Assembly (NCBI GenBank): GCA_950295325.1
Contig: OX485803.1
Coordinates: 72,741,554 to 72,805,553 of the forward strand
Length of the DNA: 64,000 nt
DNA from: Polytrichum commune
Taxonomy: Eukaryota > Streptophyta > Polytrichopsida > Polytrichales > Polytrichaceae
Reading direction: 5' to 3'
The notes below the pieces were generated by a model. The model had not been told where the DNA came from. It was given only the letters and a program-made list of their open reading frames with translations, and did not search any database. Position numbers and translations under genes: made by a program. Shown here in pieces: positions 1-64,000 of this stretch. The first letter of the stretch is position 1. The number at the start of each line of letters is the position of its first letter.

Positions 1-650
1 ATCGCCTAAGGTACTTAAGATCTAGGTACAATGATAAAATGCACCAATGTGATGGTGCATTTTGAGAGGTTGAGATTCATATATGACCATAATGCGAACT
101 TTTATACTTTGAGTGTTTGTGGTTGAATATGTTGTATGTTGTCGGTAATTATGGCTAGATCATCTGTATATGCTGTGGTGGTGCACGTGGAGGGGGATGT
201 GTTGAAGTGGTATTTTATGTTATTTTTTTTCAACCATCTCAAGAATGATTTAAAAAATATGATAAATAAGTACGGGATGAGGGTGTCCCCTTGTATGGTT
301 CCATGGCTAATTTTTATTGGGGTTGTTGTGTCGAAGTGGTTTATAGTGAAGGATGTGGTGGAATTTTTGTGAATATTTTTTGACTATTTTGATTGCATGT
401 AGGCAGAAGCCTAGGTCTTCCATGAGGGCTAGTAGTATTGTATGGTCGATGGAGCCAAAGGCATTTTGGAAGTCAATGTATGTGAGGTATATATTTTTGT
501 TGATGAGTCGTGCATCTTCGAGGGTTGTTATGATCATTTTGACTTGTCTTGAAGTGTTGCATTACGGCCGAAACCTTCTTGGCTAAAGTATAGTAGTCTA
601 TGTTGTTCTTCATAACTTGTGAGAATGGTTGTTATGGTGCTAGTGCATAG
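1..650 (-). pseudogene. LINE (non-LTR) reverse transcriptase relic, runs off the left edge
   Basis: Read on the minus strand in shifting frames, the segment gives a recognisable reverse transcriptase: SQEGFGRN, then LEDARLINKNIYLTYIDFQN and AFGSIDH (palm motif A), then, one frame away, TIQGDTLIPYLFIIF, then AYTDDLAIITDNI (the YxDD catalytic box). The order and spacing match plant LINE-type RTs (established family knowledge). There is a frameshift near position 310 between the motif A part and the GDTL part, and an in-frame TAA near position 105 after the YxDD box. No endonuclease or 3' end is visible, because the copy continues beyond base 1. Dead copy. Confidence is high for RT identity and moderate for the exact right boundary. 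Confidence 0.85.
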
Positions 651-860
651 CGAAGGTGTAAATAACAAAGAACATACAGACGATCGTATATTAGAATCGA
701 AAATGAAAACGAGTTCAGAAAACATAACAAACAAAAAGGTAAGTCACTTTAACCTTCAATTAAATTTGATAATGCATTGACATTGCAGCTAAAATATGAC
801 ATTTATATTTAATTAAAAATTAGCGAGTGATTTATAATGATGAAAATGTTAATCAAGTGA

Positions 861-1142
861 ACCGTGTACATTGACGCACATGGTATGTGAGGCAATTAAG
901 AGAGCTTGAAAATTAGGAGGGAGAACCATGTGCGTTGACGCACATGGTACATGGGGTGAATAAAAGAGCTTAAAAATTAGGTTGGAGAACCATATGCGTT
1001 GACGCACAAGGTTTGTGGCAACAACTTAGAGATGTTATAAGTTAGGAGGAAGAACCTTGTACGTTGACGCACAAGGTATCTGGCGATGAGTAAGGGAGCT
1101 TGAAAGTTAGGTTGGAGAACCATGTGCGTTAACACACATGGT
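861..1142. repeat. Palindromic tandem repeat, cluster A (5 units, about 64-65 bp)
   Basis: Five dyads start at 861, 925, 989, 1054 and 1119, a spacing of 64, 64, 65 and 65 bp. Each 24-mer has left arm ACCATGTGCGTT or a close variant and a right arm that is nearly its reverse complement (variants ACCNTGTGCG / CGCACANGGT). The spacers between dyads are also related (GAGAGCTTGAAAATTAGG). The copy at 925 has nearly perfect arms. There is no coding content. The same dyad recurs at 1632-1785. Confidence 0.85.
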
Positions 1143-1631
1143 ATGTGCCAGCGACTTGGAGAGCCTAAGAGTTAAAAAAGAAAATATATTGCATGAATTT
1201 GAAACGATGTATAAAAGTTTGGAGCAAAGAATTTGTCCAATATGGGGTTGATATGCAAAAAATGGGAAATACGTATGTTGGAATATACATGTAGTATGTG
1301 AAAAAAATGGCTAGAAAACCATGAAGAAAAGTAGGAAATGTTTTTTTGCCCTCAAACCTAAAATCTACGAGGCGGCCAAAAACAATGAAATCCATAGAAG
1401 AATGAGTAGGAAAAATGATATTAAACAAGAAAAAAATATAAGAAGCAATTGTAACTACACATATTTACATAATATATAGTATCCATTTTATTTTTTTGGA
1501 CATGATTTGGATTATTTATAGATTTTATAAATTTTGGGAAATGTACCAAATCCAGACTTTTTAGAGTTATATGTGCATTAATGTACAATGTTTATATCAC
1601 CACTTCCAATGGTCCAAAATCTATGATGTGG
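1143..1631. other. AT-rich intergenic stretch
   Basis: No conserved reading frame, RNA gene or repeat boundary seen. The 87-aa open frame on the minus strand has no recognisable motif. Confidence 0.5.
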
Positions 1632-1785
1632 ACCCTATGCGTTAGTGCACAGGGTCTGCGCTTGCAACTTTCAAACGTATGTAGCTAGGCGCATAGACCC
1701 TATACATTAACATACATAGTCTATGCGCGTAACTTTGAAAGGCTTTTAGCTAGGCACATAGACCTTGTGCGTTAACGCACAAGGT
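1632..1785. repeat. Palindromic tandem repeat, cluster B (3 units, 65 bp)
   Basis: Three further dyads of the cluster A family start at 1632, 1697 and 1762, exactly 65 bp apart. The copy at 1762 is a perfect 24-bp palindrome with half-site ACCTTGTGCGTT. The spacer carries GTAGCTAGGCGCATAGACC in variant form. Confidence 0.85.
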
Positions 1786-1855
1786 CTACCCTAGTTCTTT
1801 AGGGTGAGCCGCCACCCTAATCTTACCATACTTGAGGTGCTAAGTTCGTACCCTA

Positions 1856-2158
1856 GGACTTTTTTTCCTTCTTCCTCGTGTTGGTGGTGGTGTTACTGGT
1901 GATGCTTCTTTGTTGTTGTTGGTGTTGTTGTTTTTTGTTAGAGCTGGTGCTATTGGGCTTATTTACTAATCTTTTGTTACAGTTGGTGTTGTTCTTTTAC
2001 TGGTGCTAGTGCTCCTACTCTATTGTTGGTGTTGTTGCTGCTCTGTTGTTGGTGTTGGAACTGCTGCTCTGTTGTTGGTGTTGGTGTTGTTTTTATTTTT
2101 ATTTTTTTTGTTGGTGTTGCTCCTTTATTATTGATGTTTTTGTTGCTACTTCTCTTCA
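1856..2158. repeat. GTT/GCT-rich trinucleotide low-complexity tract
   Basis: Irregular runs of GTTGTTGGTGTT and CTGCTGCTCTGTTGTTGGTG. The minus-strand reading is an Asn/Gln/Thr-rich open frame, which is what this composition yields by chance, so it is not called as a gene. Confidence 0.6.
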
Positions 2159-2159
2159 T

Positions 2160-4300
2160 AATCTGTTGGTTTTACTAGTTTTAGGTGTTTTTTTTATCTA
2201 ATTCTTCTTCTTTTAAGCATGTTATATTTTGTAATCTATTATTTTATTATTTTATTATTATGTTTTGCTTCATTAAAATGATTTTTAGAACTTACTTTGT
2301 TGTTTGCATTTAGGACCAAACAATGGATGTGGAGAAAACAATTCATAATTCCAATGATGATGATTTCACAAAAAATTCAACTCAAGATCATTCATTCATA
2401 CAAGTTCATCATGATCAAGACATTAGATTTAATACCAAGAATAAGAAAATGAAAAGATTACATGAACTACAATGGTGATGATAAAACCTATCAAAAAAAA
2501 GTGTGGAAGCTTACGGACAAACAAAAGATCAACTTAACTACCACAATTTTTTCAATTTTATTTGTGATAGACCCAAGTCTCCTTTTGTGAGCCCTAAACC
2601 TCCACCCTTATGCGTCCTAGTCCGGGTGGAAGCTCATGGATCACATGTGTTTGAGTAATGCCACCAAGCCATTGTAACTTAGCAACTACAACTTCCACAA
2701 GATAAATCTAAAACACCCAATCTTTATTCAAAGAACACAGAGTTTCTAGCATTCATAAATGCTCCACAACCCAGTGGTCATTGTCACATTCAGTTGCTCA
2801 AAACATCATCAACTCTGAATAGAGGTCACCAGCCTACAATTAACCCTAAAAATACTAATCCTAAAAAGTCAACATGACATAGCAGTTGCACACCCGCACA
2901 TGGGTTGCCCACATCCTTATTCACTAAAACAAATCAACTTCCAGCAAAGCCCTAATCCTCTAATTAATGATTCACCCACACATGGAAAAACTGGCCAAAC
3001 CCCTTTCGGAAGTCAATATGAAATTAACTCCTCCCATCCCCTGGCCGAGTTCACCTAGCTCCTCATCAATCCATCACGGCACTAGTGTGCATCGTCCCCC
3101 AACAACCCAGTGCCCTCGGCCGACACCAGTGGTGCTCCCTTGTTCAAAAATTGTTTCCCCCTTTCTGGCCAACGGAACCCAGCTGCACCCAACCCAACAG
3201 ACTCAACAGAGTTCATCCAGTTGATACCATGTAGACACCCGTCCGATGCCCTGTCCTTGCTCAACCGATACCCTGCTGATCAGTTGGGACCTGGCCAGCA
3301 ATGTGACCGAACTGAATCAAGCAGCAGACCACACTCAACAACCTCAACTCACCTCTGAGCCTTGTCTTCACTCCGCATGCCAAACCAGGTTGCACCAATC
3401 CTTGAGCTAACCTTCACCAGTCCTTCAAACCGTTGCTTCCCCACCCTTCCTCTTCTAAATGCGGCGCTTGAACTAGTCAGAGTTCAGGTGTCCTTTTGCG
3501 ACGAAAACTCCCCTCCACCGTGCAAGGATTCAACCAGAGACAACTCAAATTCACACTGAATTCCGCATACCTAGCATTAGTTGCACTCCTCAAATCCTCA
3601 TTGTGCTTGCGCATCTCGGCCTCCAGCCTTGCAGCTAACTTTTATCCATCTGTTCCAAATTCATCATCCTTAAACCCTCCTCAGATTTGGAGGTTGTCTC
3701 ACCCAATGCAGCTACATTATGAATCACAAGATGGCGAGCACTAAAGATCCCCCCTTCAAGAGCGCTTCCTCCTCACTGGAGTTACTTCCACCCGCGCTCA
3801 TATCACTGCCATTGTATCGGCACTTCCAAGCTGCAACCGCAGCTCAAGCCATCCAGCCCTTTTCCACACCAGTAACAGTATCGAAGCGGAAGAAGCTTTA
3901 TTTCTCTCTCGGCTTAGTCTTGATCCCGGAGAGTTGCCCTTCTAGGGGCCTCCCCGAGCTTTCTGGTCCTTTCCCGTGGGAAGATAACCCTGCCGGCTAA
4001 TCCCCTCCCAAAACCAACAAAAAAAAGGCCTATTTCCGACACCAAGCTGCCCCCCCCCATTGGTTGGCCTTAAGCATCACCCCACCTCTAACTAATCTCC
4101 TAATCGAGCCTTCAAGGCTACAAGCCCTAGCAACTCATGAACTAACCTTTTAACTCAATTCTAATGCAAACTTTCAAGCATATCCTTTTTTTATCTTTTT
4201 GAATGTTTCGATACAATTGCAAAACATAAGTTTTAATGACTGTAAGATTTAAGAACACATGTGGGCACAATATTGGGCTCACACTGGGGTGTCTTCTTTT
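2160..4300. other. Intergenic DNA, no gene recognised
   Basis: 2160-2960 is AT-rich. 2960-4010 is C-rich and contains several overlapping 60-93-aa plus-strand open frames with Pro/Ser-rich content. None starts convincingly, none continues into another, and none shows a domain. A degraded retroelement is possible but not demonstrated. Confidence 0.4.
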
Positions 4301-4329
4301 ATGGTAGGTTTGTCAGTGAGTTGGTATGG

Positions 4330-5460
4330 GACCTATTTGGGGTTTAAGGGTGGTTGTCTTTGTATTAAGTGTGGTGACAACTTTTTGTAGGGGTTTGGGG
4401 AAGGAAGGGCGGGTTGCCTGGCATGTTGTTGGTGTGTGGCCACGTCCATGAGTGATGGATTTTGGTAGTGTTGTGGTGTGTCTTTGTGGGGCGATGGATA
4501 TTTTTGTTCTTTGTTGATGTGTGGAAGAGGTAGGTTTCCCCTGCTTGGGGGTGCATGTAGAATGCTTTGATGTACAATATCGTTTTGTGTATCTTCTGTA
4601 TGGGTGTGGGGCAATGTGAGCATTGTCGTATTGGGGTGGGATTTTGAGTACGGGTTTGGTTTGGGGCTTAGGAGCGATTTTCTAAATGCCTTGTTGTGTG
4701 GAGGGTTTTGGTGCCGGTTTGTTGTGGAGGTTTGGGTTGCCCTTTTGCCATTGGGTGTGCTAGTTTGTTGTAGTTGAGTTGCAGTCTCGGTTGTTTGCTT
4801 GGTGGAGGGTTCGACATTGGAGGTGTTAATTCCCTGTTGCAGTTGGTGTGTGACCGTGGTCAGTATTCCTTTGCTCGGGGATGTAAGTATGTTGCTTTGT
4901 GTGTTCAAGGGCTTAGGGGCGGTGGAGAACTCTCGTCGTTGCTAGTGTGTGGACAAGGTGAGTGCCCCATTGCTTGAGGGTGCATGTATAATGCTTTGTG
5001 TGGTATTTTTGTGTGTTTGACTATGCATATTTTGGTGTAGGTTATTGTTGTGTGTAGTTTTTGTATGGGTGTGGGGTGTTATGAACATTACCGTGATGGG
5101 ATGGAACTCTGAGTATGGACATGGTTTGGGGCTTAGGGGTGATTTTGCGAGTGCCTAGTTGTGTGGGGGGTTTTGGTGGGAGCTTGTTGTGGGGGTTTGG
5201 GTTGCTGCTTTGCCGTTCGGTGTGCTAGTTTGTTGCAGTTGGGTTGCAGTCTTGGTTGTTTGCTAGATGAAGGGTTCGACGTTGGGGGTGTTGGTTCCCC
5301 ATTGCAGCTGGTGTGTGACCATGGTAGGTATCCCCATGTTCAGAGGTGTATGTATATTGCTTTGTGTGGTTTTTTTGTGTGGTATGCTTCTTGTATTTGT
5401 TGTGTGGCGTCACTCTGTGTGGTTGTTGTATGAATGTGAGGTGATGTGAGGTGATGTACA
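4330..5460. repeat. Degenerate G/T-rich tandem repeat, period about 465 bp
   Basis: A block around 4602-5065 recurs at about 5067-5460. For example GTGCTAGTTTGTTG occurs at 4757 and 5222, followed in both copies by GGTTCGAC and a GTGTGTGACC segment. A partial third copy lies upstream (GGGTGCATGTA at about 4549 and 4976). The minus-strand 191-aa open frame inside it is Thr/Pro/His/Gln-rich and follows the skewed composition. Confidence 0.7.
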
Positions 5461-5514
5461 ATGAAACAAAATGTTTGGCCAATATTTAGACGTTTGTGAT
5501 ACCTTTGTATGCTT

Positions 5515-5535
5515 GGGGGGGGGGGGGGGGGGGGG
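5515..5535 (+). repeat. Poly-G tract (about 21 G)
   Basis: Uninterrupted G run on the plus strand, a potential G-quadruplex and a likely site of length error in assembly. Confidence 0.8.
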
Positions 5536-5539
5536 CTTT

Positions 5540-6565
5540 AGATGTGTGTATGTTGTGGGTTGTGCGATGGGGCCGATATGTGCAATGTTGGTGGAGCGCG
5601 TTAGTTGGTGCAGTTGTCCATTGGGGGTGTTTCCGCAACGGCTCCATCGGCTCTGTAGTTGTGCTTTGGCAGTGGTCAAGTTGATGGCGTGTAGGTTGTT
5701 GGCTTAGATCTGGAAGAGAGGAAGGAGGGCTACGGGGTACATATAGTGTAATAAGCCGGTCAAGGTGGTGGGTGTAGGGTATTGTTGGTTGATTGAGGCT
5801 AAGAAGTGTCCACAACACTAATAAACTCGCATATTGGCAATTTATAAGCAGCCGCGTTGGTGTCCTTTGGTGTGTATTCTCCTTGGGGTGTTTGCCTTGT
5901 TCGTTTTGCTGTGATGTATTTTTTCGGAACACTAGCTCATACATTCTTGTTGCGATTGTGTCTTTGTTCCAGCACTTCAATTTTTTGCTTCGGCTGTTGG
6001 GGTTGTTGCTTCTGCTCCTAGATTTGAGTCACTTCATGCGGCTAAGGTTTCCACTTTGATCAACGCAGTTGTGTCTGTACCATTTTTGTTGCACCTCCAG
6101 AAGCAACATCGATTCGTTCTATTTGGGCTTCATCGTGTGTCTCATTAACTCCCTCATTAGACTTGTGGGTGAGCAACCCTTGTGAGAGAGCAAATTCCAT
6201 GAGAGGGAGGAGATGCCCATATTATTTTTTGGACAAGACGAGAGTAGCACCAATCTCATCCTAACCTAACCTTAATGACTAACCTACTCAATTAACAAAC
6301 TAAAACCAGTCTTCAACTAACCACAACTAATACATGAACTAGAACAATAATCATACTAACATCAATCTAGTAACATACTTAGAAACGCAACTAACTCATA
6401 TGCATGTCTAAGTTTTAACCACTAAGTGGCCCACATCATGACACCGTACATTGTGTTCACCTTGCAAGACAATGTGATAAAACTTGACAATAAAAGCTCC
6501 ATATATTAATCTTATCCGAAGTTTGGAGATGCAAGATTTTGCAAAGTTCGTTATGTTTAAAGATT
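5540..6565. other. Intergenic DNA, no gene recognised
   Basis: Nothing supported. A 164-aa minus-strand open frame ends in this stretch but is low-complexity and lacks motifs. Confidence 0.4.
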
Positions 6566-6755
6566 TCATAGATTCTGCAATCTTAACATATGGTGATGTA
6601 TATGAACATTATTCAACCACGTAGGTTGATTCCATAAGCCGCATATGTCAAATATGTGGGTCATAGATTCTGCAATCTTAACATATGGTGATGTATATGA
6701 ACATTATTCAACCACGTAGGTTGATTCCATAAGCCACATATGTCAAATATGTGGG
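6566..6755. repeat. 95-bp tandem duplication
   Basis: Two adjacent 95-bp units start at 6566 and 6661 (TCATAGATTCTGCAATC). I see only one difference between them (GCCGCAT versus GCCACAT), so the duplication is recent. Confidence 0.9.
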
Positions 6756-9582
6756 TCCAAATATGTCGATTATATTTATGTGGGCCCCACAAAAGAATTG
6801 ATTTTGTACTATTTATGTATTCAAGTTGAACTTGGAATTTGGATAAACATATATTCCCGGTACTTTGCGTGGGAATGATTGTTCATCCCATGAATATTTG
6901 CAAAAAACAATGTTCTATGTTATTATTCCTTTGAGCTACTATCAAAAAATACTGATACTATCCATAATATTCTTACCATGCAAACTGACACTATTCATTA
7001 TTTATACTAGTGTCAGTTTCTTCTCATGAAGGTAAGATAGTGGAGGCCCATGTCAAATGCTAAATTTAAAATGAAACACAACCAAGCAACTGAATAATAT
7101 TATGTGTCATGTAATGTGAATTTTGAAAGTGACAAGTTAATCCCAATTCTATTGAAACTAGCAATTCAAGTAGCATGTGGTAGAATAACACAATCACTTT
7201 AATAGTGACATCTTGAGCAATTTTTTTAAGTGATTGAAACTTGTAAATCATAACATTATTAAGAGCTTAGGCTTTGTTCTCTTTTTCTTTGAAGGGCCAA
7301 CCTTTCATATTTACACACGTTTGTGGCTCACTTAACATTATCAATTGTTATCAACCATTTCATTTTAATAATATTCAATGACAGTGCTTCACCTTAGCTT
7401 AATCTCAAAAAATAACATCAAAAAATAACCACGGTATAGTTCCCAAGTAGTATTTGTATTATTCCTAGTCCCATCACCCTCCATACTTAGCAAGATAATG
7501 TTATGCAGCAGGGTTCGGGAGATTTTTGAGCTCAACCAGCTAAAATCCGCCCCTTCACAACTTTTACCAGTTTTTTCAGGATTTGACCACTTGCAAACTT
7601 GTTGCAATTAATTTGGACTGGCCAATATCCTATATTTTTTTTCAAGTGCCGGCTAATTTCCTCTTCATTGTAATGAAAACTGGCCAAAAACTTGGGCATT
7701 GATAAGTAAGCCGGTTTCCAATGTAGCAAAATTATATCTACAAACAACATACACCATTTAACAACAACGTCCAAAGAACATATCAACATACAACAATAAT
7801 ATGTAATGATATCAACATCCAACAACGATGATCAACAATTCATTACATACAAGAAACAACAATAATGATCAACAATTTATCCATAGCAGGAGTTGAACCT
7901 GAAATAACCCATCAACCGGTTGATGGCCATTTATTTACTCTTCTATCATACCTAGGCCTTAAAACCTCATATTAGATTTGAGGCCACAACATGATAAAAG
8001 AGTAACCTAACATACCATACTATATACAAAAATGAATTTCATTAATTGTTAGAGTCAAAATCAGCAGTATCATCTTCACCTTCAAGAGGACAACGTCATG
8101 AAAGGTATCTCTATGGATGTGAAAACAACCATCTAAACTTTGTAGAGTTCCCCCATAAAGCTATGGCTTTCATTAGTACGTTATCAAGATCACCACGAAG
8201 ATGTTTTTAGAGACACATGCATAATACATTCTAAACGCTAGCCATCAACAATGAAATGCAATAATGAAGCAAAAGCTTCGCCTATCCATCATTCACCAAA
8301 TCGCTACAAGCCTACAATGAACACATAACCTAAACCCTAGAACCAGATGATATCGCCCTGTTTCGTAATTCATCCAGGTAAAAATCCTCCTCCTCAAAAT
8401 GGTTGCCAGTTGAACGTTGACATCATTTGGTTTCTCTTTATTTATTTAAGACATATTCTCTACATTCCTCTAAAATGATCGATAATTTTCTTGAAGTCTT
8501 GAGCTTCAACCAGTTATTTCTCACACTCAATTGGTTCATTTGTAAGTCCTCACTTACTATTTGGAGTTACACAATGCTATATCTTTTCACTATTAATTTG
8601 AATTTTTTCTACCAATTGCAAATATCAATGTTCTATAATGTTCAAACAACCAGTTTGACCTTTGTTGGAAAAATGTGAGATACACTGTAAACAGTATAGC
8701 ATTGCACAATTATAAATAGTACATGATGCTGAATACAGTATTTAGTGCAGCGGTTGGTTCTCCTTTTCATTGCTTCTCTCCACCATTGGCTCAGAGCAGT
8801 GTGCAGGTGAAGCCCTTGATGAGAGGTGGATTATAATATGTTGCAAATTTAGACTTAATCTGCTGCTTTGGAACCTCCATATCAAATTGTCCCGGCATAG
8901 CTCTGGATATCTTCATGGGTCCACCAAAATATCAGCAAAAGTTGAATAATGTTATGTCCAATACACAACATAGCCAAGACCTAATGTATCTAAGGTAGTC
9001 AGCCCCTACTTTGACTAGTTACGCAATGAAGCATATTTGCGCTTTACATTTGTTAAAAATAAAAAGAAGAAACAATTTATATTTTTGTAATTCATAAAAA
9101 CAAAATTATTATGAATTTTTAAAGTGGATATTCTCTTTGACTTATACTTGTGATGTAGGTTACCCTATTTCCAATAACCAATCAGTTATAAGACGGAGAG
9201 CACTTGATTTCATGATCAATAATGTGATATCTAGACAAGCTTGCAATCCAAAACCTAGTTATCAACTTAGCCATTGACACTTGGTTAAGTTGAATTACAA
9301 ACATGACATGTAAGCAATGATTAGAGATTGATATTGTGTTGCACAAAAATCATAGAGAGGTCAATCTATGTATTTTTAGTGGCACCACATGAGAACATTA
9401 TTGTATTACAATGAGGGGTATTTTCCTAAGTTAGGGCATTAACTGACACTCTTTAATTCTTTAATTCGCTAAACCAACCAATTAAAACCAAATTATTTTC
9501 CATTTTAATGGTTTTAATTAAATTTAATTAATTCAAATATTTTGGCATTGTATATAAGAATGATGTTGATAGAGAGTTACCA
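6756..9582. other. AT-rich intergenic stretch with a repeat fragment
   Basis: No gene is supported. About 8630-8720 is homologous to the sequence flanking the pogo-like element at 23898-24503 and represents a related unoccupied site. Open frames at 7389-7825 and 8427-8678 show no motif. Confidence 0.4.
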
Positions 9583-10341
9583 ATGTTTGTGTATGATCCC
9601 ATAAAAGGGCCAACGCAGTTGCATTCAATTTGCACAACTAACAAAAATAACTTGTCTCAACTATTTGTCAATAGACTAGCTTGTTATTGTGTCTATTGCT
9701 TAAATAGTCATTGGTCAAAGTGTATGAATTTGCATTGGGCAGGGCAATGGGTGCCAAAGCAATTCCAACCATCATCATCAAATACACTTGAAAACAAATG
9801 TACAAAGATTGGGATGGGGAGTAGTAGTATGGAGTCGATGGTATGTATACATTATTCCACTACTCCATAGCCAATTTATCATGAGTTCATTTTTACTCTC
9901 TTTCATTTGTTGTTGGATGTTTTTACTCAATGTATTATTTCAAAGTAGGTGATGGATTGGCTAGCTTGGTTGAAATTGGTGACAACTTTGTAATAATACT
10001 TAGGAGGTTTATTATGAAGGGGCCATCTTTTGGTTGATATCATCTTGCATTAAGCCCCTACACAAGGTATAAGCACGTTTAAATGCAAATGGGGAACTAT
10101 GTATGAGGTTGGTGATGATGTGGTTTGTGGACTATATTATCAAAAGAAGAGCAAAGACTCTTATGTGTTGTTGAATGATTCATACTTAGTAAATTGCCAC
10201 TTCTATTTAATTAGGGTCATTAAATTTCTCACACCACCTAATGATCATCAAGTGCCTGAAAATGATATTGTCCATAAACTTCTAGATGGGGCATATCATG
10301 CCAAAATTGAGATGGTGGCTTCTTTGGAGTCAAAGAAATGA
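9583..10341 (+). pseudogene. Degraded coding relic, family not identified
   Basis: Two plus-strand open frames, 9583-9870 (95 aa) and 10099-10341 (80 aa), look like non-random coding sequence. The first has LFVNRLACYCVYCLNSHWSK and AGQWVPKQFQ, with paired Cys and His. The second has YEVGDDVVCGLYYQKKSKDS followed by YVLLNDSYLVNCHFYLIRV. Between them, phrases such as LASLVEIGDNFVII appear with stops in between (about 9950-10095). I read this as one decayed gene, probably transposon-derived, but I cannot name the family. The first frame has a true ATG at 9583. A short real gene cannot be excluded. Confidence 0.4.
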
Positions 10342-11812
10342 GCCCCAATCGGTATTTATTAATGTGAAGTGATTAATGTGTTTGTTTTGCAAGGTAGAGT
10401 GTTGAACAACAATTGAGTTGTGTGTCACTGGGTTTAAATCCCCTCTAGACTTTTGATAGCTATGACAAGATTAAAGTAAAATGTGTGTTTGTGGTTAGTT
10501 ATGTCCTTGGTTGTATTAACTTAATTGGTGATCACTGATCTCCTAGATTCTAGACAACCATTGATTTGCATGATCTGATTGTCAATCATTATGTTAGTGG
10601 CCTTATGTGAGAGGTAATCTGATCTAATGTCCTTGTAAGGGGTTTTGAGCTGTATATGAAAGTAAAGGTTTGAGGAAACCAAATTTGAGGCATTTTCATA
10701 GTGATTGTATTCTTGAAAGTATGATTGATAATTAGGATCATCAAACACCCTTCTTGCCACATATTTCCAGGATGCTACACGTCCAAATCTTAAACTTACA
10801 AGCAAACACACCTTCTCTAAGAATCCAAGCTATCTTCGCATATGTGTCTTAAGAGAGCCAAAAGGATCTAGGACAATCCTTATATACTTCAAAACAACTA
10901 CCTACTAGGTGGGTCAACTTGGTAGGTTGCCACCTTGTTAAAACACTGCAACTAGTTGTCTTGACTCGTTTTTGCCCTTTGTCGAGTTCATGATTAGCTG
11001 GCACACTGAGGTCATAAAAAATGGTCAACTAGTAAAAGACTCACAATGCCATTTTAATAACTTTGGACCTACAAGTCATTTTCTGACTGATTAAGTTACT
11101 ACCACCAAATAATTACTAATACTAAATAGATTGTTCAGTAGTAAAACAATATAAACCAACTAATGGACCTTATAACCACTAATTGCATTAGGGACAGATT
11201 TGACGTCAACTAATAAATTGGCATTTTTGGGCCTTTTGACAATTTGTGACCAACTAATCAGTTTTTGACGGGTTAGTTTATCATGGACATTTATATTCTC
11301 AGAACATAGTGTTAATTTCTAACTTAACATGGAGGTTAGAGTGATTCAGTTGGGTGACATTGGTGGTCGTAGAAGACGTTTAACTAGGGTGGAAGAAGTT
11401 AGAGCTAGGAATGTAGATCTAGGACAAATTATAGCATATCCAAACCAATGATAGTTGAAATGGGTAGTTCCAAACATAGCTTAAGGAAGAAGAGCGCCTC
11501 CCGATCTGCCATCTAGGAAAAACATGGACAAAAAAAAGAGGTTCCTAGGTAGGTGTAATTCAAATAAAACGATGAAGTTGTGGATCGTGATAGATCAGAT
11601 TGGGATATGCCATGATAGCAAAATAAGAGGCTAATTCTGACTAGGACTAGACACGTTTCAAAAACTAGGTCACGTCTCATGAAACCAACAACCCGGACTA
11701 GGTGGTAAGGAGGCTTGGACCGCAATTAAGATGGAGATCATCATGACCATGAGGCTAGGGGTGACAATCACCATTAACAATATCACTTCTGATTTGCTGT
11801 ATGGATAGCGAT
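10342..11812. other. AT-rich intergenic stretch
   Basis: No gene or boundary recognised. The minus-strand 96-aa frame at 10521-10811 has no recognised domain. Confidence 0.4.
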
Positions 11813-12237
11813 TAAGGTAGAAATACCATAACCCGTGAAAATAAGGTGATTCGCATTGAATATCTGATCTGACAATCATGAGACCATTTTCCATGATAGA
11901 TGAGAAGGATTCATGAAGAATGCAAGTCGTTTCATATTTTTCTGCCCTATACAAAAAATGCTACAATTTTGCAAAGTGGAAAGTTGTCCAAACCCCTACT
12001 CGTTCATTAGATTCTCCCTACACCGAACGCGGTAATCCACATTTCCATACATAACATCACCTAAATCGGTTACCTCATGAGTACATTAACACTTGACTCC
12101 CATTGGCTACACTAAGTGTACACGCATTGAAGTTGCCGCCGAGCCATGATCGGTTTTAGAAATGGCACTTCACCATTATGACGGCGGTCTAGTGCATGGC
12201 TAGAGGGTGGTTAACGGGTTATGGTATTTCTACCTTA
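11813..12237. mobile_element. MITE-like TIR element, copy A (425 bp)
   Basis: The left end begins TAAGGTAGAAATACCATAAC and the right end is its reverse complement (GTTATGGTATTTCTACCTTA). The interior is homologous, in inverted orientation, to 47178-47601. There is no transposase, so it is a non-autonomous DNA transposon copy. The target-site duplication is unclear because TAA/TTA flank the ends. Confidence 0.8.
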
Positions 12238-14067
12238 GTGGCTAAGTTTTGTGACGTTGGGCAATCTAATATTTCTTGCCACCAAGTTTGTGAGTACTAC
12301 CACCAATATTGACTTCTATGATTGCACAGATCATGGTGTTACGATGGCCCGAATACCTTTGCTAAAACGTTGATGGTGATATCTTGCTCGCAATAAAATG
12401 CAACACACTTCTAAGGTAGAAACTATGAACGTGTCACCAAATGTCGCATACTGTGGCTTCCTAAACTCGGATTAGTAGCCCATGGAGTCCAAGCTCTGGT
12501 AGGTACCCAAAGCTTCCTCTTTTTGGGACAGTTGCACAAACATGCTTCCCCCCAGGGACCCACTAACCCCAAGCTTCAAGGCTGCTCAATCAGTTCGAGG
12601 TTGAAGCCTCCCATTGGACAGTTAGAAGTGCAACAATGCAACAAGAAATGCAATAAACAAAGTTGTCATCATGTTTTAAATAGTAAAAATGGTAGAAAAA
12701 TTAATCTTAAAGGCACCTATTTGGGGCAAACATATTATACCCGAGGCGATTGACATCTCTAATTTTTGGAAATTACAAAATACCTCTAACTTGAAGTATG
12801 TGTACCTCCTCAAAAATGTTCCAAAATCAAGTTATGGTCTCCTGGTTATGTAAGGTTAAGATAGAGCATGGGGGCAGCTCTAGATCAAGAGAGGTGGTTA
12901 GAATAATAAAAGTGGTCCTCAGAGTCCTCTCTACCTCTAGTATTGAGTCAACCTTTCCAAATAAGTACCATGGAATTGATGAAACTATGATGTGTTCATG
13001 TTCGAAAACTATGAAACTATGTTGAGATCAACAATATCCGTGTGGCATCTCCAGTAACTCATGGACTGGCAGGTCATGCCTTGACTTAGGATTTGCAACA
13101 AATTTTCATCCACAACCGGAGACTGAATGACATGGACTATCGCTTAAAATACACTAAATGAAAATCAACCTTTGAGACATTTCAAACCAATCACAAAGCT
13201 CAGAAGTCCTTGTGGGTCTAGGTCCAAACTTCTCCTTAGTTTCCTGGCATTGTGGAGCTCATTTTTATAACATATTAGAAACACGACACATAAAGACTAG
13301 GAGGCACCGTATTAAAATTGGGACCAATTGGTTTGCTTCGTGATCAAGGCTTGTGTTACCTTCATTCAACTTCGCAACCCATGAAGAATTTTTATTATAC
13401 GGAATTATTTTTTAATGATCTATGTATGGACATAAGGCTTGTGCACGAAGCACATATACATGTAAACAATGCATTATACTGGCTACATGCAATCTGTTTT
13501 TAGTGGTGGAGCGACACCTTGGAATAATTTCGAGGAATGTAAACATGTTGAATTGGTAAAATATTGTTGCATCAAAACTGGTCGAAGAAATGTCAAGCAG
13601 CTTATCACATAATGGACCTGCTCCCAATCAGAATGTTGGAAAAAGGTCAACGCACTTCAGGACACAGGCAAAAGGTTCAGGCTTCAAATCTTACACTCCA
13701 AAGAGTATTCCCTACCTACAAGGAAAAATATATTGGTGGTGGTGGGGCCCGGGAGGGTGGGGGCCAACATATGAACCTCTAACCACGTTTGATGGTTTTC
13801 TTCTTAAAGTTGATTGAGTTGGCAATGGCTACATAGTTACCACATGATTTTATCATACATAAAAGTCTTCCCTCTTGGTGAGGGAGGGAGTGCCAAATGA
13901 AAATTTGAGATGTAAAACATTTCTAGCACACCTCACTGCTCATGTTGACCTGGACACAAAGTTGGTGATGAGGGGACATGGGTAGAGTAGAGGAGCGCCT
14001 ATAACCGATCACTTAAGAGAGATTATACGCCAAATTTGGAGAAGTATAAGGTGGCGCAAAAAAATTC
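12238..14067. other. Intergenic DNA, no gene recognised
   Basis: No supported gene. A segment at about 13905-13980 is repeated at about 14735-14805 (GCACACCTCACTGCTCATG), linking it to the duplication that follows. Confidence 0.4.
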
Positions 14068-14650
14068 CGTGTAGGAAGATAAAAATCATGAAGATTGTAA
14101 ATTTTTTAGAAATTTTATTCCTTGAAAAATAATATAATTGTGGATTTTTGAAGCCAAAAGTTGGCCCGAACATATCCCCAACGTCTAGAGTCTGCAATAA
14201 CCACTCATTTTAACCACTTATTTCTCCTCACTATAGCACTCAAAACCATGACATGTGTCATGGCATTATTAGTTCTAGCCTTATTGAAACTTAGTCCTAG
14301 CCTGATCAAAATTCCGGTACCCTATAGATTGCTGATGAGGTCCTAATCAAGAATAGGCAATTGTTCGCGTGTAGGAAGATAGAAATTAGGAGAAATACAA
14401 ATTTTTATTCCTTAAATTGAAATTATTGTGAATTTTTTGAGCCAAAAAATTGCCCAAACATATTACAAATGTCTACAGTTTGCCATGACCATTCATTCCT
14501 CCTCACTTTAACACTCAAAAATAGGACATGTGTCATGGCACTGTTGGTTCCGGCCTAATCAAAATTCAATCCCCGCTTGATCAAAATTTAGGCCCAACCT
14601 GATCAAAAATTCCGATACCCTATATATTGCCAATGGGGTGTTCTTTGGGA
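14068..14650. repeat. Diverged 300-bp tandem duplication
   Basis: Units start at 14068 and 14368 with CGTGTAGGAAGATA and stay alignable through GACATGTGTCATGGCA to CCGATACCCTATA. Both units also carry repeated short CTGATCAAAATT phrases. Confidence 0.75.
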
Positions 14651-15284
14651 ATAGACGCCTCTACTATGCATTCCAAGTCCACACCAATTCAGGGTCCCTT
14701 ATTGTCAACCAAGAACCAAAAAGAAGATTTGAGTTGTAGAATATTTTCAGCACACCTCACTGCTCATGCTAGCTTGGACACAAAGTTGTTGATAAAGAGA
14801 CATGACTAGGTGTGATGGCCTTCCTCTTTGAGTTGTAGCCCACCACTCTTCCCTTTGGGAAAAGGGGTCTAGTAAAAACAATCCTTCCATAGGTTTGTGA
14901 TTGATGCATCCCGACTTCATCCCAAGTGCATACTGATTTAGGGTCTCTGGTGCTAATTCTAGGAGGTTTAAAAGGTAACTTATGTGTTATAATATAGTTT
15001 GCTGCATGCATTTTCCACCGTCAGATGGGTGGCGCCCATGTCAAAGTCTTGGCTGGCAGCTGCTTGATGCATGTAATCTGACATGGCCGCTGTCATTGCA
15101 GTTCTGTCATGTATTGTCCATTTATAATTAAGAAATGTCAATGCTTTGCAAATTATATATATGTGGTGTCCAATGGTAAGCCGGTATGTCGAGGGAGCTG
15201 GTAGGTAGGGTATGCAAAGCAAGTCAACATATAGTAAAGCGGTTGAGTTTGGAGCTACACTGTGGATGTTTGGTCGGGTAAAGC
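14651..15284. other. Intergenic DNA, no gene recognised
   Basis: Only weak repeats and open frames without motifs were seen. Confidence 0.4.
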
Positions 15285-15660
15285 TACACTAAATATGATA
15301 TTTAGTGTCACCAATTCTAATTGTCTTGCTCAATAGTAACTGTAAAGCGCAGTATATTAGTGTCATCAACACTACATGTTAATCCAACATTTTGTCATTC
15401 CTTGTAATTTTTGGGGAGAATATAGATCTACAGTGTTGCAATTACTGTCACTTACCGATTGATTTTTTATTCAAATGTCAATCATCCATGAAAATATTAC
15501 ATCATAAATTGCTGACAAGAGAAGGTAGAGTTTTGGCCAATGGATGAACTCGTCCATCATCCATGGCAGAATTTGTTCAGTTATTCAGAGGAAGTGTCAT
15601 ACGAAAAGTTGCCGTAGTGACATTAAATACCATATGATATTAAATATCTTATTTGCTGTA
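15285..15660 (-). mobile_element. MITE with CACTA-like ends, copy 1 (inverted orientation)
   Basis: Homologous along its length, in reverse orientation, to the elements at 20222-20596 and 49205-49563. The left end is TACACTAAATATGATATTTA and the right end is a decayed complement. It lacks coding capacity. It ends about 190 bp upstream of the presumed TATA box of peptide gene P1 and may contribute to its promoter region. Confidence 0.75.
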
Positions 15661-15847
15661 GTTACTATATCTAAAAGGTCGGTGAAGGTTGACGATTGCA
15701 TGATTCCACACTTGGAAAGGGCCTCCAACTTCTTGCCAAACGTAGCTCTAAAGTGGTAGATTTCACCTCAGTTTCCACTGTTGCTGGGGATGCGGAAGCG
15801 TTAGACCCTCTCCCTCACTGTAGGCCTAAAATTAGATTTATCCATAT

Positions 15848-15856
15848 CTATATATA
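15848..15856 (+). promoter_or_regulatory. Candidate TATA box of peptide gene P1
   Basis: CTATATATACCCC lies about 560 bp upstream of the P1 start codon. That distance implies a long 5' leader or a leader intron. Assigned from sequence and position only. Confidence 0.4.
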
Positions 15857-16409
15857 CCCCTGGTCTGGTGTCATCTCATCACAAGATAACTTACTGTCAA
15901 TCGAGTCCAGAAGCCCCAGGCTAAGTCTTGTGTCACCAATCATTCGCTTTGTTCAAGATCATCTCTCTGTCAAAAACTTACTAACTCCTCTACTTATCCC
16001 AACAGTTTGCTAAGTGTGTATGCTACCAGGTCCAACACAAATCCCAGTGCATTTTCTCATCACCGCCGTTGCGGTCTAAGAGGAGTCTAAGTCCTTCCAA
16101 TCTTCTGTTTTGCAGCACCGCCCATATCTGAACTTGACGATCATCAAAGTTGCCTCAAAGTTGCCTCAAATTAGTTGATTTTCAAGTTGGTGCTACTTCC
16201 AGGAGCCGAGAGCCGAATAAAACCTCTGCAGAACAAGTTCTCGACTTCAGCAGATTGTCAAGATAGTGTTCATTAGAGTTGTTGTGTCTCTGTTGAATCA
16301 TCGATCCTCTAGTTGCTTCTTTCGGAGCAGATTGCATTAAATCACCGGAGGATTGATATATAGGCCAGATTGGTTGTGCAGACTTCTAGCTTGTGAGTAT
16401 TTAGCAATC

Positions 16410-16742
16410 ATGGAGTTTTCTAGAGTGACCATGTCAAGAGTAGCCATGATTCTTTTAGTTGTTGCTGCAGTCCTGCAGATTGCAGAGAGCATTCGGCTGC
16501 CTCTAGCATTATCTCAACAAGGCTCCCACATGGTGAAACCATCTTTGAAACTGCTGCCCGAATTCGCAATGGATTTGGACTGCATAGATCGGAGTCCCCC
16601 GTCTACCCAAGACTTAAAAACTGTTGGTTCAGGTTATGAATTGAATGTGGGTCATGCACCTCACTCAGTCTGGAAGTTGAATGCACAAATGCTACCCAAT
16701 AGGTACCCACCACCTCCCTCGGGAAACCCTACACATAATTAA
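16410..16742 (+). CDS. P1: secreted peptide-hormone precursor, IDA/IDL-like C-terminus
   Basis: This 110-aa prepropeptide starts at the ATG of MEFSRVTMSRV; the frame is open further upstream but has no earlier ATG. Residues 9-27 form a hydrophobic signal peptide (VAMILLVVAAVLQIAES). The middle is variable and acidic/polar. The last 24 residues carry WKLNAQMLPNRYPPPPSGN and end PTHN. This C-terminus aligns with those of P2 and P3 and resembles the mature IDA/IDL type (LPKGVPIPPSxPSxxHN), which signals through HAESA-like receptor kinases in the apoplast (family knowledge). A CLE-type peptide is a less likely alternative. Two decayed relatives follow at 18.0 and 19.5 kb. Confidence is high that this is a secreted peptide gene and moderate for the family. 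Confidence 0.8.
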   Translation: MEFSRVTMSRVAMILLVVAAVLQIAESIRLPLALSQQGSHMVKPSLKLLPEFAMDLDCIDRSPPSTQDLKTVGSGYELNVGHAPHSVWKLNAQMLPNRYPPPPSGNPTHN

Positions 16743-18027
16743 ACATTTCTGAGGCGGGTGGGTCTGTTCTTTAGGAAGTTCGTTAGTTGATGACCACATT
16801 CGCAGACAGGAAATATGTAGCAATCTATTCTGAGATAGATGAGAGTTTCAATCATTATGTCTATGATTGTATATGATATACAAATGTAGCAGCAGAGATG
16901 TACTACTTCTCCTTTTTGGTCAGTACGACGATTGACCGCATTTTTTAGTGCGAGCTTTCTGTAATTACTCCTCTCAGGTTTTCCATGTTCCTGCTGATTG
17001 TGCATCAGCGTTTAGTCCAAAACCACCAGAAGGATTTCGAGGATGTTTGCTTGTCAAGCGCCATGTACATTCAAGGGGGGAGTTGGGTCCTCGTCGATTC
17101 AAGAAAGTCACCACACCCTGCAAGCAGTAATTCCTCAGGGGTCTTTGGATGCTTCGAACCCAATTTCTAAATTGAGCCACTCATTCAAACTAGCTAGCAA
17201 AACTTGCACATACTGAGAGTACTTGTGTGTTACATTCAGTTGGTACTGCTTAAAGATGACCTTCAAGTCACGTGTTTCAATTTCAAGATGATTCACAAGT
17301 TGTCTTTCAAAGGTGGATTCTGATGACGGTTGGAACCAGAAATTTCTTAGGTTGATCTTACAAGAGGGAGACAAGATTTGAATTTGCCCTCAGTCAGAAG
17401 TTACATCATCCTTGTACCTTGAAGACGATATTCTTCTCCAGTTTTACTGTGTCAGTTTAGGTGTGCGACTTCTGCGTCACCGTTTAAAGAGTTGGAATTG
17501 CTGGCGTATGTCTGCAACTTCCATCGCCAATTTCCTAGAGGTAAAAGTTCATAGCTTTCTGCATTTTGATGTGATGTTTGTTTGGGAGTTTACTTGAAGA
17601 AAACAGACAGTGTCGGCATGCGAAGGAACACACTGTAATCAGTCAGGTGCTTTTTTATCTTTCTATTTAATCATCGTAGAGGGTGGTCAGATACTGTGTA
17701 AACTTTGTACATAGGTATCGTCCAATGTGTTGGATTGAGGTGACCACCGTAGTCAACCCACAAGCAAGGAAGTCTAGACTGGTTGGCAGTTTCAAGTAGC
17801 TGGTGACGACAGACTTAAGGGAGCACGCTGTGCAATCGCAATCGAAGTAACTTGGCCGTGAGAATATTGGATTTCGGCTCTGAAAAAGTCTACACCATGC
17901 TCTAATGCCTGGCAGAAGTGCATTCGACAGTTCCTTGATTGGAGCGATTTTTCTTGGGCAAAATTCGGGCACCTGAACGACGTAGCAATCCTGAAACAGA
18001 TTCTTGAGTGAGGGTGTGGCCGATTCA
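16743..18027. other. Intergenic DNA between P1 and a P1-like pseudogene
   Basis: Contains the presumed P1 3' UTR. Short open frames here (16948-17374, 17667-18083) lack motifs and are not called. Confidence 0.4.
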
Positions 18028-18405
18028 GTGGCTAAGGTTACATTTTGGCTCCTGATTTTCTTGATTGCAGCAGTGGTGCGCATTGCCGACTCCAGACTAC
18101 GTCGTGGGTCAAGTAGAATTCGAACTCAAGCAATCCCGAAGTGTGGCAATTTAACTTCCATGAAGTTAATCCAGAGTGGTTACTTGCTCCACATCGATTT
18201 GCTGCTGAAATTTGAAATGGGGTGATCATACTAATGTTGTACAAGAGTCCAACACTGAAGTCAAAGTGCCTCAAGATTCTGGCCTGAAACCTCGGTTCGA
18301 GGGGGGACAGATTTTAAGACATCCCAGCTGCTGGAATCTGCAACGAATTCCCTCCGTCTCCCCACTCTTATGGTCCCCATCGACCATGTTTCACAGGAAA
18401 GAGTA
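18028..18405 (+). pseudogene. Decayed relative of the secreted peptide genes, copy 1
   Basis: GTGGCTAAGGTT occupies the place of an ATG start (compare ATGGCTAAGGTT at 19542). It is followed by an intact signal-peptide-like frame, VAKVTFWLLIFLIAAVVRI then ADSRLRRGSS, matching AAVLQIAESIRLP in P1. Near the 3' end, HPSCWNLQ in one frame is followed, one frame over, by NEFPPSPHSYGPHR. This mirrors HSVWKLNAQ / NRYPPPPSGNPTHN of P1 and implies at least one frameshift. Loss of the start codon plus the frame change indicates a pseudogene. Confidence 0.6.
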
Positions 18406-19541
18406 GCTTACAGTGCCGACATAGCTACAACAATGACAAGGAATCACGAAGAAAGCAGCTTACATGAGCAAGATGACATTATGATATACGCAGATGTAAA
18501 TTACTGGCTTATAGTTGTTTGTTTAGATACTGCAGATTGATTTTCTCTACGCCTTTGTTTCATTGTCGTAATGCCTTCTTCAGTGATTGAAGGATATTAG
18601 ACTTGGCCTTGACAGACCAGGATCCAGGGAGATGCATTATAAGTTTGACCTAGGTGTTAGCTAAAGTTTGTGCGGTAGCACATTTGATGAATTGCAACCT
18701 GGTGATGAACCTGCAATAATTTCAGTACTATTTCTGTGACCTCTAGGTGAGTCTAATTTGTTGGGTTTTCTCAAGATGGGTATTGATTGATTGGAAGTTG
18801 CTGAATAGTTTGGGGTGCAGTCAGCATATATATCACATTGCACATTATATTTTTGGAACTTTATCTAGTGATGTCTTTGAAAGGGTAGCTATCTGGAGGG
18901 GAATGTAGGAACTAACTTGGAGAGGTATCCAATGAACTGGGAGAACCGACCGCTAGTTACAGATGAACCGCTTGTCTTTGAGGAAAAACTGATTAAAGTT
19001 CAAGACTTTAGGACAATTACCGATCACTCTAGAGGAATTTATATAATATACCTCCAATCAATGAAGCAAAACCGGAAGATGTCAACGTGTAAACTGGTTG
19101 GGACTTGGAAACACTAGAATCTTGACTGATTCTGCCCAAAAATCTCCCTGGACACTGGAGGTATCATCAGATAGGACTTATGCATCTACTCCGGAGTCCA
19201 ACCGTGCATGGATGGAGTAATTTAGAGTTCACAATACTCAGTGCTGACTGAAGTTTGAATTTCTAGTCTGTTTCCTAGAGAATTGTAAATTCCTAGAGAA
19301 TTGTAAATCGCACAGTCGACCTAACCTACCTGTAACAGTTTTCTGGCTCTAGTGATAAAATTTATAAGGCAGTGCCTCCTGGCAGAATTGATTTAAAAGA
19401 TGCAATTGCCAGAATTATGGTATTAATTCACAAACTTCCAGGATAATGTGATTTGAGCATTTTTCCCAGATGTAACCCAGCTCTTGCACACATCAGAACC
19501 TAAACTGCTCTTCCAGCTTAATTAGGACTAGCGATTCATTG
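18406..19541. other. Intergenic DNA, no gene recognised
   Basis: No supported gene. A short direct duplication (CCTAGAGAATTGTAAAT twice) occurs near 19273-19305. Confidence 0.4.
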
Positions 19542-19870
19542 ATGGCTAAGGTTGCATGGCTCATAATTGCCTTGCTTGCTTGCTTGTGAGAGCTGTGGTG
19601 TAGATTCATGATGACTTCAGAACACTAATTATTGGGCCTGGAAGCTTAAGCAATCCAGATTAAGAGTAATAAAAAGATCTTGAAAACAACTCAAAACCAA
19701 ACCATCCATCACAACAACCCAAATTCGAGGTGATCAGAGTGCACTCCCAAGATTCTGGTCCAAATTTACCTGCAATACCACGGTCAATCAAGAAGCTAAT
19801 TCCAATTAGTGTCAATGAAGAACCAAGTCAATGTTGCCCCTCCACCTCTAGCATTTAATGTGACGAATTA
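19542..19870 (+). pseudogene. Decayed relative of the secreted peptide genes, copy 2
   Basis: It begins with an ATG (MAKVAWLIIALLACL) and stops at a TGA after 15 codons. The following nucleotides still align with copy 1 at 18.0 kb (GCTGTGGTG...GACTTCAGA versus GCAGTGGTG...GACTCCAGA, and a shared AAGCAATCC). Near 19818-19868 the frame reads MKNQVNVAPPPLAFN, which resembles QMLVNKYPSPPKGN of P2. The premature stop makes it non-functional as written. Confidence 0.5.
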
Positions 19871-20221
19871 CACACCATGGCTGATTAGGTTAGGGAGGAC
19901 CGACATTTATGTTCAAGATAGAACCATAATAGTCTACGACAAACTTATGCATGCTGGAGTAAGTTGAGGAGATTACACTGACATTGTGATTGTATTGGAT
20001 AGGTGTATATTTAGTCGTTCTGTGGCTGGTCAATATCCTTGTCCTCCGGATGACATCCAAGGAGATGGCAAACTTGTGGCTTTGAGAGCCGGATTAATGC
20101 CCAGATCATGAGGTTGAACCGATTATAGATTCAGTATGTGTCTGTTCATGTTTGTTCATTTTTGCATGCACATTCTTACTAACATCAAACTCAAGAATCA
20201 CAAGCTCAGGCAAGAGTTAAG

Positions 20222-20596
20222 TACACTAAATATGATATTTGGTGTCATATGGTATTTTATGTCACTATGGTAACTTTTGGATGACACCTCTCATGAATAG
20301 TTTACAAATAGTGTCATGGATCATGGATGAGTTCATCCATTGGCCAAAACCCTACCCTCTCTTGTCAGCAACTTGTGATGAAATATTGGCATGGACTATT
20401 GAAATTTGGATGAAAAATCACTTGGTAAGTGACAGTAATTGCAACACCGTAAATCTATAATCCCCCCCAAAAAATCACAAGGAATGACAAACAATGTTGG
20501 GTTAACATTTAGTGTTGGTGACACTACACTGTGGTTTACAATTAGTGCTGAGAAAGACAATTAGAATTGGTGACACCAAATATCATATTTAGTGTA
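20222..20596 (+). mobile_element. MITE with CACTA-like ends, copy 2
   Basis: 375 bp. Left end TACACTAAATATGATATTTG, right end its near complement (ACCAAATATCATATTTAGTG). It aligns over its whole length with 49205-49563 and, inverted, with 15285-15660. The 73-aa frame inside is not conserved as protein. Confidence 0.8.
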
Positions 20597-22696
20597 CTAC
20601 TTACTGCAGACCTTAATTCAGGTTCACATTAATCTGCTGCATGCCAATGTATCATGAATATCAAGCTTCATTTAGTGTATTTCCATTGCAGACCTTATAT
20701 TTGTGGATAATTCACATTCAGCTTACTCGACTGTAGATTTTTACATTCAGATATTCTCTTGCTAATTGTCACAATTAAAGCTCACTCCAATTATTTTTGG
20801 GAACCACTGGTACTCAAGCCCCAAGCCAAACCACTTGCAGCCAACATTTTGAGTGAAATCTGGAACAATACTAGTGGATAATCAACTAGGATCAAGGCAG
20901 TGGTCATCAGCCTCTTACCACAGGGTTAATGCTATGATTGGAATATTTCAAGCCGCAAGTCAATGCAGATGTATAAGCATATTGTCTATCTGCAAGTGGG
21001 TTCATCTCTTCAAACTCAATTGAGCAGATACATTCATAATCATGGCCGCGAATCCTCTAATAGAGTCATGAATTTCTTGTTGCATCCACATGCACAGCTG
21101 TGACATGATCTCCTCAGGGCTGTGACCATGATCCCACGCTCTCGAGGCTTGACCTGGCACGCCTGTGTAGCTGGTGGGGGGGACATGGCGGAAAAGGTGA
21201 AGGAATTCAAGTGTTTGAAAAAGGGCACACGTGAGCAAGGCGTGTGCCCGCGTGCAGTGTGCGGAACTTAATTAGGACCACTTCACACACGAGACTGAGA
21301 GCCCGTGGCCATTGCACTTCAAGCACTCTCATTCAATTTGGTGGAAACGGCGGAGCCGGTCCAAGTTCGCTACTTCACGATACGCTTGAGGGACCAATGG
21401 AGTATGTGAATGCAAGATGGATGTAAAGTCTACATGGATTCCTTCCTACATGGCATCCAATGGATCATGTTTTATGGTCACCTAGACTATTTTCAAAAAC
21501 CACCTCTTGGAGGTAGGCCTAACACAAAACCGGGAGACCATGGCACTCCGAACGCTCACAACTGTTGACTTATTCTATTTTATCATGTGTGAGGACCCGC
21601 ATGAATAGAAATTCATTGAAATAGCATTTGTCTGAGGGCCTGGTCACGTATGACTTCACACTACACTTGAGGGTCTGTGACCACACTAGATGATTTTGAA
21701 GGTGTCTTGGGATAGCCTTCGGACACCTTCTTTTGGGCTCTCACAATTTCATGGTCACGGGTCTTGGCTCGTGTGTGAAGTGGCCCTTAATACCACCAAG
21801 TTCAGAACATGGCCAAAGTGTAGTGTTAATTTTTGGGACCTAATTAATTAACTTTAGGGACAAAAGTTGTATCTTGCCTAAAGAGAGAAACTGTCTTGGC
21901 ACATATCTAAGTTACAAGAACATGTCTTGCAAGTGAATGTTCACAACACTTACCCACGGGGAGGTCACTCCATTGTCAAGTTGAACACCACGTGCGAACA
22001 AAGTTTGCTACCTCTATATTACATGCCATGGATAGATAATTTTAAAACTTATGATATTTTTCTACAAATACATAACCATTGATAGTATATCTTTTATATC
22101 TTTTATATTTTTAGTCATCTTCATTTTTGTAGTAATTTTTTTAGTTCAATTTTGCATCATTCTAGTTAGAAACGGTATGTTTTATAGAAAAAAAAATCAT
22201 CAAATTTAGATACCATTTTTACTATGTAATGGGTACCGTGTATACCTACTCATTAAAAAAATTTGATAAAAGTTTGACTCATTTTGGTGATGCTTTATGT
22301 AAAAAGTAGGTTTTTTTGTAAAGTGTTCGCACATGGTTGTTCAACTTTATAATGGAGTGACCTCCCCATGCACTTACCCAGGGGAGGGGAGGGTGAAAAT
22401 GTTGATTTCAGCATCGAGGTTATTCTGTTTAGTTAAATTATCCTCTAAATTGGGGTCAAAGTCCCCGATTGGTCTAGTAAGTTTAAATTGGGATGAATTA
22501 ACAACCAACCTTTAGGGGGCTAGTTTTTACTATCACCCCCGCAATAAGTGTTAGGAAAGCAAACCCTCGTCTTGTCCATTTGAGGATTTGTGGGAGTCAA
22601 GTTGACAGTGAAAAAAATGGGAACCCCTTGTCATATATTGGATTCTCTTAAAGCGTATTTGACACCATAACTTAGCCTTAGAGACCCCAAGTTGGA
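20597..22696. other. Intergenic DNA, no gene recognised
   Basis: The minus-strand frame at 21002-21238 (helical SPEEIMSQLCMWMQQEIHDS) cannot be connected to any family. A repeat phrase near 22470-22520 recurs near 24780-24845. Confidence 0.4.
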
Positions 22697-23263
22697 CTAC
22701 ATTGTTTATGGTATTTAGTGTCACATGCATAATGCTATCACTCACCCTATTTTGAGGCACATGCTAGGTTAAAGCAATCATGACAAACAACTTCACCATT
22801 AGTGTCCTAATACTTGTTGACACTTAACGTTCAACTGCACTTACTAATATCTTAGCATGAGTACATTCAGTAGTATTATGAGGTGTATGCTTATGTTACA
22901 CAATGAATCATCTAAAAGACCAAAGTTACACAAATGACACTTGACATTAGTATGCTCAAGAAGATCTTCCTCTTGCGTAGCGATTTGTAAACACACGACA
23001 CTTGCCACTAATATGCTCAATAAAATTATGTCTTCCCTTTGCACACCGAAAACGCAAAACTATCAACTCAAATATCCCAATGTACTATGCTAAATGTCAT
23101 GACAATATAAATAATTTTCCACTTAAAAAGTCATTGATATTGATGAATGGTATCATGATTCATATTGGCAATTAGTAGACATGATGCTTTAGAACTCTAG
23201 GTATCTATTTAGGCCCTTCACAAATAGTGTAGGTGACACTAAATAGCACCATAAACAATGTAG
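22697..23263 (+). mobile_element. TIR element of a 0.57-kb MITE family, copy A
   Basis: Left end CTACATTGTTTATGGTATTT then AGTGTCAC; right end GTGACACTAAATAGCACC then ATAAACAATGTAG. The body is clearly homologous, inverted, to 56877-57427 (shared CATGAGTACxTT, GTTACACAATG and ATGACACTTG phrases). No coding capacity. Confidence 0.8.
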
Positions 23264-23514
23264 GAAGATTAAGTCAACATCATGACTCAATCATAAACTT
23301 GTATGGCATAGGTTTTTACCAGATCCCTTTATTCTACTGTCAGGAATCCTTAGTCATTTGGCCACCTTTCAGCTCAAGCTTCTGTGCTACATACATTGTT
23401 GTCAAATTAGTGTGGATTATTTACCATTTGGTGTTACGCATTTCTATAATATTTTAATGAGAGTATCAGTTTTTACCAACTAAGGTATATGATATTCTTT
23501 GGTGTGCATACTAG

Positions 23515-23827
23515 CTACACTGAATAAATATGATATTTAGTGTGACTTACTATTCAGGGCTACACGTTCCAATACCTTTGAATTAATAATGTTATTTTCT
23601 ACCAAGTAAAGATGTTATGGTAAATATGTTATTTAGTGTGACTTATTATTTGGAATTATGCAAAGCTATAACTGTCATTTTTTACCAACCATGGTCGAAT
23701 TGGTTGTTTGGACAATTGGAGAACATTAACATCTTTACTTGGTAAAAGAAGGTATATTAATAGTAAAAATATATAGGGACATGTAACTCTGAATAGTAAG
23801 TCACACTAAATATCATATTTAGTGTAG
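23515..23827. mobile_element. 313-bp MITE with about 45-bp TIRs
   Basis: The left end CTACACTGAATAAATATGAT, then ATTTAGTGTGACTTACTATT and CAG, is complemented at the right by CTGAATAGTAAGTCACACTA and AATATCATATTTAGTGTAG. The outermost bases resemble the TIRs of the 375-bp MITEs, so the families are related or cross-mobilised. Confidence 0.8.
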
Positions 23828-23897
23828 TGCTCTATAATGTTTAAATGACCAATTTGACTTTTCTTGGGTAAAGAATGAGAAGTACAATAAACAATTA

Positions 23898-24503
23898 CAG
23901 TAATCTCTAGCTTAAGTATGCACCCATTTAAGTACGCGTCCCAATTAAGTGCGCAAGTTTTTTAACAAAAATCAAGGTTCATACTTTATTGTTTGAGCAT
24001 GTCATGTAGAGTCATTTTCCGTGAATTCATGAATTTTTTATGCTTGACATTCAATGTCAGTTTGTTAACATTTTGTTGAAATGTTTCAAACATTCGTTGC
24101 ATTTCATCATACATTTGTTCAACTTTCATTTGAACATCGGAGCAAAGTAATTGGTCGTGGATGTCGAGGATAGTGTTATGTAGAGCTTCAAAGCCTTTGA
24201 AGCCGGTAGCACTTTCAGATTCAACAAATATCTCGATAGGCAAGATTTCCGGATGGCGTTTTTATTGACTTCATACTCCCGCCCCAACGCTTGCTTGCTT
24301 AGCGCATTCGGCTTGCTCAACTTTGCAATGATTTCACATTGTTGGGCTTTGGTCTAGCAGGTTGCCTTAGGTTTCATCCATTTTCCATTACAACTCATCA
24401 AATCAGAGGGTCTAGAATGCGATATGAGTAAAGTACGCACCTACCAAGTAAGTGCTCACCAATGGCTCTGGTTCAAAGTGCATACTTAAGCGGGAGATTA
24501 CTG
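23898..24503 (-). mobile_element. Deleted pogo/Tigger-like DNA transposon (606 bp)
   Basis: The ends are CAGTAATCTCTAGCTTAAGT and ACTTAAGCGGGAGATTACTG, near-perfect TIRs, with TA on both sides as target duplication. On the minus strand KPNALSKQALGREYEVNKNA looks like a CENP-B/pogo-type N-terminal helix-turn-helix. A frameshift follows, then an acidic/helical remnant (IEIFVESESATGFKG ... MTLHDMLKQ). The DDE catalytic core is gone, so the copy is non-autonomous. A related empty site exists near 8690 in this window. Confidence 0.8.
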
Positions 24504-24505
24504 TA

Positions 24506-26135
24506 TAGCATTGTGTAGTTCCACACGAAATATCATATTTGGTGTACTTATGCTATTTGGGTAAAAAATGATACTCTTAGTAAAATATCATTGCATTGCG
24601 TAACTCCAAATGGTAACCCACGCTAATCAGACAAAACAATGTAGCTTGTGAAATCAATTGCATGGTCGCATTGGCTTTAAGCCCAATTGGATGACTAATT
24701 GTGGCCATGAAATTTGAACATGAGCACAACGGAAACCCCTTATAGTTCAATATCCTTTCTTTTCTAAACAAATCTAACCTTAGAGACCCCAATTGGACTA
24801 ATTAAATTAAATTGGAATGAATCAACCACAAACCTACAGGGGCCATCAAATTTTTAATGGACCCTCTTACATGGCCATCATGGCTCCTAACCTTGTAGCA
24901 CCCACGCATACGTCAATGGTTTTGGTCCATCTAAGCACTACATTAGCACAATGTGTATTATGCACATTTTGCTCAAATCATAAAGGGCCAAAGCATGGTA
25001 AGTGAACAAAAGTTGTACCTTGTCAATTTAGAGGTGCAAGTAGTCATATTTCCTAGTTATAGAACTCAAAAAAATAATTATGATTCATGTTAAAGTAATT
25101 AATAAGGTGGGTCATGATGTTTTCATAAATATATTTGCAAACTACATGATTTACATCTATAGAAGTAGATTCTAAAGTTTGGAGAATCTACGTATAATTG
25201 TTGATTTTTGGAAATGAGGGTGAAATAGACCTTAAGAAAATACATTTTGCTTTAAAATTTGTGGCGCACTAACATACAATATGATCTTGCCAAATACTTA
25301 AACCGTACACACAAATCATAACAAATTTTGAAATGAAGTAGGTTTTAGTTGAAATAGACCACCCAATTTGGGATCTACTTCATATGTATCTTCATAATAC
25401 TAATGAGGCACATTTTTGTACTATGTTTGATCCAAACCCAATGGAGGGCTCCATGATCTCGAAATGACATTTTGTATAGAATTGAGCCTACTTCCCTTAC
25501 CATATATGAAATTGGATCATAGTGGAAGGGCATACCACTTTTCTTGTTCACTTTACCATGTTTTGACCCTAAACACTTATGGTAGGTACTATGAAATAGC
25601 TCATTGTCATTTATAAATTAAGATGTATATTGCAAATATGTTCAATCTAGATCTAGAAACAACCTAACTTTAGCTCTTGGGGAGGTCACTTGTTGTAGGA
25701 TATCAAAAACCACATGTGAAAAATATAGGATGGAACACTATATTCAGTAATTGGAGACTTTTTGTTGATTATGAGACTATATAAGGATGCACTTTTCAAA
25801 ATTGGACCAGTAATGACGACTAAAAATCCCATATGTATAATGGTATGCTACTATTATTATACATAAAGGCATGAAAGTGAACAAAAATGTGAGGCATACA
25901 TGAAAATAGTTGCGTATGAAATGACAACTCGTTATGAATGGAAGGGAAGATGCGAAGAATGAATGGAAGTTGAATGAATTAATTGGGATTGAAATACAAT
26001 TATAATGGAAATACCATCAATGTCTTGAGTAACTTGGAATAGCATAGAAAGTAAGCACTTAAATATGTTCTACACCTAAGCCCATTTAGGGAGTCCGTCC
26101 CACTAGAACGCTTCTAGTCACACTAGTCCGACCCA
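24506..26135. other. AT-rich intergenic stretch, left flank of the 15-kb element
   Basis: No gene seen. No obvious terminal inverted repeat or target duplication was found at the left boundary of the 26-41 kb block. Confidence 0.4.
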
Positions 26136-26444
26136 CTATTTTTTTTCCGCGGCCTTGTCCTTGTTTTTGGCAGCCTCCATGGCCCTGAAAATCTCCGGCC
26201 CGCGGCTATAACCGTTTCTGTTAGCGGACCCGGAATACCCGCCGTTCTTCCAAATTTCCGGACGCGCTCCCAAATTGTGGGGAGTGGTATTGTGAGTGGA
26301 ATACGAGTGCGTTTGCGAGAGGGAATGTCTTGCGCTACGGCGGAGGGCCAAACAACGATCGGACTCGGATGATGCGGCCTTGAGGGCGTGCCTATCCAAG
26401 GAGGACGTGGAGGAGGGCCGGGCACCAAGCGAGCGGGTAGCCAC
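26136..26444 (-). CDS. Exon 7: C-terminal exon
   Basis: 102 codons plus stop, VATRSLGARPSSTSSLDRHA to AAKNKDKAAEKK, after acceptor TTTCGCAG. Gly/Asn/Ser-rich with a Lys-rich tail, probably disordered. Phase 0 with exon 6. Confidence 0.6.
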   Translation of the reverse strand: MATRSLGARPSSTSSLDRHALKAASSESDRCLALRRSARHSLSQTHSYSTHNTTPHNLGARPEIWKNGGYSGSANRNGYSRGPEIFRAMEAAKNKDKAAEKK

Positions 26445-29400
26445 CTGCGAAACAACGTCATAGGAAGATAAAAATAGGAATGGAGTGGGGAAAATAATGA
26501 GGGCGGTTTGGGATGGGCGCTCGTAAAGAGAACGGCACGCAAACGGAAGACAAGGAAAGCAAAAGCGGGAAAGGGGTTTAGGGTTGAGGAGGGCACCTTG
26601 GCTTTGGGGACCTCCACGCGGGGAACGGTGGGAACGAGGGGGGCGTCGACGGGGGCATCCGGAGCCGATGGAACTATTGCACTGTTGAATGGTGGGGGGG
26701 AGTCGAGGCGTGGAGGGCCCACGATAGCGGAGGACGTTGCGGGGGGAGGAACGGACTCGGCGGGGGAGGTGTGGCAACGGGGGCCTTCCATGCGGAGACG
26801 CCGGCTCGGCCCGCGACGAGCGACGACGTCATCCTTAGAGGGCGAGAGGTGCCCCAAACGAACGAGCGTCCGTTTCTCCTTGGAGAGGGGGGAGGGCGAC
26901 GGGGCGTACGCGCGGGCGACAAGTGCTGGGGGCGGGCTGTTGACGACGCCGTCGTCGATGCCGACGTCGCGGGAGTAATCCACGGCCGAGGCCGCGTCGA
27001 CCGCCGAGAACTGGTAGAGGGATGGCATTTGGAAGTCCGTGACGTCGCGGGAAGGGGAGCGAGGGGGCGATTTGGGACAGGAAGGGCCGTCGAGTACCGG
27101 GGCGTCACATATGGGGGCAGACTAAGGAGGCCAACAACAACAACAACAAAAACAACAAAAACAGACATCCAAAAACAGAGCAAGCATTAGATATGTGAAC
27201 CACATGATAACAAGCAAAGACATGGAGGAATTTCAAATCAATTTATTGAATTTGGCGAGCCTCATGATGCTCTTATATACATTATCGCGGGGGCTTAGTG
27301 CCGCATTGCCGAAGGGGTTGGACCTAACAAAAAATGGGATGCTACCGGCGTGGAGCACGAGCCTTCTAAGGTAGGGGGCTAGCCTATCGACCAAAAATGT
27401 GTCTTGCCTATCGCCGGTCCAAGTGTCCGGGAAGATGACGTTGCCCGGGGGGTTCAAGACGCTCTTGGTGGGGCTGTCGTCGATGAGGAGGGTGTTCTCA
27501 GGAGTCGGCCACCACCCGTGGGGTGTCCCCTGCAGCCGGGGGACGCCTCGCCATAGTTTGGAGTGGAGGACCTTGAGGAACTGTTGTCCTCCGCCCCGAC
27601 CGCCAAACTTGGGCACCGGTCGGCCTTTCTCGTCGAGCAGCTTGTCGCAGTCCTCTTGGCCGAGGACGAGGCAAGGGCTCTGGAGATCACGGAACAAGAA
27701 ATCCACGATGGACTCCATGTTCTCCATGACCATGGAGCTCCACACAATGACGTGTGCGAACTCGACCACCTCGCGAAGGAAGTCGCGCAGGCCGGGATGG
27801 GCGCGGACAGCCTTGCGGTTTATGAGGGTGTCGAGCTCGCCGTCATAGTCCCTTTCGTCGGGGTGACGGAAGGGACGCGTGTGGACCTTGGGGATGTGTT
27901 GGGTGTGACACAAGACCCCATTGAGGTCAAAAACTATGAAAGGCTTGTTCCAAGTGTGAGGTCCACTGGTCGAGGGGTTGCGACCTATCTCCGGGGGGTC
28001 CTGTGATGAACAACGCGACTAGTTTAATGCTATGATCCAATAATGAAATTTTTGCGTAGAAAATGAAGACGATGCATTATGGGAAAAGACGAGGAAGTGA
28101 GGAGAGTGCAAGGAAAATGTGCACAAGGGCACACTTGCGAACGACCGTTCGTGAATGAAGGCTGCACGGGCGGTGCATTTACGAGCGGTCGTTCGTGAAG
28201 GAGGTGGACACGGGGTCGCACCCTTTCACGAACGAGCGTTCGTGAATGAGGTGGATACACAAGAATGAACATAATCGCATCAACATCCACAATATACGAG
28301 AAGGGGTCGAGGGCAAAGAATTTGAAGCAATGCAATGCAGATAACATGGGCCCATATATTAATCCGTTGAGTATTTACATTTCTCACATGATAGTCTATC
28401 ACATTTTCCTAAGGCAAAATGATGCCGTGTCCTACAAAACTGGTCGTCCATAAGCGGGGTCGGTGAAGAGGGCTCGCGTGGGCCAGGGGGTGTCGATGAA
28501 GAGAAAAACACCGCGATGTTAGTGAGGTTACGAATGCGCGTTCGCAAAAAATGGTATTCTCATAGGAGATTTACCTCGTCATCGGGGGGAGGGGAAGCGG
28601 CGCTGGACCGAGCAGCAGGTCCCTCCTCAATGATTAACGAACGCGCGTTCGTAACCTCCACAGCCACAGCTGCCTCCGTTTCCATGGCGTCGGCCTCACG
28701 CTCCGACTGAGAGGCATGTGTATGCTGGATGCGCAGCACGTTGTCATCCTCGGCGCCTAGGTCGAGCGCGTCCATCCGGACATCCTCCATCCACGCGGCA
28801 GGGGTCTCTTCCACGTCCATCCCTTGCACTCCTGCTGCGTCATTGGGGCTCCCCTGCGTGTCCTCCACAATGATCATGTCAGTGTGTCGCGCAGAGTCAT
28901 CGCCCTGTCTGTGTACTACCCTGGGGACGACGGTGAAAGAGGTTGTTTCGGTGTCTGTGGACAGTCCTACCCTTGAAGGGGGAGGGGTGAGGACTGCAGG
29001 ACCTGAAGATTCACGAACGCGCGTTCGTAAATCTTCGTCCTCCTGGATGGCCGCCGCGACAGCATCGTGGGAGGTGGTCGACGGAACTTCTGGGGGCGGA
29101 GGAGTCCCAACAGGCGTAGGGTGGGGCGCGGATTGGTGTGATGGTCCTCCTGGGAAATGGCCCTGCGGGGGGTACTGGCCCTGCGGTGGGTATTGGCCTG
29201 GCGGGGGGTATTGCGATGGGTATCCTCCAGGGAAGGGGTAAGCCGGCTGGGGGGGCGCCGAGAAGCTCTGCATCTTGTTGAGCATGGCGAGGATGGCGTC
29301 CGTTTTCATGTTGGATTGCCTTAGCTCCTCCTGAATTGCTCTCATCTTCTTCGCATTCTCCTCAGCAGCCTTCGCCATGTCCTCTTTCATCTTCTGCTCG

Positions 29401-32400
29401 AGCTTGGCGTTAAGCTCGGCGACGGAAAGGGCCTCCTCCTTGACCCGCTTGTTCTTGTCGAAGTCGGCCCCTTGCTCGACCATTATCTCCATATCTCCCT
29501 CGTCCTCGTCGGAGACCTCGATGATTGCCCCCGGAGGCAGCTCCACGTAGGGGGTCTTCCTCATCTTCTGCCTAGTGTTGCGGAAGTGGTCCAACGACGG
29601 GCGGGAGCGTTGGTCCAGAAGGTCGAGGTTCTCCATCTTGGGAACCACGACTGGCCTGGGCAACACCGATGTCGAGCATCCCCCGGGAGTGCCGAATGCC
29701 TCCGCCCCAGACGTTCGCGCGGGGAAGACATCTTGGGTTGTCCCCGCGGACAACCCCGTGTATCCACCCGGAGTCCCCTGCACGTCGGATGGGTTTCCCG
29801 ACGGCCCCAAAATTCGCAGAGGCGTGACGTCCAAGGATCGGATGATCGCCTCGACGTTGTAGGAGGGCGCGGGCTCATCGTCGTCCGTCTCCATGGCGGG
29901 CATGCCCTCGTCGATGGGCATGTTGATGTCCGTCCTTGGGAGGGACATGTCCTCCAGGTCCATCGTGGAGGCCTTCGCCCTGTGCACCTGGGAGTCCTCG
30001 TCGACGGCGTCAACGAAGTTGTTGACGACCAGGCCCAACATTTGAGATCCAAGCAAATATGTTAGAATATACGAACGTACGTTCGTAAAAATCAACGACG
30101 AAAAACAATGTCATCAAACACCAAAACAGGTTGAGGTGAACTTTACGAACGAGCGTTCGTAAATATCAGTTGGAGAGCTTACCATCGCAGCGTACATGAA
30201 CTTGCTGCCTCCACAAACATTGTACACGGTCTCTCCGCTTATTGCCACGCTTTGCAACACGGAGACGTAGAACTCCAACCTGAGTTCCAGCGTCGGGAAG
30301 ACAGTGTACAACGTCTCCTGCAGCAGATCCTTGGGAGGGGATGGGGGATGCTATAGATCTTCTTGAACATAGTATTTGCCCTGACAGGGGCTCGCCCATT
30401 CCGAAGCGCGTTGTACGTCAAGAAAACGAGGCTGACCGCCCCCACCTGTTTGTTTCCCCTGGCCTCGTTGATGGCCACGATCCCTTCCGTCTTGGCGGGC
30501 ACGTAAGTGCTGTGGAAGATGTTGTACTCGAATTTGATCGTCCTCTCGTACAGGTCGACTACAGCAGAGAGCTTCTCCTGCTCCACTATCCACAGCCAAA
30601 CGTGAGGCTCCCTCATGTCCGGCGACTTGTGCTCCTTGAACTTGGCCATGAAGGGGTTGTAGAAGGGCATGTCCTTCCCCCCCTGCCTCGACGCACCGGG
30701 GATCCCCCTGAAATCGATCGGGGCAAATGGGCACCCCCGTCGATCCTCCCTCACCTCCGCCCTGTTGAGGGTCCCGTCCCACTTGGAAAATGTGACCCTC
30801 TCCACTCCGGTTGTCACCAAACAAAATCTGGCCACTCCTTCGAATGTGGCCATCCTCTTCCGCGCCAAAAACCTTTTGTATTGCTCCACCTCCTGGGGAT
30901 CCGTCTCGGTTTTCTTTGTCCTCTTGTTCCCCTTCTGCTTCAAAATGGAGGCGTGCTCCTTGACAAGACAACGCATTGAGGCTCCGGAGATGTTGTAGTC
31001 GACCTTGAACATCTTCCAGCTAGCCCAATTAATGTCCCCGTCGGCTAGGATGAGTGCGTACTCTAGTATTAGGGCGCTCAACTCCCTCATTGCAACAGTC
31101 TTCAGCTTGCAGTGTTCGCACCATTTCTTGATGGAATACGTGCCGGGCTTGTGTCTTGGCCTCTTCAAAAATATCTTCGGGTATGGGATGGTTCTTCCCA
31201 CTGTGTTCCCAAGAAGATGGACCGCGCACCTCTGCAACTCGGACTCTGTTAACCCTTGAAGGGACCTGAAGAACTCCCTCAGTAGTGGAGGGGCCTCCCC
31301 GGTCTTTTCCGCGCTGTATTTCTCCTCGGTGTCGGGGTTGACCAAATCGCCCGAGCTGTGCGCATCAAAAAATTGTGTCCACAACTCCCAAGTGTCCCTG
31401 TTGCAACACATGAGGCGGAGCTCACCCTTGAGCTCCAGGACAGACTTGGTGGATGTGGATTTCATATCGATGGAGGAGAACTTGTCCACCATCGCGTCGC
31501 AGAATGCCTGCAGCAAGAAAGGCATCAGTAATGCACAAAATACGAACGCACGTTCGTAAATTTGAATGTCAAAGAACTTCAAAATTTGAATGTCAGAGAT
31601 ATTTACGAACGTTCGTTCGTAAACTCACCTTCCATTGTGGAGATGGCGTCTTCGCGTTCTCCCTTTCTTTAGGGGGGCACCCGTGGGCGACCCAGACGTC
31701 CCTTGCAGCCACTATGTTGGCTGCCCACGACGCCTCGAAGGCCTTGATCTTGTTGCCGGAGTTGAGGAAGGTGGAAATCTTCCGCAGTTTGTCCCAATCG
31801 TCCGACCACACCAAGAACGTCTTCCAGTAGCGCAAGTCTGCCTTCAACTCATGCTGGAAGTTGTCGTCCTTGAGGATTATCTGGGACGCCTCCAAGCTGT
31901 GTTGTCCGTCTATAATCCAGAACTCTCCATTCTGGATCCGTGGCCAGTCCTTCTCCGTCGGACGGGATGTCAGCCCCTTCGGCATGACGCAGACGGTCTG
32001 CCTATCCCACTTGACATTGTTCATTAGATTATTGATCTGCCACTTCACACCACCGCTCTCGCGAGACCGAACCACCCATTTGTTGGGGGACATCTCGCAC
32101 TTGAAGCAGTCCACGTTGAATGTGAAGTGGCGTCTCATGGGCCAAAAATCCTTCGAGTAGTTGTTGAAGTCTCGAAGGATCCTCGTGGCCTTCATAGCGT
32201 CAGGGTTCTCGCCCTTTTTCAAGAGGGTAGGCATTACGACAGGCGAGGTCACCTCCGCGGTCTCTGTTACTCCCGATTTCTCCATCTCATCCCTTGTCCT
32301 CTTCGATGGCGTGGAGTGTCTGCTGGGGCCCTCCGTCGCCCTGCTCGCGGAAGGCACAGGCCTGGGTGCACTTCTAGATCCTCCTGCCCCTGATGTGGAT

Positions 32401-33973
32401 GGTTTCCTGGGGCTCTTCTTCTTGTTGTTGGCCTCAGTGACCACACTGTTGTACTTGGAGATGTTCAATGCAAGGGCGGTCAATTTCCTTGCCGTCCAGT
32501 ATGGGCTCAACGCATATTTGGAGAAGAGGCCGTCCAGGTCGAAGTGCTTGGCATCTTCGACTACGTTCATTTGGGCGTATTGGTAGGAGAAGGTATGTTT
32601 TTGGTAATGCAATAGGAGGTTGATATGATCTTTCTTGTCCAGAATTACATACTCCCCCTGGGCCTCTATGGACTCTATCTCCCACGTCTTCATTTGAACC
32701 CACTGTTCGGGTTGGTCCGGTCTTGTCTCCAGCTCGTAGGTGAATCGCATGCAGAAGAGGCCGTCTGCGGACTTCTCTGGCAGAGCCGTCCACTCCCCCA
32801 TGAAGTCCTCCTTGGGGACAAAGTTGTTGTTGCCGTTATCGTCGGACACCGACTCTGGGAGGCGATCGACCTGCACCGCGAACATCTCAATCGCGCTTCT
32901 GCTTGATCTTGCCATCTGCAACATAATATAAACATTTAGTGTTGAGTTTACGGATGAGCGTTCGTAAACGACATGCAAATCCAAGATACTACTCATTATG
33001 AATGTATTTGTTGCAATACATTTTGATTATATTTACGAACGATCGTTCGTAAAGGAGGTGGTTTTCTGGGTTGTTTTTTCACATTTCAGACCATCTTCAC
33101 AATAAAATAAATGTTTACAATAGTAATTATGAACGTTCGTTCGTGAGTGATACCCACCAGGCCCGACACTACTATCTGCATTTTGGGTTTGGTTGCATAA
33201 AATAAGTCATTCATCTATTTGATTCAGAATCTTTTCATCATATTTTACGAACGATCGTTCGTAAATAAATGTGTTTTGGTCGGTTAAATTAAGATTGCAC
33301 TCTTTTACGAACGCGCGTTCGTAAATAGGTATTCATATTTAAATATTTCTAAGTAATTGTGTATTTGGTTTAAATATATTACAAGGGGATTGGGTATTTG
33401 GTTTGATTTTTCAATTGTTTAATTGTGACGATATTGTGGTAAATATGTTGGTTTTCCCAGCTTACTTTACGAACGCGCATTCGTAATGTTCTGGATTTGT
33501 GCATTGGGTTTAGGGTATTTACGAACGATCGTTCGTAAATTGCTTGGCTAGTGCTTTAGGGTGCGGGTATTTACGAACGAGCGTTCGTAAAATTGGTTGT
33601 CAGACTATGTATTCGCATTTACGAACGATCGTTCGTAAATGTGGCTAATTTGGATATTTTCTTGCATATTGTTCGTACATATACGTATTCGTATATGTAC
33701 GAATACGTATACGGTGGACTATACTTCTTGCCCTCGCAAGAATGCTTGCAAGTGCTTGGCCAGAATGGTTGAATTGAAGAAAAAAAAAAAAAATCAAAAC
33801 ACAATTGAACTTCAGAATGAATATCAAAGCTCAGAATGCATGCAAAACCTGCCAAAGCTCATAATACAAACGAAACAAATAGAAATCAACAATGAACCAA
33901 TTGAAGATGTGGGTTGTGAGTTTAGAAGGATTGATGGACTCACATTGAAGTGTTCTAAACCCAAATTGTTCAT
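26136..33973 (-). CDS. Large seven-exon gene: ParB/DGQHR-like, coiled-coil, FCP1-like HAD protein
   Basis: Proposed exons (minus strand order): E1 33979-33944, E2 32915-31629, E3 31507-30183, E4 30041-28575, E5 28000-27281, E6 27121-26597, E7 26444-26136 (stop TAG). Every junction is phase 0, which supports one transcript of about 1,890 codons. Donors are GTGAGT, GTGAGT, GTAAGC, GTAAAT, GTATAT and GTGCCC. Acceptors are TTGCAG, CTGCAG, missing for E4, CACAG, CTTAG and CGCAG. Domain order: ParB/DGQHR-like motif (E2), unknown (E3), coiled coil and Tyr/Pro/Gln repeats (E4), FCP1/SCP-like HAD (E5), disordered tail (E6-E7). E3 has an apparent 1-nt deletion at 30333-30335. Codon third positions are G/C-rich, unlike the flanks. 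It could instead be two or three genes, with E5-E7 as a separate phosphatase gene. It lies divergent to the + strand gene at 37.9 kb. Confidence 0.55.
26597..27121 (-). CDS. Exon 6: Pro/Ala-rich, probably disordered
   Basis: 175 codons, SAPICDAPVLDGPSCPKSPP to PRVEVPKAK, after the acceptor GGCCTCCTTAG preceded by a T/G-rich tract. Contains MPSLYQFSAVDAASAVDYSR and many Pro and basic residues. No recognised domain. The donor GTGCCC is weak. The opposite-strand frames in this GC-rich stretch are shadows. Confidence 0.6.
27281..28000 (-). CDS. Exon 5: FCP1/SCP-like HAD phosphatase domain
   Basis: 240 codons starting DPPEIGRNPSTSGPHTWNK after CATCACAG. KPFIVFDLNGVLCHT is the HAD motif I region; FCP1/SCP phosphatases have DxDxT there, here D-L-N-G-V, so the second Asp is lost. 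VRAHPGLRDFLREVVEFAHV and IVWSSMVMENMESIVDFLF follow, matching the family's motif II area (W-S/T-S). Then NTLLIDDSPTKSVLNPPGNV is the motif III/IV region (LIDDS). Family proteins dephosphorylate the RNA polymerase II tail or related targets. With the altered nucleophile motif, activity here is uncertain. DLNG variants are common in plant HAD relatives, so this may be a captured host domain. Confidence 0.8.
28137..28545. repeat. Dyad motif cluster, intron E4/E5 (4 copies)
   Basis: Copies of ACGAACG-NN-CGTTCGT at 28137, 28181 (one arm mismatch), 28228 (perfect, extended with TTC/GAA) and 28530 (two mismatches). All lie in the proposed intron 28001-28574 of the large gene, or alternatively in the promoter of a separate phosphatase gene. 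Confidence 0.85.
28575..30041 (-). CDS. Exon 4: coiled coil plus Tyr/Pro/Gln repeat tract
   Basis: 489 codons from MLGLVVNNFVDAV to SPPPDDE before GTAAAT. An acidic region is followed by a predicted coiled coil (AELNAKLEQKMKEDMAKAAE then ENAKKMRAIQEELRQ), then repeats of QYPPQG in YPSQYPPPGQYPPQGQYPPQ, then a Ser/Pro-rich acidic tail. No AG acceptor precedes the ATG: the sequence is GGATCTCAA|ATG where CAG is expected. The acceptor may have mutated, or this exon may start a separate transcript. Two dyad motifs lie inside the coding sequence (28637 and 29013), in different reading frames. Confidence 0.75.
28637..29028. repeat. Dyad motif, two copies inside exon 4
   Basis: Perfect cores with central CG at 28637-28652 and 29013-29028. 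On the coding strand they read TNARS and RTRVRE, that is, in two different frames, so the DNA palindrome rather than the peptide appears to be what is kept. Confidence 0.85.
30071..30160. repeat. Dyad motif, two copies in intron E3/E4
   Basis: Cores at 30071-30086 (centre TA) and 30145-30160 (centre AG, flanked by TTT/AAA). The second lies about 20 nt inside the donor GTAAGC. Confidence 0.9.
30183..31507 (-). CDS. Exon 3: unidentified globular region with a frameshift
   Basis: Begins AFCDAMVDKFSS after CTTGCTGCAG and ends SKFMYAAM before GTAAGC. It is continuous to ...FKKIYSIPHPLP, where the frame breaks. Restoring frame needs one extra base in the GGG run at 30333-30335 (plus strand), after which DLLQETLYTVFPTLELRLEF and then YVSVLQSVAISGETVYNV continue without stops to the donor. 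Exon length is 1,325 nt, one short of a multiple of three, as expected for a single deletion. A Lys-rich KQKGNKRTKK stretch is visible. I recognise no domain. The break could be genuine decay or an assembly error. Confidence 0.7.
31542..31620. repeat. Dyad motif, two copies in the 121-nt intron E2/E3
   Basis: Cores at 31542-31557 (centre CA) and 31605-31620 (centre TT, flanked TTT/AAA). The second begins directly inside the donor: the intron starts GTGAGTTTACGAACG. Two dyads take up about a third of this short intron (31508-31628). Confidence 0.9.
31629..32915 (-). CDS. Exon 2: ParB/DGQHR-like domain
   Basis: 429 codons beginning MARSSRSAIEMF directly after TTGCAG (acceptor at 32916). About residues 1-165 are a globular, unidentified region. 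Residues about 175-235 are a basic Ser/Pro linker with nuclear-localisation character (NNKKKSPRKPS, SKRTRDE). The last 180 residues include GEFWIIDGQHSLEASQIIL followed by LNSGNKIKAFEASW. The IDGQHxLxA segment matches the signature of ParB-like/DGQHR-type nucleases and DndB-like proteins (family knowledge), with Ser in place of the usual Arg. The exon ends QWK before GTGAGT. Function is unproven; binding or cleavage of DNA is plausible. Confidence 0.75.
32950..33636. repeat. Dyad motif array (9 copies) in the proposed first coding intron
   Basis: Cores start at 32950 (degenerate), 33035, 33129, 33247, 33307, 33469, 33521, 33573 and 33621, most flanked by TTTA/TAAA. Centres include AT, TT, CG and AG. 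Spacing is irregular (48-162 bp), unlike a tandem satellite. They fill the 1.03-kb interval 32916-33943 upstream of exon 2. Confidence 0.9.
33672..33703. repeat. Inverted repeat, 14-bp arms, 4-nt loop
   Basis: TTCGTACATATACG / CGTATATGTACGAA around TATT. The outer TTCGTAC/GTACGAA resembles half of the neighbouring dyads but the structure is different. It lies at the edge of the dyad array. Confidence 0.8.
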
Positions 33974-33979
33974 GGCTTG
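33944..33979 (-). CDS. Exon 1 of the large gene (tentative start exon)
   Basis: After TTTTTTCAG at 33980-33988 the exon reads CAAGCC then ATG (33973) AACAATTTGGG, encoding MNNLGLEHFN, then the donor GTGAGT (33938-33943). It joins in frame to MARSSRS of exon 2. The upstream acceptor implies a non-coding 5' exon in the 34.0-34.4 kb region. Supported only by splice signals and phase. Confidence 0.4.
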
Positions 33980-36102
33980 CTGAAAAAACACAAAACTACA
34001 CACAAATCTACAATGCTGGTTGTTGAGATGCGCCCTTGCACCACTCACTCCTTTATCACAGTTTCAAGCCCTCACTCTTTATGTGCAAACCCTATCACCT
34101 ATTCTGGTGCAGCTACAAGCTTCAAGCTTCAAGCTTTCAAACCCCAATATTGCAACTCTTCAGCTCTACTAACATTCTTACAACCCTCAAGCTCTCTACT
34201 CACAAACAGTCAATTCTAAAGCAAAATATGCAACTCTCAAACACAAGTTGATGCAAAAATGAAGAAGGCTCTAAAATCTGCAAGAGCTTCGCTCTGAATA
34301 CGCTAAGCTCTCCGCTCCTCCTCTCTCGGTTCCAAATGACAATGAGGAGAGAGAAGGGGTGCGGGGTGGTAGCCGCCGCTGCCGCTAGGGTTTCCCCATG
34401 GCTGCCACGTGGCGACGTTCCAATGTCGACAGTCCATTGGCGCCCTTCCATTGGCGTCGTTCCACGTGGCATGTGGAGGGGTGCGGGGATGGGTGGAGAT
34501 GGGTGATGGGGGAAATGGGAGGAGATAGGATGGGGACATCGGGGGATGGGGGGAAATACGATGGGAGATGGATGTAGAAGTAATCATGAAGGCAATACAA
34601 AGCATATGTATATGTATAATATGGGATGGAAGCATTAATCACAATAACTTCAAGAGCTTAATATGAAGACATGAATTTTGTGTGCCGTGTCCCCTTAGTA
34701 CCTTTACATTTGTATTCCTTGTAAACATATTTTCAAAAACAACTTTAAGTTAATGAGTATTGCACAATGTATGTCATTTAGTGGGTTTTCGATGAAGAAT
34801 CCACTCCCAAGGATGTGGATATGGTGTTCTGAAGTATAGAGTTTTCATGAACGAGATAACTTTCAAGTTGAACCATGGTTCTTCAAATATATATTACATA
34901 GTACATAAAGGACCCAATTTGACATTGTTGAGAGGGGGCTATTCGTTTTCTTGCAAGAGATGGAGGACGTCAATTAATTTAATTAGGTGTCAAATTGAAC
35001 TAACAATCGTATAGTGCATTGAACTTTAATTTTTAACAATGATGTAATTGCATTTAACCAATGAGCCATATTGGTCATTATTTCGCTAGCATCAAATGTA
35101 TGATATCATAGGTTTTCAATGAAGAATCCACCCCTAAGGATGTGTACATGAGGTTTTCAATTATACCGTTTTCGGAAACGAGATTTCTTTCAATTTGAAC
35201 CATGGTTTCTCAAATAAATATTACATTCATAAAGGACCAATTTGACATTGTGGATAACGGCTACCATCAACTGTCAGTTTCATAAGTTTAGTTAGTGCGA
35301 TACAAGGTCTTTAGGAGTCAATATTGTTTGTGTGTGTAATGTAACGTATTAACGACCACACCACAAACCCTAAACCCTAACCCTAAACCCTAAACCTTGC
35401 ATTCCTACATTTTTTTTCTTCTTACCAACCTTTCTTAATATATGTGTCCATGTTGTGGTCTATGGGCATGTCAAAGTGGTCTATCGATGTTGGTTGGATT
35501 GGAAATTGCTTTATTCGGTTCCCAATAACTATAATAATTGAGAATCATGCCAATAATTGTCATTTTGAGATTCAAAATTAATGGAGTTCGGATAAAGCTT
35601 TGGTTCGGGTGAAAAGTGAGTGTTGAAATGCTCCATCTCTCCCCTTAATAGTATTGAGTGTTATTTGATCACACAATCCAAACTTAATCTCATGATTATA
35701 ACATGCATGTCTTAAGACTTTAGTTTAAATCAACACTTTCAGCTATGAGCATGCACATACTTCTCGTAGGATGTAAAACACATAATTCTAAGTGTGACTT
35801 GTCGTAAGTATGGTTTCATTTCTTATGATTACTCTATCAAATTCACCATTCCAAATTAATTAAACATTTCCACACATGCCATTTTAATGCATTATTTTGA
35901 CACGTATGGCTACATTTGAATTAAGCCCTAACTTACATCTAGATATGATTAGTTCATTGTGGATTAACCCAACTTTTTAATGGTTTTCACGCGCTTGGTG
36001 AGCATATTACGGGCATGTTTCGATGTGAATCATATGATCATCCCTATAATTTTAGGGGCCTCCACAACATGTTTTTACTCGAGTTTACCTTAATATTGTG
36101 TA

Positions 36103-36134
<32 letters not shown>

Positions 36135-36430
36135 CACACACACACAATCACATACATTCATAGCATATATTAGGTCTCCATTGTTAATTAACTTGGACTT
36201 CACACCTTGGTCGCAAATCAGTTAATATTATGTATTAACCAGCATCATATTTTGACATTATATATCTATTATGTACATATTTATATTCATGACACCTTGG
36301 TAACACCTAAGGTATGCGACCGATTTACATATTTTCAATATCATGTTGCGTGCATGCAATACATGTCCCTTACATAATGCTATTTATATAATTACGCATG
36401 CATGAAATGTCATATTGGTAGGTCAAAGTA
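33980..36430. other. Spacer between the two divergent genes
   Basis: 33980-34400 probably holds the promoter and 5' leader of the minus-strand gene (acceptor at 33980, no dyads). 34782-35108 and 35109-35260 are related (GAAGAATCCAC..., period about 327 bp). 35365-35396 is an interstitial telomere-like stretch. 36097-36147 is a TG/TA/CA microsatellite that can fold on itself. No coding sequence recognised. Confidence 0.5.
35365..35396 (+). repeat. Short interstitial telomeric repeat
   Basis: Four to five units of CCCTAAA/CCCTAA, the plant telomere sequence in C-rich orientation. Confidence 0.85.
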
Positions 36431-36472
36431 GGCGGCGGGAATCCGCTTTTTAAAGAGCATCCAAGGGATTTT

Positions 36473-36606
36473 GAACCCCCGTAGAGAAGTACTTAAAGCT
36501 CTTCCCCCACAACAAAGTTCTTTTCAACGGCAGACGCCGTGTGCGCTCCAGACCCGACGGAGCGCGCGGAAGCCATTGTCCTGTCCGCCAACCCCACACC
36601 TCCCAG
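36473..36606 (+). CDS. Possible 5' exon of the + strand element gene
   Basis: Between a TGA and a GTACAG donor-like site the frame reads EKYLKLFPHNKVLFNGRRRV then RSRPDGARGSHCPVRQPHTS, which looks like coding sequence. There is no ATG in the open part, so it would need an upstream exon or be internal. The next dyads (36659 onward) would then lie in a following intron, as in the minus-strand gene. Speculative. Confidence 0.3.
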
Positions 36607-36658
36607 GTACAGGACAAACTGTAGACTCCGTATATACCGCCGTAAATACTGGAGGTTT

Positions 36659-36786
36659 ACGAACACGCGTTCGTAAAGCATACGTTATGGCAAATAAATG
36701 GGTCAGAGAAATGGTGGGTAGTTCACGAACGTGCGTTCGTAAGTACAATATATGAGCACACTCTGCGTTCAGAGACAGAGAGAAAG

Positions 36787-36847
<61 letters not shown>

Positions 36848-37170
36848 CAGATATGGGTCGTCATATGAACTGTGCATATAACTAGTTATATGTACTGAGA
36901 ACATGTCGGTGATATACGAACGTGCGTTCGTAAATATGACATCCAGGATCATAGAGATGTGGGTCTGTAATTATCCCTCGTGCCCGTTTTCTCCAAATGC
37001 ATATAGGATTGACCACAACTTACGAACGTGCGTTCGTAAGGACGACCTGAGATTTATGTCCACGCATGCAGCAACATCATTCATCGACGTCTAGGTATGT
37101 CTCGTATTTCCCACACGTCCAGATGAACCGTATGAAATTAGATTCTCCCAATTCACGAACGTTCGTTCGT
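36659..37170. repeat. Dyad motif cluster 5' of the + strand gene (5 copies)
   Basis: Cores at 36659 (one mismatch), 36725, 36916, 37022 and 37155. The centre is TG in three of them and TT in the last. Confidence 0.9.
36787..36844. repeat. (AT)n(GT)n microsatellite
   Basis: About 28 bp of AT repeat followed by about 30 bp of GT repeat. Confidence 0.9.
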
Positions 37171-37256
37171 AAATACCACCTGGGAGTATGTCCATCGCAT
37201 CCAACACTAGACTTACAGACACCTTCCTGCATATAACCAAAGTATGACAGATAGAT

Positions 37257-37778
37257 ACGAACAGTCGTTCGTAAATATGCCGTCCCATTATTTACTATGG
37301 TACGACGTGATGTGGTACACCCTATCATTTCCCCGACAGAGGGTGGCATGTATTCAGAAAACGTATGGTCGGAGTTGTCACAATGTCGACGTGTGAAAGG
37401 GTTTTTTACATCTATTGTTTTTCCAAAAACTTACGAACGGTCGTTCGTAAATATGCCGTCCCATTATTTACAAGGGAACGACGTGATGTGGTACACCCTA
37501 TCATTTCCCCGACAGAAGGTGGCATGTCTTCAGAAAACGTATGGCCTGAGTTATCACAATGTCGACGTGTCAAAGTGTTTTTTACATCTACTGTTTTTCC
37601 AAAAACTTACGAACGGTCGTTCGTATACATAACCGCCTCAAACATTTTGCTATGGTTGGACAACAACTCATATCGACACCCTTCACGAATAATATATAAC
37701 TTAATGCCGGTGTCAAATGCCGTGGGAATCCCATGCAATTTTTCCATGTCTTCATATTGTTTTCGAACGTGCGTTCGT
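37257..37778. repeat. Dyad motif cluster near the + strand gene start (4 copies)
   Basis: Cores at 37257 (one mismatch), 37433 and 37609 (identical, centre GT) and 37763 (outer base changed). The two identical copies belong to the 176-bp duplication. Confidence 0.9.
37273..37624 (+). repeat. 176-bp tandem duplication, each unit ending in a dyad
   Basis: Units 37273-37448 and 37449-37624 both start AAATATGCCGTCCCATTATT and end with the ACGAACGGTCGTTCGT dyad. A preceding dyad (37257) marks the left border, so duplication boundaries coincide with dyads. Confidence 0.85.
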
Positions 37779-37921
37779 CTTTGTGTGTGAGGCCTTCCCA
37801 TGGATGCCCCAAGAGTTGTTTGTGATTTCTGGGCCATATATTTTGACAAATAATTTGTGCGTTCTTTTAAACATTGGGATGGGTGTTGTTTGTTCATGCC
37901 ATGGTTGTTTGTTTAGGAACA

Positions 37922-40900
37922 ATGGCGATGCATGTGGGATATATTTCATTGGAGTTGTCGACTAGTGCATCGTCCTCCGATAGTGAACGCGAACTAACGT
38001 TGACGTCGGCGGACGGTACTGACATGACAAATGTGCTGGGGGTGCTTGTGGATGCATCCTCCCATGATTCTTTTGAAGGGCATGAACAATGTCTACATTC
38101 CGGTGATGACATTCCATTGTGTGCGGGTTTTGGAAGAGAGGAATGGGTGGGCCTTGATGTCGTTCTACTTAACGAGCTTGGTGTCCCGGTGGCAAATGGC
38201 ATATGTAGAAACTCCGATCCCCGTGAATGTGTGGATGCCAACCCCCTCGGTGCCGATGATGTTGGTGTGTGCATCTTGAATTCTTTGCTTCCACTCGAGG
38301 TTCCGGTGACGTGGAGATTTTCCTTATGTCGATGGCCCCTTCGTCGCGTTCTCCATGAAGAAGTAAGCTTGTGGGATCATGGGCGGCGGCACAAACAAGC
38401 GAAATCAGCTTTGTTGGCCAAATTACCTCCTTGCAAAGGCCTCCGCAGATATGCTTCTAACCGCGTGCCTCGCGGTGATAAGGAGCGACGACGGGATTGC
38501 ATATTGGGAGACGATTCTATCCGTCTCGTGTCCGCCAAGGACTGTTGCGCGAGGAAATGTTGCCAATTCTTCCCACGCGAAAAAATTAGGTCACTTCGTG
38601 AAGAGATGTGGCTTGCGGATTTTCGTATGAGATCCGCAAAGAAACTCGAGGTGCACAGAAATTTGCACCTTGATACCCATGGTCATAAGGTGGTGACCCT
38701 TGAAAATGTCAAAGTGTGTTGTACGGCATGGTATATCATCCATACTGTCTCCAAGGCTGATTTTTATAGGTTTAGGAAGTATTCATCGTTGGGTCGCCGC
38801 TCTCGATTTCATGGCAACTCGGGCACAAAGAAACCTAGGGAGGCTACACTACAAGCCTCGGCGACACTCTCCACCATTATAGTGTCATTGGCCGATGCAA
38901 TGCCCCACAAGACGAGGACATTGTCAACAGGGGATAAAGTTGTTCAAATGGTGTTGCCCACGGGCACAAAATGGAAGAACATCTTAACGGACATCAACGA
39001 AGTAGGTCGCAGAGAGGGATGTGGGCCCATTTCTTTGTCCAAGTTGAATGTGATTAAAAACCAACAGTTTGCTGAATACATTTTGAAGAGACCTGGTGAC
39101 AAGTTCGCTAGGTGTACGGCGTGTGAGAAATACAAAGGTCTTCGAGACGCCTACCCCATTGATACTGAATCCCATACTAGACACCAAAAAAAATATATTG
39201 AGCATGTGAACAATCAAGAGGCACACCGCCAAGATTACTACAAGAACCGTGCACTATCTATAATGAGGCCGACAGAGGTTCTCACAGTCATCCATGATAA
39301 AGTGGACCACGCCAAGACCGCATGCCCTTGTTATGCACGCAAAATAAAGGCCACGGATGGTCTCTTCAAGTTGCCCATAGCTGTCACAGGTTTGTAAGAA
39401 ATCACAACGATGTGTTGAAAGTCTCTCCATTTTTCTTGGGTGTGTTTGGCAAATGTCCAACATCATACATCAGTTTAGTGGTTATTTCATTTTTGTTGTT
39501 CACGCATCGTTTGTTTTTTCTAGGTATGATTGCCCATGGCCATGTGGACGTTAAGTATGCCCATTATGGGTTGGATTTTTACCCTGGCGATGCAAACCAC
39601 ACGGTGGGTTCATTTGCAAAACTCTTGCGCGATCTTGAGAAGCCGCCGGTACATTTTTCGCGTGCACTTTTTGATGGTTGTGGAACGACACCCCTTTATG
39701 AGGCAGTGCTTGCGGGGAAGGAGGTTTGTATGTCGTCATTACCAGAACCACCCGCAGAACCCATTTGTGCTAAATCATTGCCTCCAACTCTCCACGTTCA
39801 ACTTGATAATTGTGCGAAAGACAACAAATGTCGATACGTATTTTGTTTTTGGTCATTGTTCGTGGCGAAAGGAATCTTCAAAGAGGTGTTTGTGTCTTTC
39901 TTGATGGTGGGACACACACTCGACAACATTGATGCGTCATTCGGGCGTTGGAGCATGAAGTTGCATGAGGAAGATTTTCCGACCATACCACTTCTTATGA
40001 AATCATATATGGATTTAGACCATATGCCGGTGATCCCGCACATGATTGAGGAAGTACCAAATTTCAAGGCCTTCATCAAGCCATACATGTTGAAGGGAGG
40101 GGACCGTTTGGTGGGACATACCAAAGCACAACAATTCCGATTCTATATGAGGGATGATGGTGTCCCGGCTATGCAGTTCAAGCTTTTGTGCACATCTGCT
40201 AATTGGGGCCCGGATGATGGTATACTCGTATGGCGTCAAGACAAGGATGGGAAATGCTTGCTCCCGGATGGCGAACCAATGCCTTGCAAACCCGACCCCA
40301 TGAGGAATGGGCCAGAAATCATCAAAGTCATATCCGGATTCATTGAGTATTGGAAAGAGTTGTGCGAGGAGGACATCACCAGATGTGTTAGAGATACCCA
40401 TGAACCGTTGATCGCGTATTGGGATCGCATTCGAACGGCCTTGATGACACTTGGTGGCGACACCCGTACGACTTTGACACAAGGATTTTGGCCACAGAAT
40501 CGTTTGTCGGTTGTCGAGTCTGAAACAATGTTTTTCAGCAATGGAGACATTCGTGAAGAGTTCGCAATGGACGAGCATTACGTTGGCCCTGCGCGCAATC
40601 GGCCGGCCCCGTCGTTTCGTGTAGGTGTTGATTGCCACGAAGGTTATATGGTCCTCGTACGAGCAGGGGATGAGGAGCATCCCAAGCCAATTTGGTTGGT
40701 GAAAGCATTGTCTTCACCCAATTTTGTTCGAACTAGCCCCAACTTTCGTCAAATTGAGGTGGAATATTGCCATCCAAGCACCAAAGACCAGAACGTGCTT
40801 CGCACCTATTTAGGTTGGGACACGAAAAAGAATTTCAAGTGGACAGTGGACTCAGCGTACGGACCAGTTTGGATAAACACGAATACCATACTTTGTGCTT

Positions 40901-41049
40901 GGAAGCCGCGCAAGGGTTCCAAATCAGAAACAATGACCATCCCCCAAAAACATATAGATTTTGCCAAAGACAACGTGGCACGTATTGCAGCTGCGGAAAA
41001 TGATGCCGAGAATGGATATGAAGCGGAAGATGGAGATGGAGAAACTTAA
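37922..41049 (+). CDS. Two-exon gene, DUF7869-like (transposon-derived?) protein, 997 aa
   Basis: Exon 1 37922-39389, intron 39390-39523 (CACAG|GTTTGT ... TTCTAG|GTATG, phase 1), exon 2 39524-41049. The junction reads LPIAVTG-MIAHGHVDVKYA without a break. I start at the ATG of MAMHVGYISLEL, which follows an acceptor-like TTTGTTTAG. The frame is open further upstream but that part is probably intron. Visible parts: an acidic Ser-rich N-terminus; KDCCARKCCQFFP (from about residue 206), a Cys-rich putative zinc site; basic KKPREATLQ; HVQLDNCAKDNKCRYVFCFW (580-599) and VGHTLDNIDASFGRWS (618-633), whose DN and D/D residues look like an RNase-H-fold acidic core; an acidic tail. I recall such proteins as DUF7869-type, repeated in moss, lycophyte and animal genomes. 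No stop or frameshift seen, so it may be functional. Divergent partner of the large minus-strand gene. Confidence 0.8.
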
Positions 41050-43058
41050 CATAGGTGGGAATGAATGGGGAAAAGCATGGGCACTTAGTAAACTTTGTTT
41101 TTAATAGACTTAGTAGAGTTGTTAAATTCAATTGTGATATACGTTTGGGATGTGCCATCCAATTCCATAAGACCTTATGTATGGGATGCACACCCTAAAC
41201 TTTATAATGACATAAAACCATTTTTTTTAGATTCAATTGTTATTTTCCACATGTAATTCATCTTTTCATTATAATTCAAGATCTTACTATTATTAGTAAG
41301 TTGAATATTCTTCACGTGTGATTTTGTAAACCATCATGTTCCTTATGTTCCCAATGTTCCGTATGCTCACAATATTGGCATCCCAAACTATGCGCATATT
41401 TTATTTTGAGACTTTCCAAAGTCTCCGATTAACGAATATAGTGTTATGGACTAAAATTTAAAGAGTAAAATTTATACAACAATTAATATAAATATAGGGT
41501 ACTGGAGATCGGTTCTCAAAACTTAAAATTTGTGTTCCAAGAATATTCATCGAATATATGGAACACCCCATGAATGTGTGCATTACTTCATTGCCCTCCC
41601 TTGAAAACACCCATTTGTCACACGTGGTTTGTATTCCTACAACAGAGCTCCCCCCAGGCTTTGGCTAGATACACATGCTAACTTTCATATATCCACAAAA
41701 CTGAATTTCTAAATTACATACTTCATGTATAATTGCATATATACTGTGACGTACTATTTCAGAAGAAAAATGGGATGGAGTCAGCCTTAGGACTAATATG
41801 TGGCACATATTAATCTACACTCCGTACCCAACATTTTCCCAACATCAGGGTCAAATGCATGATTGCTTCACAATCAGATCCATTTGCATATTCATCAAGT
41901 GTTTTTCACGGAACTCTATATAGTACTTCAACACTATGGTCAGAACATGTTTTTAATGTCACCCAATGAGTGCAACATGGTATAACTTAATTAGCACCAA
42001 ATTGGCCCACCGCAAGGAAATTTTTGTGCACCCTTTGAAAGAAAATGCATGGACCTCTTGTGGAAACTACACATACAGATTCCTACTTTCCGCCAACTAG
42101 ATACCAGATGCTACACGCTGCAGCCTAGCCACTTAAGTAGTAATTAAGCAGTGCCCAATGCTTGCAGAGCACTATAAGAGAGACTTTCTTATCATAATAT
42201 GAACAAGTAGCAACCTCTAAAATATCGTAACTTCACCGGGCTTGCTAGATAAATCATTGTTGTATGTGGTTAACCTAATTTGCCATTATGTATAGCATAA
42301 ACAAACAACTATTAATATGATCCACTTTGAGGAGGCACTACCAAGTATGGTTTAATTGTCCTTAAACTAGTAGTGTGACCTCAAGTAGTAGTCTAATATT
42401 GTTTGCACAAGAATCAGCTCAACCTGGATTTTCTGGAGGATTGCCCCTATGGGGCGGTGCATACACAACATGTAAGCTTTGTGCATGCAATTTTCAAATG
42501 CCTGAGTGGGGCATAGTCGAGGTTGCAAATCCTTCAACAGTGGTGTGTGCGGGATTACCAGAAACTATGTTCTCTCCCATGTTGTGCGACAAAATGAATT
42601 CAGATGGAAGGCTCATTGGACTTCGAGGTACAAATCAAGTGCACTCTGTTGATTGACGCATGATGAGTGCCAACACAAGCATTGCGAATCTAGCCATCAA
42701 TACAAAAGAAGACAAACATTCTAGTAAAATGAAGTAGTGGAGTCAAGCGGCAACGGGTGACATTATAAATTTGAGGACTTCAAAGTCCGTTCACATTGGG
42801 AGCTACACGCTACTAAGTTGACTGCAACTTCTAACTCAATTGAGATTTTTTGCTAACTGTTTTTTTGGGAGATTTCGAATACTTATTCCCTTGATGTAAT
42901 TTATAAACACGAGAAAGCTTGCGTAGACATGGTGACAATTATGCTTTTGGCACCCCAATGAATGTAGTTTTCATGAACGGCTCAATTTGTATCTTTCTTT
43001 AAGGTTAGGTGCTCGACAAGTATATGAGGTGGTGGTTGGTTGAGAATTTCTCTTTATT
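41050..43058. other. AT-rich intergenic stretch, right flank of the element
   Basis: No terminal repeat matching the left flank was found. The 93-aa frame at 42375-42656 has no ATG at its reported start and no motif. Confidence 0.4.
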
Positions 43059-43204
43059 ATAAGGTGGACACACCCAAACCCAACAAAAAACATAAAACCT
43101 GACACTACCCACCACAGTCATACATTTGAAGTCCCTAAATGTATGATTGTGGTGCATAGTGTTGGTGCTCGGTTGAGTGTTGGTTTTAGGTGTACGCACC
43201 TTAT
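43059..43204. repeat. Fold-back (hairpin) element, 146 bp
   Basis: The arms pair nearly end to end: ATAAGGTG...CACCTTAT outermost, CCACCACAGTCATACATTT / AAATGTATGATTGTGGTG innermost, with several internal mismatches. It could be a small MITE or a source of hairpin RNA. Confidence 0.8.
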
Positions 43205-43819
43205 ACCTTGTTGTCTACACATAAGTATATAGCTTAAATTGCGGAGCACTTCACATCATTTTAAATCCAAAATGCTTTCGTGCACATAAGGTCTGTCTCT
43301 GACAATTGTCTGTGTAAAAACAACAAATTCTCAGTGTAATTTGTCAGGAGCACACGACAGTTGAGGTCATTAACAATGACGTAAGGTTACTACCGACCTT
43401 CGTTGTCAACAAGGTATAAGGAATTTGCCACATACATTCTATTGACAGGATTGGAAAGACTGGAGACAGTTTTGACTTTGGAGTGATGGTTTTGATTTGC
43501 CTTGGCCAAGGCCAAAAGAAAACGGAGGCGGCCGGGGGCATGGGGGGGCAAGGTTCCAGGTGGAAATGGGGAATTTGTAGGTGATTTGTCCTTTTGTGTG
43601 CTCCGGACTGAAGGTACTAGCTTAAGGCCAGATTACTAGCTGGGTTCCTGCATACCCAATATTAATATTTATCGGATTGTGGGTCACACAGTACGATGTA
43701 TAATAAGTTCAGCTGTCTAATAATTCTGTGACTTAGTTAATAGTTCTAGAGGTTTCCATTTCTGAGTGCCGTCACTGGGTACTGCGAACACATATTTCCT
43801 TGATTTGGTCCCCTTCATA

Positions 43820-44171
43820 CACATCTTCATTCGGCTGGGTCCCGCCCTTCCCACGCCTCCTTCACTATCCGGTCTTCTCCATGTTCCCTGCCCGCACCTG
43901 CATGGGAAATTTTCCTTGTTGGGAACCTATGTGACAATAAAATAACATGAAAATTACAAATATTGAAGTCCAGTCACTTAAGCCTTCACATGCCAAAGGA
44001 GCTTAATGGCTTAAATGATTGGGCTTGAATATTTGTGGTTTTGATATAATTTTATTGTTGCATTGGTTCCCAACGAGGAAGAGTTCCCATGCAGGTGCGG
44101 GCAGGGAACATGGGAAAGACTGGATAGTGAAGGAGGAATAGGAGAGGCGGGGCTAGCGGAATGAAGATGTG
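43820..44171. repeat. Long fold-back element, 352 bp
   Basis: CACATCTTCATTC at the left pairs with GAATGAAGATGTG at the right. Inner arms such as CATGTTCCCTGCCCGCACCT / AGGTGCGGGCAGGGAACATG and GGGAACC / GGTTCCC pair as well, down to AATATT...AATATT near the centre at about 43996. Almost the whole sequence is palindromic. Confidence 0.85.
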
Positions 44172-44842
44172 ATCTAGCCCAAGGCCCTTCATATCCACAT
44201 GTTTAAAAGTGGCATTCCCAATCAGCTAAAAATACACCCCTAAATTCCGGCCTTCCTTTCGTAGATGCAATTTGATATATTAGACCATGTAATTGATTAT
44301 GTAGGCATGAGACTGTCTTAAATTTTCATATCAATTGAGACTCATCATAGAGTAATTTGAGTTTTAAATTTATAATTCAAGTACATATAAGAGATGTAGC
44401 AAACCTAGACATGAATCTCGGGCGGCTAATGGACAAGTAAACATTCTTTTTTGACTTTTAGGTTTAAGCTTTGAGCGTTTAGTCCGGCATATGACAATGT
44501 GCAGCTCTATCCTATGGATGTCATTTTTAAAGATGACATTCCACCTCCTATTTTCAATGTAGACTAGCTTTAACTTCTTGGGGAGCTGACTGCAATGTCA
44601 AATGCTCCGCCCCCATCAAGAAAGCTAACCTAGTCCCTACTTCCATCATCAGATTTTCCGTGCTGGCTGACCAGTTCATGCTCATTGTGTTTACTATTGG
44701 ACACTCGAATTAACCTTTGATTTTGTAGTCTGTTTGGCAGCATTTTCTTCATGTAGGTAGATATTTTAACCAAGGGTGGAATCTGGATGGCTTTGGAAGT
44801 CGTAGAATATGGGCAAACCCTAGTAGCCTGGTAAAACAGCTA
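44172..44842. other. Intergenic DNA, nothing recognised
   Basis: No gene, RNA or repeat boundary supported. Confidence 0.4.
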
Positions 44843-45338
44843 CAGTCCACCCTCGATAAATGTTACACTTATAAACGTTAACTCATTATATTTGTTAACA
44901 AAATCGTACTCCCCTCATATTGCTAACTAGAATGTTAACTATGTTAAATGTTAACAATAATTTATTCCCCTCTTTGTTAATTTGCCACTTATAAATGTTA
45001 AGCTACGAAATACATCCAATATTGTGTGATGACATCCATTACATTGACTCACAACCTTTCAAAGTGGCAAAAGCCACCAAATTTGACTTTTGTGATCAAA
45101 TTATTCATCTAGACTACATTGATTCTTATTTTGTTTCATAAAAATAAAGGATTGATTTGATACACTATTACACATATTTTATATATGATAATTTTGCAAA
45201 ACTCTCCCTCCATAATTGTAATGAATTTATATTTGTTAAGCATTCAAAAAGCTCCCTTTATAACTGTTACAATGTTAACTCACTATAAATGTTAGGAAAA
45301 TTTTACTCCAGAGCCTAACATTTATAGAGGGTGGACTG
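44843..45338. mobile_element. Pogo/mariner-type MITE (496 bp), TA target duplication
   Basis: Ends CAGTCCACCCTCGATAAATG and CATTTATAGAGGGTGGACTG with TA on each side. The interior has many TGTTAAC phrases and no transposase. Confidence 0.85.
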
Positions 45339-46158
45339 TACTGAGCCTCCACAACCGCAGACTTCCAATCCGCAGCCAACGTCTGTTATACGCTGGACCA
45401 AATAGTTTCGGACAAAATGGGACGGCAACTGTCAGATCTCCAAATAGGAATGAATGCCAAGTGCAAGTCTACAGTCAACAAGTTCCTTTTACTGCAAGTC
45501 GAAACAAGTGTCCCAGCAATGTGGGCGGGTCAGGCAGTTAACTTCTGTTTCTAAAGTCATGAGCACGCCTTGCTCAACTCTTGCCTCTCAGTTGGGACCA
45601 TCTTTTCAACAGGCCCTCATTCTTGGACTCATAGTTGGCAGCATGCACGCACAACATTAGGCCCAGTTTTTAAAAGTCTGTGAGACTTGAGCACTACAGT
45701 GGTCCCTGGCTTACTCAGTTTCACATATAAATCTTTGGAAGGATTGAGTCTTCTAACACAGGCTTGCTAGTTTTATATGTGAAACTAGGTGCACATTGAG
45801 TTATCATCATCATCAATATCATCATCAACCACTAGTTGTAGATCTCACCTAGTATTCATGCATTTATAATTTCTGCAAAATCACCATTGTCTCATGGGTC
45901 CTGTTTGAAGTTACAGGATGATTGGGTATGATCGTCATGTCAATTACAGATGTGAGTTGGTGATGAATTCTCAAACTTTTGGATCACTGGGAGCTTAGAT
46001 TTGATCGATCCTCCGAAAACTCCAGCATTTTTACCGAGGAATTTGTGCAGAACAACCTGCAGTGCTCAACACCAAAGGATCAAGGACTGCAGATTAAGAT
46101 TGAGAGGAGTTCTCCACCAGGATTGCTCAAGAATTAAGCCCAAATTCTTACATGAGTG
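45339..46158. other. Upstream region and leader of peptide gene P2
   Basis: Contains a candidate TATA box at 45724 and a CATCAT microsatellite near 45805-45830. The 68-aa frame at 45454-45660 has a true ATG but no motif and is not called. Confidence 0.4.
45724..45732 (+). promoter_or_regulatory. Candidate TATA box of peptide gene P2
   Basis: CACATATAAATC about 430 bp upstream of the P2 ATG, position-based guess. Confidence 0.3.
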
Positions 46159-46503
46159 ATGGCGTCCAAAGCGATCCTGCAGCTCGCAGTACTACTCATT
46201 GCTACCATGGTAGCAATCCAGCTGCACACCAAAGCTGAGGCTATTCGATTCCCTGCTCCAAAATGTCATGAAGTTGGTTCAATTAGCCAATTTGATGATC
46301 GCGCTCCTTTGCGGATGGACATGGACATGGATCATGAAGCCGACCTGAGGATGTCTAATTCTCAGCCGACTGACCTCTCCAACTCTGTAGTGAATGGGGA
46401 GCAAATCGCTGCACCTCATAGGTCAGGGTGGAAGCCCAGTGTACAAATGTTAGTCAACAAGTATCCATCACCTCCAAAGGGAAATTCAAAGGGCAACCGC
46501 TAA
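46159..46503 (+). CDS. P2: secreted peptide-hormone precursor, same family as P1
   Basis: 114 aa from ATG 46159 (the preceding in-frame codon is GTG). An out-of-frame ATG at 46152 overlaps the start and could dampen translation. Signal peptide: AILQLAVLLIATMVAIQL, ending near KAEA. Then IRFPAPKC, comparable with SIRLPLALS of P1. The middle is Asp/Met-rich (RMDMDMDHEADLRM). The C-terminus GWKPSVQMLVNKYPSPPKGN, then SKGNR, aligns residue for residue with P1 (VWKLNAQMLPNRYPPPPSGN), although the final His-Asn is replaced by Gly-Asn. Expected product: a short Pro-rich apoplastic peptide, probably hydroxylated on Pro as in related families (inference). Confidence 0.8.
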   Translation: MASKAILQLAVLLIATMVAIQLHTKAEAIRFPAPKCHEVGSISQFDDRAPLRMDMDMDHEADLRMSNSQPTDLSNSVVNGEQIAAPHRSGWKPSVQMLVNKYPSPPKGNSKGNR

Positions 46504-47177
46504 TTAAACCACACAAAGGGTTCAACATGTGTTATGGAGCAGTGATGTGAGTAATACCTATAGCTGCTCTAACTTCAGCAGGTTAATTACCATGCTTGTT
46601 ATGATCAGTAGACCTACTTTTTGTTGCATCAGCTTAAAAGCATGTATGTAGCTGGCTCATGTTCTCCACAGTATATATCAGAATCGCGGTGTCTAGAAGT
46701 ACTGAAAAAGACATGGTGCAGAATCTTCTATCATGTCTTCACAGATTCAGGGATTTTTAGAGTGCACAGGTAATTTATGCCAAATTACAAGGAGCTTCCC
46801 TCATAATCTACATGATGTATATATCAATCATCAAGTACACTGTTGACGTACTTAGAATATCCTACTTACTCTCATACAGTGTAATTATGTGTGTTATAGC
46901 ACATGCTATTTTTTTTATAGAATATGTTGTGAATGGGGTGCTAATTAATGTGATCATTCTAGGCCAGTGATTGTTTCCAGCTAATCAAGATCTTTCCAGC
47001 TAACCACTGTGTCGCCTTAGAAGTTAGGTCTAATTAACCAAAGAAACGATTGTGGTCATAAGGATATCTATATTGATCTAGATTGAAAATATTGAAATGG
47101 TGTGCAGGTCAATGTCTTAGGAAGTTTATGTGCCATCTGGCATCCATTTACCATGATAGGGTCATGATAGCTGCCCT
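46504..47177. other. Presumed 3' UTR of P2 and intergenic DNA
   Basis: Nothing further recognised. Confidence 0.4.
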
Positions 47178-47601
47178 TAAGGTAGAAATACCATAACCCG
47201 TTAACCACCTCTAGCCGTGCACTAGACCGCCGTCATAATGGTGAAGTGTCATTTCTAAAACCGATCATGGTTCGGCAACAACTTTAATGTGTGTACATTT
47301 AGTGTAGCCAATGAGAGTCAAGTGTTAATGTACTCATGAGATGACCGATTTAAGCGATGTTATGTATGGAAATGCGGAGTAATGTGTTCGGTGTAGGGAG
47401 AATCTAGTGAACCAGTAGGGGTTTGGACAACTTTCCACTTTGAAAAATTGTAGCATTTTTTGTATAGGGCAGAAAAATATGAAACAATTAGCATTCTTCA
47501 TGAATCCTTCTCATCTATATTGGAAAATTATCTCATGATTGTCAAACCAGATCTTCAATGCAAATCACCTTATTTTCATGGGTTATGGTATTTCTACCTT
47601 A
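47178..47601. mobile_element. MITE-like TIR element, copy B (424 bp)
   Basis: Same ends as 11813-12237 (TAAGGTAGAAATACCATAAC ... GTTATGGTATTTCTACCTTA), with the body in the opposite orientation. No coding capacity with an ATG. Confidence 0.8.
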
Positions 47602-49204
47602 TATTTTATGGGCCTTTTCAGAGAGTCCCACCAGTTAGGCATATATTTCTAGGAAGAATTTAAATCCAGTAAGTTGCTATTGTTCTCCCGCTTTAGTATG
47701 ACAAATTTGGGAAACACAAAAAAGGTTGTATTATCGAGGTGCCGTCTTCTCATGAATGTGACAAATGGTGTAAAATTGTTGTATTATTGAGGGACTACAA
47801 AAACATAAGTAATACGAGTTTAGAAATATATAGAACGAGTTTAAGCAATATAGATGGTATGAAATAATAACTTAGAAAATCTAAGGAATACAAATACTCA
47901 ATACTCTCAAGCAATTTAAGCGATGTTCTGTATGGAAATGCGAAATGTTCTATATGAAATTATAACTTAGAAAATAGAAAATAGAAATACTCTCAAGAAC
48001 TCTTGAAATAGGAGTCCAAAGATCTTTGGTGTTGCCTACCCAAGTTAGCAACTGTCATCTTATCTAAATTCCCTACTAACTTTTGAAAACTAATAATTTC
48101 ATTAACACCAAGATATAAAGAGTTCTTTAATAAGAAACTAGACAACAATGATCCATAACGTTTAGCATCAAGATAATGGTGATATTCTATCACATGTGTA
48201 CAAGGCAACATACTAAGCAGGAGGTCACTCTAACTCTAACCATGTCCTTTCTGCACTAGTAACCCTTAATTATCATTACGTTCCCAATGATAAGTGAAGT
48301 TCCCAAGTAATTCCCAAGTGAAAATGGATGTGTTTTAGATGTACATAACATAGATGAAACAAAATAGCATTAACTATCTCTTTAATATGACAAAACGGAG
48401 ATTCTAAACGTCACATTGTCGATTGTCGTAGTCATATAAAAGAGGGAGTTTTGAACTAAAAAGTTTGGTCTTGCAAAAATGTGTCATAATATCGAGGGCG
48501 TCATGTAAACGAGGTTAGACTGTATAAATGATAATTGAGCTGATCTCCCTGTCTTAGGTAATTAAGCCAATTAGTGCCCAGCCTGCCCTCAGCTCGCAGG
48601 ATATGGGGAGGACCCAGTAACGTAGAAATAAGTATTCCTAGTAAAGCATTTAGTTATATCTATTAGGTTTGTGGTGTATCTGACGCTTGGTGTCCAAATA
48701 ACTGTTGCCACGTACTGGCAAGTTGCCCAAATAGGATCCTAAATGTTTTTTTGTAAGTACGTGGGATGTCATGGATGATGTGTACAAACTAGGGGCCCAG
48801 ATGGATGTGGGCCATAATATTCCCCAGTCTACTTTTTAGCACAATGCCAACATTTTTCAATCAGATAACTTGCAGGAAGCTTAATTAAATACTTTGGTGA
48901 GGCATTTTGTTGTACAAACTTTTGGTTTTATACAAGCACATGATTCACACGATTCTCTAAGGACAACAATTTAGCTGTTCATATCGGCATTTCAATTATA
49001 TTTTACATGTAGGATCAAGGCCAACTTCCATGTGGGTATTTATGTATGCGCCCCCCTAGTGCTCTTTATTCCTTGCAAGTATTAACTATCCAAAATGCTG
49101 TCCCCCATGCATCATGAACAGCAAAACAAAACTTTTTTATTCGTGCATTCGTTGAATGGATCGAAGCTTTTGCAAAAGAGCTGCATGTATACCAACTGTT
49201 AGAG
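47602..49204. other. AT-rich intergenic stretch
   Basis: Near 48510-48530, CGAGGTTAGACTG followed by TA looks like the right end of a pogo-like element, but I could not find its left end, so it is not called. Confidence 0.4.
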
Positions 49205-49563
49205 TACACTAAATTTAAATATGATATTTAGTGTCATATAGTGTTTTCCTATGGTTACTTTTTGGATGACACTTCTTATGAAGAAGTGAACAAATATTAT
49301 CATGAATGATGGATGAGTTCATCCATTGGCCAAAACCACTACCTTCTCTTATCAGGAACTTGTGATGAAATACTGTCATGGATGATTGGCATTTGGATGA
49401 AAAATCACGTGGTAAGTGACAATAATTGCAACACTGTAAATTTATAATCTCCCTCAAAAATTACAATGAATGACAAGTAACGTTGGGTTAACACTTAGTG
49501 TTGGTGACACTACACCACGGTTCACAATTAGAATTGGTGACACTAGATATCATAATTAGTGTA
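49205..49563 (+). mobile_element. MITE with CACTA-like ends, copy 3
   Basis: Left end TACACTAAATTTAAATATGA, right end CACTAGATATCATAATTAGT then GTA. Aligned throughout with copy 2 at 20222. Lies about 1.8 kb upstream of peptide gene P3. Confidence 0.8.
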
Positions 49564-51025
49564 GTTAATACAATGTAGAAGGTAGCTGAAGGGTAGTGAA
49601 TGAACAATTGTACTTTGAGGAGTGTGGACTTACAAGTGGTCCAAATAAGGGCATTCTGAACAGCACACAGGTGAAAATCCCAAAAGGCCTAGGGTATGGT
49701 ATAGTCATACGTTTACTGGATTCACCTCCACATATATGGCTGCGATGTTGTGGGCCCAAATTGCTCCTTGAAAGTCACTTGAAGCCTTGTAGATTGGCCA
49801 ATGGTGTTTTGTGTGTTCTTTGAAGTTATTGGGAAAGTAAGACAAAGCAGGAGTTTGGAGCCAACCTGCGCCCAAAGGGTTGCTTCAGACAAAGTGCCAC
49901 CACTGTCGTCATCGAGTCAAAGGTAAAGGTGCTTCTACCGCCTGTTAGGGATAGGGCAGGTTAGAATAATTAAGTTATGACTTAGCAACTGCAACATTTA
50001 GTGTGACTCGTCAGCCTTCCGATATGACAAACAAGAAACATCATCAGAAACAGAGATGGAGACTTGTAACAAGACTTGGTATAGTACTGGTCCACTAGCT
50101 AGCAGCAAGTTTAATTCTAAGCAAATCAATTGAATAACACAATTTTCAGATGATAGTGGTACTGATCTGAGTTTAGCTTCCTGGTCTCTGCAAGTGGTGG
50201 GGCTGCCCCTGAAGACTCCGGAAGGTCCATACAAAATCACCGTCATGATCACCCTAGGCTTGTGAATAAACATATTCTAAAGATATCAAGTAAATTCGTA
50301 TATGTTTGTGGTCCAGCTAGTAGGTTCAAGCAAGAGAGATCAGAAGTGTTGGGTGTTGGATTTGTTCTCCAGGAGAAGAAAGTGTCTCTGTATTATAGTA
50401 AAAAATTGTGTGAAGTCATCCGAGCCTTGAAAGATGTCAACTGTTTGGTTGTGCTAGTTATAAGCTGTTTGCACTCAGGTAGAGACATCGGAAAAAGAAA
50501 TAAAGTTGGGTTAGAGGTCACGGTGCCTGCTGTTTCCTCATCAATTGGCTATAAACAGTCTCCGTTGGCCGACTTTGCAAGAGTTGGAAAGGTGGACTCG
50601 AGGGCTGTCTTTTGGTTGGGAATGTCGTGGCAAGAGTCGGCAGGGTTTTGGTAAGTCAAACCTTGTTATAAAGAAACAGTGTGCGGCAAGGAAAAGAGAG
50701 GCACAGAAGTCCCAAGAATTTGACAAATCAACCATACAGTTATGACGTCGCAATGCCGGATAGATAGATACAGCCATACCTACTAATTTCTTAATCACAC
50801 ATACACACCACATTACAATTTACTATTCTGATCTGGCAGCAGGCGGGTAGACTCTCGAATGGCTCCTTCAAAGCAGAAGTAGATCTAGAGTCTAGGGCAA
50901 TCCCGAAGATTGCAACTTGCAGGAAGCAATCTCGATCCATCCTCAGTACTGACTCACTCTCTCTTAGGTTAAATTGATATGCATGGCCTTCCACCGACAT
51001 TTGCAATCTATTCACATCAGAGACC
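49564..51025. other. Intergenic DNA with a possible retroelement trace
   Basis: The frame 50262-50654 contains VLGVGFVLQEKKVSLYYSKK followed by L, reminiscent of the RNase H segment of Ty3/gypsy polyproteins. No other retroelement domain is nearby. Weak evidence. Confidence 0.3.
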
Positions 51026-51033
51026 ATATATAA
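51026..51033 (+). promoter_or_regulatory. Candidate TATA box of peptide gene P3
   Basis: CCATATATAATCCC, 222 bp upstream of the P3 ATG. Confidence 0.45.
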
Positions 51034-51254
51034 TCCCAGAGCCTCTCAGAAGACGACATTTCTGCGCATGATTACACAGTTTGTTCACATTTTCAGCTCC
51101 TCATCCCCAGATTAAATTCATCGACTTTGTCAACCACTGACCCCTCCAAGCAGGAGGTGTTGCCAGCAGGGGGGGATCGGGCCGGCCACTAGAGATATCA
51201 CCTTCCAGTCAAGTGATCATTTCCCTGATTAATGTTTCTAAAGCAATCGCTGCA

Positions 51255-51560
51255 ATGACGTGCAAACCAATCAACGGAAGGCTTCTTGCGCCGATCCTTG
51301 CCATTGCCTTCATAGCACTCCATTCCCAGCTGCACTCTCAAGCCGACTGCACACGGTTAATTGCTTCCTACTCTCTTCGAGGTTCATCCATCCTTCCGTC
51401 GAAGGTTAACATGGCCGACCATCATCAGGAGCCCATTAACCTTACCTCCGGCCACCGAACAGTTCCTGCAAACATTACAAGCGCGTGGAAAGTGCACGCT
51501 AGGAGTCTGTCCCGTACATATCCACCGCCTCCAGCATCAAATTCTGCCCATGGCGGCTGA
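51255..51560 (+). CDS. P3: secreted peptide-hormone precursor, same family
   Basis: 101 aa from the first ATG in frame (MTCKPINGR). Signal peptide LLAPILAIAFIALHSQLHSQ then ADC, followed by TRLIASYSLRG, corresponding to the IRLP/IRFP position of P1/P2. The C-terminus AWKVHARSLSRTYPPPPASN then SAHGG aligns without gaps to P1 (VWKLNAQMLPNRYPPPPSGN). The last residue pair is Gly-Gly instead of His-Asn. The gene is intronless as read, and the leader is short relative to P1 and P2. Confidence 0.8.
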   Translation: MTCKPINGRLLAPILAIAFIALHSQLHSQADCTRLIASYSLRGSSILPSKVNMADHHQEPINLTSGHRTVPANITSAWKVHARSLSRTYPPPPASNSAHGG

Positions 51561-54475
51561 CTTAACCTCTAGTATTCTCCTTGCATGGGCTTAAATGTCA
51601 ATCCCCTCACAACGCTGATCAATCAAATTGGTTGATTCCTCATTCTGGCTGTTGAATGCTGGCCACATCATGTTGTTCAAGTCATGAGTAACTATGACCT
51701 TATTGAGGACCTCCTGTAGTGCAGAAGATTGGTCACAACCTCAGCTTTGTAATATAATCTGTAATGTTTCCAACATGATCTGCCATTGAAAGATGTAAGA
51801 ATCAATAGCATAATTTAGCACTCTGATTTCCGCAGACATGTAATGTAAAACATGCAATAAATTTTTATTTGAAAAAAAAGAACAAGTTACTGTACATTTT
51901 GCACTGGTGTGCAACACGCTGAAGGTAGTTAAATCCGGGCTCAGTGTAAATCATTTATGATGCGTCCATCTATTATGGTGGTCGGTTGCCATGGCCAGTG
52001 GTTTGAGCTTCATATCAATATTTTGTTGTATTTTATCTTTGATCAGAGTGAACCAAACCCGAAAGATTATGGCAGCCTTTTCATGGTCAGAAATGTTTTG
52101 TGATTGGATGATAATATTGACTTAGTACACATTGATTCAACGCAGAATGGGACCCGACAACCTAAGTTCTCTCAACTCCCTCGCACCTTCCTTGGGTTGA
52201 CGAACGGAAGCTGACATATCTTCAAAAAATGGCGTCTGGTAACTAACTTAGCCCTTCTCCCAAAAACAGGACCTAGTTGAAGTTCAGCTGGTGTTCATTA
52301 GCAATGGAGTGATTGAATCTTGATTGCAATTGAGCATGAGTTCATCAAGGCTCTCGACTCAAATACTGGATTCAATGACACGCAAGCATAATATGTTATG
52401 TCCACATAGTCATTTCCAAAGCAATGTGGAACATGTTCAAAGGGGTAATTTAAAATCCCATTGTCTGTAGTTTCAACTAGATAAGAAAACTTGTCTCTCG
52501 ACCCACAAACCGATATTATATGAAGCCTTACCATCTACATGATTTGCAGATTACTGAGCATACTAACATCACCGACAACGCTACGTTCAGTGTAACTTCA
52601 AATTCACCATGGATATCTGCGCTTTCCAAAGTCCTCAAGTTACATATTAAAGGCACGTTTGTCATGACTAATTTTGGAGTGTGGTCATAAGTGGCGGTGG
52701 GTAAGTGATGACCCAGTCATACTTCAAGAGACAAGGAGACAACGCATTTTCAACTCTTTTGTTCCCACTACGCCCACTGCATTCTGCCATTCTTTCTGCA
52801 CAACAAGTTGAGAACCCACATCTACAGAAAAGATGCACATCAAAATTGGTCTCTGAAAGAAGATTGAGTTGTGAAAGGCGCTTTACTTGAAGGTTCTTGC
52901 TTTAGAGTATATTAACTTTCTTAGGTGACTCATCTTTGTCCACTAAACAATCTAACACATTGTCTAGATTATTTTAATGAGGATTTAATCCTCTGTTTAT
53001 GATGTACAGAGTACATTTTTAGCTGACAAGGTGATTATAACAATGAACTGCAGACACGGAAGTCTTGTAAAATTGAACTAAGATCATGTCTCATTCACGA
53101 TATTCTAGGCCCACTTAATCAGGTAGGCTCATGCTATGTCAACAGCGTCACACCCTTCAATGAGGAGAAATTAAAAGATGTATGTAGTGCCAGCCCTTGC
53201 AAAAACTTCAATTATCTACACTTTTTACAATGCCAAAAATTCCCAGATAAATTAAATCATCCTCCAGGAGATACATGTGAGTCCAGTTGAAATATTCAAT
53301 CTTGTCCGTGTATAAACAAAAATAAAAATTAATAAACAAAAGGTCTAGACTCCTTCCACAAAAAGGACTTCTTCCGCAATAATAATGTGGACTTAAACTA
53401 CGAGCAAGTGTCGAGAAAATCAATTCCAACCCATGCTAAATACCCTCATATCATAAATTGTGTACAAGTCTCTTCAAAACCTTCCTACGCACGCTTTGCT
53501 TAAAGACTACTTATGATAAATAATTTCATTTCCGATATTAGAAAAGTAACCAGCAGAAGCTTCATGTAAGTTTCTGACTCTGAAACTGACAATGAACTTC
53601 AGGTGCGCAAAGTTCTATGAACAGATCAATGCACAGTTCATAGCCACATAGCTAGTCTTGTGAGATTCATCATGTTTCAATGACATTCAGAAAATTTCTT
53701 TTCCCCATCATGTAGCTAACGAGTCGTGACTACTGTACTTACACTATCGAATACACACATTTCTGATATTATTAGATATACATAACGTAATCCGAAGCTT
53801 CATGTTAGATTTCCATTAGTTTCTGACTAGTCTGAAACAGGTGGTGGACTTAATGGACAGATATTGCACAATGTCCAATGCACATATCGTAGCCCCATAC
53901 CGTGTGAAATCTATCATGTTTCCATGTCAAAATAAATATTCTGTCCACCGGCCCCTCAAGTCACCTTCTGGATGTCCCTGTTGCTCTTGAATGGACACTT
54001 GCCTGTTTGGATTCACCTGTAAGTACACATTGCAGTATTGGTTAAGCTTCCACAGTAAGTTAGCTTCTCCTCCAGCTCCTCCCCAGCTCCAAGGAGCCCG
54101 GAGGCAATTAAGTCCTCGTGTCAAGCTAGCTCACCCAAGTAGTGCTAACACTTTGATCCAATTCAGTAACTAGTTGACATGCTCTTGATCATCTCATGTG
54201 GGGCAGGCATGCAACTCGAAGAAGGACCCAGCTAGCTGCCAATTACACAGACCTGATGATGAGACGGTCGGCCCAGTGCTGAACATGATCGAGTACTTGT
54301 CAACGTTTTAAATTCGACAAAGGTCATCGACCCTTCAAAGGGACGAAGTTGCAGCAGGGCAGGGGGCCATGCAAGAGTAGTCAAATTCTCCAGCTTCGAT
54401 AGATGATAACTGCCCGGTGGGATCGATCTGTAGAACAGTGAAGGCCACGCCTCCTTGATCCTCAGTCAGATTAAT
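51561..54475. other. Intergenic DNA between P3 and P4
   Basis: 53534-53700 and 53771-53940 form a diverged tandem duplication of about 237 bp (GAAGCTTCATG at about 53556 and 53793). No gene recognised. Short frames at 52298-52890 and 53208-53429 lack motifs. Confidence 0.4.
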
Positions 54476-54482
54476 TATAAGC
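54476..54482 (+). promoter_or_regulatory. Candidate TATA box of peptide gene P4
   Basis: TTAATTATAAGC about 340 bp upstream of the P4 ATG. Confidence 0.3.
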
Positions 54483-54821
54483 AGGGCCCTCATATCATCA
54501 GCTTTCTATAGAGGTTGATATACGGCAGACCAAGCTTATGTTCGAAGCTGCAATATCAACAACACCGAAAGGATTAACTCTTCCACTAGAGCTCACCAAC
54601 CTCCAATTCAGACCATCCGACCATCCTGCAATCCAGTCATCATCACAAGGGAGCTGTCTGCTGCCATTCGGAGGACTAACTCGATCTACTAGCTGAGTAC
54701 TAACTTGTCTTCAGGTGTCGATCATCGCTCAACAGTCTCAATCGGTAGCAGTTTGCAAAGGGCTAGGCCCAAGTTGACGTGATCTCGATCACTCGGGGTT
54801 AACCCCGAGTCATTAGCAGCC

Positions 54822-55298
54822 ATGGCAAAACTCACATGCATATTGTCGATATTGGCCCTGGTTCTCGCACTCCTCGCTGGTCTGCATCATGTGGAGTGTA
54901 GGTACAATTTGCAAGATCATGGTGCAGTTCTCGCAGGTGGGAGCAGCGGCAGGACGGAAGAGTCACAACAGCAGGGAATGAACCATCCACCGAGTAGGAC
55001 GTTCGATGACCCAGCCGAAGGTGCGAATTACTTCCTTCCACCGCCGAGATTACCACCGGCCCACGTGGATGCCGGCCAAGCTACTCCCAGCTACTCCGAC
55101 GCAGTGTCAAAAGCTATGGCGGATTCCAGGTTTCTCCAAGGAACGTCACAGGAGCAGGAGCAGGAGCAGGAGGAAGATCAAGATCCACCTTCAACAGCAT
55201 CTGAATCGAAACCTTCTTCGAAGGCAGGGTACCATGCGCACACCATCGGCATAAATCGACGGCCCCCTCCTCCAGGCTCCAACAGCCCTCATACATAG
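54822..55298 (+). CDS. P4: diverged secreted peptide-hormone precursor
   Basis: 158 aa, the longest of the four. Starts at ATG 54822 (AGCCATGGCA, a good plant start context). Signal peptide LTCILSILALVLALLAGLHH then VEC. The middle is long and Gly/Ser/Gln-rich, with a Pro-rich patch (NYFLPPPRLPPAH) and an EQEQEQEEDQD acidic run. The C-terminus HTIGINRRPPPPGSNSPHT keeps RPPPPxSNSPH but lacks the Trp-Lys segment shared by P1-P3. Membership is inferred from position on the same strand, architecture and the last 14 residues. An unrelated extensin-like peptide is the alternative. Confidence 0.75.
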   Translation: MAKLTCILSILALVLALLAGLHHVECRYNLQDHGAVLAGGSSGRTEESQQQGMNHPPSRTFDDPAEGANYFLPPPRLPPAHVDAGQATPSYSDAVSKAMADSRFLQGTSQEQEQEQEEDQDPPSTASESKPSSKAGYHAHTIGINRRPPPPGSNSPHT

Positions 55299-56876
55299 TT
55301 TTTCAGTTTACCCCTAGCTAGCTAGTCTAGACTCCTCCTGCACCATATTTTTGCATCAAATGTTCATATGTTAAAATTTGTTATGTTGAGGAGGTGATGA
55401 AACCATCCGATATCGATCGATCGATCACTGACTCTATGCAGGAGCCAAGTTCATATACAGTAGCTGCTGAGATTAGCCTGATTATTAGGACTTCGAACTC
55501 AACTTCGGAAGAGTTTAGTTTTGCTTAAAGTAGATAGTGTCGACGAAACAGAAATTTACAAACGATAATCGTGATCATGATCATAGTAGCTATACTAAGT
55601 TTATGATAATATCAATTTTAGGTGCAAGTCGTTCTTAATCCATTCTTATGCATTGTATGTAGAACCATTGAAAAAGACATTTAATTCAATAAGCATGTAC
55701 TAGACATAGCGTAACACTCGCAAACTATGTCGACAGAGTGATCATTGTAATGATTGAATAATAAGTGTTTCTAGTGCACATAGACCAACACTTGAATGCT
55801 CTTCCTCTTCCCCTTCCTCTTCCTCTTCCTCCTCCTCTTCCTCCTCCTCTTCCTCACATTTTGATGGCAGTTGGTTACTTAGTTGCAATAGCTCAATCAA
55901 ATTGCCTTCACATTTTTGCCTCCAACTCTTGATGTTCATCATGACTACTTCCTCTGCAAGCTTTCCAATTGATATTATGGCCGAGGGATCTGTGAAGCTT
56001 AGCTAGACTGCTGCCATTGCAATCTTCAAGCAGTTGGGGGGAATACTGTTCTTCGAGCCACCAAAAGCAAGTCTACTTGATTTCACACCAATGTGAAAAT
56101 AAAAGTGGCTCTTTTTAATGCAAGCTTGTCTGTAAATGATCATGGTCACTGGAGGTTTGTGACCTGTTTGTGAAACCTAGACTGGCCCAGGCAAGTCTAG
56201 GGTACTACTTTCAGTGCAATTTGCCATGGATTCCTACGCTTATACGCATATTTAGTTTTGTAAATGCGAGTTATAGGCAACCATGGGTCCTTGCAGGGGT
56301 GTGACTGTTGCGCTTTAATTTGCAAATCAATGTTGTAGATTGCATGGGCTTGAAACCAGGACCCACAGTAAGATTCTAGGAAAGAGTAAATTAGGTGAGG
56401 TAAGATGGATCTTCAGTGGCTCATTGTCTTAATCGGACCCTTATATTTGATTGCTATGTGGTTTGGTGAGGACAAAAGAGTAAACACTATAAAGACACTT
56501 GTCTATGAGAGGTTGGCCTATATCTTCAAATATTAACTACCTTACATTAAATAATGAAACACATTTGGGGGGACATGTGCATCCAGTCAAAAAATCAACA
56601 AACATACATTTCCAATGACTATAACTATATCTAGGGAGGTTTAATTTTTAATCAAATTTTTGCAATCAATTCATTATAGATTGCTAATGCAACACAATTT
56701 TTGTTGTGTAAATATAGTTGGTAGAAGTTGAAGAACATGAAAAACAAACCAAATAACACCCTGGCACATATTTCAGTGCGCTTGGATCTAGCTCCACGAG
56801 AAGCTTAATTTTTCCATAGGTTATATGTGTAATTTGAGTTTGTGCCCATGACGTGGTAATTAGTGTGTGCCACACA
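55299..56876. other. Presumed P4 3' UTR and intergenic DNA
   Basis: 55799-55855 is a CTTCCT/CTCCTC microsatellite whose minus-strand reading is poly-Glu and is not called as a gene. Otherwise nothing recognised. Confidence 0.4.
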
Positions 56877-57427
56877 CTACCACACCCGTTTATGGTATCT
56901 AGTGTCACACACACTAGTTGCGAAGGGCCTAAACTAGATGCCCAAAGGTCTCAAAGTGTCACACCCCGTTAATTATTAATATGATTCCATTCGTCAACAT
57001 AAGTAACTTCTTTAAGTGAAAAAGCATCTACATCATGACATTTAGAGTAGCAAATTGAGATATTTTAAATGATAGTCTTGCATTTTAGTATGCAAGGGAA
57101 AGATATTTTTGAGCGCATTAATGGCAAGTGTCATGTATTAACATTTTGGTATGCAAGAGGATAATATTCTTGAGCATACTAATAGAAGGTGTCATTTGTG
57201 TACACTTTAGTCAACTTGTAAACCATTGTGTAACATAGGCATGCACCTCATAACAAGATTAAACGTACTCATGCCCACATTTTAGTAAGCGCACTTGAAC
57301 GCCAAGTATTATGGGGTGACACTTATAATGAAGTTGTTAATCATCATATTGACCTAGGATACGCTTCAAAACAGAATAAGTGACACTATTACGCGTGTGA
57401 CACTAAATACCATAGACGGCATGCTAC
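56877..57427 (-). mobile_element. TIR element of the 0.57-kb MITE family, copy B
   Basis: Homologous in reverse orientation to 22697-23263. Ends CGTTTATGGTATCTAGTGTC and GACACTAAATACCATAGACG. No coding capacity. Confidence 0.8.
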
Positions 57428-58980
57428 TACTTAGGCAGTTTGTGAATTAGTCAGAATCTTGATTATGTGAATCTTATTGGCAGCATCGGGGCATGTTTTG
57501 AGTTTTTAACTTTGTGTGCTTTAGTCCTCAAATCCACGTTGTAGATTGCATGGGCTTAAATACAGGGGCACAAGAATAGAAAAAAGGGGCAATATGCAGA
57601 TGACTTGTCAACGGGCCATCATTTGATTACACATTCAAAATTGTCACGACTTGAAGTGCAGACAACCTTATGATATAGATATTAAATTAATGTGCATTAT
57701 TGATCAACAAGTGGTTCTTGCACATTCCCTGCACATAACGCTAGAATATAGGAGCTCAACTATACTACTAACTTAGTGCATGTCTAGTCCACGTTGAGGA
57801 GCATTGTCCACCCATGATGTGATGCATGGCACCTTCAAAGTTCACCTTCACAATTGTATTCAATTTCGACCTTCTTGGTGAGAGACTAATATTGAAATTG
57901 TTTTTTCCTGAGGGTATGGCCGACAAGAGATACTTGTGACACTATTTGTCCCCACACACGACAATAATTATTACCTAGTATAGCCTGACCCCATTACCCA
58001 ACACTTCACCTACTAACCATGTCAATCATATTAATTAATCAACAACCCTAGTACTCAAAAGGCGACTGCCTACATCACACTTAGAGGTAAGAGGAAAAGT
58101 TGCTTACCTCTTGAGTTTGAAGCTGCAAGACATTCCCCATCGGGACATGCAAAAAGCTTAGGGCGTTCCTCTCATATGTGCACAAACAACGGTGTTCAGG
58201 ACTCCGGGTCAATAAGAATGGCTAGTTTTATATTATAAATGTGAAAGATAATCTTATAGGACCACTACAAAAGAGGTTCTTCCACGATCATGCATTGCAT
58301 GTGCACCATATTAGATAAGAGGCTCAACAACTTACATATTCTCATTAAGTATAATATACATTCTTGCATACAGTGAAAACGTAGTATAGATGTGAAAAGT
58401 TAAGTGCTTTCCTGTTTTGGATATGTGGGGTGCCATGAACAAACTTGAACCAAGAAAAATCCCATGTGGGGTTACCCGCATTTTATTAGAAAGCATCATG
58501 TGATGAAAGATAGGGTGTTGTTTATTTATGTGTCTAAGGTAAAACTTATAAATAAAGTAGGTCCACCTATTAAGTATCTTATATATGTTTGGTCTATATC
58601 TTTAAATAATATAGTATGGCTTTGGATATGAAAGAGAATTACTTAGATTTTAGAAGTAATGAACCATCATTGGGATATAAGTGATGGAAACAATAAATAA
58701 AAATTTGGGTACTCGATGGTGTTAAATGTGGATGAGAAAGTGTGGATAACATCAAGTTTTTACATTGGATGAATATTGAATGATGGGTCAAGGGTCTTTG
58801 GTGATGGTTGAGGGTTTTGCTTGTTGGACGGTTTTGTGATTACAACCTCTAAACTTGGTTATATGCCTCTAAATTAGAAAGTGAATTAGCATTATGTACA
58901 CTACATTAGAAAGTGAAGAACAGTGTTCAATATTCATGAACATCATATTCCCCCACAAAAAGCATTTGTGAGTGTATATA
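57428..58980. other. AT-rich intergenic stretch
   Basis: No gene or repeat boundary supported. Confidence 0.4.
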
Positions 58981-60040
58981 CAGTCTAACCTTGATAATGT
59001 CACCCTTGTTAATAGAACACCTTGATATTGTCACCTAAAAGTTTGAAACCGATTTTCATAGTGTAAAACTCCCTCGTTATTATCCCTATCACCCTTGATA
59101 ATGTCACTATTTTTTTTCAAAATCCGTAGTGTAAATGTGATAATATCAAGTATGGATGGATTGTATGGGTGGGCATGGGTTCGATATTATTGTTCATGGG
59201 TGAGCATGGGCTAAAGCAAAGCATATTGGGGGTCATTCATGGGGTCATTGAATAAGCTCTCATTCAATGCTTTCGGCATAGTGGGATGCCTTGTGTAATT
59301 TCAAATTTGGTACGTGTTTCGGAGTCCAAATGCTCAATCCAAAATGGAGGAAGCAACTTTGGAATTGGGTAGACTCATCGCCACATTAAATTTGGGTTTG
59401 GATGTTGAAGGCAAGCCTGTAGAAAAGCTTTGTCCTTTGGAGTACATAAACATGGAAGGTGAAGATGATTTTGAGGTGGAATTTTCTACTGAGGAGCTTG
59501 TGCAATTAGTGCAAGATGGCGAACAGGTTCTTGATTCCATGGAAGTGGACCCATTGATTGTTGATAGCAGTGATGATGAGTCTAAAGTAGTGAAGCTAAG
59601 CGATGCACAAAAATATGCTAAAGATGTTTTGAATTTTATGGCTAGCCAAGGTTTTCAGATTTTCAGCACTCATGAGTTGTTAGAAATGAAAAAAATCCAT
59701 GACAAACTCATTAGAATTGGTGTTGCACATTTAACATCAACAAAATAATGTGACATTAGAAGCTTCTTTGTCTCTAGTGAGAGGTCTTTACCTGATCTCA
59801 ATGACACATTATGATGTGCTCTTGTTGTTATTCACAATTTTGAATTAGATTTTACATTCAAAAACATTGAAGTCTCCTATTTATTTATTTATTTTAGATT
59901 CTAATTATATTTTGATTTTCTACATATTTTTTGATAATATCACATTATGCACAAAATGTGACATTATCGAGTATGTCACACCTTGTTTATATCACACTTT
60001 TTGGTGAAACGGAGGGTGTGACATTATCAAGGTTAGGGTG
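58981..60040 (+). mobile_element. Pogo-like DNA transposon remnant (1,060 bp)
   Basis: Left end CAGTCTAACCTTGATAATGT, right end ACATTATCAAGGTTAGGGTG, with TA duplicated on both sides. Subterminal copies of GATAATGTCAC occur inside both ends. It contains the 134-aa frame at 59344-59748. Confidence 0.85.
59344..59748 (+). CDS. C-terminal fragment of a pogo/Tigger-type transposase
   Basis: 134 aa from ATG (MEEATLELGRL). Acidic middle (EGEDDFEVEFSTEELVQLVQ, DSSDDESKV) followed by the helical tail LSDAQKYAKDVLNFMASQGF and then LLEMKKIHDKLIRIGV. This layout is typical of the region C-terminal to the DDE core in pogo/jerky-type transposases (family knowledge). The DNA-binding and catalytic parts are absent, so it cannot transpose itself, though the frame is intact. 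Confidence 0.55.
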   Translation: MEEATLELGRLIATLNLGLDVEGKPVEKLCPLEYINMEGEDDFEVEFSTEELVQLVQDGEQVLDSMEVDPLIVDSSDDESKVVKLSDAQKYAKDVLNFMASQGFQIFSTHELLEMKKIHDKLIRIGVAHLTSTK

Positions 60041-63000
60041 TATGTAGGTTTTAATGTCACAATGTATGTAGCGATATATGTATCAATGTTGGAATATATT
60101 AATTCAATGCAAACGATAGCAAGTTTCAATATTTTTGTTGATAACTACAACTTTGCATCCAAAACTTTATCCAAGTTTGTGTAAAATGCAAGTAAAGTAT
60201 TATTTATATTAACTAGAGGGTATTAAAAAATCTATGCTTTATTACCAGTAGGGTCCCAAAGGATACCTTGTTACAAAAATTACATAATATGAGGGTGCTA
60301 GAACTCTCCCAAAAAAGCATTACGCCCCCAAATAGTTATCCCATCATTGCACATGACACCTTGAATTACAAAGAAGTTAGCTTCTATACTTGAAAAAAGA
60401 TTAGACTTGAAACTTGCTAAATAGGTTCTAGCCTAGGTCTAGAGTTGGGTTTTAGTCTAAACCCAAAGACAAAAGAAGAGGTGACCTTCCAAACACACAC
60501 CCACACCCCCTACCCTCGCCCCACAACAAAAACTCCATCATTTTAGGCACACGTGAATATCCAAGTTCTTTCCCTTGACCAACCAAACTTGCAAGCTTTG
60601 CCCTTGAGGTCAAGCCAAGTGTAGGTTGTAGCTTGGGCATATATGAGGCAACTAGCTTGAAACCTTAGGTGGAGAGGCTTGCAAAGGAGACTTCTAGCAA
60701 TGTGACATGTTAACCTGCTTGAAAATAATTAGGAAAATGTTATTCATATCAATTCACAAAGTCATAGCAAAGTCAATATAGCCATTGACTTCGACTTGAC
60801 AAGACATCGCACGGTTTACATGGAAATTGTGGAGGGGCTATCGAAATACACATTACAAGTTCTAATAATTGAAATCATGTAGGGGGTGGGATATTTTGGA
60901 TTGATTGTTCATACTATATTGATACATTTTTAATATCTTGACATGGTTCATACTTTATCAATGAAAAGTTAATATTACAGTAAGCCATACTTATAGGCAT
61001 TAAATTCAGTATTGGTCTGGTCATTTGTAATCACCATATCTCAAACTAATTATGAAGTAATCATTTAAGATTTGATATTTCATACAGGTCACACTTAAAG
61101 ACTTTCACCATCATTAATGTGTCTAAGCACATGTCAAAACTAGATTACAATGTTTGGTTTTCCTAGATGTAAAATGGATCATGCAAAGTTACAAAATAAA
61201 TAAATGATATATAAATAATGAGGCTTGGACTAGGTCAAACTCCAAAGGGGGATATATATATCTATATATCTATATATCTATATTTATCTATATATGGCAC
61301 TAAATAAATAAACTTCCTAAAGAGATCAATGAATCACACAATATAAAATAATTTCTAATCTAATTTCCAATATTGTTATAAATTGGACCACACTAATTAT
61401 GAATGCACATAGCATGACATTCTAAATTAGTGTATGCCACTCTAATTGAGATTGGCTACATCAAATCCATTCCATGACTTGAACCTTGGGCCATTAAAGC
61501 AACACACAAGTCTTTCATAGGTTGACTTGCACTACATGATGATAAACAAGTACTTGTTATCCAATGGTTGCCTAGGGGTGCATTCCAATGAACTTGGAAA
61601 TTTCATACCACCCTTCCCTTTGACATCAAGGCCATTTGAGCCCACTTTCACTCATATTTTAGTTTTCATTAGCCACTTGTACATCAAGGCCAACCCATAA
61701 CGAAGATGGGGGAAGAAGAACCTTCTCAATTCCACCAAATTTAAGAAGATCCAACAGCACCAAAGTTGAGGTTTCCAAGTAAACTAAGCATGGTTAACAT
61801 TAACATGGGTGGATGAGTTGTGTGGCTTACCATGTAAAGCGGCCCACACTATGTACGAATCTAGCCCATAATTAATGTGGTCTATTTAACACATGATTGA
61901 CCAAATTTAGATTTTTTTGTAATAAACTACATTTAGCTATGTAACAATCAACTAATGTGGGTCACACCATTGGAATCGTGACATTGTGTTGTGTGGGTAT
62001 GCATGATCACTGTGGCCCACTAAAATCATATGTAATGAATAGTCTACATATTTCATAAATAGTGTGGCCTATATTAATACACATCTCAAGTGCAGTGAAA
62101 ATACCACTTTTAAAAAATGAATAAAAGGTTGGATGGAGAAGTTTAGACATTATATGATAATAAATATGTGAAAATTTGAATTTGCAAAGTTTTAAAGCTC
62201 ATAGGCCTAATTTAAAAAGGGTAACATAATTCATGACCAGGTGATCCAAGGAGTCTCTCATATAAAATTTGGATGCCATTTTCAAGGGCATGTTTGAATA
62301 TGTATATTGTCCAAACTCTTTTAAAAGATAGTTAATACTTACAAGAGACAATGACCGCAAACTAACAAGCTCACTTTCACACACTCAAACCTCAACATTC
62401 ACAAACTCTAACCAAAGTACAAACAATATGATTGGTTTGCTATGATATGATTTGCTATGGAACCACATAGGCTTGCCATCTTGGGAATGCTCCTCATGCT
62501 TCCAATCTTAGGCCTAAAAATCTCCATACCCAGGGGGGGGGGGGTATGACATGAGGTGGCGGCATAGAATGCTTTCTTGCTAAAAGGTGACCTAAAAGTC
62601 ACCTTAATAGGCAACATAGGGTTATCCACCTACTCACTCTACACTTTGCACACCAATAATGAAATTTTAATGTAGCTAGAGATTCACTACCTTGTCAACC
62701 ATAAAATTTAAATTTAAAATTTAAAATTAAATAATGGATCAAATTTGACATAAATCGTATCTATTTATTTATTCATTCATATCATTATCTTGTAAGAATG
62801 GTGATCTTCTCAAATTATGGACACTACACTGATTATCTCAATTAGTAAGGGAGGGCTCATAGTGAGTGTGGGAATTTAGTGAGGTGATACTAAATTTCTT
62901 TACTCTATGAAATTTGTGCCACCAAAAGATCTAGGAAGTATTATTTATCCTAGCATTATTTATTAAAAATACAATTCATATCAACACTATTCACTGAAAG

Positions 63001-63232
63001 TGCCAGCACTTGGCACTATTCACTAAAATTATTGGCACTTGGCACTATCCACTAACAAGCATGTGTGTCCATCTAAAATATATATATATATATATATTAA
63101 TAATTCTCTACAAACACCTTAGAGCATGCACTACTTTTCTTGAATCTAGGGTAAATGAGCATGTATCGATGAATTTAGTGCCACTTAGTAAAAATTCTAG
63201 CCCTCAATAACTATAAGATTTGGCTAAATAAG
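60041..63232. other. AT-rich intergenic stretch
   Basis: No gene seen. Contains a TATATC microsatellite near 61250-61300, a G12 run at 62533-62544 and a TA repeat near 63080-63098. Confidence 0.4.
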
Positions 63233-63775
63233 AACTAGGATTTGAGTAAATTTGGAAATATGCATGTGTTTTGGACAATTCCAACCGCCAACATCACATA
63301 CATTAGATCGCAAAACTACACAATTATGGTGCTTGGTGAACATGGAATACAACCAATTGAAGTTGTGGTTGTTGTGTTGTTGTTTTTGATGTTTTTGTTT
63401 CCACAAGTGCACATCCCTTATTATTTTTTGACAAGTGGTTAGTCCAAATATACTTAAATGTCAGTTCAGTGTGTGCTTTGGGTATTAATATCACCCTCAC
63501 TAATTGGGATAATCAATCTAAACTAGGATTTAAGTATATTTGGATTTATACATGAATCTTGGTCAATTCCAACCGCCAATATCACATACACTAGATCACA
63601 AAACTACACAAATATGATGGTTGGCGAACATGGAATACAAGCATTTGAAGTTGCAGTTACCATGTTGTTGCTTTTTATGTTGTCATTTGATATTTTTGCC
63701 CCCACAAATACACATCTCTTACTAATATTGAACAAGTAGTTAGTCCAAATATACTTAAATGTCAGTCTATAGACT
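63233..63775. repeat. Tandem duplication, period 288 bp
   Basis: Units begin AACTAGGATTT at 63233 and 63521 and end with TTAGTCCAAATATACTTAAA then TGTCAGT. Diverged by substitutions and small gaps. Confidence 0.85.
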
Positions 63776-63971
63776 ATGAAGTTCAACAATGAACACAATG
63801 ATGATGGCCTATTATGGTCACTTGAAAAGAAAGAGAATATATATTCTAAAATTAAAATGAAATGATTTTCAATTGCGAATTGGAGTTGGAAAGACCATGC
63901 ATAATATTTGGGCATATGAATTTTCAAAAAGTCAGTCACATCCTCAAAATCAGTTTTAAAATTATATTTAA

Positions 63972-63996
63972 ATTAATTAATTAATTAATTAATTAA
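63972..63996. repeat. (TTAA)n microsatellite at the right edge
   Basis: About six units of AATT/TTAA. Confidence 0.85.
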
Positions 63997-64000
63997 AACG

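Follow-up and report, generated by a model that had tools for sequence, protein, structure and literature searches.

Anti-silencing by transposon-encoded proteins has a proven precedent in Arabidopsis, the VANC proteins of VANDAL transposons, which are Mutator-like elements (PMC5735166). VANDAL families bear short family-specific motifs, placed in introns and between genes and rare in other transposons (PMC5735166), which are amplified as tandem repeats, and next to a transposase that is better conserved they encode a variable protein other than the transposase (PMC5735166, PMC10398659); in each of these respects the locus described here is alike. Mutator-like elements make a long target duplication of about 9 bp. 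TnpA, from the maize CACTA element En/Spm, is also a transposon-encoded activator of its own element, and this activation is correlated with demethylation (PMC10398659). The repeats bound by TnpA are subterminal in CACTA elements, which begin exactly at CACTA and make a 3-bp duplication. A third system for comparison is ParB–parS, with its palindromic sites.

The DNA analysed here, referred to as the window, is a stretch of 64,000 nt from Polytrichum commune (GCA_950295325.1, contig OX485803.1, 72,741,554-72,805,553 of the forward strand). It harbors a whole DNA transposon of 15,712 bp (25734-41445, + strand), recognized by its inverted ends, a flanking 4-bp duplication (ATGG) and ends shared with other copies. 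The terminal inverted repeats were found by an inverted-repeat search at 25734-25761 (left, + strand, AACACTATATTC...) and 41418-41445 (right, - strand). The left end has 556 candidate places in the genome, and the 40 that were scored are 98-100% identical; at the right end six copies, the window's included, are identical through AGTGTT and part just past it. A 4-bp target duplication accompanies 10 of the 11 insertions with both ends read, namely the window copy, seven of ten fetched end pairs, F502 and L035; the other three end pairs were left out of the count because no right end lay within the fetched piece. HC is the sole copy of the 11 without the duplication, its flanks (AACT/TCAT) being different. 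In every end read, CACTA is preceded by AA and TAGTG followed by TT. Membership of the CACTA (En/Spm) group, considered for the CACTA in these ends, is ruled out by this constant AA/TT and by the 4-bp duplications. Duplications of 4 bp are given by Sola, Ginger and Academ elements, and neither the literature on Sola nor PMC10294476 allowed a decision among the three, no reference sequence having been compared. A short telomere-type CCCTAAA run is found within the spacer of the element (35365-35397), and outside it the window contains a 144-nt inverted repeat at 43841-44151, 84% complementary and with 23 nt between its arms.

The initial annotation had spoken of two genes, a claim that is refined here to several reading frames of one DNA transposon. 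On the + strand there is one transposase-like gene, whose first part, T1 (37871-39394), comes from the ORF list and is conserved across families, and whose second part, T2 (39301-41046), contains DUF7869 (PF25273, E 1.3e-36, at about 39769-40194). A Pfam scan of T1 and T2 at E up to 1 returned only this domain plus DUF6582 below its cut-off, and no MULE transposase domain; DUF7869 itself is absent from the open-access literature searched. The - strand carries ORFs Z, C, B and A and a NIF-type phosphatase. ORF Z (26126-27121) has no Pfam match and has homologues in HC, F502 and F631. The phosphatase ORF (27236-28018; FCP/SCP-like, PF03031, E 5.1e-15) has homologues in F502, F539 and F631; it reads DLNGVL where the catalytic motif, usually DxDx(T/V) in such phosphatases, is expected. 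ORF C (28563-30110, stop to stop) is coiled-coil-like and of low complexity according to the ORF list and Pfam scan. ORF A (31629-32915), for which 89 genome matches were scored, encodes 429 aa including the motif IIDGQHSLEA and is the candidate site-binding protein. ORF B (30242-31507), whose frame slips near 30350 in the window copy relative to HC, is read, from the ORF list and comparison with relatives, as the second A-B exon. Splice signals (GTGAGT...TGCAG) and the same junction in relatives lead to the inference that A and B are two exons of one gene across a 121-bp intron (31508-31628, - strand).

ORF A is under purifying selection, with dN/dS of 0.14-0.19 in five comparisons with the window, among which HC and L011 share one A sequence; two further comparisons (L036 and F539) were saturated. 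No accepted DNA-binding domain was found in A, B or C, whose Pfam matches are sub-threshold only: in the window, N-SET for B (E 0.12, below the curated cut-off) and HAUS-augmin3 for C (E 0.00097, 19.1 bits vs a cut-off of 29.4), and in F539, YEATS for A (E 0.02) and KfrA_N, which is a DNA-binding domain, for C (E 1.2). All of these sub-threshold matches were excluded as evidence. DUF1985 and DUF287 gave no match in A, B or C of the window (E up to 1), nor in the F502, F539, F975 and L047 pieces (E up to 2), and a single-sequence fold of A alone reached a mean pLDDT of 33.9, a model too poor to use. Membership of the VANDAL or Mutator-like group is ruled out by the lack of a MULE or VANC domain together with the 4-bp duplication.

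The initial annotation listed 28 dyads in this region and interpreted them as binding sites for a dimer, with 2 bp between the half-sites. All 28 are present in the window, 19 of them exact with respect to ACGAACGNNCGTTCGT, seven with one mismatch and two with two; the extended site comprises 22 bp, TTTACGAACG-NN-CGTTCGTAAA. When up to three mismatches were allowed, 35 places were obtained, which are the 28 sites, five 3-mismatch matches offset by 4 bases onto sites already listed, and two overlapping places (26858 and 26862); shuffled sequence yielded a mean of 0.73 places and a maximum of 3. The claim that the motif occurs nowhere else in the window thus nearly held, with one exception, the one-mismatch place at 26858 (ACGAACGAGCGTCCGT; the overlapping 26862 has three mismatches), which is still inside the transposon. 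That dyad lies within ORF Z, outside the 9.6-kb block, and its right half is of the F539 type. The variable centre was confirmed for the window, with 8 different dinucleotides among the 19 exact sites, although the notion that it varies freely is weakened at fixed positions, since aligned intron centres are identical in 34 of 40 comparisons. The spacer is 2 bp in all six elements examined, and spacers of 0, 1 and 3-8 bp had no occurrence in these elements, each scanned with its own core. A count across the 407.8-Mb genome gave 5,602 occurrences of the window core with its 2-bp spacer (reversed control, 4) and none when the half-sites were set 3 bp apart (reversed control, 3).

It had also been proposed to scan the genome for the free-centre 16-mer, an even scatter without association to the genes being the outcome that would refute the reading. 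This outcome was not seen among the first 100 places: all 100 fall into six clusters (33+17+23+4+3+20) with parts of the element, four of which were fetched and contain element genes or ends in each case, while the other two have an ORF A match inside the cluster. The result covers these first 100 of the 5,602 places. Without binding data, sites for a dimeric protein remain the best-fitting reading, and this is supported by the strict 2-bp spacing, the varied centre, paired half-site changes between families and conservation beside diverged neighbours.

Within the element, 18 of the 28 sites lie between the divergent genes A-B and T, nine directly upstream of A-B (32950-33636) and nine directly upstream of the transposase-like gene (36659-37778). 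Four are found in the gap between the phosphatase and C (28137-28545; starts 28137, 28181, 28228 and 28530), two at the B-C junction (30071-30160), two in the inferred A-B intron (31542 and 31605) and two in the frame of C (28637 and 29013). The site at 30071 is in the open frame of C, yet upstream of its first ATG. In total 26 of the 28 are outside the inferred coding parts, a count that depends on gene starts and an A-B intron which are themselves inferred. Exact dyads are lacking within 1.5 kb of either end in all four complete elements, the distance to the closest one being 1.6-2.8 kb at the left end and 2.5-3.9 kb at the right; the one-mismatch place nearest to the left end of the window element is 26858, 1.1 kb away.

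One copy, L035 together with L075/L076 (C1:639070-648560), forms a complete element of 9.5 kb, which shares the ends described above and is flanked by a target duplication, CATA. In it A, B, C and T2 were not found at E up to 1e-3, and the remnants consist of a T1 fragment of 57 aa and a phosphatase fragment of 81 aa. It nevertheless keeps 33 exact dyad sites, in two expanded arrays flanking the same spacer. Therefore, as far as one copy allows, the sites seem to help the element in cis, with proteins supplied from elsewhere.

It could be argued that the dyads serve ordinary transcriptional control, a transposon regulator acting on its own divergent promoters and leaving host silencing unaffected. 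This explanation is possible, and the 18 sites between the two divergent genes favor it. However, the remaining sites occupy the A-B intron, C and intergenic sequence, at distances from the transposase gene that reach about 9 kb, the gene-less copy retains its 33 sites, and autoregulation needs less than the family-exclusive diversification described below.

The arms of the sites have persisted while their surroundings diverged. Both A-B intron sites are present not only in the window copy but also in L036 and in all seven of the seven copies whose A is at 85-88% (L057-L063). Of 11 such introns seven were tried and five were aligned (window, HC, L059, L061 and F631), L036 and L057 being missed by the pattern; 382 of 400 pair comparisons are identical in the arms (95.5%), vs 396 of 801 (49%) in the rest of the intron. 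Between the window and L036 only 31 of 102 fourfold sites are the same, so that neutral positions have nearly saturated, yet the arms persist. In F502, F539 and F692 the A-B junction likewise bears the dyad of the respective family, the A of F692 being only about 25% identical over the aligning part. In four elements, 40 sites with one or two mismatches contain 49 changes, 20 of them CpG transitions; of the 29 others, 21 are A to G or T to C. This pattern is compatible with methylation of old copies, which it does not show. An explanation by functionless dyads, spread solely by local duplication, can draw on tandem duplications that carry sites, such as the 176-bp duplication found by repeat search in the window (37256-37625), which copied a dyad site, and the 78-bp spacing of sites in F502. 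It is all but excluded by the high identity of the arms in an otherwise diverged intron, at a distance where fourfold sites are almost saturated.

Related families possess dyads of their own. Of 1,491 candidate DUF7869 matches 150 were scored, and from these twelve other loci were chosen for differing reading-frame length; about 6.5 kb of each was read and searched without a preset motif. A repeated dyad with a 2-bp spacer was found at nine of them, in eight cases unlike that of the window and in one, L050, identical to it (4 exact); the exact core of the window is absent from the other 11. The dyad CACGGGTG-NN-CACCCGTG is repeated in L039 and L041, with a near-identical form in L048; CACGGGCG-NN-CGCCCGTG is repeated in L040, TTGGGTCG-NN-CGACCCAA occurs in 17 copies in L042, L043 repeats a TTTACGGA dyad, and GTGAGGCA-NN-TGCCTCAC is repeated in L045 and L046. 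No repeated dyad was found in the approximately 6.5 kb read of L047, and L049 had none in the unbiased search and a single loose match in another scan. L044 had no repeated intact dyad in about 6.5 kb; half-site words (ATATGCCTCA, ATGCCTCACC, overlapping 10-mers) were observed there about 37-39 times, beside its distant DUF7869 gene. Genome counts against the reversed control are 10,011 vs 0 for the F502 type, 1,394 vs 1 for F539, 953 vs 0 for F692 and 203 vs 0 for F975. A family-exclusive motif concentrated in non-coding parts, which is one criterion of the sequence-specific anti-silencing class, is thus present. Recruitment of host-protein sites, independently by different transposon families, might be invoked because the transposon proteins lack a recognised DNA-binding domain, but it would need one host dimer per family, as the half-sites differ, the architecture is identical and controls are near zero; we regard it as very unlikely.

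The relation of the motif to the genes can be followed by comparing the window with two relatives. The transposase is similarly close in both, T1 being 80% identical to the window in F631 and 76% in F539, and T2 87% and 83% over the part covered. A is 81% identical in F631 and 42% in F539, and B 82% and 52%. Of the two, F631 carries the motif of the window, at 16 sites, and 0 sites of the F539 type; the F539 motif, TTTACGGACG, differs from the window's by one base per half. On this one informative comparison, of two families, the motif follows the A/B block rather than the transposase. The linkage cannot single out A, because the whole A-B-C-phosphatase block diverged together. The F539 motif is kept in three copies whose A is 76-78% identical to that of F539 (L064+L065, L067+L068 and L066), as well as in L070 (89%). 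The copy L069/L071, with A at 82%, has mostly F539-type sites mixed with others, which are a hybrid, a window-like site and a decayed window-like site in the intron. The hybrid and window-like dyads are located at L071 positions 1775 and 2586, in an F539-type element, and this mixture may represent a snapshot of specificity change, a possibility and no more. A second pair, F692 and F689, differs by one base per half-site, their transposases being 87% identical over 618 residues. In each half-site the window family and F539 are separated by an A-to-G step, F692 and F689 by a T-to-C step.

These data also bear on whether the dyads could be bound by the transposase, or by a co-factor of transposition, and be required in cis for excision or integration, in the way that TnpA sites are needed in cis in En/Spm. 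This remains possible, as the gene-less L035, with intact ends, keeps 33 sites that may aid an element mobile only in trans. Against it, no exact site is near the ends in four of four complete elements, sites occur in introns and promoters, and the motif does not track transposase divergence in the one informative comparison.

In the model we prefer, a dimeric protein made by the transposon itself would bind the 22-bp dyads, a reading that fits the strict spacing, the paired half-site changes, the conservation and the family exclusivity. The most likely binder is inferred to be the A-B gene product, each family having its own protein and its own site, which would change together. The bound protein would act on the non-coding parts of the element, that is, both divergent promoters, introns and intergenic gaps, and its most likely effect would be to shield that family alone from host silencing (DNA methylation), as VANC does for VANDAL. 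The data show that the dyads are family-specific and of one architecture, that they are conserved and where they lie, that they are linked to A/B and not to the transposase (in a single comparison), and that a gene-less copy retains them. The complete reading, a transposon-encoded dimer, likely A-B, that co-evolves with its sites and acts in sequence-specific anti-silencing, is in our judgement as likely to be wrong as right, binding and anti-silencing both being inferred. Anti-silencing, which is proposed by analogy and without methylation or expression data, is the less certain of the two parts, A-B as binder being the firmer. Against this reading stand the two of 28 sites in the frame of C, the loci L047 and L044 without a repeated dyad, and the mixed sites of L071.

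A bolder, ParB/parS-like version, which we consider unlikely, would have a QH-motif A-B protein load at the palindromes, spread and block silencing, the families evolving orthogonal protein-site pairs by one-base-per-half-site steps. If true, it would provide a natural series of orthogonal dimeric DNA readers. The preferred model of a co-evolving anti-silencing dimer, if correct, would add a further, independent case of self-recognition by a plant transposon, outside the Mutator group and with a palindromic site traceable base by base. How protein-site specificity evolves, and how general anti-silencing by transposons is, would then be directly testable in one genome, and orthogonal DNA-binding proteins for targeted epigenome editing could be obtained.

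No description of the present system was found in the open-access literature searched (titles and abstract starts), a search that did return VANC papers, reviews and other systems and that is no proof of absence. The earlier claim that no plant element had been described this way is refined accordingly, as the functional logic has its precedent in VANC/VANDAL of Arabidopsis (PMC5735166). As regards ParB, the IIDGQHSLEA motif of A resembles that of proteins of the ParB/DGQHR type; however, the D and G of DGQH are replaced in F692 (NRQH), A matched no Pfam family, A as a single sequence had no match to solved structures, and its profile retrieved solved structures at chance level only (Cas1, E 0.23; phage tape-measure protein, E 1). 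TnpA and CACTA elements differ in that the present element makes 4-bp duplications and has no exact subterminal dyads, the check having been limited to exact dyads and no other kind of repeat. With respect to VANC/VANDAL, the VANDAL motif is non-palindromic and of 8-9 bp, whereas the site here spans 22 bp and is palindromic around a 2-bp centre that varies; the proteins are unrelated, without MULE, DUF1985 or DUF287 match, and the element has inverted ends and 4-bp duplications, anti-silencing resting on analogy only. By that analogy, the system would embody an anti-silencing-like logic of the known VANC kind in an unrelated group of transposons.
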